A stretch of 43,366 nt of DNA, taken from Methylobacteriaceae bacterium (GTDB lineage: Bacteria; Pseudomonadota; Alphaproteobacteria; Rhizobiales; Beijerinckiaceae). Shown here piece after piece: positions 1 through 43,366 of this stretch. Each line of letters begins with the position of its first letter. Position 1 is the first letter of the stretch. Location of the stretch: assembly GCA_019244955.1 (NCBI GenBank), contig JAFASC010000051.1:1-43366 (forward strand), given 5' to 3'. Position numbers and translations under genes: made by a program. The notes under the pieces are model-generated. The model did no database searches, had not been told where the DNA came from, and saw nothing but the letters and a program-made list of their open reading frames with translations.

Positions 1-380
1 AGCGCCTCGGTTTTGGTCAAAGCCGCCTCTTCTTTCTTTGGCCCCGCGATGCGTTCGAGCTTGCCGATCTCGCGCACGACCAGAAACAGGATGAAGGCGA
101 TGATCAAAAAGTTGATCGCCACGGTGAGGAACTGCCCATAGCCGAGAACGGCGCCCGCCTTCTTGGCGTCGGCGTAAGCCGGATGGCCCTGAATCGCGGC
201 TGTCAGCGGGATATAATAGTTCGAGAAATCGAGCCCGCCACTGACGGCGCCGATAATGGGCATGATGATGTCGTTGACCAAGGAATCGACGATCTTGCTG
301 AATGCCGCCCCGATGATCACGCCGATCGCCAAGTCTATGACATTGCCGCGCAGGGCAAATTTCCTGAAGTCAGCAAGCAT
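1..380 (-). CDS. mscL: Large-conductance mechanosensitive channel MscL (3' end runs off the window)
   Basis: Minus-strand translation from ATG at 380: [49 protein letters not shown]..., the typical MscL N-terminus; continues to the window edge. Confidence 0.95.
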
Positions 381-463
381 GAACCTTCTCCTCAGGCGGG
401 GTGCGGATTGGAAGTGGCGTGGAAGGTGCGATAATATGGCTGCGATGGGTGGAGATTGAGCCG

Positions 464-3400
464 ATGACCGGCTGGATGGCCGTTCTCGCGACGCTTGTCT
501 ATATCTGTGGGCTGTTTGCAGTGGCCCATTATGGCGACACGAGCGGCCGGCCGTTCCTTGCCGGGCGCGTGCGGCCGATCGTCTACGCGCTAGGCTTGTG
601 CATCTATTGCACCTCGTGGACCTTTTTTGGGTCCGTCGGCGTCGCCTCGTCGAGCGGCTATGATTTCCTGGCAATCTATATCGGGCCGCTTCTGGTGATC
701 GGGTTCGGCGGCCCGGCCCTGGCGCGCATCGTCCACCTCGCCAAAGGGCAGAACATCACCTCCGTCGCCGATTTCATCGCTGCCCGGTACGGGAAGGCGC
801 AGAGCGTCGCGGCGCTGGTAACCGTCATTTGCGTGTTCGGAACGGTCCCCTACATCGCTTTGCAGCTGAAGGCGATTTCCACCTCAATCGCCGCGGTCCT
901 CAGCTCGATCGAGACAGCGCATTACGTGCCCGGTTTTGTTTCGCAGAATCTCTTGGTCGGCGTTGCGGCGCTGCTGTCGGGGTTTGCCATGGCCTTTGGC
1001 ACGCGCCAAGTCGACGCGACCGAACACCAAGGCGGGCTGATGCTTGCCATCGCGACGGAGTCGATCGTCAAGCTGCTCGCCTTCATATTGGTGGGAGCGT
1101 TCGTCACCTGGGGTATCTTTAACGGCCTCGATGATCTGATCGGCCGCACGCAGGCCACGCTTGGCGAGCAGAATCCATTCATCAAACCGCCCGACCCGGT
1201 GAACTTCCTGACAATGACATTGCTTTCCGCGTCAGCGATCCTGCTGTTGCCCCGGCAATTTCACGTAACTGTCGTTGAAAATCGTGATGTGAACGACGTC
1301 AGAGCTGCGAGTCGGCTCTTCCCGCTCTACCTTATCGCCATCAACTTATTTGTAATCCCGCTCGCGATGGCTGGGCTGCTGGCATTTTCAGGCCGCGCAA
1401 TCGATCGGGACATGACGGTTCTCGCCCTGCCGCTGCAGTTCGACGCCGACCATATCGCCGTGCTGACGCTGATCGGCGGATTATCCGCGGCGACCGCAAT
1501 GGTGATCGTTGAATGCGTGGCACTGTCGACAATGATCTCCAACGATCTCGTCGTTCCGCTCTTCGTTCGGAGCGGACGCACGGGCGAGAGGGTTCGCTCA
1601 GGCGACATCGGCGCGAAAATCCTGATTGTGCGGCGGGTGGCGATCATCGCCATTCTGGCGCTTGGTTATTTATATCTCGTGCATGCGGAACAAGCCGCGC
1701 TCGCTTCCATCGGACTCGTGGCTTTCGCCTGCATTGCGCAGATCGCTCCGGTCTTCCTTGGCGGATTGCTTTGGCCGCGCGCAACCGGCCGCGGTGCCAT
1801 GGCTGGTCTGGTCGCCGGTACTGTAGTGTGGGCCTACACACTCCTGCTCCCGTCGTTCGATCCCGGATCATTTCCCTTCGGCGATGCAATCAGTAGAGGT
1901 CCGTTCGAGATTGCCTTTCTGCGGCCGACCGCATTGTTCGGCACCGAATTGCCGGTGCTGGTGCACGGAACGTTTTGGAGCTTGCTTGCAAACGTCGTCG
2001 CTTTCGTGACCTTCTCGCTCACCCGGCCCGCAACGCGGATCGAGCGCGTGCAGGCCGACTACTTCGTCGGAAAACGCACGCCCTCGACCACGCATCCGCT
2101 GCGTCTGTGGCGCGCCAGTGTCAGCAGCGGCGAACTCGAAGTGTTGGTGGCACGCTACCTCGGCGCCGAGCGCGCGCGAGAGGCGTTTGCCCAGTATCTG
2201 GGTCACCGCGGCTCGCCGGTTTCACCGGAGACGCCCGCCGACGTTCATCTCCTGCGTTTTGCCGAGCATCAGCTGGCTTCGGCGATTGGTGCGGCCTCGT
2301 CACGCTTGGTTCTCTCGGTGCTCTTGAAGCGCGGTAACGTTTCGCGTCACACAGCATTGCGTCTCGTCGACGACGCCTCTGCGGCGATTCTGTATAATCG
2401 CGATCTTCTTCAATATGCCCTCGACTTCGCACGTCAAGGCATCACGGTGTTCGATAGCGATCTGCGCCTCATCTGCTGGAATCGTGAATTCCGCGAGCTC
2501 GTAACTCTCCCCAATGACCTGATCCGCGTCGGTGTGACCGCGCGGGAAATCCTCGCCTTCAATGTCGAGCGAGGTCTTTACGGACCGGGTGATGCCGAGG
2601 CGCAGATCGCCGACCGGCTAAAGGCGCTCACGTCCGAAGACGAGCCGTCGCGTGTCAAACTTCATCCGTCAGGCGAAGTGATCGAAATCCGCTCGGCGCG
2701 AATGCCGGACGGAAGCTTGGTGACAACCTACACGGACGTAACGGCGCAGGTGGCCGCCGAGGAGTCGCTCGAGCAGCGGGTTGCCGAACGCACCGAAGAG
2801 CTGACGCGCGTCAATATGGAACTCGTGCGCGCAAAGGCGCAAGCCGAGGAGGCAAATAGCTCGAAGACCCGTTTCCTTGCGGCGGCGAGCCACGACCTTT
2901 TACAGCCGCTGAACGCCGCCCGCCTGTACGCCACCTCGTTGAGCGAGGGAGCGGGGACGAGCCGGAGCGCCGCTGTTGGCGAAATGCGCAAGCTCGCCCG
3001 CAATGTCGACCTATCGCTGGAGGCGGTCGAAGAAATCCTGACGACAATTCTCGAAATCTCACGCCTAGACGCCGGCGCGCTCAAGCCGGAGCTGCACGCT
3101 TTTGCCATCAACGATGTTTTGGAGCAGCTGCGCATCGAATTCGAGCCGATGGCGCGCGAGAAGCAGCTCGTCCTAAAGGTTCTTCCGTGCTCCGTCCCCA
3201 TCTGGTCGGATCGGCGCTTGCTGCGCAGGCTCTTGCGCAATCTCGTGTCGAATGCGGTCAAGTACACGTCCTCGCATGGCCGCGTTCTTGTCGGCGCGCG
3301 GCGTCTGGGCGAGGGCTTGCGCCTCGAGGTCTGGGATACCGGCGTTGGAATTCCGGAGGATCAGCAGACAATCGTCTTCCAGGAGTTCACGCGTCTCGAA

Positions 3401-3991
3401 TCCGCCCAGCAGACTGCAACGGGTCTGGGGCTCGGACTGTCGATCGTCGAGCGTCTCGCTCGCGTGCTGGATCACCCGGTTCGCCTGCGTTCGAATCCCG
3501 ATCGAGGCTCGGTTTTCTCCGTGGACATCCCAAGGCGCGCACAGGAGAGCGCCGTCGAGAAGATCAAATCCCCGCGGCGTGCCTCACGCAAAGAAGCGGC
3601 GATGGGCGGCATGGTGGTTGCCGCAATCGATAACGATCCGCGCATTCTCGAAGGCATGCAGGGTCTGCTGAAGCAATGGCAATGTACGTCTGTGTGCGCC
3701 AAGAGCAGCGATGAAGCCGCGCTGCTGCTCGATGAGATCGGGCTCCAGCCGGATGTTGTTCTCGCGGACTATCATCTTGGCGATGCGGAGAATGGGCTCG
3801 AGGCGATTGTTCGGTTACGCGCCACCTATGGCAGCGATCTGCCGGGAGTACTGATTACAGCCGATCGCACCCCAGAGGTGCGGGACCGCGCCGCCGAGGA
3901 GAACGTCTACGTTTTGCACAAGCCGGTGAAACCTGCGTCGCTACGCGCTCTCCTCTCACAGGCTCGCGTGGCGAGCACCGCGGCTGAATAG
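464..3991 (+). CDS. Hybrid sensor histidine kinase: SSS (solute:Na+ symporter-like) N-terminus, PAS, HisKA/HATPase, C-terminal receiver
   Basis: Multi-TM SSS-like N-terminus; PAS ([25 protein letters not shown]); H-box [18 protein letters not shown] boxes [10 protein letters not shown] and [12 protein letters not shown]; receiver with DND and LADYHLG. ATG at 464 is likelier than the ORF start at 401. Confidence 0.9.
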
Positions 3992-4615
3992 TCAGGCGGC
4001 GGGCGAGAACGCTTTGCGTCCGGAGCGCAGTGCGTCATCGAGCAATTCGAGGCGGTCCTGGCCCCAGAAAAGCTCGCCGTCGAGGACGTAAGTCGGTGAG
4101 CCGAACGCGCCGGCGGCGAGCGCCTCGGCGATATTGGCTTGGTACGCCGCATCGGTCTGCGGACTGTGCGCCGATTGCAAAATGGACTGCGCAGCATGAC
4201 CGCACGCCGCGAGAATCTCGGCCAACACGCTTTCGTCGGCGCAATTCCGCTCTTCTTCGAAGACGGCTTTGAACACGCTACCAATGTAGGAGGCTGCATC
4301 CCTGCCGCTTTGCACGACAGCAATAACGCTGCGATCGGCCAGCGCGCAGTCGAATGGCCAGTACTTCGGATGCAGATTGAAATTCATGCCACGCTTTTCA
4401 CGCCAGCGCTGCAGCTCGAGCATGCGATAACGCTGTCGCGCCGGAGCGCGCTTGCCTAATGGCAGACCGCCCGTCTGCGGAAAGACCTCGGCGAGATTGA
4501 CCGGCTTCCAATCGATCGTCACGCCATGCTCGCGCGCGATCCCGAGGAAGAGCTCATGGCCGATATAGGCCCAGGGACTGACCGTGGTGAAATAACAGGT
4601 GATGCCGCGCGCCAT
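3992..4615 (-). CDS. 2-hydroxychromene-2-carboxylate isomerase family (DsbA-like thioredoxin fold)
   Basis: YFTTVSPWAYIGHELF...WKPVNLAEVFPQTGGLPLGKRAPARQRYRMLELQRW...FGSPTYVLDGELFWGQDRLELL. Confidence 0.88.
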   Translation of the reverse strand: MARGITCYFTTVSPWAYIGHELFLGIAREHGVTIDWKPVNLAEVFPQTGGLPLGKRAPARQRYRMLELQRWREKRGMNFNLHPKYWPFDCALADRSVIAVVQSGRDAASYIGSVFKAVFEEERNCADESVLAEILAACGHAAQSILQSAHSPQTDAAYQANIAEALAAGAFGSPTYVLDGELFWGQDRLELLDDALRSGRKAFSPAA

Positions 4616-4668
4616 GTAACCTCCCGGTTTGGCCGGGAAATTACATGGATTTTCTCAGTGCGCCAGAG

Positions 4669-6882
4669 CTACGCCGCCTTCGCCTGCGCGGCGGCACGGC
4701 CGTAGAAGGTCTCGTGCGATTTCGCCATGTCTATGAGCAGCCCGGGCGGCGAGAAGCGATCGCCGTACTTTTTCGCGAGCTTGTCGCAGAGCAGGACGAA
4801 ATTGCCGACGCCCATACCATCGATATAGCTCAGCGTGCCGCCCGTATAAGGCGCAAAGCCGAAGCCGAGAATCGAGCCGACGTCGGCCTCGCGCGGATCG
4901 GTGACGACACCTTCGGCAAACGTACGCGCCGCCTCCACCGCCTGCACGACCAGGAAACGTTGCTTTAGTTCCTCGATGTCGATCGTCTCAGGGTCGAGCT
5001 TGCGTTCTGCAAGATCCGCGAGGCCCGGCCACAGGCGCTTTTGGCCCTGCCCCTTTTCCGGATAATCGTAGAAGCCCTTGCCGTTCTTGCGGCCGTTGCG
5101 GCCTTTCTCGACGACGAGGGTGCGCAGCACTTTCTCCTGCGCCGGATCGACCGCGCCTTGGCCCAAGTCTTTCTTGGTTGCCTCGACAATTTTCCAGCCG
5201 AGATCGACGCCGACTTCGTCGTTGAGCGCTAGCGGGCCAACCGGCATGCCGGCCATTTTGGCGGCGTTCTCGATCATCGCCGCGGGAACGCCTTCCACGA
5301 GCATCAGATGTGCCTCGCGAATGTAATTGCCGACGCAGCGATTGGCGTAAAAACCGCGGGTGTCGTTGACGACAATTGGAGTCTTCTTGATCGCGCGCAC
5401 GTAATCGAGTGCGGTCGCAAGTGCCCGGTCGCCCGTGCCTTTGCCCTTGATGATCTCGACGAGCATCATCCTCTCGACCGGCGAGAAGAAATGGATGCCG
5501 ATGAAATTTTCCGGACGCGGGTGGTTCTCGGAAAGCGAGGTGATCGGCAGTGTCGATGTGTTCGAGGCGAATACCACATTGGGGCCGACTACCGCTTCCG
5601 CCTTCTTAGTCGCCTCGGCCTTGACGCCGCGATCCTCGAATACTGCCTCGATAACGAGATCGCAGCCCTTCAGCGCGGTGTAATCTTCGGTCGCGTTGAT
5701 GCGGCCGAGCAGCGCGTCACGATCGGCCGACTTGGCGCGACCCTTCATGATCTGGCTGGAGATGAGCTTGTTCGAATATTCCTTGCCCTTGTCGGCACTC
5801 GCTTGATCCCGGTCGATCAGGACTACGTCCATCCCTGCCTGCGCCGTGACATAAGCGATGCCCGCGCCCATGAAGCCCGCGCCGATGACGCCGATCTTGC
5901 GCAGGTTCGTTGGCGGCACGTTCTTCGGCCGGCGCGCGCCCTTATTGAGCTCCCCCATCGATAGGAAGAGGGAGCGGATCATGGCCGCGGCTTCCGGCGA
6001 GCGCAGAATTTTTGCAAACCAGCGCGCCTCGACCTTCAGTGCCTGATCCATCGGCAGCTGCAGACCCTCGAACACGCAGTGCAGGATCGCTTTCGCCGCG
6101 GGGTAATTGTCCATTGTCTCGCGACGGTAGAGCGCGTTCGCGGCAGGCCACGTCATCATGCCCGTTGGCGAGAACACTTTGCCGGATGGGAGCTTGAAAT
6201 TCTTCTCGTCCCACGGCGCTACGCCTTTGCCGCCAGCCTTGATCCATTCTTTGGCTTTCGCCACTATGTCGCCCGCCGGCGCGACGGCGTGGACTAGGTT
6301 CATCTTCAATGCCGCCGCGGGCCTGATCTGCTCACCCTTGAACAGCATCTGCAGGGCGTCGCCCGTCTGCATGAGACGCGGGATGCGTTGCGTACCGCCG
6401 GCGCCGGGGAAAAGGCCGACCTTGATTTCCGGCAGGCCGACGCGCGCCTTCTCCGAATCCGACATGACGCGATAATGGCAGGCGAGCGTGAGCTCGAAAC
6501 CGCCGCCGAGACACGTGCCGTTGATCGCCGCCGCCCACGGCTTGCCTGACGTCTCGAGCTTGCGATAGGTGCGCGAAAGCGCACCGGCATTGTCGACGAA
6601 AAGTCGCATCGCCGCTTCTTCGCCGCGCTCTTTCAGCGCTTTGGCGTAATCGCTCGCGCCCTTCTCCAGCATGGTCAGATCGGCGCCGGCGGAGAACGTG
6701 TCCTTGCCGGACGTGACGACGCAGCCTTTGATTGACGCGTCAGACGCGACCTTGTCGATCACCTCGCCGAGTTCGGCGATAACATCCGGGTTGATGACAT
6801 TCATGGCGCGCCCCGCCATGTCCCAGGTCAGAAGCGCGATGCCATCGGAATCGGTTTCGAAGCGGAAGTTTTTCAGGTTCAT
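4669..6882 (-). CDS. fadJ: Bifunctional enoyl-CoA hydratase / 3-hydroxyacyl-CoA dehydrogenase (FadJ/FadB-type)
   Basis: From MNLKNFRFETDSDGIALLTWD: crotonase region (GGGFELTLACHYRV, LPEIKVGLFPGAGGTQR) fused to HAD region (IGVIGAGFMGAGIAYVTAQAG, FASNTSTLPITSL, GIHFFSPVERMMLVEII). Confidence 0.93.
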   Translation of the reverse strand: MNLKNFRFETDSDGIALLTWDMAGRAMNVINPDVIAELGEVIDKVASDASIKGCVVTSGKDTFSAGADLTMLEKGASDYAKALKERGEEAAMRLFVDNAGALSRTYRKLETSGKPWAAAINGTCLGGGFELTLACHYRVMSDSEKARVGLPEIKVGLFPGAGGTQRIPRLMQTGDALQMLFKGEQIRPAAALKMNLVHAVAPAGDIVAKAKEWIKAGGKGVAPWDEKNFKLPSGKVFSPTGMMTWPAANALYRRETMDNYPAAKAILHCVFEGLQLPMDQALKVEARWFAKILRSPEAAAMIRSLFLSMGELNKGARRPKNVPPTNLRKIGVIGAGFMGAGIAYVTAQAGMDVVLIDRDQASADKGKEYSNKLISSQIMKGRAKSADRDALLGRINATEDYTALKGCDLVIEAVFEDRGVKAEATKKAEAVVGPNVVFASNTSTLPITSLSENHPRPENFIGIHFFSPVERMMLVEIIKGKGTGDRALATALDYVRAIKKTPIVVNDTRGFYANRCVGNYIREAHLMLVEGVPAAMIENAAKMAGMPVGPLALNDEVGVDLGWKIVEATKKDLGQGAVDPAQEKVLRTLVVEKGRNGRKNGKGFYDYPEKGQGQKRLWPGLADLAERKLDPETIDIEELKQRFLVVQAVEAARTFAEGVVTDPREADVGSILGFGFAPYTGGTLSYIDGMGVGNFVLLCDKLAKKYGDRFSPPGLLIDMAKSHETFYGRAAAQAKAA

Positions 6883-6898
6883 CACTCGCTCCCGCTGC

Positions 6899-8107
<1,209 letters not shown>

Positions 8108-8167
8108 GGAGGACCTCCAAAAATTGTCATGAATGCGCACGCCGCCCATGCGCGATGCGTTTCGACT

Positions 8168-9961
8168 TCAGAACATTTCCGCGGGGACTGACATCATGGT
8201 GTCCGCGCCGGACGTGATCCGCGCCAGACGCACGCTGCTTTCGGGCAGCATGCGTTCCATGAAAAACTTGCCTGTGAGCAGCTTCGCGTCCATCTTCTCC
8301 GAGACACCGTTGCCGGCCGACCTCTTGGCGATCGCGGTCTTGGCGATCTGCGCCCACATGTAAGCAAGCGCCACCAATCCGAACAGGTGCATATAGTCGT
8401 AAGAGCCGGCGCCGGCATTGTCGGGTTTCGCCATGCCGTTCTGCATAAACCACATGGTCGCCTGCTGGAGGTGACCAGTGGCATTCTGCAGTGGCGCGAT
8501 GAACGGTTTCAGCGCCTCGTCGTTTTCGTTCTCCTTGGCGAACTGCGTGACCTCGTTGAAGAACGTCATGATGGCGCGTCCGCCGTCTTTCGGCAGCTTG
8601 CGGCCGACAAGGTCGAGCGCCTGGATGCCGTTCGCTCCCTCGTAAATCATGGCGATGCGGGCGTCGCGGACGAACTGTTCCATGCCCCATTCGCCGACAT
8701 ACCCGTGGCCGCCGAGCACCTGCTGGGCTTTCACGGTATTGTCGAACCCGACGTCCGTGAGCACGCCTTTCAGAACCGGCGTCATCAGACCAAGGTAATC
8801 TTCCGCCGCAGCATGCGCCTTCGGATCGTCGGAATGGTGTCCGATGTCGCTGCGCATAGCGGTCCATAGAACAAGCGCCCGCGCCGCTTCGTTGAACGCC
8901 TTGATCTCGAGGAGATTGCGCCGGATGTCCGGGTGCACGATGATCGGGTCGGCCGGCTTATCCGGGTTCTTCACGCCGGAAATCGAGCGGCCTTGCAGAC
9001 GATCCTTCGCGTAGGCCGCCGCGTTCTGGTAGGCGACTTCGGATTGGGCCAGACCCTGCACGGACACGCCGAGCCGGGCGTGGTTCATCATTACGAACAT
9101 CGCGTTGAGGCCGCGATTGGCTTCGCCGAGCAGATAGCCCTTGGCGCCGTCATAGTTCATCACGCAGGTCGAATTGCCGTGAATGCCCATCTTGTGTTCG
9201 ATTGAGCCGCAGGTGACGCCGTTCGGTTGGGCGAGCGAGCCGTCAGGATTGACGTTCACCTTCGGCACGATGAACAGCGAGATGCCCTTCACTCCGGCGG
9301 GCGCGCCTTCGATGCGCGCCAGCACGAGATGGATGATGTTCTCGGTGAGATCGTGCTCGCCGGCCGAGATGAAGATTTTCTGCCCGGTGATCGAATAAGA
9401 GCCGTCGTCATTTGGGACGGCCTTTGTCTTCAGTAGACCCAGATCAGTGCCGCAATGCGGCTCGGTCAAATTCATCGTGCCCGCCCAGCGCCCCTCCGTC
9501 ATCTTCGGCGCAAAGAGCTGCTTCTGCTCGTCGCTGCCATGGACCAGCAGCGCCGCGAGCGCGCCCGAGGTAAGGCCCGGATACATGCCGAAGGCCATGT
9601 TGGCGGAGGCGACGAACTCGTTCACCGCAATCGCCAGCGTGTGCGGCAGGCCTTGGCCGCCGTATTCCGGATCGACCGGCAGACCGATCCAGCCACCCTC
9701 GGCATACGCCTTGAATGCTTCCTTGAAACCTTTCGGTGTGGTGACGTCCCGCTCGCTCTGCCGCACGCAGCCCTCCCGGTCGCCCGAGAGGTTCAGCGGC
9801 TGCAGCACCTCCTCACACAGTTTTGCCGCCTCCCCGAGGATCGCCTCGATCACGTCGGGTGTGGCCTCCGCAAAACTCGGAAGGTTGTTGTAGCGATCGA
9901 TCTGGAAGACATCGCGCAGGAGGAACAGCACGTCCTCCACCGGCGCTTTGTAGCTCGGCAT
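8168..9961 (-). CDS. Acyl-CoA dehydrogenase (approx. 600-aa FadE-like)
   Basis: TMNLTEPHCGTDLGLLKTKA, QKIFISAGEHDL, QQVLGGHGYVGEWGMEQFVRDARIAMIYEGANGIQALDL. Confidence 0.93.
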   Translation of the reverse strand: MPSYKAPVEDVLFLLRDVFQIDRYNNLPSFAEATPDVIEAILGEAAKLCEEVLQPLNLSGDREGCVRQSERDVTTPKGFKEAFKAYAEGGWIGLPVDPEYGGQGLPHTLAIAVNEFVASANMAFGMYPGLTSGALAALLVHGSDEQKQLFAPKMTEGRWAGTMNLTEPHCGTDLGLLKTKAVPNDDGSYSITGQKIFISAGEHDLTENIIHLVLARIEGAPAGVKGISLFIVPKVNVNPDGSLAQPNGVTCGSIEHKMGIHGNSTCVMNYDGAKGYLLGEANRGLNAMFVMMNHARLGVSVQGLAQSEVAYQNAAAYAKDRLQGRSISGVKNPDKPADPIIVHPDIRRNLLEIKAFNEAARALVLWTAMRSDIGHHSDDPKAHAAAEDYLGLMTPVLKGVLTDVGFDNTVKAQQVLGGHGYVGEWGMEQFVRDARIAMIYEGANGIQALDLVGRKLPKDGGRAIMTFFNEVTQFAKENENDEALKPFIAPLQNATGHLQQATMWFMQNGMAKPDNAGAGSYDYMHLFGLVALAYMWAQIAKTAIAKRSAGNGVSEKMDAKLLTGKFFMERMLPESSVRLARITSGADTMMSVPAEMF

Positions 9962-10009
9962 GACACATCTCCTGCCGCCGGCACGCAGCGCGACGGCACC
10001 CGGGTCAGA

Positions 10010-10027
10010 TAGTTCACATGTAAACTA
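10010..10027. promoter_or_regulatory. Near-perfect 18-bp palindrome TAGTTCACA|TGTAAACTA, candidate operator of the beta-oxidation operon
   Basis: Reverse complement of the right half is TAGTTTACA (8 of 9 match the left half); 49 bp upstream of the acyl-CoA dehydrogenase start (9961, minus). Confidence 0.5.
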
Positions 10028-10235
10028 TTTCCCGGCCTGTTGCAAGGTGCAGCCGTGCCCGCCGATTGGCAACAGTGCGCAGAGGTGTGCCAGAACCGGC
10101 CAAGTTTAACGTGTTGTTTACCCCCGATGCAGAAAGTCATGCCCAGGCAGCAAAACCTTAACTCCCCGCCGATTCGCGCGTTGCGTTCCGCCGAGCCGCT
10201 GGTGAACCCGGGACAAAGGTCCATTGGACGTGGCG

Positions 10236-13200
10236 ATGAGCAAAGCAGTCCCCTGGAGCATCAAAGGCGTCGATTTCGACGCGCGCGAGGCCGCCCAAGC
10301 GGCGGCGCAGCGCTCCGGCCTATCCGTCGGCGAGTGGCTCAACAACGTTATTGCCGAGCGAGCGGCGGAGCAGCGGGTCGCGCCCGAGGAGCTGGACACC
10401 GAGGCGCGGCTCGAAGCGGTCACAGCGCGTCTTCAGCGCTTAAGCCGTGGCGAGGACACGCGCGAGCGCCGGCGCAGCGATTCCAGCGGCGATCTGCCGC
10501 TCGGAGAACGCCGGCGAAGCGATAGCCCGATGCGTGAGCGGCCGAAGCGGGCTGCCGCGGAGGATGAAGACACCGATGAGATGCCGAGCGCATCGCGCAA
10601 GGCGCGCGAAGTCGCATTCGAAAAAGAACGTCAGTCTGAAGCGCTGCTCGACCAGGCGATCGCCGCCTTCGAGCGCCGCGCCCACGCGGCGCAGCGCCAG
10701 ACCGCCAACGCGCTCGCCGACGTCAACGAATGGATGGAAGAGAGTCGCTCGCATCGCAAACGCGATCGCGAGATGTTGAGCACCGTCGCCGACCGGCTGG
10801 CCAAGATCGAAGCGCGTGTTGTCTCGCGTCCGGAAGAGGATTCTGTCGCACCGATCCGCGATGCCATCGCCCGCCTTGAGGAGCGCTTCGAATCTCTGGC
10901 GCGCCCTGCGCCCGCGCCCATTATCGAAACGACGCTGCAAGGCCTCGACGAAAAACTGAACGCGCTCGCCGCGCGCATGGACCGCCCGCGCCCGCAACCC
11001 GCGCCGGAGCCGGTCACCCCGCCGGCTCCCGAACCGCCACGGCCGGTCATTCGATTGCAAACGCGCGCGGTTGGCGATGCGGTCGCCGAGATCGTGCGGC
11101 GGCGCAATCACCTCGAAGGCGTTAGTCACGCGCCTATCCTTCTTTCACAAACCATGGGCGGCTTCGATCAACGGCTTGAGGCGATCACAAAGCGCCTCGA
11201 GGAGGCCGCCAATCACGCGAGCGGCCGGGAAAATCGCGAATCCGACGCGTTGGAAGCGCTGCAGAAGGAAGTCGCCGGCCTCGCCTCGCGCCTGGAGGAC
11301 ATGCGCCGCGGCGGCGGAGCGGACGAACACCAGGCCAACGCGCTGGAAGCAGGCGAGCGCCGCATCGAGAGCGTGCGCGAAGAAATCGCCGCGATGTCCC
11401 GCGCCGTTTCAGAACTCGCGCCGCGCGACTCCGTGCAAGCGATCGAGTTGGCAATCCGCGAGCTGACGGCGAAGGTCGAAACCTCCCGCATGAACGGTGC
11501 GCGGGACGCAGTGCTCGCGCCGATCGAGCAGCTTACGTCGGAACTGCGCGAAGTCGTTGCCGCCGTTGATCCGCGCGCAATCGTGGAGCGGCTCGAAGCC
11601 GAAATCCGTTCGATCGCTCGCAAGCTCGAATCCTTCCAGGCCTCGGGCGGTATCGATCCCGACGCGTTCAATCGCATTTGCGAGCAGACGCGGGAAGTTC
11701 GCGATCTGTTGAGCGCGGCTGTGTCGCGGCCGCTGCCGATCGAGCAGATCGAACGCCAGATCAATGCGCTGACGCAGCGCCTCGATGCCCTCCCAATCGC
11801 CGTGCCGCGCGGCGAGGGCACGGATCTCGCGCCAAGCCTCGGTGAGATACGCTCGCTGCTGGCAGATGCCGGAGCGCCGGGTTACAAAGAGGTGCAAAGC
11901 CGACTTGAGGCATTGTCGAACAAGTTCGACGATGTCGCCGCGCGCGCGCAGCACCCTTCGGAATTCGGTGAGTTGTCGAAGCGGCTCGACTTCATGCACG
12001 AGGCGCTCGCTGCGCGAATCTCGGACACTTCGACGCGTGGTTCCGACGAAGAAACCGCGCAGCTCAAGATTATGATGCGGGGTCTCGCCGAGAAACTCGA
12101 GACCGCGCTCGCATCGCGAAGCGACGGCGCGCAGGAGGCACTCGAGCGCCAGATCGAACTGCTCTCGCAGCGCCTCGATAAGTCGGATCGCAGCCTCGCC
12201 TCAATCGCGTCGCTGGACAATTCGATCGGCGAACTTTTCGCGCAATTGGACGAGACGCGCCGCGCCGCGGTGGAGGCGGCCGAAGACGCGGCTCGCAAAG
12301 CCTTGCGCAGCGCCGTGCCGGAAGCCGGCTTTCCGAAGGAATTCTCGCGCGAACTCGCGGATTTGCGCTCAGCGCAAGAGATCGCCGACCAACGCTTGCA
12401 CACGACCCTGACGGCTGTCCACGACACGCTTGAAAAAGTGGTCGATCGCCTCTCGCTGCTCGAAGACGACGTAGCCGGCGGCCGAAGCGCCGGCGAACGA
12501 GAGCTGCTTGCCGCGGGCGCGCCGCCGGTCTTCGCACCGCCGCGTCGCGGCGACGAGCCCCAGGCCGGGCCCGCCGGACTGCGGCTGCCGCTGCCCGAGG
12601 CGAAGCGCGGCGAAACCAAAGGGGAAGCGCCGCGCGTCAGCGACGATGCCGATTTCCTGATCGAGCCTGGTAGCGGTTTCAAGCCTGGGGGCGGTGAGCG
12701 CGAGACAAATCCCACACCCGACGAGCTTGCCAGCGGCGCACCGAGCCAAGCCAATTTCATCGCGGCGGCGCGCCGTGCCGTCGCGGCGGCGCAAGCCGCG
12801 GGCAGCGAGGTACAGGCGCACAACCGGCAGAACCGCGCCGCAAAAAGCAGGGCCGCCAAGACCGGCGTTCTCAGCCGCTTCGCCGATGCACGCGCCGCGC
12901 TCAATAGCCACAAGCGCCCGATACTGCTCGGACTGGCCGGTCTTTTGTTGCTGATCAGCGCCTACGAGGTGCTGCGCATGGGCGGCGACCCCAACCTGCC
13001 GTCACCGAAAGCGAAAATCGAAGCTCCTGCCGATTCGAAGCCGCGCAGCGAAGCGGCGAATCCAGGGTCGAAACCCGACACCTCCACCCCCACCCAGACC
13101 TTCGCCACCGCGAACCCGACTCAGCCGGGATCGGTACCCGCCCCGGCGCGCCCGCCGAGCGAAACTGCGGCCGCGCCAGCGCCCAACACCGCAGTAAAAG

Positions 13201-13973
13201 CCGATCCGGCAGTGAAAGCCGATCCCGCGCCGACGAATACGATCGTGCAGCCGCCGGCGATGATCGCCAACAACGCTGCACAGGGAAGAGACAACCTCGC
13301 CGGTGTGCAGAGTCTCGCGGTTACTGGCGACCCTGCGGCTCAATACGAACTCGGCGCCCGCTATGCCGAGGGACGCACGATCGGGCGTGATCCGAAGCTT
13401 GCGGCGCAATGGTTCGAAAAGGCCGCTAATCAGGGCCTCGCTGCGGCGCAATACCGCCTGGGCTCGGCTTATGAAAAAGGGATCGGCGTCACGCGCGATC
13501 TCGCCATTTCGAAGACATGGTACCAGCGCGCGGCCGATTCCGGCAATATCCGCGCCATGCACAATCTTGCCGTGCTGATCGCCGAAGGCACGGACGGTAA
13601 GCCCGATTATGCGGCGGCGGCGAATTGGTTCAAGCAGGCGGCCGAATATGGCGTGCGCGACAGCCAGTTCAATCTTGCCATTCTCTACGCTCGCGGTCTG
13701 GGCGTCAGCCAGAACCTGGTGCAATCCTATGTCTGGTTCACCGTTGCGGCGAAGCAGGGCGATGAGGATGCCGGCAAGAAAGCGCAGGATGTGGCGGCCC
13801 GACTCGACGCCAAGGATTTAGCGAGCGCGAAATCGCTTGCGGAGGCCTTCCGGGTGAAAGAATCGAAGAAGAGCGCCAACGAAGTTGCCGCCCCGGGAGG
13901 CAATTGGGACAGCGTGAAGCCGCCGATCGGCGCCGATCTGAAGGTCACGCGGCCGAAGATTTCGCGGCTTTAA
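10236..13973 (+). CDS. PodJ-like polarity/localization factor: long coiled coil, one TM segment, SEL1 repeats
   Basis: MSKAVPWSIKGVDFDAREAAQAAAQRSGLSVGEWLNNVI resembles the PodJ N-terminus; long coiled coil; TM RPILLGLAGLLLLISAYEVL; SEL1 repeats (AQYELGARYAEGRTIGRDPKLAAQWFEKAANQGLAAAQYRLGSAYEKG). Confidence 0.82.
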   Translation: MSKAVPWSIKGVDFDAREAAQAAAQRSGLSVGEWLNNVIAERAAEQRVAPEELDTEARLEAVTARLQRLSRGEDTRERRRSDSSGDLPLGERRRSDSPMRERPKRAAAEDEDTDEMPSASRKAREVAFEKERQSEALLDQAIAAFERRAHAAQRQTANALADVNEWMEESRSHRKRDREMLSTVADRLAKIEARVVSRPEEDSVAPIRDAIARLEERFESLARPAPAPIIETTLQGLDEKLNALAARMDRPRPQPAPEPVTPPAPEPPRPVIRLQTRAVGDAVAEIVRRRNHLEGVSHAPILLSQTMGGFDQRLEAITKRLEEAANHASGRENRESDALEALQKEVAGLASRLEDMRRGGGADEHQANALEAGERRIESVREEIAAMSRAVSELAPRDSVQAIELAIRELTAKVETSRMNGARDAVLAPIEQLTSELREVVAAVDPRAIVERLEAEIRSIARKLESFQASGGIDPDAFNRICEQTREVRDLLSAAVSRPLPIEQIERQINALTQRLDALPIAVPRGEGTDLAPSLGEIRSLLADAGAPGYKEVQSRLEALSNKFDDVAARAQHPSEFGELSKRLDFMHEALAARISDTSTRGSDEETAQLKIMMRGLAEKLETALASRSDGAQEALERQIELLSQRLDKSDRSLASIASLDNSIGELFAQLDETRRAAVEAAEDAARKALRSAVPEAGFPKEFSRELADLRSAQEIADQRLHTTLTAVHDTLEKVVDRLSLLEDDVAGGRSAGERELLAAGAPPVFAPPRRGDEPQAGPAGLRLPLPEAKRGETKGEAPRVSDDADFLIEPGSGFKPGGGERETNPTPDELASGAPSQANFIAAARRAVAAAQAAGSEVQAHNRQNRAAKSRAAKTGVLSRFADARAALNSHKRPILLGLAGLLLLISAYEVLRMGGDPNLPSPKAKIEAPADSKPRSEAANPGSKPDTSTPTQTFATANPTQPGSVPAPARPPSETAAAPAPNTAVKADPAVKADPAPTNTIVQPPAMIANNAAQGRDNLAGVQSLAVTGDPAAQYELGARYAEGRTIGRDPKLAAQWFEKAANQGLAAAQYRLGSAYEKGIGVTRDLAISKTWYQRAADSGNIRAMHNLAVLIAEGTDGKPDYAAAANWFKQAAEYGVRDSQFNLAILYARGLGVSQNLVQSYVWFTVAAKQGDEDAGKKAQDVAARLDAKDLASAKSLAEAFRVKESKKSANEVAAPGGNWDSVKPPIGADLKVTRPKISRL

Positions 13974-13990
13974 TGCAAGCAGACACGGCA

Positions 13991-14020
13991 AAAACCCCCG
14001 CCGGTCAGCCGACGGGGGGG
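13991..14020 (-). terminator. Rho-independent-type terminator for the small minus-strand gene at 14037
   Basis: Minus strand: CCCCCCCGTCGGCTGACCGGCGGGGGTTTTT, GC stem followed by a T-run. Confidence 0.75.
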
Positions 14021-14036
14021 TGCTAGTTGCAGCGCG

Positions 14037-14276
14037 TCAGCAATCCGTACGGTTGACCGTCTTTGAGCCGACGTCGCTTTCTTTGTGCACCGTTGTCGAC
14101 TGGCAGCCGGTGCTGCGGTGCTCGACCGTGGTGCCGCCCGGGTCGCCAAGGGGCTTGCCGACGAGGACGCCGACTCCGGGTGGGACCGGATCGCGGTGGG
14201 TGACTGTGGTTTCCTCGGCCAAAGCGCAGCTTGCGGAAAACGCAGCAGCCGCGCCCAAAAGTGCAATCATGCGCAT
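14037..14276 (-). CDS. Small secreted hypothetical protein
   Basis: MRMIALLGAAAAFSASCALAEETTVTHRDPVPPGVGVLVGKPLGDPGGTTVEHRSTGCQSTTVHKESDVGSKTVNRTDC; signal peptide and its own terminator. Confidence 0.65.
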   Translation of the reverse strand: MRMIALLGAAAAFSASCALAEETTVTHRDPVPPGVGVLVGKPLGDPGGTTVEHRSTGCQSTTVHKESDVGSKTVNRTDC

Positions 14277-14388
14277 CTCAAGGTCTCCCTGTTTTATGGG
14301 GAGCCAACGCAAGCTATGGCTTTCAGTTCCGGCTTCAGCGAGCTGCGTTTAAGGACGTACTTGCACCGGAGATGGGCGGCAACCTGCC

Positions 14389-14793
14389 CTACTGGCCGGT
14401 CATCTTCTTCTGTTGTTCAATCGCCGCAGCTTTGTAATCGTAAGTCGGATAAAATTCAGTGCGATAGCCTCCCCAGGCGGTTTCTTCGACAACGCGGTTA
14501 ACCTCACGCAAGCGTTCTGCCGGGAAGCGCAGGGTTACGATCTGTCCGATGCCCATGGCCACGTACCAGGAGACAATCTCAACGTCCTTGGGCGGGAATT
14601 TCTCGTAGAACTTCTGCCGCTTCAGCTGCTCATTGATCTCGTCGAGAGTTTTCGACTGGTCGTGCTTGAAAAAGATCGTCAGCAGCATCTGGCTCTTGTC
14701 GGCGGTGTTTGCGACAGCCGGAGAGGTCTGCTGTGCGTTGAGCGGCACGGCGCATAAGATCGACAGAAGTGCGGCGGCATAAAGAGCTTTCAT
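14389..14793 (-). CDS. Secreted hypothetical protein overlapping pdeM
   Basis: MKALYAAALLSILCAVPLNAQQ signal peptide; start overlaps the pdeM stop (ATGA, 14790-14793). Confidence 0.7.
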   Translation of the reverse strand: MKALYAAALLSILCAVPLNAQQTSPAVANTADKSQMLLTIFFKHDQSKTLDEINEQLKRQKFYEKFPPKDVEIVSWYVAMGIGQIVTLRFPAERLREVNRVVEETAWGGYRTEFYPTYDYKAAAIEQQKKMTGQ

Positions 14794-15548
14794 TTCGAGC
14801 TCATCCCCCAGGCGATTGGCCGGATTAACTCCTCGGGGTGGCAGCGCGTTGCACAGACCTCGAAAACTTGCATTTCAGCAAGAACGTGCGCTCGCTTACG
14901 CCCGCGTGAGAAGAGCGGCTCGAAAACCGCGTCGTGGATGTTCAGCCCTCCGGCATAGGCGCCAAAGGCCGGCATGACCGCACGGCTGCCGTCAGTAATC
15001 AGGCAACGCCGCCGTCTCCCGGCAATGCGCGCGATCGGATGTAAATGCCCGGCAATCTCGCCCGACTGCGCACCGGGCCGCGGTTCATGCCGCAGGTGCA
15101 GTGGGCCAATTGCAAGCGCGGGCAGTCGCTCGCCGCCCGCATCAGCAGGAATGTTGGGATCGTGATTGCCGGCAACCCAGATCCAATCGCGTCCGGCTTG
15201 CAGCGCGCTGAGCGAGGCATGATCAATAGCAGCCATGCGCTCCGGGCCGCTATTGTCATGAAAGCTGTCGCCGAGTGCGACCACACGGCGCGGCGACCAG
15301 CGCGCGATGAGCACCGCCAATCGTGCGAGCGTCGTACCGGTATCATAAGGTGGCAGCATCACTCCGCGCTTGGCGTAGGACGAGCCTTTTTCGAGATGCA
15401 GATCGGCGACGATCAGCATCCGCTCGGCTTCGTGTATGAGTGCGCCAAGCGGATCGATTTTTAACGCGACGCCGGCAATCACAACGTCGCCGGCGGCGGC
15501 GTCAGCTGGGGACGAGATCACGCGCTTCGCTGCTTCTTGCCTTTGCAC
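14790..15548 (-). CDS. pdeM: Ligase-associated DNA damage response endonuclease/phosphoesterase PdeM
   Basis: MLIVADLHLEKGSSYAKRGVMLPPYDTGTTLARL...VVALGDSFHDN...WVAGNHDPNIP metallophosphoesterase motifs typical of PdeM. Confidence 0.88.
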   Translation of the reverse strand: MQRQEAAKRVISSPADAAAGDVVIAGVALKIDPLGALIHEAERMLIVADLHLEKGSSYAKRGVMLPPYDTGTTLARLAVLIARWSPRRVVALGDSFHDNSGPERMAAIDHASLSALQAGRDWIWVAGNHDPNIPADAGGERLPALAIGPLHLRHEPRPGAQSGEIAGHLHPIARIAGRRRRCLITDGSRAVMPAFGAYAGGLNIHDAVFEPLFSRGRKRAHVLAEMQVFEVCATRCHPEELIRPIAWGMSSK

Positions 15549-18069
15549 CCTCGGCTTCCCTGATCAGATCGTTTGCCGCTTCGGCGAGGATTTGATCCTG
15601 CGCCTCGCCATAGACGAGCTCGCGCCCGATCTCGAGCATGATCGGCACGGCGAGCGGCGACACGCGGTCGAGGTCGCGGTGGACGATTCGCCCGGCGATT
15701 CGGGAAAGCATGTCAGAGAGGCGCGCTATGTCCAAGAGGCCAGTCGCGGCATCCTGGCGCGCCGCTTCGAGCAGGAGATGGTCGGGCTCGTGGCGGCGCA
15801 GCACGTCGTAGACGAGATCGGTCGAGATCGTCACCTGCCGTCCGGTCTTCTCCTTACCCGGGAAGCGGCGCTCGATCAGTCCGGCGATAACAGCACAATT
15901 GCGGAAGGTGCGCTTCATCAGAGCCGATTCGTGCATCCATTCTTCGAGATCGTCCCCGAGCATGTCCTGTGCGAACAGATTGCCGAGCGACACCTCGCCC
16001 GAGGTGACGCGGCGACCGACATCGGCGAGCGACCACACCGCGAACGCATAATCGTTGGCGACAAAGCCGAGCGGCTTTAATCCCGCACGATCCATTCGGC
16101 GCGTCAGCAGCATGCCGAGCGTTTGATGCGCGAGCCGGCCTTCAAACGGGTAGGCCGCCATATAAAAGCGTCCGCCGCGCGGAAACGTCTCGACGAGGAG
16201 ATCGCGTCGACCGGGCAGGGTGGAGCGCTCGGCTTGCAAGGCGAGCCATTCGCCGACTTGCGGCGGCAGATGATCCCAGCTTGAGGCATCGGCGAGAAAG
16301 CCACGCACGCGCGAGGCAAGATAAGTCGACAGCGGAAATTTTCCTCCGGCGTAGGACGGAACTTTCGGCGCATCGGCGTGCGTGCGCGAAACCAGCGCCT
16401 CGTCTTCCTGGATGCCTTGCAACGCGAGGATCTCGCCGCCGAACACGAAGGTGTCGTTCGGCGCCAGCATCTCGATGAAACTTTCTTCGATCTCGCCGAG
16501 CACGCGGCCGCCGCGCCCGATCTTGCCGGTGTAGACCGCGCCCGGCTCGCGTTTCGGCAGCGGGCCGCGGACCATGCGCACTTTGAGCATGTCGGCTTCG
16601 ATGATCGTACCGACATTCATGCGGTAGGCTTGCGCGATGCGGCCGTTGGCGACGCGCCAGCGCCCGTCCGGCATGCGCTTGATCTTGGCGAAGCGGTCGT
16701 AAGTGCGCAGCGCATAGCCGCCGGTCGCGACAAAATCGACTGCCTTCTCGAACTGCTCCCATGTGAGCCCCGCATAAGGCGCGGCGGAGATGATCTCATC
16801 ATAGAGCGCCTCGGCCGCGAACGGCTCGGCGCAGGCCATGCCCAAAATATGCTGCGCGAGCACGTCGAGCGCGCCGGTGCGCGGCTGCGCGGTATCCTGC
16901 GCCCCCTCCCGCGCCGCATCCACGGCGGCGACGCATTCGAGCACTTCGAAGCGGTTCGCCGGCACGAGCATCGCGCGTGACGGCTCGTCGAGCCGGTGAT
17001 TGGCGCGGCCGATACGCTGCATCAGCCGGCTTGCGCCTTTCGGCGCGCCGACATTGATGACGAGATCGACGTCGCCCCAGTCGATCCCGAGATCGAGCGT
17101 CGAGGTGCAGACGACGGCTTTCAGTTTGCCGGCCGCCATTGCTTCTTCGACGCGGCGGCGCTGGCCGGCATCGAGCGACCCATGATGCAGCGCGATCGCA
17201 AGCTTGTCGTCGTTCATGCGCCAGAGTTCCTGGAACACGAACTCGGCCTGCGCGCGCGTATTGACGAAGACGAGCGTCATGTTTGCGGCGCGGATCGCGT
17301 CGTAGATTTCGCGCAAGGCATGCACGGCGCTATGTCCGGCCCAGGGCAGGCGCTCGCTCGTGTCGAGCACGCGTAGGTCCGGCGGCGCGCCCGGCGGCGC
17401 GGTGACGAGCGAAGCGAGTTTTTCGTCGCTGCCGACGAGCCAGCGACGGAGTTCGTCCGGATCGCGGACCGTGGCCGAGAGGCCGATCGCCGTCATGTCG
17501 GGCGCAAGACTGCGCAGCCGTGCAAGGCCGAGCGATAATAGATCGCCGCGCTTCGACGTGACGAGCGCGTGCAATTCGTCGAGCACGACGCGTTTCAAAT
17601 CGCCGAACAGGAATTGCGCATCCGGAGAGGCCAATAAAAGTGCGACCTGTTCGGGTGTCGTCAGCAGCATGTCGGGAGGGTCGCGGCGTTGGCGCTGGCG
17701 TTTCGAGGCGGATGTGTCGCCGGTGCGCGTCTCGATGCGGATCGGCAGCCCCATTTCTTCGACAGGCGTTTTCAGGTTGCGCGCAACGTCGATCGCCAGC
17801 GCTTTGAGCGGCGAGATGTAGAGCGTGTGCAGCCCGCGCCGTTTCGTGCCGGGGAGACGGCGTTCGCGCGCCGTGAGCTCGACCAGGCTCGGCAGAAAGC
17901 CCGCGAGCGTCTTGCCGGCGCCGGTCGGCGCGACGAGGAGCGCGCTTTCGCCGGTCTCTGCGCGCGCGACGAGTTCGAGCTGATGTTGTCGCGGGCTCCA
18001 GCCGCGCGCCGCGAACCATTCGACGAACGGCGCGGGCAGGGCGGAAGTGGGGAGGGCGGTACGCTTCAC
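15502..18069 (-). CDS. Ligase-associated DNA damage response DEXH-box helicase (Lhr-like)
   Basis: VAPTGAGKTLAGFLPSLVEL, VVLDELHAL, GLSATVRD, RRVEEAMAAGKLKAVVCTSTLDLGIDWGDVDLVINVGAPKGASRLMQRIGRANHRLDEPS. Confidence 0.92.
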   Translation of the reverse strand: MKRTALPTSALPAPFVEWFAARGWSPRQHQLELVARAETGESALLVAPTGAGKTLAGFLPSLVELTARERRLPGTKRRGLHTLYISPLKALAIDVARNLKTPVEEMGLPIRIETRTGDTSASKRQRQRRDPPDMLLTTPEQVALLLASPDAQFLFGDLKRVVLDELHALVTSKRGDLLSLGLARLRSLAPDMTAIGLSATVRDPDELRRWLVGSDEKLASLVTAPPGAPPDLRVLDTSERLPWAGHSAVHALREIYDAIRAANMTLVFVNTRAQAEFVFQELWRMNDDKLAIALHHGSLDAGQRRRVEEAMAAGKLKAVVCTSTLDLGIDWGDVDLVINVGAPKGASRLMQRIGRANHRLDEPSRAMLVPANRFEVLECVAAVDAAREGAQDTAQPRTGALDVLAQHILGMACAEPFAAEALYDEIISAAPYAGLTWEQFEKAVDFVATGGYALRTYDRFAKIKRMPDGRWRVANGRIAQAYRMNVGTIIEADMLKVRMVRGPLPKREPGAVYTGKIGRGGRVLGEIEESFIEMLAPNDTFVFGGEILALQGIQEDEALVSRTHADAPKVPSYAGGKFPLSTYLASRVRGFLADASSWDHLPPQVGEWLALQAERSTLPGRRDLLVETFPRGGRFYMAAYPFEGRLAHQTLGMLLTRRMDRAGLKPLGFVANDYAFAVWSLADVGRRVTSGEVSLGNLFAQDMLGDDLEEWMHESALMKRTFRNCAVIAGLIERRFPGKEKTGRQVTISTDLVYDVLRRHEPDHLLLEAARQDAATGLLDIARLSDMLSRIAGRIVHRDLDRVSPLAVPIMLEIGRELVYGEAQDQILAEAANDLIREAEGAKARSSEARDLVPS

Positions 18070-18139
18070 CGCGGGAATTTAGTCATGCGCTGACGCGACG
18101 GCCAGGGCCTCCGCTGCGCGGTCGCAAAGGGCTAGCGGC

Positions 18140-19060
18140 TCAGGCGGACATTACGCAGATCAATCCAGGCACGGCGACGCGTTTGTTTCGGCGGGTCGAC
18201 GCCGCATTGAGGAGGAGCACCGGCAGCCCTGCTTCGCGCGCCGTCGCCTCGATGTATTTCGGCGAATGAGCGTAGCGTGTCTCGTCACCGACAATATAGC
18301 CCTCCTCATTGTGGCTCTCGGCCGTGAAGGCAAATAACCCGGCGCTCGCAAGCACTCGCGCGATTTGCATGAAAACCGCTGCGAGATCGCCGATATAGGC
18401 GACTACATCGCTGGCGAGGATCAGGTCGAAGCTACGCGTGCCCACGGCGCGCAGCTGCTCCTCCGCCTCCCCGATATGCAGCGCGTCATAGATGCTCTTG
18501 GCACGCGCCTGCGCGAGCATCCCCGGCGAGAGATCGACTCCTTCGAGGTAATCGACGCGGTCGCGGAATGCAGCACCAGCAAGTCCGGTCCCGCAGCCGA
18601 GATCGAGCGCGCGGCCGAAACGCATCGGTCGATCCGTGCGGGCGCACACCTCGACGACCGCGTTGCGCAGCAGCGCCGGGGCACGATAGCCGAGCCCGTC
18701 GACGAGATGCTCCTCAAAATGCGGTGCGTATTGGTCGAACAGGCGTGCGACATAGGCCGGTGCCGCGGTTGCAGGGGCTTTTGCCGCACCTAACCGAGCC
18801 AGCGCCAGCGAGGCGCCCAGCACATCCTCCGCATCGCAGGCGAGCGCCCGCGCATAAGCGCGCTTCGCCGCCTCTGTGTCACTGAGCCGCTCCCGTGCCG
18901 CACCGAGCGCAAGCCACGCTCCCGCCCAATCCGGAGCGATCTCGAGACATTGCTCCAGCAACTCGGCTGCGGCCGCGTGATCGCCTGCGGCGGCGCTGTC
19001 CTCGGCATAGAGGAAGCGGCGGTCGGCCCGGAGGTCGCCCGAGGAGCCCATGTTGGTCAT
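18140..19060 (-). CDS. TPR-containing class I SAM-dependent methyltransferase
   Basis: N-terminal TPR-like helices (AAAELLEQCLEIAPDWAGAWLALGAARERL) then ALDLGCGTGLAGAAFRDRVDYLEGVDLSPGMLAQAR. Exact start uncertain (19051, 19060 or 19072). Confidence 0.82.
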   Translation of the reverse strand: MTNMGSSGDLRADRRFLYAEDSAAAGDHAAAAELLEQCLEIAPDWAGAWLALGAARERLSDTEAAKRAYARALACDAEDVLGASLALARLGAAKAPATAAPAYVARLFDQYAPHFEEHLVDGLGYRAPALLRNAVVEVCARTDRPMRFGRALDLGCGTGLAGAAFRDRVDYLEGVDLSPGMLAQARAKSIYDALHIGEAEEQLRAVGTRSFDLILASDVVAYIGDLAAVFMQIARVLASAGLFAFTAESHNEEGYIVGDETRYAHSPKYIEATAREAGLPVLLLNAASTRRNKRVAVPGLICVMSA

Positions 19061-19173
19061 CGCGTGCGCCATAGCACGGCAGGCCTGCACCCTTGTGCGT
19101 AGCGTTCGCTCATCGCTCGATACCCGAGCGACCAACGCCAACCTCCAAGGCGCCATTCTTTTAGGAGACTGCC

Positions 19174-19458
19174 ATGACCCGCTTCACGCAGACGATTGCC
19201 GCATTCGCCACCGCCGCCACGCTCGGCCTTGCCATCGCCTCCTCGTCGTCCACCCCGGCCGCGGCTTGGGGCGGCGGCTTTTGGGGTGGAGGTTTCCATC
19301 ATCATTGGGGCCCAGGGCTCGGCGTTGGCGTCGCGCTGGGCGCGCTCGGAGCGGCCGGCGCCTACGCCTATGGTGGCGGCTGTTACGTCACCCGCGAGGC
19401 GGTCCGCGACGTCTACGGCAACTTCCTCTATTCGCGCCCGGTGCAGGTCTGCGACTGA
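19174..19458 (+). CDS. Small secreted Gly-rich protein with C-terminal CYVTREAVRDVYGNFLYSRPVQVCD
   Basis: Signal peptide, Gly-zipper-like segment and Cys-bounded C-terminal motif; terminator follows. Confidence 0.72.
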   Translation: MTRFTQTIAAFATAATLGLAIASSSSTPAAAWGGGFWGGGFHHHWGPGLGVGVALGALGAAGAYAYGGGCYVTREAVRDVYGNFLYSRPVQVCD

Positions 19459-19510
19459 TCGAAGCCAATTCGGCGGGAGGGTTCCCAGCCCCTTCTCCTT
19501 CCGCCCGAGT

Positions 19511-19545
19511 GAAAGCCCCGCCCTTTCGGGCGGGGCTTTTCTGTT
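19511..19545 (+). terminator. Rho-independent terminator
   Basis: AAAGCCCCGCCC-TTTC-GGGCGGGGCTTTT, long perfect stem with T-run, 53 bp after the stop at 19458. Confidence 0.92.
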
Positions 19546-19680
19546 GCCTCCTGAGCCGCCCCGGCCGAGGAAGTTCCCAAGCCCGAGCTTATTTTGGCCA
19601 CTCATTCTCGGTTCATTGAGGGCCGGCCATATTGCCAAGGTGGCTCACCGAATCAGCCGCCATCGCTCAGGAGGAGCTGG

Positions 19681-19971
19681 ATGAACGCTTATGCAAAGAA
19701 GATCGTCGCGAGCGGGTTTGCGGCGGTAATCCTTGGCGGCACAATTGCCGCCTCAACCGTGCCGGCCTCGGCCGACGCCGGTTCGACAATCGCCGCCGGC
19801 ATTTTCGGCGCCACCGCTGGTGCCATGCTCGGCGCCGCGGCCGCATCGGCTGCCCCGCCGCCGCCCCCGGTCGTGTATGCCGGACCGCCCCGCTGTTGGA
19901 TGGAGCGGCGGCCGGTACTCGACCCCTATGGCTATGTCGTCGGTTATCGCCCGGCGCGGGTCTGCCAATAA
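19681..19971 (+). CDS. Small secreted protein, paralogous C-terminal motif CWMERRPVLDPYGYVVGYRPARVCQ
   Basis: From ATG 19681: MNAYAKKIVASGFAAVILGGTIAASTVPASADA...; same C-terminal architecture as the 19174 gene. Confidence 0.72.
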   Translation: MNAYAKKIVASGFAAVILGGTIAASTVPASADAGSTIAAGIFGATAGAMLGAAAASAAPPPPPVVYAGPPRCWMERRPVLDPYGYVVGYRPARVCQ

Positions 19972-19993
19972 TCATCGGTCCTTCGGAGAACCT

Positions 19994-20024
19994 GACCTCC
20001 CGCCGCAGAGGCGGGAGGTCATTT
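19994..20024 (+). terminator. Stem-loop terminator
   Basis: GACCTCCCGCC-GCAGA-GGCGGGAGGTC, perfect 11-bp stem then ATTTG; 23 bp after the stop at 19971. Confidence 0.75.
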
Positions 20025-20048
20025 GTCGCGATCGTTAGCCGCTGCTTA

Positions 20049-20180
20049 GCTTTAATAAAGCGCGGCCTTATTCCTCAAAAACCGCTCCAAGCGCAGCAAT
20101 TGGCTGCAACCAATTCCTGTCAAGCTCGTTAATCGGGTGTGCGAGAACGCACAGCCTATAGGGCGCATCGCTTTATAGGT
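20049..20180 (+). other. Dense array of inverted repeats; candidate structured leader RNA
   Basis: GCTTT-AAT-AAAGC (20049-20061); GCAGC-AATTG-GCTGC (20093-20107) overlapping AATTGG-CTGCAA-CCAATT (20098-20115); TGTGCG-AGAA-CGCACA (20138-20153); CCTATAGGGCG-CAT-CGCTTTATAGG (20155-20179). Confidence 0.5.
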
Positions 20181-20219
20181 CGTCCGGTCAACGGCAAGAG
20201 CCGCGACAGGAGGGGTCAG

Positions 20220-20519
20220 ATGATCGAGCAGAAAGACAAGCTGGTGGCGACCCGCGCTACCCGGATTGTCGTCGCGTTGACCGCCGTCACTTGCGTTGGT
20301 GCCGTCGTCGCCGCTGCCCCGGTCGGGCTGACCAGTGCCGTCCAGGCTGCCAAGCCGAAAATCGAGCGCACCGGCTTCCGTCCGCTTGCCGAAGGCCCGA
20401 CCCTGCAGGTCGGCAAACAATTCGGCGCCGATGATGAAGATTGCATCGTCAAAGTGACCCGCGTCCAGGGTCCGGACGGCCGCATCTACGTCACTCGCGG
20501 CTCCACCTGCGGCGAGTGA
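20220..20519 (+). CDS. Small secreted/membrane-anchored hypothetical protein
   Basis: MIEQKDKLVATRATRIVVALTAVTCVGAVVAAAPVGLTSAVQAAKPKIERTGFRPLAEGPTLQVGKQFGADDEDCIVKVTRVQGPDGRIYVTRGSTCGE; AGGAGGGG SD upstream. Confidence 0.72.
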   Translation: MIEQKDKLVATRATRIVVALTAVTCVGAVVAAAPVGLTSAVQAAKPKIERTGFRPLAEGPTLQVGKQFGADDEDCIVKVTRVQGPDGRIYVTRGSTCGE

Positions 20520-20603
20520 TCTTCGCTCCCCTTAAAGCAGCGATTATCGGCGTCCCCTAAACGGGCTTGCCATTCGCCCGGCCGCACATGACCTGTTGGA
20601 CGA

Positions 20604-21659
20604 ATGCGCGCGTCCGACCTTCTCAAAACCACACCGGCGGGCCTCTATTGCGCCGCCGGGGATTTCCACATCGATCCGCTTCGCCCGGTCAAGCGCGCGC
20701 TGATCACGCACGGCCATTCCGACCATGCACGTGCCGGCCATGAATCGGTGCTGGCAACACGCGAGACGCTCGCCATCATGGGCGTGCGCTGCGGTCCCGA
20801 TTTCGCCGGCGCGACTCAAGCCGCCGCTTACGGCGAGCGCATCGGCATTGATGGGCTGACCGTCTCGTTCCATCCGGCCGGTCACGTGCTTGGCTCGGCG
20901 CAAATTTGCGTTGAGGCGAAAGGATTGCGCGTCGTCATCTCCGGCGATTACAAGCGCGCGCGTGATCCGACCTGCGCTCCCTTCGAGCTTGTCCCATGTG
21001 ATGTCTTCATCAGCGAGGCGACGTTTGGCCTGCCGGTCTTCCGCCACCCCGACGCAGCGCACGAAATTGCGCGGCTCATCGATTCATGCCGGCTCTTTCC
21101 GGAGCGCGCGCATCTTGTCGGTGCGTATTCGCTCGGCAAGGCGCAGCGCATCATGGCGCTGCTCCGGGAGGCCGGTTGGCAGCGCCCGATTTACATCCAC
21201 GGCACGATGGAGAAGCTGACCCGCTTCTATGAGCGCGAAGGCATCGATCTCGGCGAGGTCATCCGCGTCACCGGCCCGGAGCGGCCGAAACTCGGCGGCG
21301 AGGTCGTCATCTGTCCACCCTCCGCTTTGCAGGAATTATGGTCGCGACGTTTTCCGGAGCCGGTGCCGGCTTTTGCCTCGGGTTGGATGCGTGTTCGTGC
21401 GCGGGCTCGTCAACGCGGGGTCGAGCTGCCGCTCGTCATCTCCGATCACGCCGATTGGGACGAACTCTGCGAAACCATTCTCGCCACCGGCTGCTCCGAG
21501 CTTTGGGTGACGCATGGCGAGGAAGATGCACTTGTCCATTGGGCGAGCGGCCAAGGGCTTGCCGCGCGGCCGCTGCATTTGATCGGTTACGGCGAGGAAG
21601 AGGTCGAGGCTTGTGAGCCGGCGATTCCTTCCGATGAGGCCGATCCGGCGCTTATATGA
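20604..21659 (+). CDS. Ligase-associated DNA damage response exonuclease (MBL-fold/beta-CASP)
   Basis: ALITHGHSDHARAGHESVLATRETLAIMGVRCG (HxHxDH), FHPAGHVLGSAQICVE, VISGDYKRARDPTCAPFELVPCDVFISEATFGLPVFRHP. Confidence 0.92.
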   Translation: MRASDLLKTTPAGLYCAAGDFHIDPLRPVKRALITHGHSDHARAGHESVLATRETLAIMGVRCGPDFAGATQAAAYGERIGIDGLTVSFHPAGHVLGSAQICVEAKGLRVVISGDYKRARDPTCAPFELVPCDVFISEATFGLPVFRHPDAAHEIARLIDSCRLFPERAHLVGAYSLGKAQRIMALLREAGWQRPIYIHGTMEKLTRFYEREGIDLGEVIRVTGPERPKLGGEVVICPPSALQELWSRRFPEPVPAFASGWMRVRARARQRGVELPLVISDHADWDELCETILATGCSELWVTHGEEDALVHWASGQGLAARPLHLIGYGEEEVEACEPAIPSDEADPALI

Positions 21660-23329
21660 ACCGCTTCGCCGAGCTTCTGGATCGCCTGTCTTTCGAGCCG
21701 TCGCGCAACAATAAACTGCGGCTGATGACCGATTATTTCCGTTCGACGCCTGATCCGGAGCGCGGCTACGCGCTGGCGGCGCTGACCGGCGCGCTCGGCT
21801 TCCAGCATGCGAAACCTGGATTGATCCGCGCGCTCATAAGCGAGCGCGTCGATCCGACCCTCTTCTACATGTCCTATGATTACGTCGGCGATCTCTCGGA
21901 GACGGTCGCGCTGCTTTGGCCCGAGCCCGCTGCGACGGCGGCCGGCGCGGGGCATAACCGGCCGCCCTTGGCTTTGTCGGAGGTTGTCACGACGCTCGCG
22001 ACATCGGGCAAGCTCGATCTGCCGCGCATCCTGGCGCGTTGGCTTGACGCACTCGACGAGATTGGCCGCTGGGCCCTCTTAAAACTGATCACCGGGTCGC
22101 TGCGCGTCGGCGTGTCGGCGCGGCTCGCCAAGACCGCCGTCGGCGATATCGGCGGCAAGCAACCTAACGAGATCGAAGAAGTCTGGCATGGTCTCTCGCC
22201 GCCTTACATCGACCTGTTCGCTTGGGTGGAGGGGCGGGAGGCTCGGCCCGAAGCGACCGACCCGGCGCCGTTCCGCCCACCGATGCTGGCGCATCCGATC
22301 GAAGAGGCGGACCTCGCCGTGCTCAACCCTGAAGATTTTTCCGCGGAGTGGAAATGGGACGGCATCCGCATGCAGGTCGTTGCCGGCCATGACGCGACCG
22401 GTAAGCGAGTCTTGCGCATGTTCTCGCGTACCGGCGAGGAAAACACGCACGCCTTTCCCGATCTCGCCGAGGCGCTGGCGCACCTGCCGGCACAAGATTT
22501 TGCCATCGACGGCGAGCTGTTGATCCTCCGCGAGGGCCGCGTGCAGCCATTCTCGATTCTGCAGCAGCGGCTCAACCGCAAGGCGGTTTCGGCCAAACAC
22601 ATGGCGGATTTTCCTGCGCATGTGCGCGCCTATGATCTTCTGTCGCTGAACGGAGAGGACTTCCGCCCGTTTGCTTTCTGCGACCGGCGTAAGCGGCTCG
22701 AAGCTTTCGTTGCGGAATGCAACGAGCCGCGGCTCGATCTCTCGCCCATCGTGCCTTTCAAGAGCTGGGAAGACCTCGCGGCGGCGCGCGCCGATCCCGC
22801 CAGCGCCGGCGCGGAAGCGGACGCCGCCGCAGTCGAAGGCATCATGCTGAAGCGCGTCGACTCGATCTATGTGCCGGGCCGGCCGAAAGGCCCGTGGTAT
22901 AAATGGAAGCGCGATCCCTTCAACGTCGATGCCGTCATGATGTATGCGCAGCGCGGTCACGGTAAGCGCTCCTCGTTTTACTCGGACTATACGTTCGGTT
23001 GTTGGCGCGAGGGCGAGAACGGCGAAGAACTGGTGCCGATAGGAAAAGCCTATTCCGGAATTACCGACGAAGAGCTCGCCCAACTCGATCGCTACGTCCG
23101 CAATCACACAATCAACCGCTTCGGTCCTGTCCGTGAGGTCGAATATTCGCGCGACAAGGGCCTCGTTCTGGAGATCGCATTCGAAGGCATCAATTGGTCG
23201 AGCCGGCACAAATCCGGAGTCGCGCTGCGCTTCCCGCGGATCAACCGCATCCGCTGGGACAAGCCGGCGAAAGACGCGGATCGGATTGAGGTTTTGGAGG
23301 GGCTTTTGAGGCAACGCGAATCGGCCTGA
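21656..23329 (+). CDS. ATP-dependent DNA ligase of the ligase-associated DNA damage response cassette
   Basis: [11 protein letters not shown] (nucleotidyl-Lys motif I), [22 protein letters not shown]; start overlaps the exonuclease stop (ATGA). Confidence 0.93.
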
Positions 23330-23372
23330 GCGCGCCCGTGACATCAGCCGCGACTCCTGCTTAGTGCCGGCC

Positions 23373-26099
23373 ATGACGGTGCAACCGCAGCCCCCGGCCG
23401 CTTTCCGGCCGCCCGCCTCCGCAGAGGGCGCGCGGCCGACGCCGATGATGGCGCAATATATCGAGATCAAGGCCGCCAATCCGGATTGCCTGCTGTTCTA
23501 TCGCATGGGCGATTTCTACGAGCTCTTCTTCGAAGATGCGGAAATCGCCTCGCGCGCGCTCGGTATCGTGCTGACGAAGCGCGGCAAGCATCTCGGCGAC
23601 GACATTGCCATGTGCGGCGTGCCGATCGAGCGCGCCGACGATTATTTGCAGCGGCTCATCGCGCTCGGGCATCGCGTCGCCGTCTGCGAGCAGATAGAAG
23701 ACCCGGCGGAAGCCAGGAAGCGCGGACCGAAATCGGTCGTGCAGCGCCAAGTCGTGCGTCTCGTCACGCCGGGAACCATCACCGAAGAGCGGCTGCTCGA
23801 TCCCCACCGCGCCAACGCATTCGCGGCGGTAGCGCGCGTGAAAGCATCGGATGAGACCTGGCGCTACGGCATTGCCTGCGTCGACATCTCGACTGGAGCG
23901 TTTTCGGTCACGGAGACGGACGCGCCCGGCCTCGCCGCGGAATTGGCGCGGCTCGAGCCGCGCGAGATCGTCGCGGCGGACTCGCTCTGTGCCGACGACA
24001 GGATTGCCACGAATTTGCGCGGCACAGGTCTGCCCCTGACGCCGCTCGGGCGGGAGAGCGGCGATGGCGTGAGCGCAGAACGCCGACTCTGCGGATTTTA
24101 CGGCGTCACGACTCTCGATGGGTTTGGCGTGCTCTCGCGTGCGGAAACCAGCGCAGCCGCCATGGCGCTGCACTTCATCGAGCGCACCCAAATCAACACA
24201 CGACCCAATCTTGCGCGTCCGACGCGTGTTCGGCGCGATCACGTCCTGGAGATCGACCCGGCAACCCGCACGAATCTCGAACTGACGCGCACGCTTGCAG
24301 GCGACCGCATCGGCTCGCTGCTCGCCACGATCGACCGCACAGTCACGCCCCCAGGTGCGCGGCTTCTCGCGGAGCGGCTGGCGGCGCCTTTGACAGGCGT
24401 CAATGCGATTGCGCAACGGCAAGCGAGCGTGACGTTTTTTGTCGAAGGGCGCGACCTGCGGAGCGATGTCCGTGCCGAGCTTAAGCGGGCGCCGGATTTC
24501 ATGCGTTCGTTGTCGCGGCTCGCACTTGGACGCGGCGGCCCGCGCGATCTGGAAGCCTTGCGAGCCGGGCTTGTAGCTGCGCACGAGCTCACTCGGCTGC
24601 TTTCCGTGGGTCAGCTCCCGGATGAACTCGAGCGCGCTCACGTCGCGCTCGGAGACGTCGACCACAACATCGCCGCAGCGCTCGCCGCGGCACTTGCGCC
24701 CGATCTGCCGCTCGATCGCCGCGCCGGCAATTTCATCGCGAGTGGACACGATGCGGCGCTCGACGAAGCGCGCGCGCTACGCGACGAAAGCCGGCGCGTC
24801 ATTGCCAGCCTGCAGACGCGCTATTGCGAACTCGCCGAGATCAGGCAGATCAAGATCAAGCACAACAATTTTTTAGGGTATTTTATCGAAGTGCCGCAGG
24901 TGCACGGCGAGAGGCTGATCAAGCCGCCACTCAACGCGACGTTCATCCATCGCCAGACGATGGCGGAGGCGATGCGCTTCTCGACGAGCGAATTATCCGA
25001 GCTCGAGGCGAAAATCGCCTCCGCAGCCGATCGTGCGTTGGCGCAGGAATTGGCAATTTTCGATCGCCTCGCGGCAATCGTGCTCGACGCAGCCGAGCCG
25101 ATCAAGGCGGCTGCGCAAGCGCTCGCGGAGATCGATGTCGCTGCCGCACTGGCGGAGATCGCCTCGGCGAAGGATTGGGTCAAGCCGGAGATCGAGTCCG
25201 ATACTGCTTTCTTGATCGAGCAGGGGCGTCATCCCGTCGTCGAAGCGGCGCTCGCCGCCACCGGCGAGCCCTTTGTCGCCAACGATTGCGATCTCTCCGG
25301 CGACGGCGACAACGCCGGTCGCATCGCCATCGTCACCGGCCCGAATATGGCGGGCAAGTCGACCTACCTGCGCCAGAACGCGCTCATCGTGGTGCTCGCG
25401 CAGATGGGCTCCTACGTGCCGGCGAAGCGCGCGCGACTCGGCGTTGTCGACCGTCTGTTCTCGCGCGTCGGCGCGGCGGACGATCTCGCGCGCGGGCGTT
25501 CGACCTTCATGGTCGAGATGGTCGAGACCGCGGCGATTCTCAACCAGGCGACGGCGCGCTCGCTCGTCATTCTCGACGAGATCGGCCGCGGTACGGCGAC
25601 GTTCGACGGGCTCTCGATCGCCTGGGCGACGATGGAGCATTTGCACGAGAACAATCGCGCGCGGGCCTTGTTTGCCACGCATTTTCACGAGCTGACGGAA
25701 CTTGCGAAGCAGCTGCCGCGCGTGACCAATCTGACCATGCGTGTGACCGACTGGAACGGCGAAGTCGTCTTCCTGCACGAAGTGCTGCCCGGCGCGGCGG
25801 ATCGCTCTTACGGCATCCAGGTTGCGAAGCTCGCGGGCTTGCCTCCGGCCGTCGTCGCGCGCGCGCAGGAAATCTTGCGTCTGCTCGAAGCTTCCGACCG
25901 GCGCACGCCGGTCGAGACCTTGATTGCCGACCTGCCGTTGTTCTCGCATGCGGCGCAAAACATTACGCCTGTGACGGCACGCTCGCCGGCAGACCCGGTG
26001 CGCGACACGCTCTCGGCTATCGACCCGGATGCGCTCAGTCCGCGCGAGGCGTTGGAAGCTTTGTACAAGCTGAAGGACTCCGCACGGGACAAAACGTGA
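23373..26099 (+). CDS. mutS: DNA mismatch repair protein MutS
   Basis: [97 protein letters not shown]. Confidence 0.97.
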
Positions 26100-26203
26100 G
26101 CGCGACGGCCAAGCGGCTCATGTGGTTTGTCGGCTTGTGGGCGGCTGGCGTTATCGTTGTTGCGGCCGTGGCCCTCGTTATTCGCGCTGCCTTGCGACTG
26201 TAG
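26096..26203 (+). CDS. 35-aa single-TM peptide, DUF2474-like
   Basis: GTG start overlapping the mutS TGA: (V/M)[34 protein letters not shown]. Not listed as a separate ORF in the track (tail of a mutS shadow frame). Confidence 0.6.
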
Positions 26204-26216
26204 CGTCGCTCCAGGC

Positions 26217-27143
26217 CTAATTACCGCCGGTTGCCGCCAGGTTCCGGTAAAAATGCGAGATGCCTTCGTACCATTGATGCCGGGCCTCGAGGTGCTGCAT
26301 GCCGGGTTGATGCACCGGCAGCCGAAGCGTCTGCACCAGTGTTTCGATTTCGCGCCGACCGCTGAGCTGGGATGACGTCAGCGTCTGATTCTGCACCGCC
26401 GTTTCGATCGGATCGAGTGCCGTCAGGCCGATCGGGAAGAGCTCGCGAAAAATGACGCGATCGTGCAACCCCTCGGCGACGCGGAACTGCAGCTCCGCCG
26501 ACATGCGCTGCAAGCTCATGCCGACCTGCCGCGCGTTGTTGGATTGAATCGAGAGGCTGCGATTGCGCACGAGCACCCAGTCGATGATCCCGTTATCGAC
26601 GAGGCGACGTTTCCGGCGTGCTTCGAGAACGAGATCGGCATAATGCGCAACATTGCCGCGCAGCGAGCGGTCGTGATGAACGCGCGAGAACACGTCGACA
26701 TCGATGAAGCTCTCGTTCACGGGCGACACCAGCGTGTCGGCAAGTGAATGCGCAAGGCGCATCAGATAGGAGTCGCTCGCCGGCGTATCGATCACAACGA
26801 ACTCGTAGGAATGCTCCACGGCCGCAATCGCTTCGGCAAAAGCGCTGAATTCCATGGTTTCGTTGTCGCGAAGATTATCGGAAGCACCGCGGTCGAGCGC
26901 GTAATGCAACGGCAGCTCGACGGGCCAGGGTGCCGACTGCGCCCACGAGCGGCGATTCTCGAGGAAACGCGTCAGCGTGCGCTGCCGGACATCGAGGTCG
27001 ATGGAGGCGACGCGATAGCCCGCTTTCAACAAAGCGATCGTGAGATGGATCGAGAGCGTCGACTTGCCGGTGCCGCCCTTCTCGTTTCCGAGGACGATCA
27101 CATGGGCGCTTCTGAGGTCCGGGCTGTCGAAATGCTCGCTCAT
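26217..27143 (-). CDS. mipZ: MipZ-like division-plane positioning ATPase (ParA/MinD superfamily)
   Basis: AHVIVLGNEKGGTGKSTLSIHLTIALLKAGYRVASIDLDVRQRTLTRFLENRRSW; VIDTPASDSYLMRLAHSLADTLVSPVNESFIDVDVF; GLHDRVIFRELFPIGLTALD. Confidence 0.9.
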   Translation of the reverse strand: MSEHFDSPDLRSAHVIVLGNEKGGTGKSTLSIHLTIALLKAGYRVASIDLDVRQRTLTRFLENRRSWAQSAPWPVELPLHYALDRGASDNLRDNETMEFSAFAEAIAAVEHSYEFVVIDTPASDSYLMRLAHSLADTLVSPVNESFIDVDVFSRVHHDRSLRGNVAHYADLVLEARRKRRLVDNGIIDWVLVRNRSLSIQSNNARQVGMSLQRMSAELQFRVAEGLHDRVIFRELFPIGLTALDPIETAVQNQTLTSSQLSGRREIETLVQTLRLPVHQPGMQHLEARHQWYEGISHFYRNLAATGGN

Positions 27144-27204
27144 CGGCGCGATCGCCGGACGCAAGCGCTATACCGCCGTGGCAATGTTTGACGAATCAGG
27201 CGTG

Positions 27205-28398
27205 TCATTCGCGATAGTCGTAAATCCAGTCCTGACGCGCCAACATTCGCCGCGCCCCCAAAACGCGCATCACAATATCGCGAGCCAAAGCCGCCGGCTC
27301 CGCCATGTGGTAGATGTCGCCTTGCCGTCGCGAGGCGCCCTGAAGGCGCGCGGTGCGTACGGTTCTCGCCTGCTCATACATTTTGAACCCGGCAGCGATA
27401 TCGCTGTTTGCCGCAAGCGCAAGCTCCAGCGCGGCGGCATCCTCGATTGCCTGCGCCGCGCCTTGCGCCAGAAACGGCAGCATCGGATGGGCAGCGTCGC
27501 CGGCAAGCGTAACGCGGCCCACGCTCCAGTGCTCGAGCGGCGGACGATCGAAGAGCCGCCAGCTGCGCCATTCTGCGGGTGCGGAGAGGAGAGCATGTGC
27601 CTTCGTATGCCAGCGCGCCAAGGCGCGCCGCAGGATCGCTGGATCGCGCGTCCCGCTCCAAAAATCAGCGCTCTCCCCCTCGTCGTGGGAATCCTCCGCA
27701 ATCGCCACCATGTTCACACATCTGCCGCCGCACAGGGGGTAATGCACCAGGTGGGCGCGCTTGCCGAGCCAGAGATTGACGTCAGGGGCGGCAAATTCCT
27801 CCGGCAATTGCGCGGTGGGCACTAGCGCGCGCCATGCGGTGCGGCGCGCGGCTTGCGGCGGCAGATCGCCAGGCAATTCCAAACGCTGGCGCACCTCCGA
27901 CCACAGGCCGTCCGCGCCGATCAGCGCGGCCCCGTCGAAACGCAGGCGGATCAAGCCATGCTTGGCGCCGACGGCAACTCCGTCCTGATCGGCCGCAAAA
28001 CCCGCAACAGCGACACCAAGCCGAACTTCGATCGCGGGCTCATCCGCCACGGCCGCGCGCAATGCCTGCTGCAGGTCGGCGCGATGTGCGACAAGGTAAG
28101 GCGCGCCCCAGCGTGTCTCCGCATCTTCAAGCGGCAGTCGCGCGAGCACCGCGCCATCGCGCCCGCGGCGGATCACGACCGCGCGTGGTTTAAGGGCTGC
28201 GCCGCCCAGTCGCTCCAGCACGCTCCAGCGCCGCAGATGGCGGCTCGCATTGGGTGAGAGCTGGATCCCGGCCCCCGCTTCCAGCAGTGCCGGGGCCTTT
28301 TCGAGCACGAGCACGCGTCGCCCATCGCGCGCGATCGCCAATGCCGCCGAGAGGCCGGCAATTCCGGCCCCGGCGATTATGATCGGTAGCTCCCTCAC
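27205..28398 (-). CDS. FAD-dependent monooxygenase (salicylate-hydroxylase-like)
   Basis: IIIAGAGIAGLSAALAIARDGRRVLVLEKAPALLEAGAGIQLSPNASRHL (GxGxxG); VTLAGDAAHPMLPFLAQGAAQAIEDAAAL. Confidence 0.88.
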   Translation of the reverse strand: MRELPIIIAGAGIAGLSAALAIARDGRRVLVLEKAPALLEAGAGIQLSPNASRHLRRWSVLERLGGAALKPRAVVIRRGRDGAVLARLPLEDAETRWGAPYLVAHRADLQQALRAAVADEPAIEVRLGVAVAGFAADQDGVAVGAKHGLIRLRFDGAALIGADGLWSEVRQRLELPGDLPPQAARRTAWRALVPTAQLPEEFAAPDVNLWLGKRAHLVHYPLCGGRCVNMVAIAEDSHDEGESADFWSGTRDPAILRRALARWHTKAHALLSAPAEWRSWRLFDRPPLEHWSVGRVTLAGDAAHPMLPFLAQGAAQAIEDAAALELALAANSDIAAGFKMYEQARTVRTARLQGASRRQGDIYHMAEPAALARDIVMRVLGARRMLARQDWIYDYRE

Positions 28399-28428
28399 GC
28401 ACTTTCAGCCGAGCGGCCCGGCCCGATA

Positions 28429-28683
28429 TCAGGTGACCTTCTCGACCTCCACGGGCGCGAATTCGCAGGCCGGCGGATCGCAGATTCCGGCGAGCGAGGC
28501 ATCATAGACAAAGAGCGTCGAGCAATAGGAACAGACCGCCTCGCTCTCCTCGCCCATATCGATGAAAATGTGCGGATGGTCGAACGGCGGCAACGCGCCG
28601 ACGCACATGAATTCCTTCACGCGGATGCGGATTTTCGGCACGCCCGGCTCATTGTGGAAATGCGGAATGAGGTGGTCGGCCAT
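28429..28683 (-). CDS. zf-CHCC zinc-finger protein (NDUFS6-like)
   Basis: From ATG 28683: MADHLIPHFHNEPGVPKIRIRVKEFMCVGALPPFDHPHIFIDMGEESEAVCSYCSTLFVY, a C...H...CxxC pattern. Confidence 0.85.
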   Translation of the reverse strand: MADHLIPHFHNEPGVPKIRIRVKEFMCVGALPPFDHPHIFIDMGEESEAVCSYCSTLFVYDASLAGICDPPACEFAPVEVEKVT

Positions 28684-28832
28684 TGCTCGCTCGTGCTGCC
28701 CAAAGTCGCGCCGCGACCATAGGCAGGGGCGGGAGAGCCGACAAGCGTCATGATTTCGCAGGGCGATGCAGCGCAGGCGGCTTGCACGCCGAGTCTTCCC
28801 CGCTATGGTGCGCGCCAAAACCGGACGGCATC

Positions 28833-29597
28833 ATGGAAGAGTTTTCTTCGAACGGCGTACGCATTGCTTTCATCGACGAGAGACCTGACAACGACCGTGG
28901 CGAACCGATCCTGCTGATCCACGGTTTCGCCTCCACCCACGCGGTCAACTGGTTGTTTCCGCTCTGGGTGCGGACCTTGAACGGCGCCGGGCGCCGCGTC
29001 ATAGCGCTCGACAATCGCGGCCACGGACGCAGTCAAAAGCTGTACGATCCTAAGGACTATCACACCGCGATCATGGCCGAGGATTCGCGCAATCTGCTCG
29101 ATCATCTCGGCATCGAATATGCCGATGTCATGGGCTATTCGATGGGCGCCCGCATTGGCGCGTTTCTCGTCCTTGCCCACCGCGATCGTGTGCGCTCATT
29201 GGTGATGGGGGGTCTCGGCAGCCACTTGATGGAAGGATTCGGGCTGCCCGTCTCGATCGCTGAGGCGATGGAAGCCGAAACGATCGAAGAGCTGCGTGAT
29301 CCGCAGCAGAAAATGTTCCGCGGCTTTGCCGAGGCGACGAAGAGCGACCGGCGGGCGCTGGCCGCCTGCATCCGCGGCTCGCGGCAGGTTCTGACACCCG
29401 AGCAGGTTCATGATATCGACGTCCCGACTCTGGTTTGCGTCGGCACGCGCGACGAGGTCGCCGGCGATCCGCATCCGCTGGCGGAGATGCTGCCGCAGGG
29501 CCGCGCGGTCGACATTCCCGACCGGGATCACAATCGCGCCGTCGGCGACCGCGTCTACAAGCAGGCTGTGCTCGAGTTCCTCGAAGAGCGGCCCTGA
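28833..29597 (+). CDS. Alpha/beta-fold hydrolase
   Basis: ILLIHGFASTHAVNWLFPLW, VIALDNRGHGRS, VMGYSMGARIGAFL, VDIPDRDHNRAVGD. Confidence 0.9.
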   Translation: MEEFSSNGVRIAFIDERPDNDRGEPILLIHGFASTHAVNWLFPLWVRTLNGAGRRVIALDNRGHGRSQKLYDPKDYHTAIMAEDSRNLLDHLGIEYADVMGYSMGARIGAFLVLAHRDRVRSLVMGGLGSHLMEGFGLPVSIAEAMEAETIEELRDPQQKMFRGFAEATKSDRRALAACIRGSRQVLTPEQVHDIDVPTLVCVGTRDEVAGDPHPLAEMLPQGRAVDIPDRDHNRAVGDRVYKQAVLEFLEERP

Positions 29598-29734
29598 CGC
29601 GCGGCAGGCCTCGCGGAAATGCTTTGCTGTCCATGCCTGGGTATCAGAACGTTCATTCTGCCGGGCGGACTTGCTGGACACCTTTTACACCCCACGTTAT
29701 GCCCGAAGCAGGGGCGAGAGCCCGAGGAGTAGCG

Positions 29735-30583
29735 ATGGCCTCTCACGGTTCTGGGCAGGGCTCCGCCCGCGTCGTCGATTTCGGCAAGCACGACCCGATG
29801 CTGGCCCGGGTCCGCCTGGAGGCTGAGGAAGCGGTTCACCGCGAGCCGGACCTGGGCGCCTTCATGTTCGCCAACGTGCTGAACCACGACAGCTTCGAGG
29901 CAATTGTCGTGCACCGCGTCGCCGTGCGGCTCGAGAACCGCGACCTTCCGGGCGATCTCATCCGCCAAATCTACATGGATATCCTGAGCCAGGACGCCTC
30001 GATCGGCGACGCATTCCGAGCCGATGCGATGGCGGTGTTCGATCGCGATCCAGCCTGTACGCGGCTCATCGAGCCGCTTCTCTATTTCAAGGGCTTCCAG
30101 GCTCTCCAAGCCTACCGGCTTGCGCATGCTCTGTGGAGGGCCGGCCGGCGCGATCTCGCGCTCTATCTGCAGAGCCGCTCGTCCGAAGTGTTTCAGGTCG
30201 ACATCAATCCGGCGGCGGTGATCGGTAAGGGCGTTTTCCTCGATCATGCGACCGGCATCGTCATCGGCTCGACGGCGGTGATCGAGGACGACGTTTCCAT
30301 GCTGCAGGGCGTGACCCTCGGCGGGACAGGCAAAGAGACCGGCGACCGTCATCCGAAGATCCGGCGCGGTGTGCTGCTCGGCGCCGGGGCCAAGGTGCTC
30401 GGCAATATCGAAGTCGGCCACTGCTCGCGCGTGGCCTCGGGCTCTGTCGTGTTGCAGGCCGTGCCGCATAACAAGACCGTTGCCGGCGTCCCCGCCCGCG
30501 TCGTCGGTGAGGCGGGCTGCGCCGAGCCGGCGCGCAGCATGGACCAGATCATCGCCGCCAAGCCCGTTGAGACGGCGGTCTGA
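29735..30583 (+). CDS. cysE: Serine O-acetyltransferase
   Basis: PLLYFKGFQALQAYRLAHALWRAGRRDLALYLQSRSSEVFQVDINPAAVIGKGVFLDHATGIVIGSTAVIEDDVSMLQGVTLGGTGKETGDRHPKIRRGVLLGAGAKVLGNIEVG. ATG at 29699 also possible. Confidence 0.95.
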   Translation: MASHGSGQGSARVVDFGKHDPMLARVRLEAEEAVHREPDLGAFMFANVLNHDSFEAIVVHRVAVRLENRDLPGDLIRQIYMDILSQDASIGDAFRADAMAVFDRDPACTRLIEPLLYFKGFQALQAYRLAHALWRAGRRDLALYLQSRSSEVFQVDINPAAVIGKGVFLDHATGIVIGSTAVIEDDVSMLQGVTLGGTGKETGDRHPKIRRGVLLGAGAKVLGNIEVGHCSRVASGSVVLQAVPHNKTVAGVPARVVGEAGCAEPARSMDQIIAAKPVETAV

Positions 30584-30668
30584 ACCTCATCCCTTCGCAG
30601 CCGATTGCGTGAGCCGCGCAAGCGGCTTACCACGTCGCTGCGCGCGTTAGCTGCCAGGGGAGACTTGA

Positions 30669-31076
30669 GTGGGAGCAGGCCTGAACAAAACCGAATTGCA
30701 GCAATTGCAGGATTTTCTGCGCCGCTCTTTCGGCAATGAAGACCTGCGCGTGACGCCAAACCCGCGCAATCCCGACGATGCGGACGTCCATCTTGGTCAG
30801 CGGGTGATTGCCAATCTCAGCGTCGACGATGAGGACGGCGATCGCTCGTTTGCATTCGCGATGAAAATTCCGGTCGAGCGGCCGGTGCTACAGGATTACC
30901 TGAGACGGCTGTTCGAGAACGACAAACTGAAAATCGTGCCGCGCGGCCGCAAGACCGATTCCGTCGAACTTAATTCAGGCGAGGATTTCCTGGGCGTGGT
31001 TTCCGCCGACGATCCCAACGGCCGGAGCTTCACCCTGCAAATCGCTATCCTCGATTTCGACCTCGAAGATCTCTGA
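30669..31076 (+). CDS. DUF3126-like protein with apparent internal duplication
   Basis: GTG start. LQDFLRRSFGNEDLRVTPNPRNPDDADVHLGQRVIANLSVDDEDGDRSFAFAMKIP aligns with LQDYLRRLFENDKLKIVPRGRKTDSVELNSGEDFLGVVSADDPNGRSFTLQIAILD. Confidence 0.8.
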   Translation: MGAGLNKTELQQLQDFLRRSFGNEDLRVTPNPRNPDDADVHLGQRVIANLSVDDEDGDRSFAFAMKIPVERPVLQDYLRRLFENDKLKIVPRGRKTDSVELNSGEDFLGVVSADDPNGRSFTLQIAILDFDLEDL

Positions 31077-31081
31077 CCGAC

Positions 31082-31621
31082 ATGCCGCTCTACTCGCTGG
31101 ACGGTATCGTGCCGCAAGTGCCGGCGAACGGCCGTTACTGGGTCGCCCCGGACGCTCACGTGATCGGCAACGTCGTGCTCGAAGAGGATGCGAGCGTCTG
31201 GTTCGGGACGACAATCCGCGGCGACAATGAACGCATTGTCGTCGGAACCGGTACGAACATCCAGGAAGGCTGTATGCTGCATACCGATCCAGGCTTTCCG
31301 CTGACGATCGGTCCGCACTGCACGATCGGCCATCACGTCATCCTGCACGGCTGCACGATCGCGGAGGAAAGCCTCATCGGGATGGGCGCGACCATTCTCA
31401 ACGGCGCCCGCATCGCTCGCCATTGTCTGGTCGGCGCCAAAGCGCTTGTCACCGAAGGCAAAGAATTTCCAGAGAATTCGCTGATCGTCGGCGCGCCGGC
31501 ACGCGCAGCGCGCACCCTCGACGAGGCGGCGATTGCGCGGATGCGGGTGACGGCTGCGCACTATGTGCAGAACTGGCAGCGCTATGAACGCGGCCTGAGC
31601 GTCGCGAGCGTCGAGCGCTAG
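31082..31621 (+). CDS. Gamma-carbonic anhydrase family protein
   Basis: Left-handed beta-helix hexapeptides: DAHVIGNVVLEEDASVWFGTTIRGDNERIVVGTGTNIQEGCMLHTDPGFPLTIGPHCTIGHHVILHGCTIAEESLIGMGATILNGARI. Confidence 0.93.
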   Translation: MPLYSLDGIVPQVPANGRYWVAPDAHVIGNVVLEEDASVWFGTTIRGDNERIVVGTGTNIQEGCMLHTDPGFPLTIGPHCTIGHHVILHGCTIAEESLIGMGATILNGARIARHCLVGAKALVTEGKEFPENSLIVGAPARAARTLDEAAIARMRVTAAHYVQNWQRYERGLSVASVER

Positions 31622-32262
31622 AGCGTTATGTTTTCGTTGAAGCCGTCGACAGGGATGGGTCGGAAGAACTCGACCCCGATGCCGCCCATGAAGTGACGCA
31701 CGACCGTGCCGCTCGTCTGGCCGATAGTGACGGTCGATCCAAGTGGCGGCTGCACTTCCGTCGCGAGAGCCGCGCCCGACAGCGATATGTCGATGAGTTT
31801 GACAGGATGCGTCTGTCCGTCGCCAAGCCGCAGGATAGTGCGAGTGGCGCGCGGCGTCACGCGCGCGTGGCGGCGGTCTTCCAGCATGCCGAGCGCGTCG
31901 CGATTGATGAGCCAGGTGAGCTGCTCGGCGAGCTTCTCCCGCTTCATCAGCGGCAGCGACATGGAGAGCGCGAAGCCGTTCTTCGTGTGGCGTGCGATCA
32001 CGCCCTCGATTCGCCCGAGCTGGTCGAGGTAGACGATGACGCGCTCGCCGATGCCGCCGCGCACCGGTGCAAACAGCGATACGCCGCCGACCGACATGTC
32101 GACCGTCTGGCAGGGATATTCCTGCTTGTCCGCCAGCATGTAGCGGCCGAGAACGGTCACCTTCACCCGCTGGTGACGGCGCTGTTCAATCGGCTTTTGA
32201 GCCACACGCAGTTTGAGATTGGTTTGCAAGCTGGCCGATCCTGATCCAGGCGCTCGCGTCAA
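31618..32262 (-). CDS. Tandem PilZ-domain protein
   Basis: Two PilZ-like signatures: EQRRHQRVKVTV...TVDMSVGGVSLFA and EDRRHARVTPRA...LIDISLSGAAL. Start uncertain (TTG 32262 or an internal GTG). Confidence 0.8.
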   Translation of the reverse strand: MTRAPGSGSASLQTNLKLRVAQKPIEQRRHQRVKVTVLGRYMLADKQEYPCQTVDMSVGGVSLFAPVRGGIGERVIVYLDQLGRIEGVIARHTKNGFALSMSLPLMKREKLAEQLTWLINRDALGMLEDRRHARVTPRATRTILRLGDGQTHPVKLIDISLSGAALATEVQPPLGSTVTIGQTSGTVVRHFMGGIGVEFFRPIPVDGFNENITL

Positions 32263-32317
32263 CCTAAACAGCGCCGGTTAAGGGGCCATTACGCCGTTAA
32301 GATTGTTGGCGTGTCTT

Positions 32318-32902
32318 TCACGCACCACCCGCATAGACGGTTAGGTGGCCCCGGCGCCCGAGCGGCGCCTGGACAGCTTCCGGCCGATGCGGCGGAAGCG
32401 CTTCGTCATCGCCTATCCCGACCACGCGCATCGAGTGCAGGGCCAGCTTCTCGGCCGCGATCAGGCCGAACCAGGGCTCGCGCGCGCCGGAGGTGATGCA
32501 GCCGAGGACGCGCGCGTGGGTCTTACCATTGTGCCGGAGCGGCAGGAGGAGGAGCTCCATGTCCATGGCCTTGCGGCCCTGCGGCGCCGCCGACACCCCG
32601 GCGATCACCGGATGCGCGCCGTCGAGGACGGTGAGCATGAGGGCCATCGCATCGCGGCGCTCGTCGTCGGCCCAGAGATCGAGGAATGACCGCCCTTTCT
32701 GCTCGGAGAGCCAGAGCGCGTTGAGCCGCGTGCCCGAAAGGCGGATCGGAAACACACAGGCGGAATCGATCTCGAGCAGGAACGTGTCGGCAAGCACGTT
32801 GCGGATGGCGGCGGGGTCGATTTCGGCGCGCTCGGGAGCGGCGCGACCTTTGCGCAGGCGATCCCAATAGGCAAACAATTCCCGTGTCGCCGCCTGTCTC
32901 AT
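32318..32902 (-). CDS. PAS-domain (PAS_5-type) protein
   Basis: MRQAATRELFAYWDRLRKGRAAPERAEIDPAAIRNVLADTFLLEIDSACVFPIRLSGTRLNALWLSEQKGRSFLDLWADDERRDAMALM. Confidence 0.78.
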   Translation of the reverse strand: MRQAATRELFAYWDRLRKGRAAPERAEIDPAAIRNVLADTFLLEIDSACVFPIRLSGTRLNALWLSEQKGRSFLDLWADDERRDAMALMLTVLDGAHPVIAGVSAAPQGRKAMDMELLLLPLRHNGKTHARVLGCITSGAREPWFGLIAAEKLALHSMRVVGIGDDEALPPHRPEAVQAPLGRRGHLTVYAGGA

Positions 32903-33063
32903 TTTACCTTTTCCCGGCCGTCTGGTGCAGCGCTTCTGTCTCGGAACGGAACCGCCCGGCTCATCCGGGCGCCCTCCGACACGGGAGAGCAGGGCATGTG
33001 CCAGTGCTTGCGTGGCCTGGCGGCAATCGCCATGTTCGGCCACCTCCGGGCCAAGGAGCGCGG

Positions 33064-33921
33064 GTGAGCAAACGTCAGCCGGTCTTCAATCTTCCAGGCG
33101 TGATCCTCGCGCTGCTCGCTGCCTTCGCGGCCGTGCAGGTGGCGCGCGACTTCGTTTCCCCGCAGAGCGATGCCTGGCTGATCACGACCTTCGGCTTCGT
33201 TCCGGCGCGGTTTTCACGCCATTTTGCACCCGGCGGGCTCGCCAATTCCATTGCCGAGCAGATCGCCTCCGGCGCGCCCGAGGCCACGATCCGCTGGTTT
33301 CTCGGAAATGGCGGCTGGCCCTGGTGGAGCCCGGTCACCTATGCCTTCCTGCACGGCGACTGGATGCATCTTAGCCTGAACGGGTTGTGGCTTGCCGCCT
33401 TCGGCACGGCGGTCGCGCGCCGCTTCGGGCCGCTGCGTTTTCTCGGCCTTTTCGTCCTGTCGGGAGTAGCTGGCGCCGCCGCTTTCCTGCTCGTTCACCC
33501 GTACGGGCTTGAGCCTGTCGTCGGCGCCTCGGCGGCAATTTCGGGCGCGGTCGCGGCCGCAATGCGGTTTGCCTTCGAGCCGAATGCCCCGCTCGGGCCC
33601 GGCAGAAATGCCCTGGTTGGCGGCGACACCGCCTACTTTCTCCCGGCTTTGCCGCTTGCCCGCGTGTTTCGCGACGGCCGCGCGCTTGTCTTTCTGCTGA
33701 CCTGGCTCGGCTGCAATATCCTTTTCGGTGCGTTCGCCCGCCCGCTCGGCGTCGGCGATGCGGCGGTGGCGTGGGAAGCCCATATCGGCGGCTTCCTATT
33801 CGGGCTTTTCGCCTTCTCGTTCTTCGATCCGACGCCCAATCAGAGTTTGGCGGTAGAGCCCTTCCCGGACCTCGACGTGTCGACCTCCTCGCAAGCCAGC
33901 GGCCCGCGCCACGTCCCATAG
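33064..33921 (+). CDS. Rhomboid family intramembrane serine protease
   Basis: GTG start; WWSPVTYAFLHGDWMHLSLNGLWLAAFG; GASAAISGAVAAAMRFAF (catalytic Ser context); WEAHIGGFLFGLFAF (catalytic His context). Confidence 0.9.
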   Translation: MSKRQPVFNLPGVILALLAAFAAVQVARDFVSPQSDAWLITTFGFVPARFSRHFAPGGLANSIAEQIASGAPEATIRWFLGNGGWPWWSPVTYAFLHGDWMHLSLNGLWLAAFGTAVARRFGPLRFLGLFVLSGVAGAAAFLLVHPYGLEPVVGASAAISGAVAAAMRFAFEPNAPLGPGRNALVGGDTAYFLPALPLARVFRDGRALVFLLTWLGCNILFGAFARPLGVGDAAVAWEAHIGGFLFGLFAFSFFDPTPNQSLAVEPFPDLDVSTSSQASGPRHVP

Positions 33922-34196
33922 CTCCAGGGCAGGAACGAGTGCGCTCCAGCCGGCAGCGCCCGCGGCACCGGATCGTAGCCGTGCGTGCCCCAGGGATGGC
34001 AGCGGCAGAGGCGGGCAAATCCCATCCATCCGCCGGCCCACAATCCGTGGTGCTCGATTGCTTCGGATGCGTAGTCGGAGCAGGTCGGCAAATGTCGGCA
34101 GGCGCGCCCGACAAGTGCGGAAAATGTCAGCTGATAGACCCGGATCGCCCCGCGCGCTGCGCTAATGTGCCATCGCGAGGGAACATGGCTCGTCAT
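33840..34196 (-). CDS. yidD: Membrane protein insertion efficiency factor YidD
   Basis: AIRVYQLTFSALVGRACRHLPTCSDYASEAIEHHGLWAGGWMGFARLCRCHPWGTHGYDPVP. Confidence 0.93.
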   Translation of the reverse strand: MTSHVPSRWHISAARGAIRVYQLTFSALVGRACRHLPTCSDYASEAIEHHGLWAGGWMGFARLCRCHPWGTHGYDPVPRALPAGAHSFLPWSYGTWRGPLACEEVDTSRSGKGSTAKL

Positions 34197-34699
34197 TCCG
34201 CGGCCGCGGAAGTCTTTGTCGCCGCGATGCGGTTCAACGCCTCGACGACGGCGTCGAACGTGAGCAGCGTCGAGGCATGCCGCGCTTTATAGTCGCGTAC
34301 CGGCTCGAGCACGCCGATCTCCGCCCAGCGTCCGCCAGGCGGGGCGCCGTTCTCCTTCAGCATCTTGCGGACCCTCTCGCGCAATTCCTGCAATTCCTCG
34401 GGGGTCGAGCCGATCACGTTGCGCGCCATGATCGAGGAGGAGGCCTGACCGAGCGCGCAGGCTTTGACGTCGTGAGCGAAATCGCTCACCCGGCCATCGC
34501 TGAGATTGAGGTCGACCGTCACCGTCGATCCGCAGAGCTTCGAATGCGCCGTGGCGGAACCTTGCGGGGCTTGGAGTCGTCCAAGCCGCGGGATGTCTGC
34601 GGCGAGTTCGAGAATGCGCTTGTTGTAGATGTCGTTGAGCATGAATAGGTCTGCGGCCGGGCCTGGCTGAAATCCCTGTCCCGGGTGGTATATAGTCAT
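34193..34699 (-). CDS. Iron-sulfur cluster assembly scaffold (IscU/NifU-N-like)
   Basis: DIYNKRILELAADIPRLGRLQAPQGSATAHSKLCGSTVTVDLNLSDGRVSDFAHDVKACALGQASSSIMARNVIG; stop overlaps the yidD start (ATGA). Confidence 0.88.
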   Translation of the reverse strand: MTIYHPGQGFQPGPAADLFMLNDIYNKRILELAADIPRLGRLQAPQGSATAHSKLCGSTVTVDLNLSDGRVSDFAHDVKACALGQASSSIMARNVIGSTPEELQELRERVRKMLKENGAPPGGRWAEIGVLEPVRDYKARHASTLLTFDAVVEALNRIAATKTSAAAE

Positions 34700-34748
34700 C
34701 GATAACGCGGGTGCGAAGGCTTAAGGGTCCGCACGTCGGGAGAGCTTC

Positions 34749-35423
34749 ATGGATGCTGTGGTGAAAGCCTTGTCGGCGCGGTCGCGCGAAACCAACGCGG
34801 TGCGCAGCCGTGCGGCGGAAGATGCGCTGCCCCAGCCCCGTGTCACCCGCGACGAGGCGGAAGCCGCCGTCCGCACGCTGATCCGCTGGGCCGGCGACGA
34901 TCCGGCCCGCGAGGGTCTGATCGACACGCCACGTCGCGTCGCCGACGCTTATCTCGAACTGTTCAAGGGCTACCGCGACGATCCGGACGCGCTCTTGGCG
35001 CGGGTCTTCGAGGAAGTCGAAGGCTATGGCGACATGGTGCTCGTGCGCGACATTCCGTTCGCCTCGCATTGCGAGCATCACATGCTGCCCTTCGTCGGCC
35101 GGGCGCATATCGGCTATTACCCCAATCGCGGCGTCGTCGGCTTGTCGAAGCTCGCGCGGCTCGTCGACGTCTTTGCGCGTCGGCTGCAGACCCAGGAGAC
35201 AATGACGGTTCAGATCGTGCAATCGATCCAGGACGCGCTCGATCCGCGCGGCGTCGCCGTCGTCGTCGAGGCAGAGCATATGTGCATGTCCATGCGCGGC
35301 ATCCGCAAGCAGGGCACATCGACCACGACCAGCCATTTCACCGGCGTGTTCCGGGACGACCCGAACGAGCAGATCCGCTTCCTCACGATGCTGCGCGGTC
35401 CGGATTCCACGCTGCGCAGGTGA
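34749..35423 (+). CDS. folE: GTP cyclohydrolase I
   Basis: [88 protein letters not shown]. Confidence 0.96.
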
Positions 35424-36490
35424 GCGCGAAGGCTCAGGCGCAGAAGCGCGAGCCGGCGAGCCAATCCCATTCGCTCGCGCCCATGGAAGCCCATCTCGTC
35501 GCCGCGCTTCCGGAGGGATCGGGCTGGCAATTCGAACCGAAATGGGATGGGTTTCGCTGTCTTGCCTTTCGCCGCGGCGACGAAGTTGATCTGCGCGCCA
35601 AAAGCGGCAAGCCGCTCGCGCGTTATTTCCCCGAAATTGTCACTGGATTGCGTGACCTGCCGCTCGATCCGTTCGTCCTCGATGGCGAACTCGCGATAGC
35701 GCAAGGCGACGTGCTTTCCTTCGATGCGCTGCAGATGCGGTTGCACCCCGCCGAAAGCCGCATCCGGAAGCTGGCGCAGGAGACGCCGGCATTCCTTATT
35801 CTGTTCGATGCGCTGGCTCTTCCCGGCGAGCCCAACATAGCGCAGGTGCCGCTGACCGAGCGCCGCGCCGCGCTCGACGAGACTTATGCCTCGATGGCAG
35901 GCAATGCGTATCTGCGGCTTTCGCCATACACGCGCCGACGCGCCGATGCGCAGCGCTGGCTCGACAAAGCGGGCGGCGCGATCGATGGCGTCGTCGCCAA
36001 GCGCATCGACGAGCCGTATCGGCCGGGCGAACGTGCCATGCTGAAAGTGAAGCGGATGCGCACCGCCGATTCCGTCGTCGGGGGCTTCCGCTACGAGCGC
36101 GATTCCGCATTGGTGGGCTCGCTTCTGCTCGGATTATACAACGACGCCGGCAAACTCGATCACGTCGGTTTCAGCTCGGCGATCGCCGATCGTGACAAGC
36201 CGGCGCTCACGAAAAAGCTCGAAAAGCTGATCGGACCGCCGGGTTTTGATGGAAATGCGCCAGGCGCACCGAGCCGCTGGAGCACCGAGCGCTCGACCGA
36301 GTGGCAGCCGTTGAAACCGAAGCTCGTCGTCGAAGTGCGCTACGACCACGTAACCGGCAGCCGCTTTCGCCACGGCACCAGCATTGTGCGCTGGCGCCCC
36401 GACAAGTCCCCGCGGCAATGCACGATGGAGCAACTCGGGCACGAGGCGAGGCCGGGTAAGCTCATCGAGCAGATGATGCGCGGCACATGA
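35420..36490 (+). CDS. ATP-dependent DNA ligase (LigC-like)
   Basis: GTG start overlapping the folE TGA; motif [46 protein letters not shown]-terminal OB-like region. Confidence 0.9.
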
Positions 36491-36585
36491 CCCGGCAATT
36501 CGGCGCTAGTGCGGGAAAGCCACAGACCGTTTCTATTTGTGCGCCGCGTTTGACTTGCGTTTTGCACGGACAATAGTGTTTTTCC

Positions 36586-36957
36586 ATGCACCGACGGGTG
36601 ACCAGGGCAGTGCTTCGACCGGCGATCGCGCTTGTTGCGGTCTATGCTTTGCTTTTAAACGCGCTGCTGTCGGCGGCCGTGCCCTTTCATCCCGCGCCGT
36701 CCGGCGAACCCATCATCTGCTTGCATGACGGCGGCGCACCGGACCAACCTGCGGGGCCGTCCTCGGCGCACGATGACTCGTGCTGTGTGGCGGTATGCGG
36801 GATGGGCGTCGCGGCCCTGCCGCCCTCCGACTATTCCCGCGTTCCGGTGTTGCGCCTCAGCACATTCTCGAGGATCGGCTGGTCGGTCCGGTTCGTCGCA
36901 CTACCGCCACCTCCAAAGGCACAAGCAAATCCTCGAGGTCCGCCGTCACTCGTCTGA
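36586..36957 (+). CDS. DUF2946-like His/Cys-containing protein of a copper cluster
   Basis: One TM then PIICLHDGGAPDQPAGPSSAHDDSCCVAVCGMG; position at the head of the copC/copD cluster. Confidence 0.6.
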   Translation: MHRRVTRAVLRPAIALVAVYALLLNALLSAAVPFHPAPSGEPIICLHDGGAPDQPAGPSSAHDDSCCVAVCGMGVAALPPSDYSRVPVLRLSTFSRIGWSVRFVALPPPPKAQANPRGPPSLV

Positions 36958-36993
36958 TGCAATCGCTGTTCGATTCTCAGAGAGGACCTCCCC

Positions 36994-38043
36994 ATGTCTA
37001 CCATTCGATCTGGCCATGCTGCGCATGGCGCATATACCCTGCGAGGCAAGCGCGCATGCATTGCTGCCGCGTTCGCAATCGGCACGTTGGCGATGTACGG
37101 CGCGTCTCCCGCCGCGGCGCATTGCTTTGCCGGCGCGCGCTTCTTTCCCGCCACTCTCAGCGTCGACGATCCTTGCGTCGCCGACGAATTGTCGCTCCCG
37201 ACCGTTTCGACCTTTAGGACCGGCGATATTCCGGCCAATCGCGAACTCGACATTTCCGCCGAGTTCTCAAAGCGCATAACCGAAGATTTCGGCGTGTCGG
37301 TCGGCCGCACCTACACGCGCCTATGGGTTCCCGGCGGACCGGGTGCGCATGGATGGCAGAACCTGGAAACGACGTTCAAATACCAGTTTCTCACCTGGCC
37401 GCAGTCGGAATTCGTGCTGTCGGCCGGTGTCTCCGTCGAATGGGGCCGGACCGGAAATGCGTCGGTCGGCGCGGAGAAGTTCCACACGATTACCCCCACT
37501 CTTTACGTCGGCAAAGGATTTGGCGACCTGCCGTCCGCTGCCGGCTTTCTGCGCGCATTCGGTATCACCGGTCAGGTTGGCTACGCGATTCCGAGCTGGA
37601 GGCGCACGGTCACGACGTCAATCGATCCGGATAGCGGCAACTTCAGCTTCGATGAAGAGCGCCACCCGCATTTCCTGCAATATGGCGGAAGCGTTCAGTT
37701 CAGCATGCCGTATCTCAAGGCGAACGTCGTCGATCTTGGGCTGCCTGACGTGATCAACCGGATGGTCCCGCTCGTCGAGGCAAGTTTCAGCACGCCCGTG
37801 CGTAATGTGGTGACAAGCGCGAACACGTTTGACGACACGAACAGGACCACCGGCACGGTCAATCCCGGCGTCATCTACGTCGCCGACAAATTTCAGATCG
37901 GAGCCGAGGCGATCATTCCCATCAACCGGGCGAGCGGCAAGGGTGTCGGCTGGGTCGCGCAACTGCACTTCTATCTGGACGACATTTTCCCGACGAGTAT
38001 CGGTCGTCCCATTATCCCGGTTTCGGCGAGGATCGGCCAATGA
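36994..38043 (+). CDS. Outer-membrane-beta-barrel-like secreted protein
   Basis: Signal region ACIAAAFAIGTLAMYGASPAAA and alternating aromatic/glycine strands (ETTFKYQFLTWPQSEFVLSAGVSVEWGRTG...VAQLHFYLDDIFP). Confidence 0.6.
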   Translation: MSTIRSGHAAHGAYTLRGKRACIAAAFAIGTLAMYGASPAAAHCFAGARFFPATLSVDDPCVADELSLPTVSTFRTGDIPANRELDISAEFSKRITEDFGVSVGRTYTRLWVPGGPGAHGWQNLETTFKYQFLTWPQSEFVLSAGVSVEWGRTGNASVGAEKFHTITPTLYVGKGFGDLPSAAGFLRAFGITGQVGYAIPSWRRTVTTSIDPDSGNFSFDEERHPHFLQYGGSVQFSMPYLKANVVDLGLPDVINRMVPLVEASFSTPVRNVVTSANTFDDTNRTTGTVNPGVIYVADKFQIGAEAIIPINRASGKGVGWVAQLHFYLDDIFPTSIGRPIIPVSARIGQ

Positions 38044-38393
38044 GAATCATCCGCAAAGCTCTCCTCGCCGGCGTGCTCGCGCTGACAAGCGCCGCCGCAC
38101 ATGCGCATGCACAATTGGACAGCGCCAATCCCCGCGTCGGCAGCACGGTCAGCGCCGCACCTTCGGTGCTCACCCTGAACTTCAGCGAACCCGTGGAGCC
38201 CGCCTTCAGCACGGTGCAAGTGACGGACTCTGCCGGCCGCCGCGTCGATGCCGGCAAGCCGCGCGTCAACGGACGTCAGGTGCAGGTGCCGCTGCGGCCG
38301 CTCGCGGCGGGACAATACAATGTGCATTGGCGCGTACTTTCGGTCGATACGCACACGACGGAAGGGAGCTTCGGCTTCGAAATCAGGCCATGA
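38040..38393 (+). CDS. copC: Copper-binding periplasmic protein CopC
   Basis: AHAHAQLDSANPRVGSTVSAAPSVLTLNFSEPVEPAFSTVQVTDSAG...YNVHWRVLSVDTHTTEGSFGFEI. Confidence 0.93.
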   Translation: MRIIRKALLAGVLALTSAAAHAHAQLDSANPRVGSTVSAAPSVLTLNFSEPVEPAFSTVQVTDSAGRRVDAGKPRVNGRQVQVPLRPLAAGQYNVHWRVLSVDTHTTEGSFGFEIRP

Positions 38394-39295
38394 CCGATGC
38401 AGGCTTCGCCGCGCTCGCGGCGGCGCGGTGGATTCACTTTGCCTCGGTGATGCTCATATTCGGCGGCTCGCTGTTTGCCTTCTACGCGCTGCCGCGGCAA
38501 ACAGCGGCGCCGGAGCTTGCGGATGCTCGCGGCCTGCTGCGCCTCGCCGCGCCAATCGCGTTCGTCTCCGGAATCGCTTGGGCAGGCGCGTCGCTCGTCA
38601 ACATCACCGGGGAGGCGGACAGCCTCCTCGACCGGCAAGCGCTTTCGGCGTTTTTGTTCGAGACGGGCTTCGGCAGGGCCTGGGTGGTGCGACTTGCCGG
38701 TCTGCTCGTCCTGCTCATTGCAGCCTTGTCGCTCCGCGCCGATTTGCGCGAGCGGACTTTCGGCGCCGTGCTGATCACGATTGTCGCCGCATTGCTGCTC
38801 GTCAGCCAGGCCTGGATTGGCCATCCTGCCGCTGCCACCGGCGCTGAGCGCAACTTAATTATTGCGGGCTACGCACTGCATGTACTTGGCGCCGGCGCGT
38901 GGCTCGGCGGTCTCGTGCCGCTATCGTGGATGTTGCGCGAGCGCGAGCGTGCCCGGGGTGACGAGGTCGAGTTTGCGCTGCAGCGGTTCTCAGCTGTCGG
39001 GATGCTCGCCATCCTCAGCATTCTAGCCGGTGGTTTGGTAAACGCATGGGCGCGATGGAACTCGTTCGACGTGGTCCTGTCGAGCGCCTGGGGCAAGATT
39101 CTGATCGTAAAAGCAGTCGGGTTTGTTGCTCTTTTGGCGTTGGCGTTCGCCAACCGTTTCGTGCTCATGCCGCGACTGGCCGAAACGGGCGCGCTCCGCG
39201 GCAAACTCGCTCGCAATGTGGCGGCGGAGCAGGCACTGGGTCTTGCAGTCCTGGCCGCCGCCGCTGTCCTCGGCATCCTGCCGCCACCTGCTTAG
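38390..39295 (+). CDS. copD: Copper homeostasis membrane protein CopD
   Basis: From ATG 38390: AARWIHFASVMLIFGGSLFAFYAL...SQAWIGHPAAATGAERNLIIAGYALHVLGAGAWLGGLVPL; ATGA overlap with copC. Confidence 0.92.
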   Translation: MTDAGFAALAAARWIHFASVMLIFGGSLFAFYALPRQTAAPELADARGLLRLAAPIAFVSGIAWAGASLVNITGEADSLLDRQALSAFLFETGFGRAWVVRLAGLLVLLIAALSLRADLRERTFGAVLITIVAALLLVSQAWIGHPAAATGAERNLIIAGYALHVLGAGAWLGGLVPLSWMLRERERARGDEVEFALQRFSAVGMLAILSILAGGLVNAWARWNSFDVVLSSAWGKILIVKAVGFVALLALAFANRFVLMPRLAETGALRGKLARNVAAEQALGLAVLAAAAVLGILPPPA

Positions 39296-39303
39296 TTGCG
39301 CCC

Positions 39304-39360
39304 GCCCCGCTTACCATACAGTCAAGACTAAGACGCAAGACTAAGATTATGTAGCGGGGC
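39304..39360 (+). repeat. Stem-loop whose loop holds two copies of CAAGACTAAGA
   Basis: GCCCCGCTTAC (39304-39314) pairs with GTAGCGGGGC (39351-39360) with one bulged T; loop has CAAGACTAAGA at 39323-39333 and 39336-39346. Confidence 0.65.
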
Positions 39361-39439
39361 TGCGCTTTTGCTCAGCTGAAACCAAACCACTTGTTCGTCA
39401 TTGCAAGTGCGGTTCAAAGGTTCAGGTGGAGGTTAAGCC

Positions 39440-39973
39440 ATGAACATGAAAACAGCACTGATTGGATCTTTCGCAGCGGCAGCGGCTCTCCTTGCCGTGT
39501 CTGCGGATGCGAATGCACGCTCCTGGCACTACAGAAGCACGTCCTGCGGCCCGAGCGCGACGATCATCAAGCATCACCGTTATGGTTTCGTCGGCAGCGA
39601 CCGCGATTATGGCGTGCGTTCTCGCACTTATATCCGCGGCGAGCGCTACGGTACGCGCGGCGCGTCCGTCCGTTATGGCGTGCGCGGTCACGAGCGCGGC
39701 GGCGTGAACGTCAACATCAACGCGCGTATGCGCGGTGGTGAAGATCGGCACGGGACGCGCCTCTCCGGCACGAACCGCAACATGGGCGGCGCGGCCGGCA
39801 CGAGCGGCGCGACAGGACGCAGCGTCTCGCCGAGCAATACTGGAAAATCCGGCGGCGCATCCATGGGCGGCGCTGCTAAGACCGGCGGCGGCACCAGTGG
39901 CGGGCTCGGCGCATCCGGCGGCGGCAGCTCCGGCGGCATGGGTTCCGGTGGCGGTGGCGGCGGCAGCCGTTAA
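39440..39973 (+). CDS. Secreted Gly/Ser/Arg-rich hypothetical protein
   Basis: MNMKTALIGSFAAAAALLAVSADANARS signal peptide; Gly-rich tail GGGTSGGLGASGGGSSGGMGSGGGGGGSR; terminator follows. Confidence 0.7.
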   Translation: MNMKTALIGSFAAAAALLAVSADANARSWHYRSTSCGPSATIIKHHRYGFVGSDRDYGVRSRTYIRGERYGTRGASVRYGVRGHERGGVNVNINARMRGGEDRHGTRLSGTNRNMGGAAGTSGATGRSVSPSNTGKSGGASMGGAAKTGGGTSGGLGASGGGSSGGMGSGGGGGGSR

Positions 39974-39998
39974 CAGCCGTTAACAGACGCCTCGATCT

Positions 39999-40030
39999 GC
40001 CGGGGACCTGAACGGTCCCCGGCCTTTCCT
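39999..40030 (+). terminator. Rho-independent-type terminator
   Basis: GCCGGGGACC-TGAAC-GGTCCCCGGC then CTTTCCTGTCTT; 26 bp after the stop at 39973. Confidence 0.8.
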
Positions 40031-40401
40031 GTCTTGCCCTGTCTTGGCGCGAAGCTTGAACACGCACGCCTCGCGTCATCGAAGTGATCGAGTAAGCGTA
40101 CGCATTTGAACTACACGTATGCGGGCAAGCCCGCCTCTATGGGGCGCTCTCGCCCTCCGATTAAATCGTCTTCGGTGCGAGCGTCCCGATGCAGGACGTC
40201 GTTTCTGAGCTGCTTCGCCCACTGGACGACCGCGATAGACTTCGCGGCGAACGCATGGCGCGCGCCGCCAAGCAAGGCGGACGCGGGCTGACGCGGCGCC
40301 GGCTCGCGCCGAAGCTTGTCAGACGCAGATTGCGGCGTCGGCGCAGCGCTCCGAACCCGTCACAGGTGGCGTGAGTGCGCCAGCCGCCTTAACATCGCGG
40401 C

Positions 40402-41148
40402 ATGCGACGACGCCCTATTTCGCCGAGCCACCTCGCGCTGCGGAATTTGGTCCTCGCGCTTTGTGTCGCCGCTGCGGCTTTGCCGGCGCGCGCCGATTCT
40501 GTCACCCCGATCTCGCCCGCGCTTTGCGCGGAGATGAAAGCGCATCGCGTGATGCGCGCCGACGCGCCCGTCGGCTGCGAGCGGCTCGCGCTCGTGCGCT
40601 TTACCTACATCGGCTTCGACGGGCGCGAACATGCAGACGGTGAGCTCGTCGTGCTCGACGCGCTCGCCGATCAGGTGGCTCGCATCTTCGCCGCGCTGCG
40701 CGCGCGCCGCTTTCCGTTGCAGCAGGCGCGGCTGATGAACGCCTATGACGGCGACGATGACGCCTCGATGGACGCGAACAACACCTCCGCCTTCAACGAC
40801 CGCAACGTCGTCGGCACGCAATCCATCTCGATGCACGCTTACGGCGCGGCGATCGACATCAATCCGGTGCAAAATCCGGCCTACGATCGCGTCAACGGCA
40901 TGCGCGTGCTGGTGCCGCAGGCCGGCGCCGCTTATGCGCAGCGCTCGCCGCTGCGCTCCGGCATGGCCGAGAGCGTCACGCAGGTTTTCGCCGCGCACGG
41001 ATTTACCGTGTGGGGCGGGCGTTTCCGCGATCCCGATTATCAGCACTTCACGATTCCTCGTGCGCTCTCACAAAAGCTCATACGCTTGCCGCCGCGCGAG
41101 GCGCGCGCGATGTTCGACGCCGCCGCCGGGCACGGAGCAAAAAAATGA
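40402..41148 (+). CDS. M15-type D-Ala-D-Ala carboxypeptidase / extensin-like protein
   Basis: GTQSISMHAYGAAIDINPVQNPAYDR...HGFTVWGGRFRDPDYQHFTIPR, zinc-peptidase motifs of the M15/extensin-like family. Confidence 0.85.
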   Translation: MRRRPISPSHLALRNLVLALCVAAAALPARADSVTPISPALCAEMKAHRVMRADAPVGCERLALVRFTYIGFDGREHADGELVVLDALADQVARIFAALRARRFPLQQARLMNAYDGDDDASMDANNTSAFNDRNVVGTQSISMHAYGAAIDINPVQNPAYDRVNGMRVLVPQAGAAYAQRSPLRSGMAESVTQVFAAHGFTVWGGRFRDPDYQHFTIPRALSQKLIRLPPREARAMFDAAAGHGAKK

Positions 41149-41351
41149 TCGGTAAACGCGTGCAGTTCGACGACGAGACCTGGGCGGCGGTCAACCTGTT
41201 GCGCCAGGAGCGCCGCCGCTCGTTCCAGCAGCTCGCCGACGAAGCCTTCCGCGATCTCCTGGAAAAATACCACCGGCCGACCGACCTGAAGACGCAGCTG
41301 AAGGAGAGCGCCGGGATATCGCCGAAGAAGTCGCGCAAGTCGAAAGGTTAA
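41145..41351 (+). CDS. Small ribbon-helix-helix-like protein
   Basis: MIGKRVQFDDETWAAVNLLRQERRRSFQQLADEAFRDLLEKYHRPTDLKTQLKESAG; ATGA overlap with the M15 gene. Confidence 0.7.
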   Translation: MIGKRVQFDDETWAAVNLLRQERRRSFQQLADEAFRDLLEKYHRPTDLKTQLKESAGISPKKSRKSKG

Positions 41352-41417
41352 GCCGCATTGCCGCGCGCCGCGCGCCGCCTACTTACCTCGGCAGCTATCC
41401 GGGCGGAGACCTGCCAC

Positions 41418-41654
41418 ATGAGAACCTCGCTTGCCCTGATGCTCGCGGCAGCCGCGCTGGTGACGGCGCTGCCGGCCGCGACGCAGTCGCATCGCTCGCG
41501 TCAGCACGCCCCGGCTTACGCGGAGGGCCGCAGCGTCTACGCCCCGCCGCAAAGCGCCTGCATCCCGCTTTGCGCGCGCGACACCTCGCCCTGCGATCCG
41601 CCGTATTTCAAGGCGGCCGACGGGCGTTGCGACTATCCGATGATCGGGCGCTAG
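41418..41654 (+). CDS. Small secreted Cys-containing protein
   Basis: MRTSLALMLAAAALVTALPAATQS...SACIPLCARDTSPCDPPYFKAADGRCDYPMIGR. Confidence 0.65.
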   Translation: MRTSLALMLAAAALVTALPAATQSHRSRQHAPAYAEGRSVYAPPQSACIPLCARDTSPCDPPYFKAADGRCDYPMIGR

Positions 41655-41663
41655 GAGGGGCCC

Positions 41664-41975
41664 ATGCGCGCACGCATCGCGGCCTTCGTTGTCGCCGGCA
41701 TCGCAAGTGCGGCGCTCGCAAGTGCAGCGCGCGCCGAGACGCTCTGCCCCGACGGCACGTTTGCTTCAGGCGATTCCTGCATCCTGTCGTTCGACGGCTC
41801 GCACGTGATCGGCGGCCCGAAGACGGTGCCCGATGTCGTCTATGTCGACGTCCGCACCGCCGCGCGTCTCTTGCGCTACGACGCCGAATATCGCATCGGC
41901 CAGCCGCAGCGAAACCGCATCCTCGATGCGCCGCCGGGCACGCCGGCAATCGAGATCCCGCGGCTCGGCAGATAA
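41664..41975 (+). CDS. Small secreted hypothetical protein
   Basis: MRARIAAFVVAGIASAALASAARAETLCPDGTFASGDSCILSFDGSHVIGGPKTVPDVVYVDVRTAARLL... Confidence 0.68.
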   Translation: MRARIAAFVVAGIASAALASAARAETLCPDGTFASGDSCILSFDGSHVIGGPKTVPDVVYVDVRTAARLLRYDAEYRIGQPQRNRILDAPPGTPAIEIPRLGR

Positions 41976-42054
41976 GCGCAGCGTTCACGCCGGGTTCACG
42001 CGCATGCGCTCAGGCTCGTGTCACTCGAGGAGAACACGAAAAGGAGTATCTCCC

Positions 42055-42357
42055 ATGAGAACACTGAGAACACTGATCGCACTTGCCGCCCCGGCGATCG
42101 CCGGCGCATTACTGATGACGACGCCGAGCGCCGCAGCGCCGTTCTCGCCGGCGCGCCCAGAAGCCGCGCCGCTCACGACGCAGATACAGTACGGTTACGG
42201 CGAGCGCCGTGAAGAATATCGCGAGCGCGATTATGATCGCGACCGCTGGCACGACGACCGCCGGCGCTGGCGCGACGACGACCGCGACGATTGGCGCCGC
42301 CGCGAGCGGCGCCGCGTGTTCTGCCGCATGCACCCGGAGGAATGCGACCGCTACTGA
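42055..42357 (+). CDS. Small secreted protein with Arg/Asp-rich charged tail
   Basis: MRTLRTLIALAAPAIAGALLMTTPSAAAPFS...ERREEYRERDYDRDRWHDDRRRWRDDDRDDWRRRERRRVFCRMHPEECDRY; good SD. Confidence 0.68.
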   Translation: MRTLRTLIALAAPAIAGALLMTTPSAAAPFSPARPEAAPLTTQIQYGYGERREEYRERDYDRDRWHDDRRRWRDDDRDDWRRRERRRVFCRMHPEECDRY

Positions 42358-42420
42358 ATGGCGGCGTTGCGCCGCACTGAACGGGCCGGTCTTTGCGCCG
42401 GCCCGAAACGTTAGCGACAC

Positions 42421-43209
42421 ATGCAAACCTCCGGTGATATCCGCACGAGCAAAGTCCCGGAAGTCACGCTCGGCTTCTGGATCATCAAGATCGCGGCGAC
42501 GACGCTCGGCGAGACCGGCGGCGACGCCGTCACGATGACGCTGAACCTCGGCTATCTCGTCGGCACCGCGATTTTCGCCGCCATCTTCGTGGCGCTCGTC
42601 GCGGCGCAGATATCGGCGAAGAAATTCCACCCGTTCCTGTATTGGGCGGTCATCGTCGCCACCACGACGGTCGGCACGACGCTGGCCGATTTCTGCGACC
42701 GCTCGCTCGGCATCGGCTATGTCGGCGGCTCGAGCGTGCTCTTCCTGCTGCTCATCGCCTGTCTCGGCCTCTGGTACCGCACGCTCGGCACGGTGTCTGT
42801 CGCCTCGATCCGCTCGCCGCAGGCGGAGGCGTTCTACTGGGCGACGATCCTGTTCTCGCAGACGCTCGGCACCGCGCTCGGCGATTTCCTCGCGACCTCG
42901 GCCGGGCTCGGCTACGAGGGCGGCGCGCTGGTCTTTGCCGCCGGCCTGGCGCTCGTCGCCGCCGCCTATTTCTTCACTGGCATGTCGCGCACGGCTTTGT
43001 TCTGGGCGGCGTTCATCCTGACGCGGCCGCTCGGCGCGACGCTCGGCGATTTCCTCGATAAGCCGCATGCGGCGGGCGGCCTCGCGCTCGGCCGCTTCTA
43101 TGCCTCGGGCGTGATTTTGGTGTTCATCGTGGTGTGCATCGCGATCCTGCCGCAACGCGCCGGGCGCCATCCGGGCGAGGACGAGGGCCGGCAAGCGGCG
43201 GGGGTGTGA
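42421..43209 (+). CDS. COG4705-like integral membrane protein with four internal repeats
   Basis: Repeated LGFWIIKIAATTLGETGGD / LYWAVIVATTTVGTTLADF / FYWATILFSQTLGTALGDF / LFWAAFILTRPLGATLGDF; about 8 TM helices. Confidence 0.82.
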   Translation: MQTSGDIRTSKVPEVTLGFWIIKIAATTLGETGGDAVTMTLNLGYLVGTAIFAAIFVALVAAQISAKKFHPFLYWAVIVATTTVGTTLADFCDRSLGIGYVGGSSVLFLLLIACLGLWYRTLGTVSVASIRSPQAEAFYWATILFSQTLGTALGDFLATSAGLGYEGGALVFAAGLALVAAAYFFTGMSRTALFWAAFILTRPLGATLGDFLDKPHAAGGLALGRFYASGVILVFIVVCIAILPQRAGRHPGEDEGRQAAGV

Positions 43210-43297
43210 AGGGCGCTGCGGCGACGGTGACCGCGACGAGTGGCGCGGGCGTCAACTGCGCGCGTAGCTCGGGAGGCGTGAAAAGGCCTGCAGCAGG

Positions 43298-43324
43298 TCA
43301 TTGCGAGCGGAGCGAAGCAATCCA
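43298..43324. repeat. Dispersed intergenic repeat TCATTGCGAGCGGAGCGAAGCAATCCA
   Basis: Imperfect palindrome ATTGC...GCAAT matching a widely seen bacterial repeat whose antisense reads as spurious 'MDCFA.LAMT' (present in ORF 43098-43325). Confidence 0.7.
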
Positions 43325-43366
43325 TAGCCGCTGCTTGATTGGTCTCGCGGTACGCTTGCTGGTGCT

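Follow-up and report, generated by a model that had tools for sequence, protein, structure and literature searches.

The window analysed here is a stretch of 43,366 nt of contig JAFASC010000051.1, from the assembly GCA_019244955.1 of an uncultured alphaproteobacterium, Methylobacteriaceae bacterium. The minus strand of this window carries a fatty-acid oxidation cluster in the order fadE-fadA-fadJ-isomerase, in which the isomerase gene is the last. The acyl-CoA-dehydrogenase-like ORF (fadE-like, 8168..9961), which was named from its sequence without a profile scan, is likely the first gene of the cluster, and is followed on the same strand by the acetyl-CoA acyltransferase gene (fadA-like, thiolase, 6899..8149), the gene of a fadJ-like alpha subunit of the fatty-acid oxidation complex (4669..6882, start placed at MNLKNF) and the gene of a 207-aa HCCA-isomerase-like protein of DSBA fold (3992..4615). 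The spacer between the thiolase gene and fadJ (6883-6898) has about 16 nt here, and about 126 unaligned bases stand at this place in the sister species (G001:C53:322-447). The isomerase gene is intact in both species of the genus, and its dN/dS of about 0.12 between them indicates purifying selection. Its start codon at 4615 was fixed because homologues have their first residue at this position. None of the NCBIfam models matched the protein, so its enzyme name is provisional; the N-terminal motif SPWAYIG is one that we take to fit HCCA isomerases. The literature search found nothing relevant on HCCA isomerases in beta-oxidation operons. The isomerase gene is convergent with the gene of a large NahK/ErcS-like hybrid histidine kinase (plus strand, 401-3991), with 0 bases between the two stop codons (3989-3994), and the C-terminal sequence of the kinase beside the isomerase end was also found in related genera (L003, L005, L018, L022 and L030).

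On the minus strand, the TAG stop codon of fadJ (4671-4669) is followed by a spacer of 20 nt (4649..4668; 24 nt in the sister species) and then by CCATGTAATTTCCCGG-CCAAA-CCGGGAGGTTACATGG, which folds into an RNA hairpin of 16 uninterrupted base pairs (4612..4648, -25.6 kcal/mol). The 5' arm, CCATGTAATTTCCCGG (4633..4648), is complementary to the Shine-Dalgarno (SD) sequence and start of the isomerase gene, and the loop CCAAA lies at 4628..4632. Every base of the SD sequence GGGAGG (4620..4625) and of the start codon AUG (4613..4615) is paired. The initial annotation had described a continuous 15-bp hairpin over the SD and AUG, 21 nt after the fadJ stop; its sequence, coordinates and pairing were right, the stem really has 16 pairs, and the distance of 21 nt holds for the 15-bp stem and becomes 20 nt for the 16-bp stem. 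The surrounding stretch of 75 nt folds to -31.0 kcal/mol as compared to a mean of -20.0 kcal/mol for shuffled sequences (z = -3.57), and 0 shuffles were as good. It had also been claimed that two U.G wobbles fit the transcribed RNA, and indeed these become C/A mismatches on the opposite strand, which folds to -21.9 vs -25.6 kcal/mol. In both species the transcribed strand is the one that folds better.

Several other identities of this element were considered and rejected. It is not an intrinsic terminator of either strand, because the terminator scan of 4560-4760 was empty and no U-tract is found 3' of the stem, which is followed by CGCGCGGC. No Rfam family matched within 4300-5000 even at E up to 5. 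A dispersed palindromic repeat (REP-like) was rejected since the hairpin is single-copy in the whole assembly, and no approximate copy of the 5' arm at other places in the two genus genomes forms such a hairpin at a start. The AUG-UAA start-stop within the 5' arm follows from the complementarity to UUACAU, and it has no conserved SD.

The genome background was taken from a 0.76 Mb sample of this genome with 685 predicted starts, which come from a simple script so that some of them will be wrong. On both strands of the sample, stems of at least 16 pairs (G.U allowed) amounted to 15 stem-and-loop entries, nested versions included, and to about 6 in a Markov-shuffled copy. By stem energy alone the hairpin ranks 10th among 58 places. 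The cost of opening the region from -13 to +3 is 22.4 kcal/mol at the isomerase start, which is rank 2 of the 685 starts (median 8.5 kcal/mol), and among the sampled starts with a strong SD it is the most occluded. The cost of opening the SD and AUG is 22.3 kcal/mol here and 20.8 kcal/mol in the sister species, and the stem lowers the computed accessibility of the start. The hairpin stands out by lying on a strong SD and start and by being conserved in the sister species. As a rough estimate, such coincidences are expected by chance about 0.2 times per genome and about 0.002 times in the 43-kb window, and conservation is therefore needed to decide.

The comparison within the genus covered two genomes, the second being that of the sister species (G001, record JAFAVH010000235), a Methylobacteriaceae MAG. 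The DNA of the two species is about 82% identical in this region, and the proteins are 79% (isomerase) and 94% (fadJ, over 419 aa) identical; the isomerase is far less conserved than fadJ despite its low dN/dS. In the sister species the spacer reads ...GAAAAAATCCATGTAATTTCCCGACCAAAGGGGAGGTTACATGG, and the outer 14 pairs of the stem are unchanged. The first 15 bases of the 5' arm are the same, inside an identical run of 20 nt (4634-4653). All spacer differences fall in the upstream flank or at the apex, where two substitutions and one deletion around the loop remove two pairs and leave the SD-AUG part untouched. Because identical runs of 20 bases are common in the coding DNA of both species, conservation was measured against fourfold-degenerate sites and not by run length. 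These sites are 52-60% identical in the neighbouring genes, and of 1038 windows with 14 such sites in a row, none was fully conserved. The SD and AUG constrain the 3' arm in any case. Since the 5' arm codes for nothing on the minus strand, its identity is best attributed to selection for pairing, and on this sequence comparison the non-coding arm appears to be under selection. The two genomes, with their identical 14-bp stem, show no compensatory change, and there is little room for covariation in most of the stem; the pairs that the SD and AUG leave unconstrained are those of GUAA with UUAC. The initial annotation had looked to relatives for conserved pairing, and 14 pairs are kept in the sister species, the other genome of the genus.

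We favour, with moderate confidence, the reading that the hairpin acts in cis to block isomerase translation constitutively on the polycistronic fad mRNA, and that the isomerase would be made from RNA without the 5' arm. The translational gate claimed in the initial annotation is supported, as far as the modelling goes, by the depth of burial, the strand preference and the conservation of the 5' arm. The 5' arm, being transcribed just ahead of the SD and AUG, would fold onto both at once, and ribosomes would thereby be kept from starting the isomerase on the fadE-fadA-fadJ-isomerase mRNA. The ribosomes of fadJ would halt 20-24 nt before the stem and leave it folded. We infer translational repression in the cell from this arrangement, and its purpose may be the uncoupling of the isomerase from the beta-oxidation genes. 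The isomerase is probably silent on the shared mRNA and would need another route to be read, since purifying selection on the gene (dN/dS 0.12) means that it must be translated somehow. The protein would mainly come from RNA that starts in or after the 5' arm, or that is cut within the stem; either internal initiation or cleavage may be the source of such RNA. For an RNA starting in the loop, the predicted opening cost drops from 22.3 to 8.5 kcal/mol, the genome median. The consensus scan of sigma-70 type gave no promoter-like site near the hairpin. The hairpin is best assigned, on these models, to the general kind of SD- and start-sequestering hairpins, and to this general kind only because a demonstrated inner promoter is missing. 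If so, this would be a clear case in which the last gene of an operon is apparently turned off at translation independently of the preceding genes, through a small and testable element, and co-transcription with the fad genes need not imply co-expression.

The junction between fadJ and the isomerase gene differs in other genera and is not shared with the genus pair. In several relatives the two genes are 0-44 nt apart without a comparable structure, which speaks against the translational block. On the other side, in L025, a relative of another family, fadJ and the isomerase gene are directly separated by a strong intrinsic terminator (L025 2228-2255), and in two species of one genus (L224 and L226) the gap between the two genes holds a strong GC-rich hairpin with 13 pairs, which lies upstream of the SD and leaves it uncovered. 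The terminator scan flagged the L224 hairpin on the opposite strand only and left the L226 hairpin unflagged. The separation of the isomerase from fadJ is not general among the relatives. Since hairpins or terminators sit at the same junction in a few of them, the comparison suggests that this separation arose more than once.

A two-transcript switch of the T4 late-gene type is an unlikely reading that still deserves some weight. A promoter overlapping the 5' arm would start RNA in the loop and free the SD and AUG, so that the isomerase would be made only when this promoter is active and the read-through fad mRNA would be blocked. The ordinary opening cost of the loop-started RNA (8.5 vs 22.3 kcal/mol) fits this reading, as do a TGTAAT in the 5' arm that is spaced to put the start in the loop and a conserved block that extends past the paired bases by 5 nt (AAAAT) on the upstream side. 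Hairpins that hide the ribosome-binding site (RBS) have been described for I-TevI, soc, e and other genes of T4 (PMC2988022). However, the sigma-70-type consensus scan gives no promoter-like site, the TGTAAT does not have the A at position 2 that is key to a -10 box, no good -35 lies at 16-18 nt, and the conserved TTTCCCG is better explained by pairing. In its broader form, a chromosomal T4-type switch in a beta-oxidation operon, with a gene that would be silent on the read-through mRNA and active only on RNA begun or cut inside the hairpin, is a similarly doubtful proposition.

We also regard as distinctly unlikely that the hairpin is an intercistronic stability element, which would mainly keep exonucleases off the 3' end of the fadEAJ mRNA or be cut by RNase III, so that more FadJ would be made than isomerase, with the burial of the SD as a side effect or a second use. 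In both species the stem lies outside the footprint of the ribosome that ends fadJ, and unrelated hairpins occur at the same place in relatives, as expected for such an element. But a protective stem need not match exactly the SD and AUG, and conservation here falls exactly on the part that faces them while the apex decays.

The initial annotation had further proposed that translation of the isomerase depends on upstream ribosomes; in such coupling the isomerase would be read only if the fadJ ribosomes opened the hairpin or restarted after their stop. The two genes are neighbours on one strand, and an SD buried behind the upstream gene is the classical arrangement for such translational coupling. 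A ribosome resting on a stop codon covers roughly 12 nt beyond it. The stem begins 20 nt past the fadJ stop in this genome and 24 nt past it in the sister species, several nt outside the reach of the terminating ribosome, and would thus stay folded; the isomerase start, 53-56 nt downstream of the stop, is far for reinitiation. Coupling is disfavoured by these distances, and we hold it to be improbable.

That the inverted repeat CCATGTAA...TTACATGG is a DNA operator bound by a regulator is highly improbable: its perfect 8-bp half sites are conserved in both species, but their spacing differs by one base, the C/A mismatches of the other strand are retained and the motif occurs nowhere else in the 43-kb window. 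Its absence near the first gene of the cluster led us to reject an operator common to the operon promoter. A chance stem without function is barely credible, since although long stems with G.U pairs are not rare at the 63% GC of this genome, this one coincides with a strong SD and start and its non-coding arm is conserved at near-saturated divergence. As to the RNA thermometer of the initial annotation, in which warming would melt the stem and free the SD, the UUU opposite the SD and the two U.G wobbles point that way, but we leave it next to no chance and rejected it, because the stem has no bulges or mismatches, no Rfam family matched at E up to 5, and the temperature scan showed the SD closed far past plausible growth temperatures (0.4% unpaired at 45 C, about 1% at 55 C and 12% at 80 C, where it is still about 88% paired here and 85% in the sister species), with occlusion predicted to persist above 80 C. 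For a ligand or protein switch, also suggested there, there is no positive evidence: Rfam gave no match at E up to 5, and a non-systematic look noticed no alternative fold.

Several known systems share features with this hairpin. Like fourU and ROSE thermometers, it has U residues opposite the SD in the covering stem; those elements open at about 20-45 C, whereas the hairpin here is predicted to be closed above 80 C and has no bulges. Coupled operon genes also have a downstream SD buried within the operon, but a ribosome terminating on fadJ would not reach the stem here. Stabilising hairpins between the cistrons of operons, such as puf in Rhodobacter, likewise place a strong stem right behind an operon gene; the difference is that the stem here is exactly complementary to the SD and start of the next gene. 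The IS10 transposase gene is protected from read-through because transcripts entering from outside fold into a stem that covers the SD, which those of the inner promoter do not. The present hairpin is likewise predicted to cover the SD on RNA coming from upstream, but no mobile element is involved and the sigma-70-type consensus scan found no inner promoter. In T4-like phages, the RBS of late genes and of homing endonuclease genes (I-TevI, segB, mobE, soc and e) is concealed by hairpins on read-through RNA, and the late transcripts of I-TevI begin so that too little sequence remains to form the hairpin (PMC2988022). T4 has a late promoter at the hairpin, whereas none was found here by the sigma-70-type consensus scan, and the gene here is a cellular metabolic one, neither phage nor mobile. 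These T4 hairpins are the closest analogue, as in both cases the SD is concealed by a stable stem on read-through RNA from the genes before it, and a transcript without the 5' arm would be open to translation.
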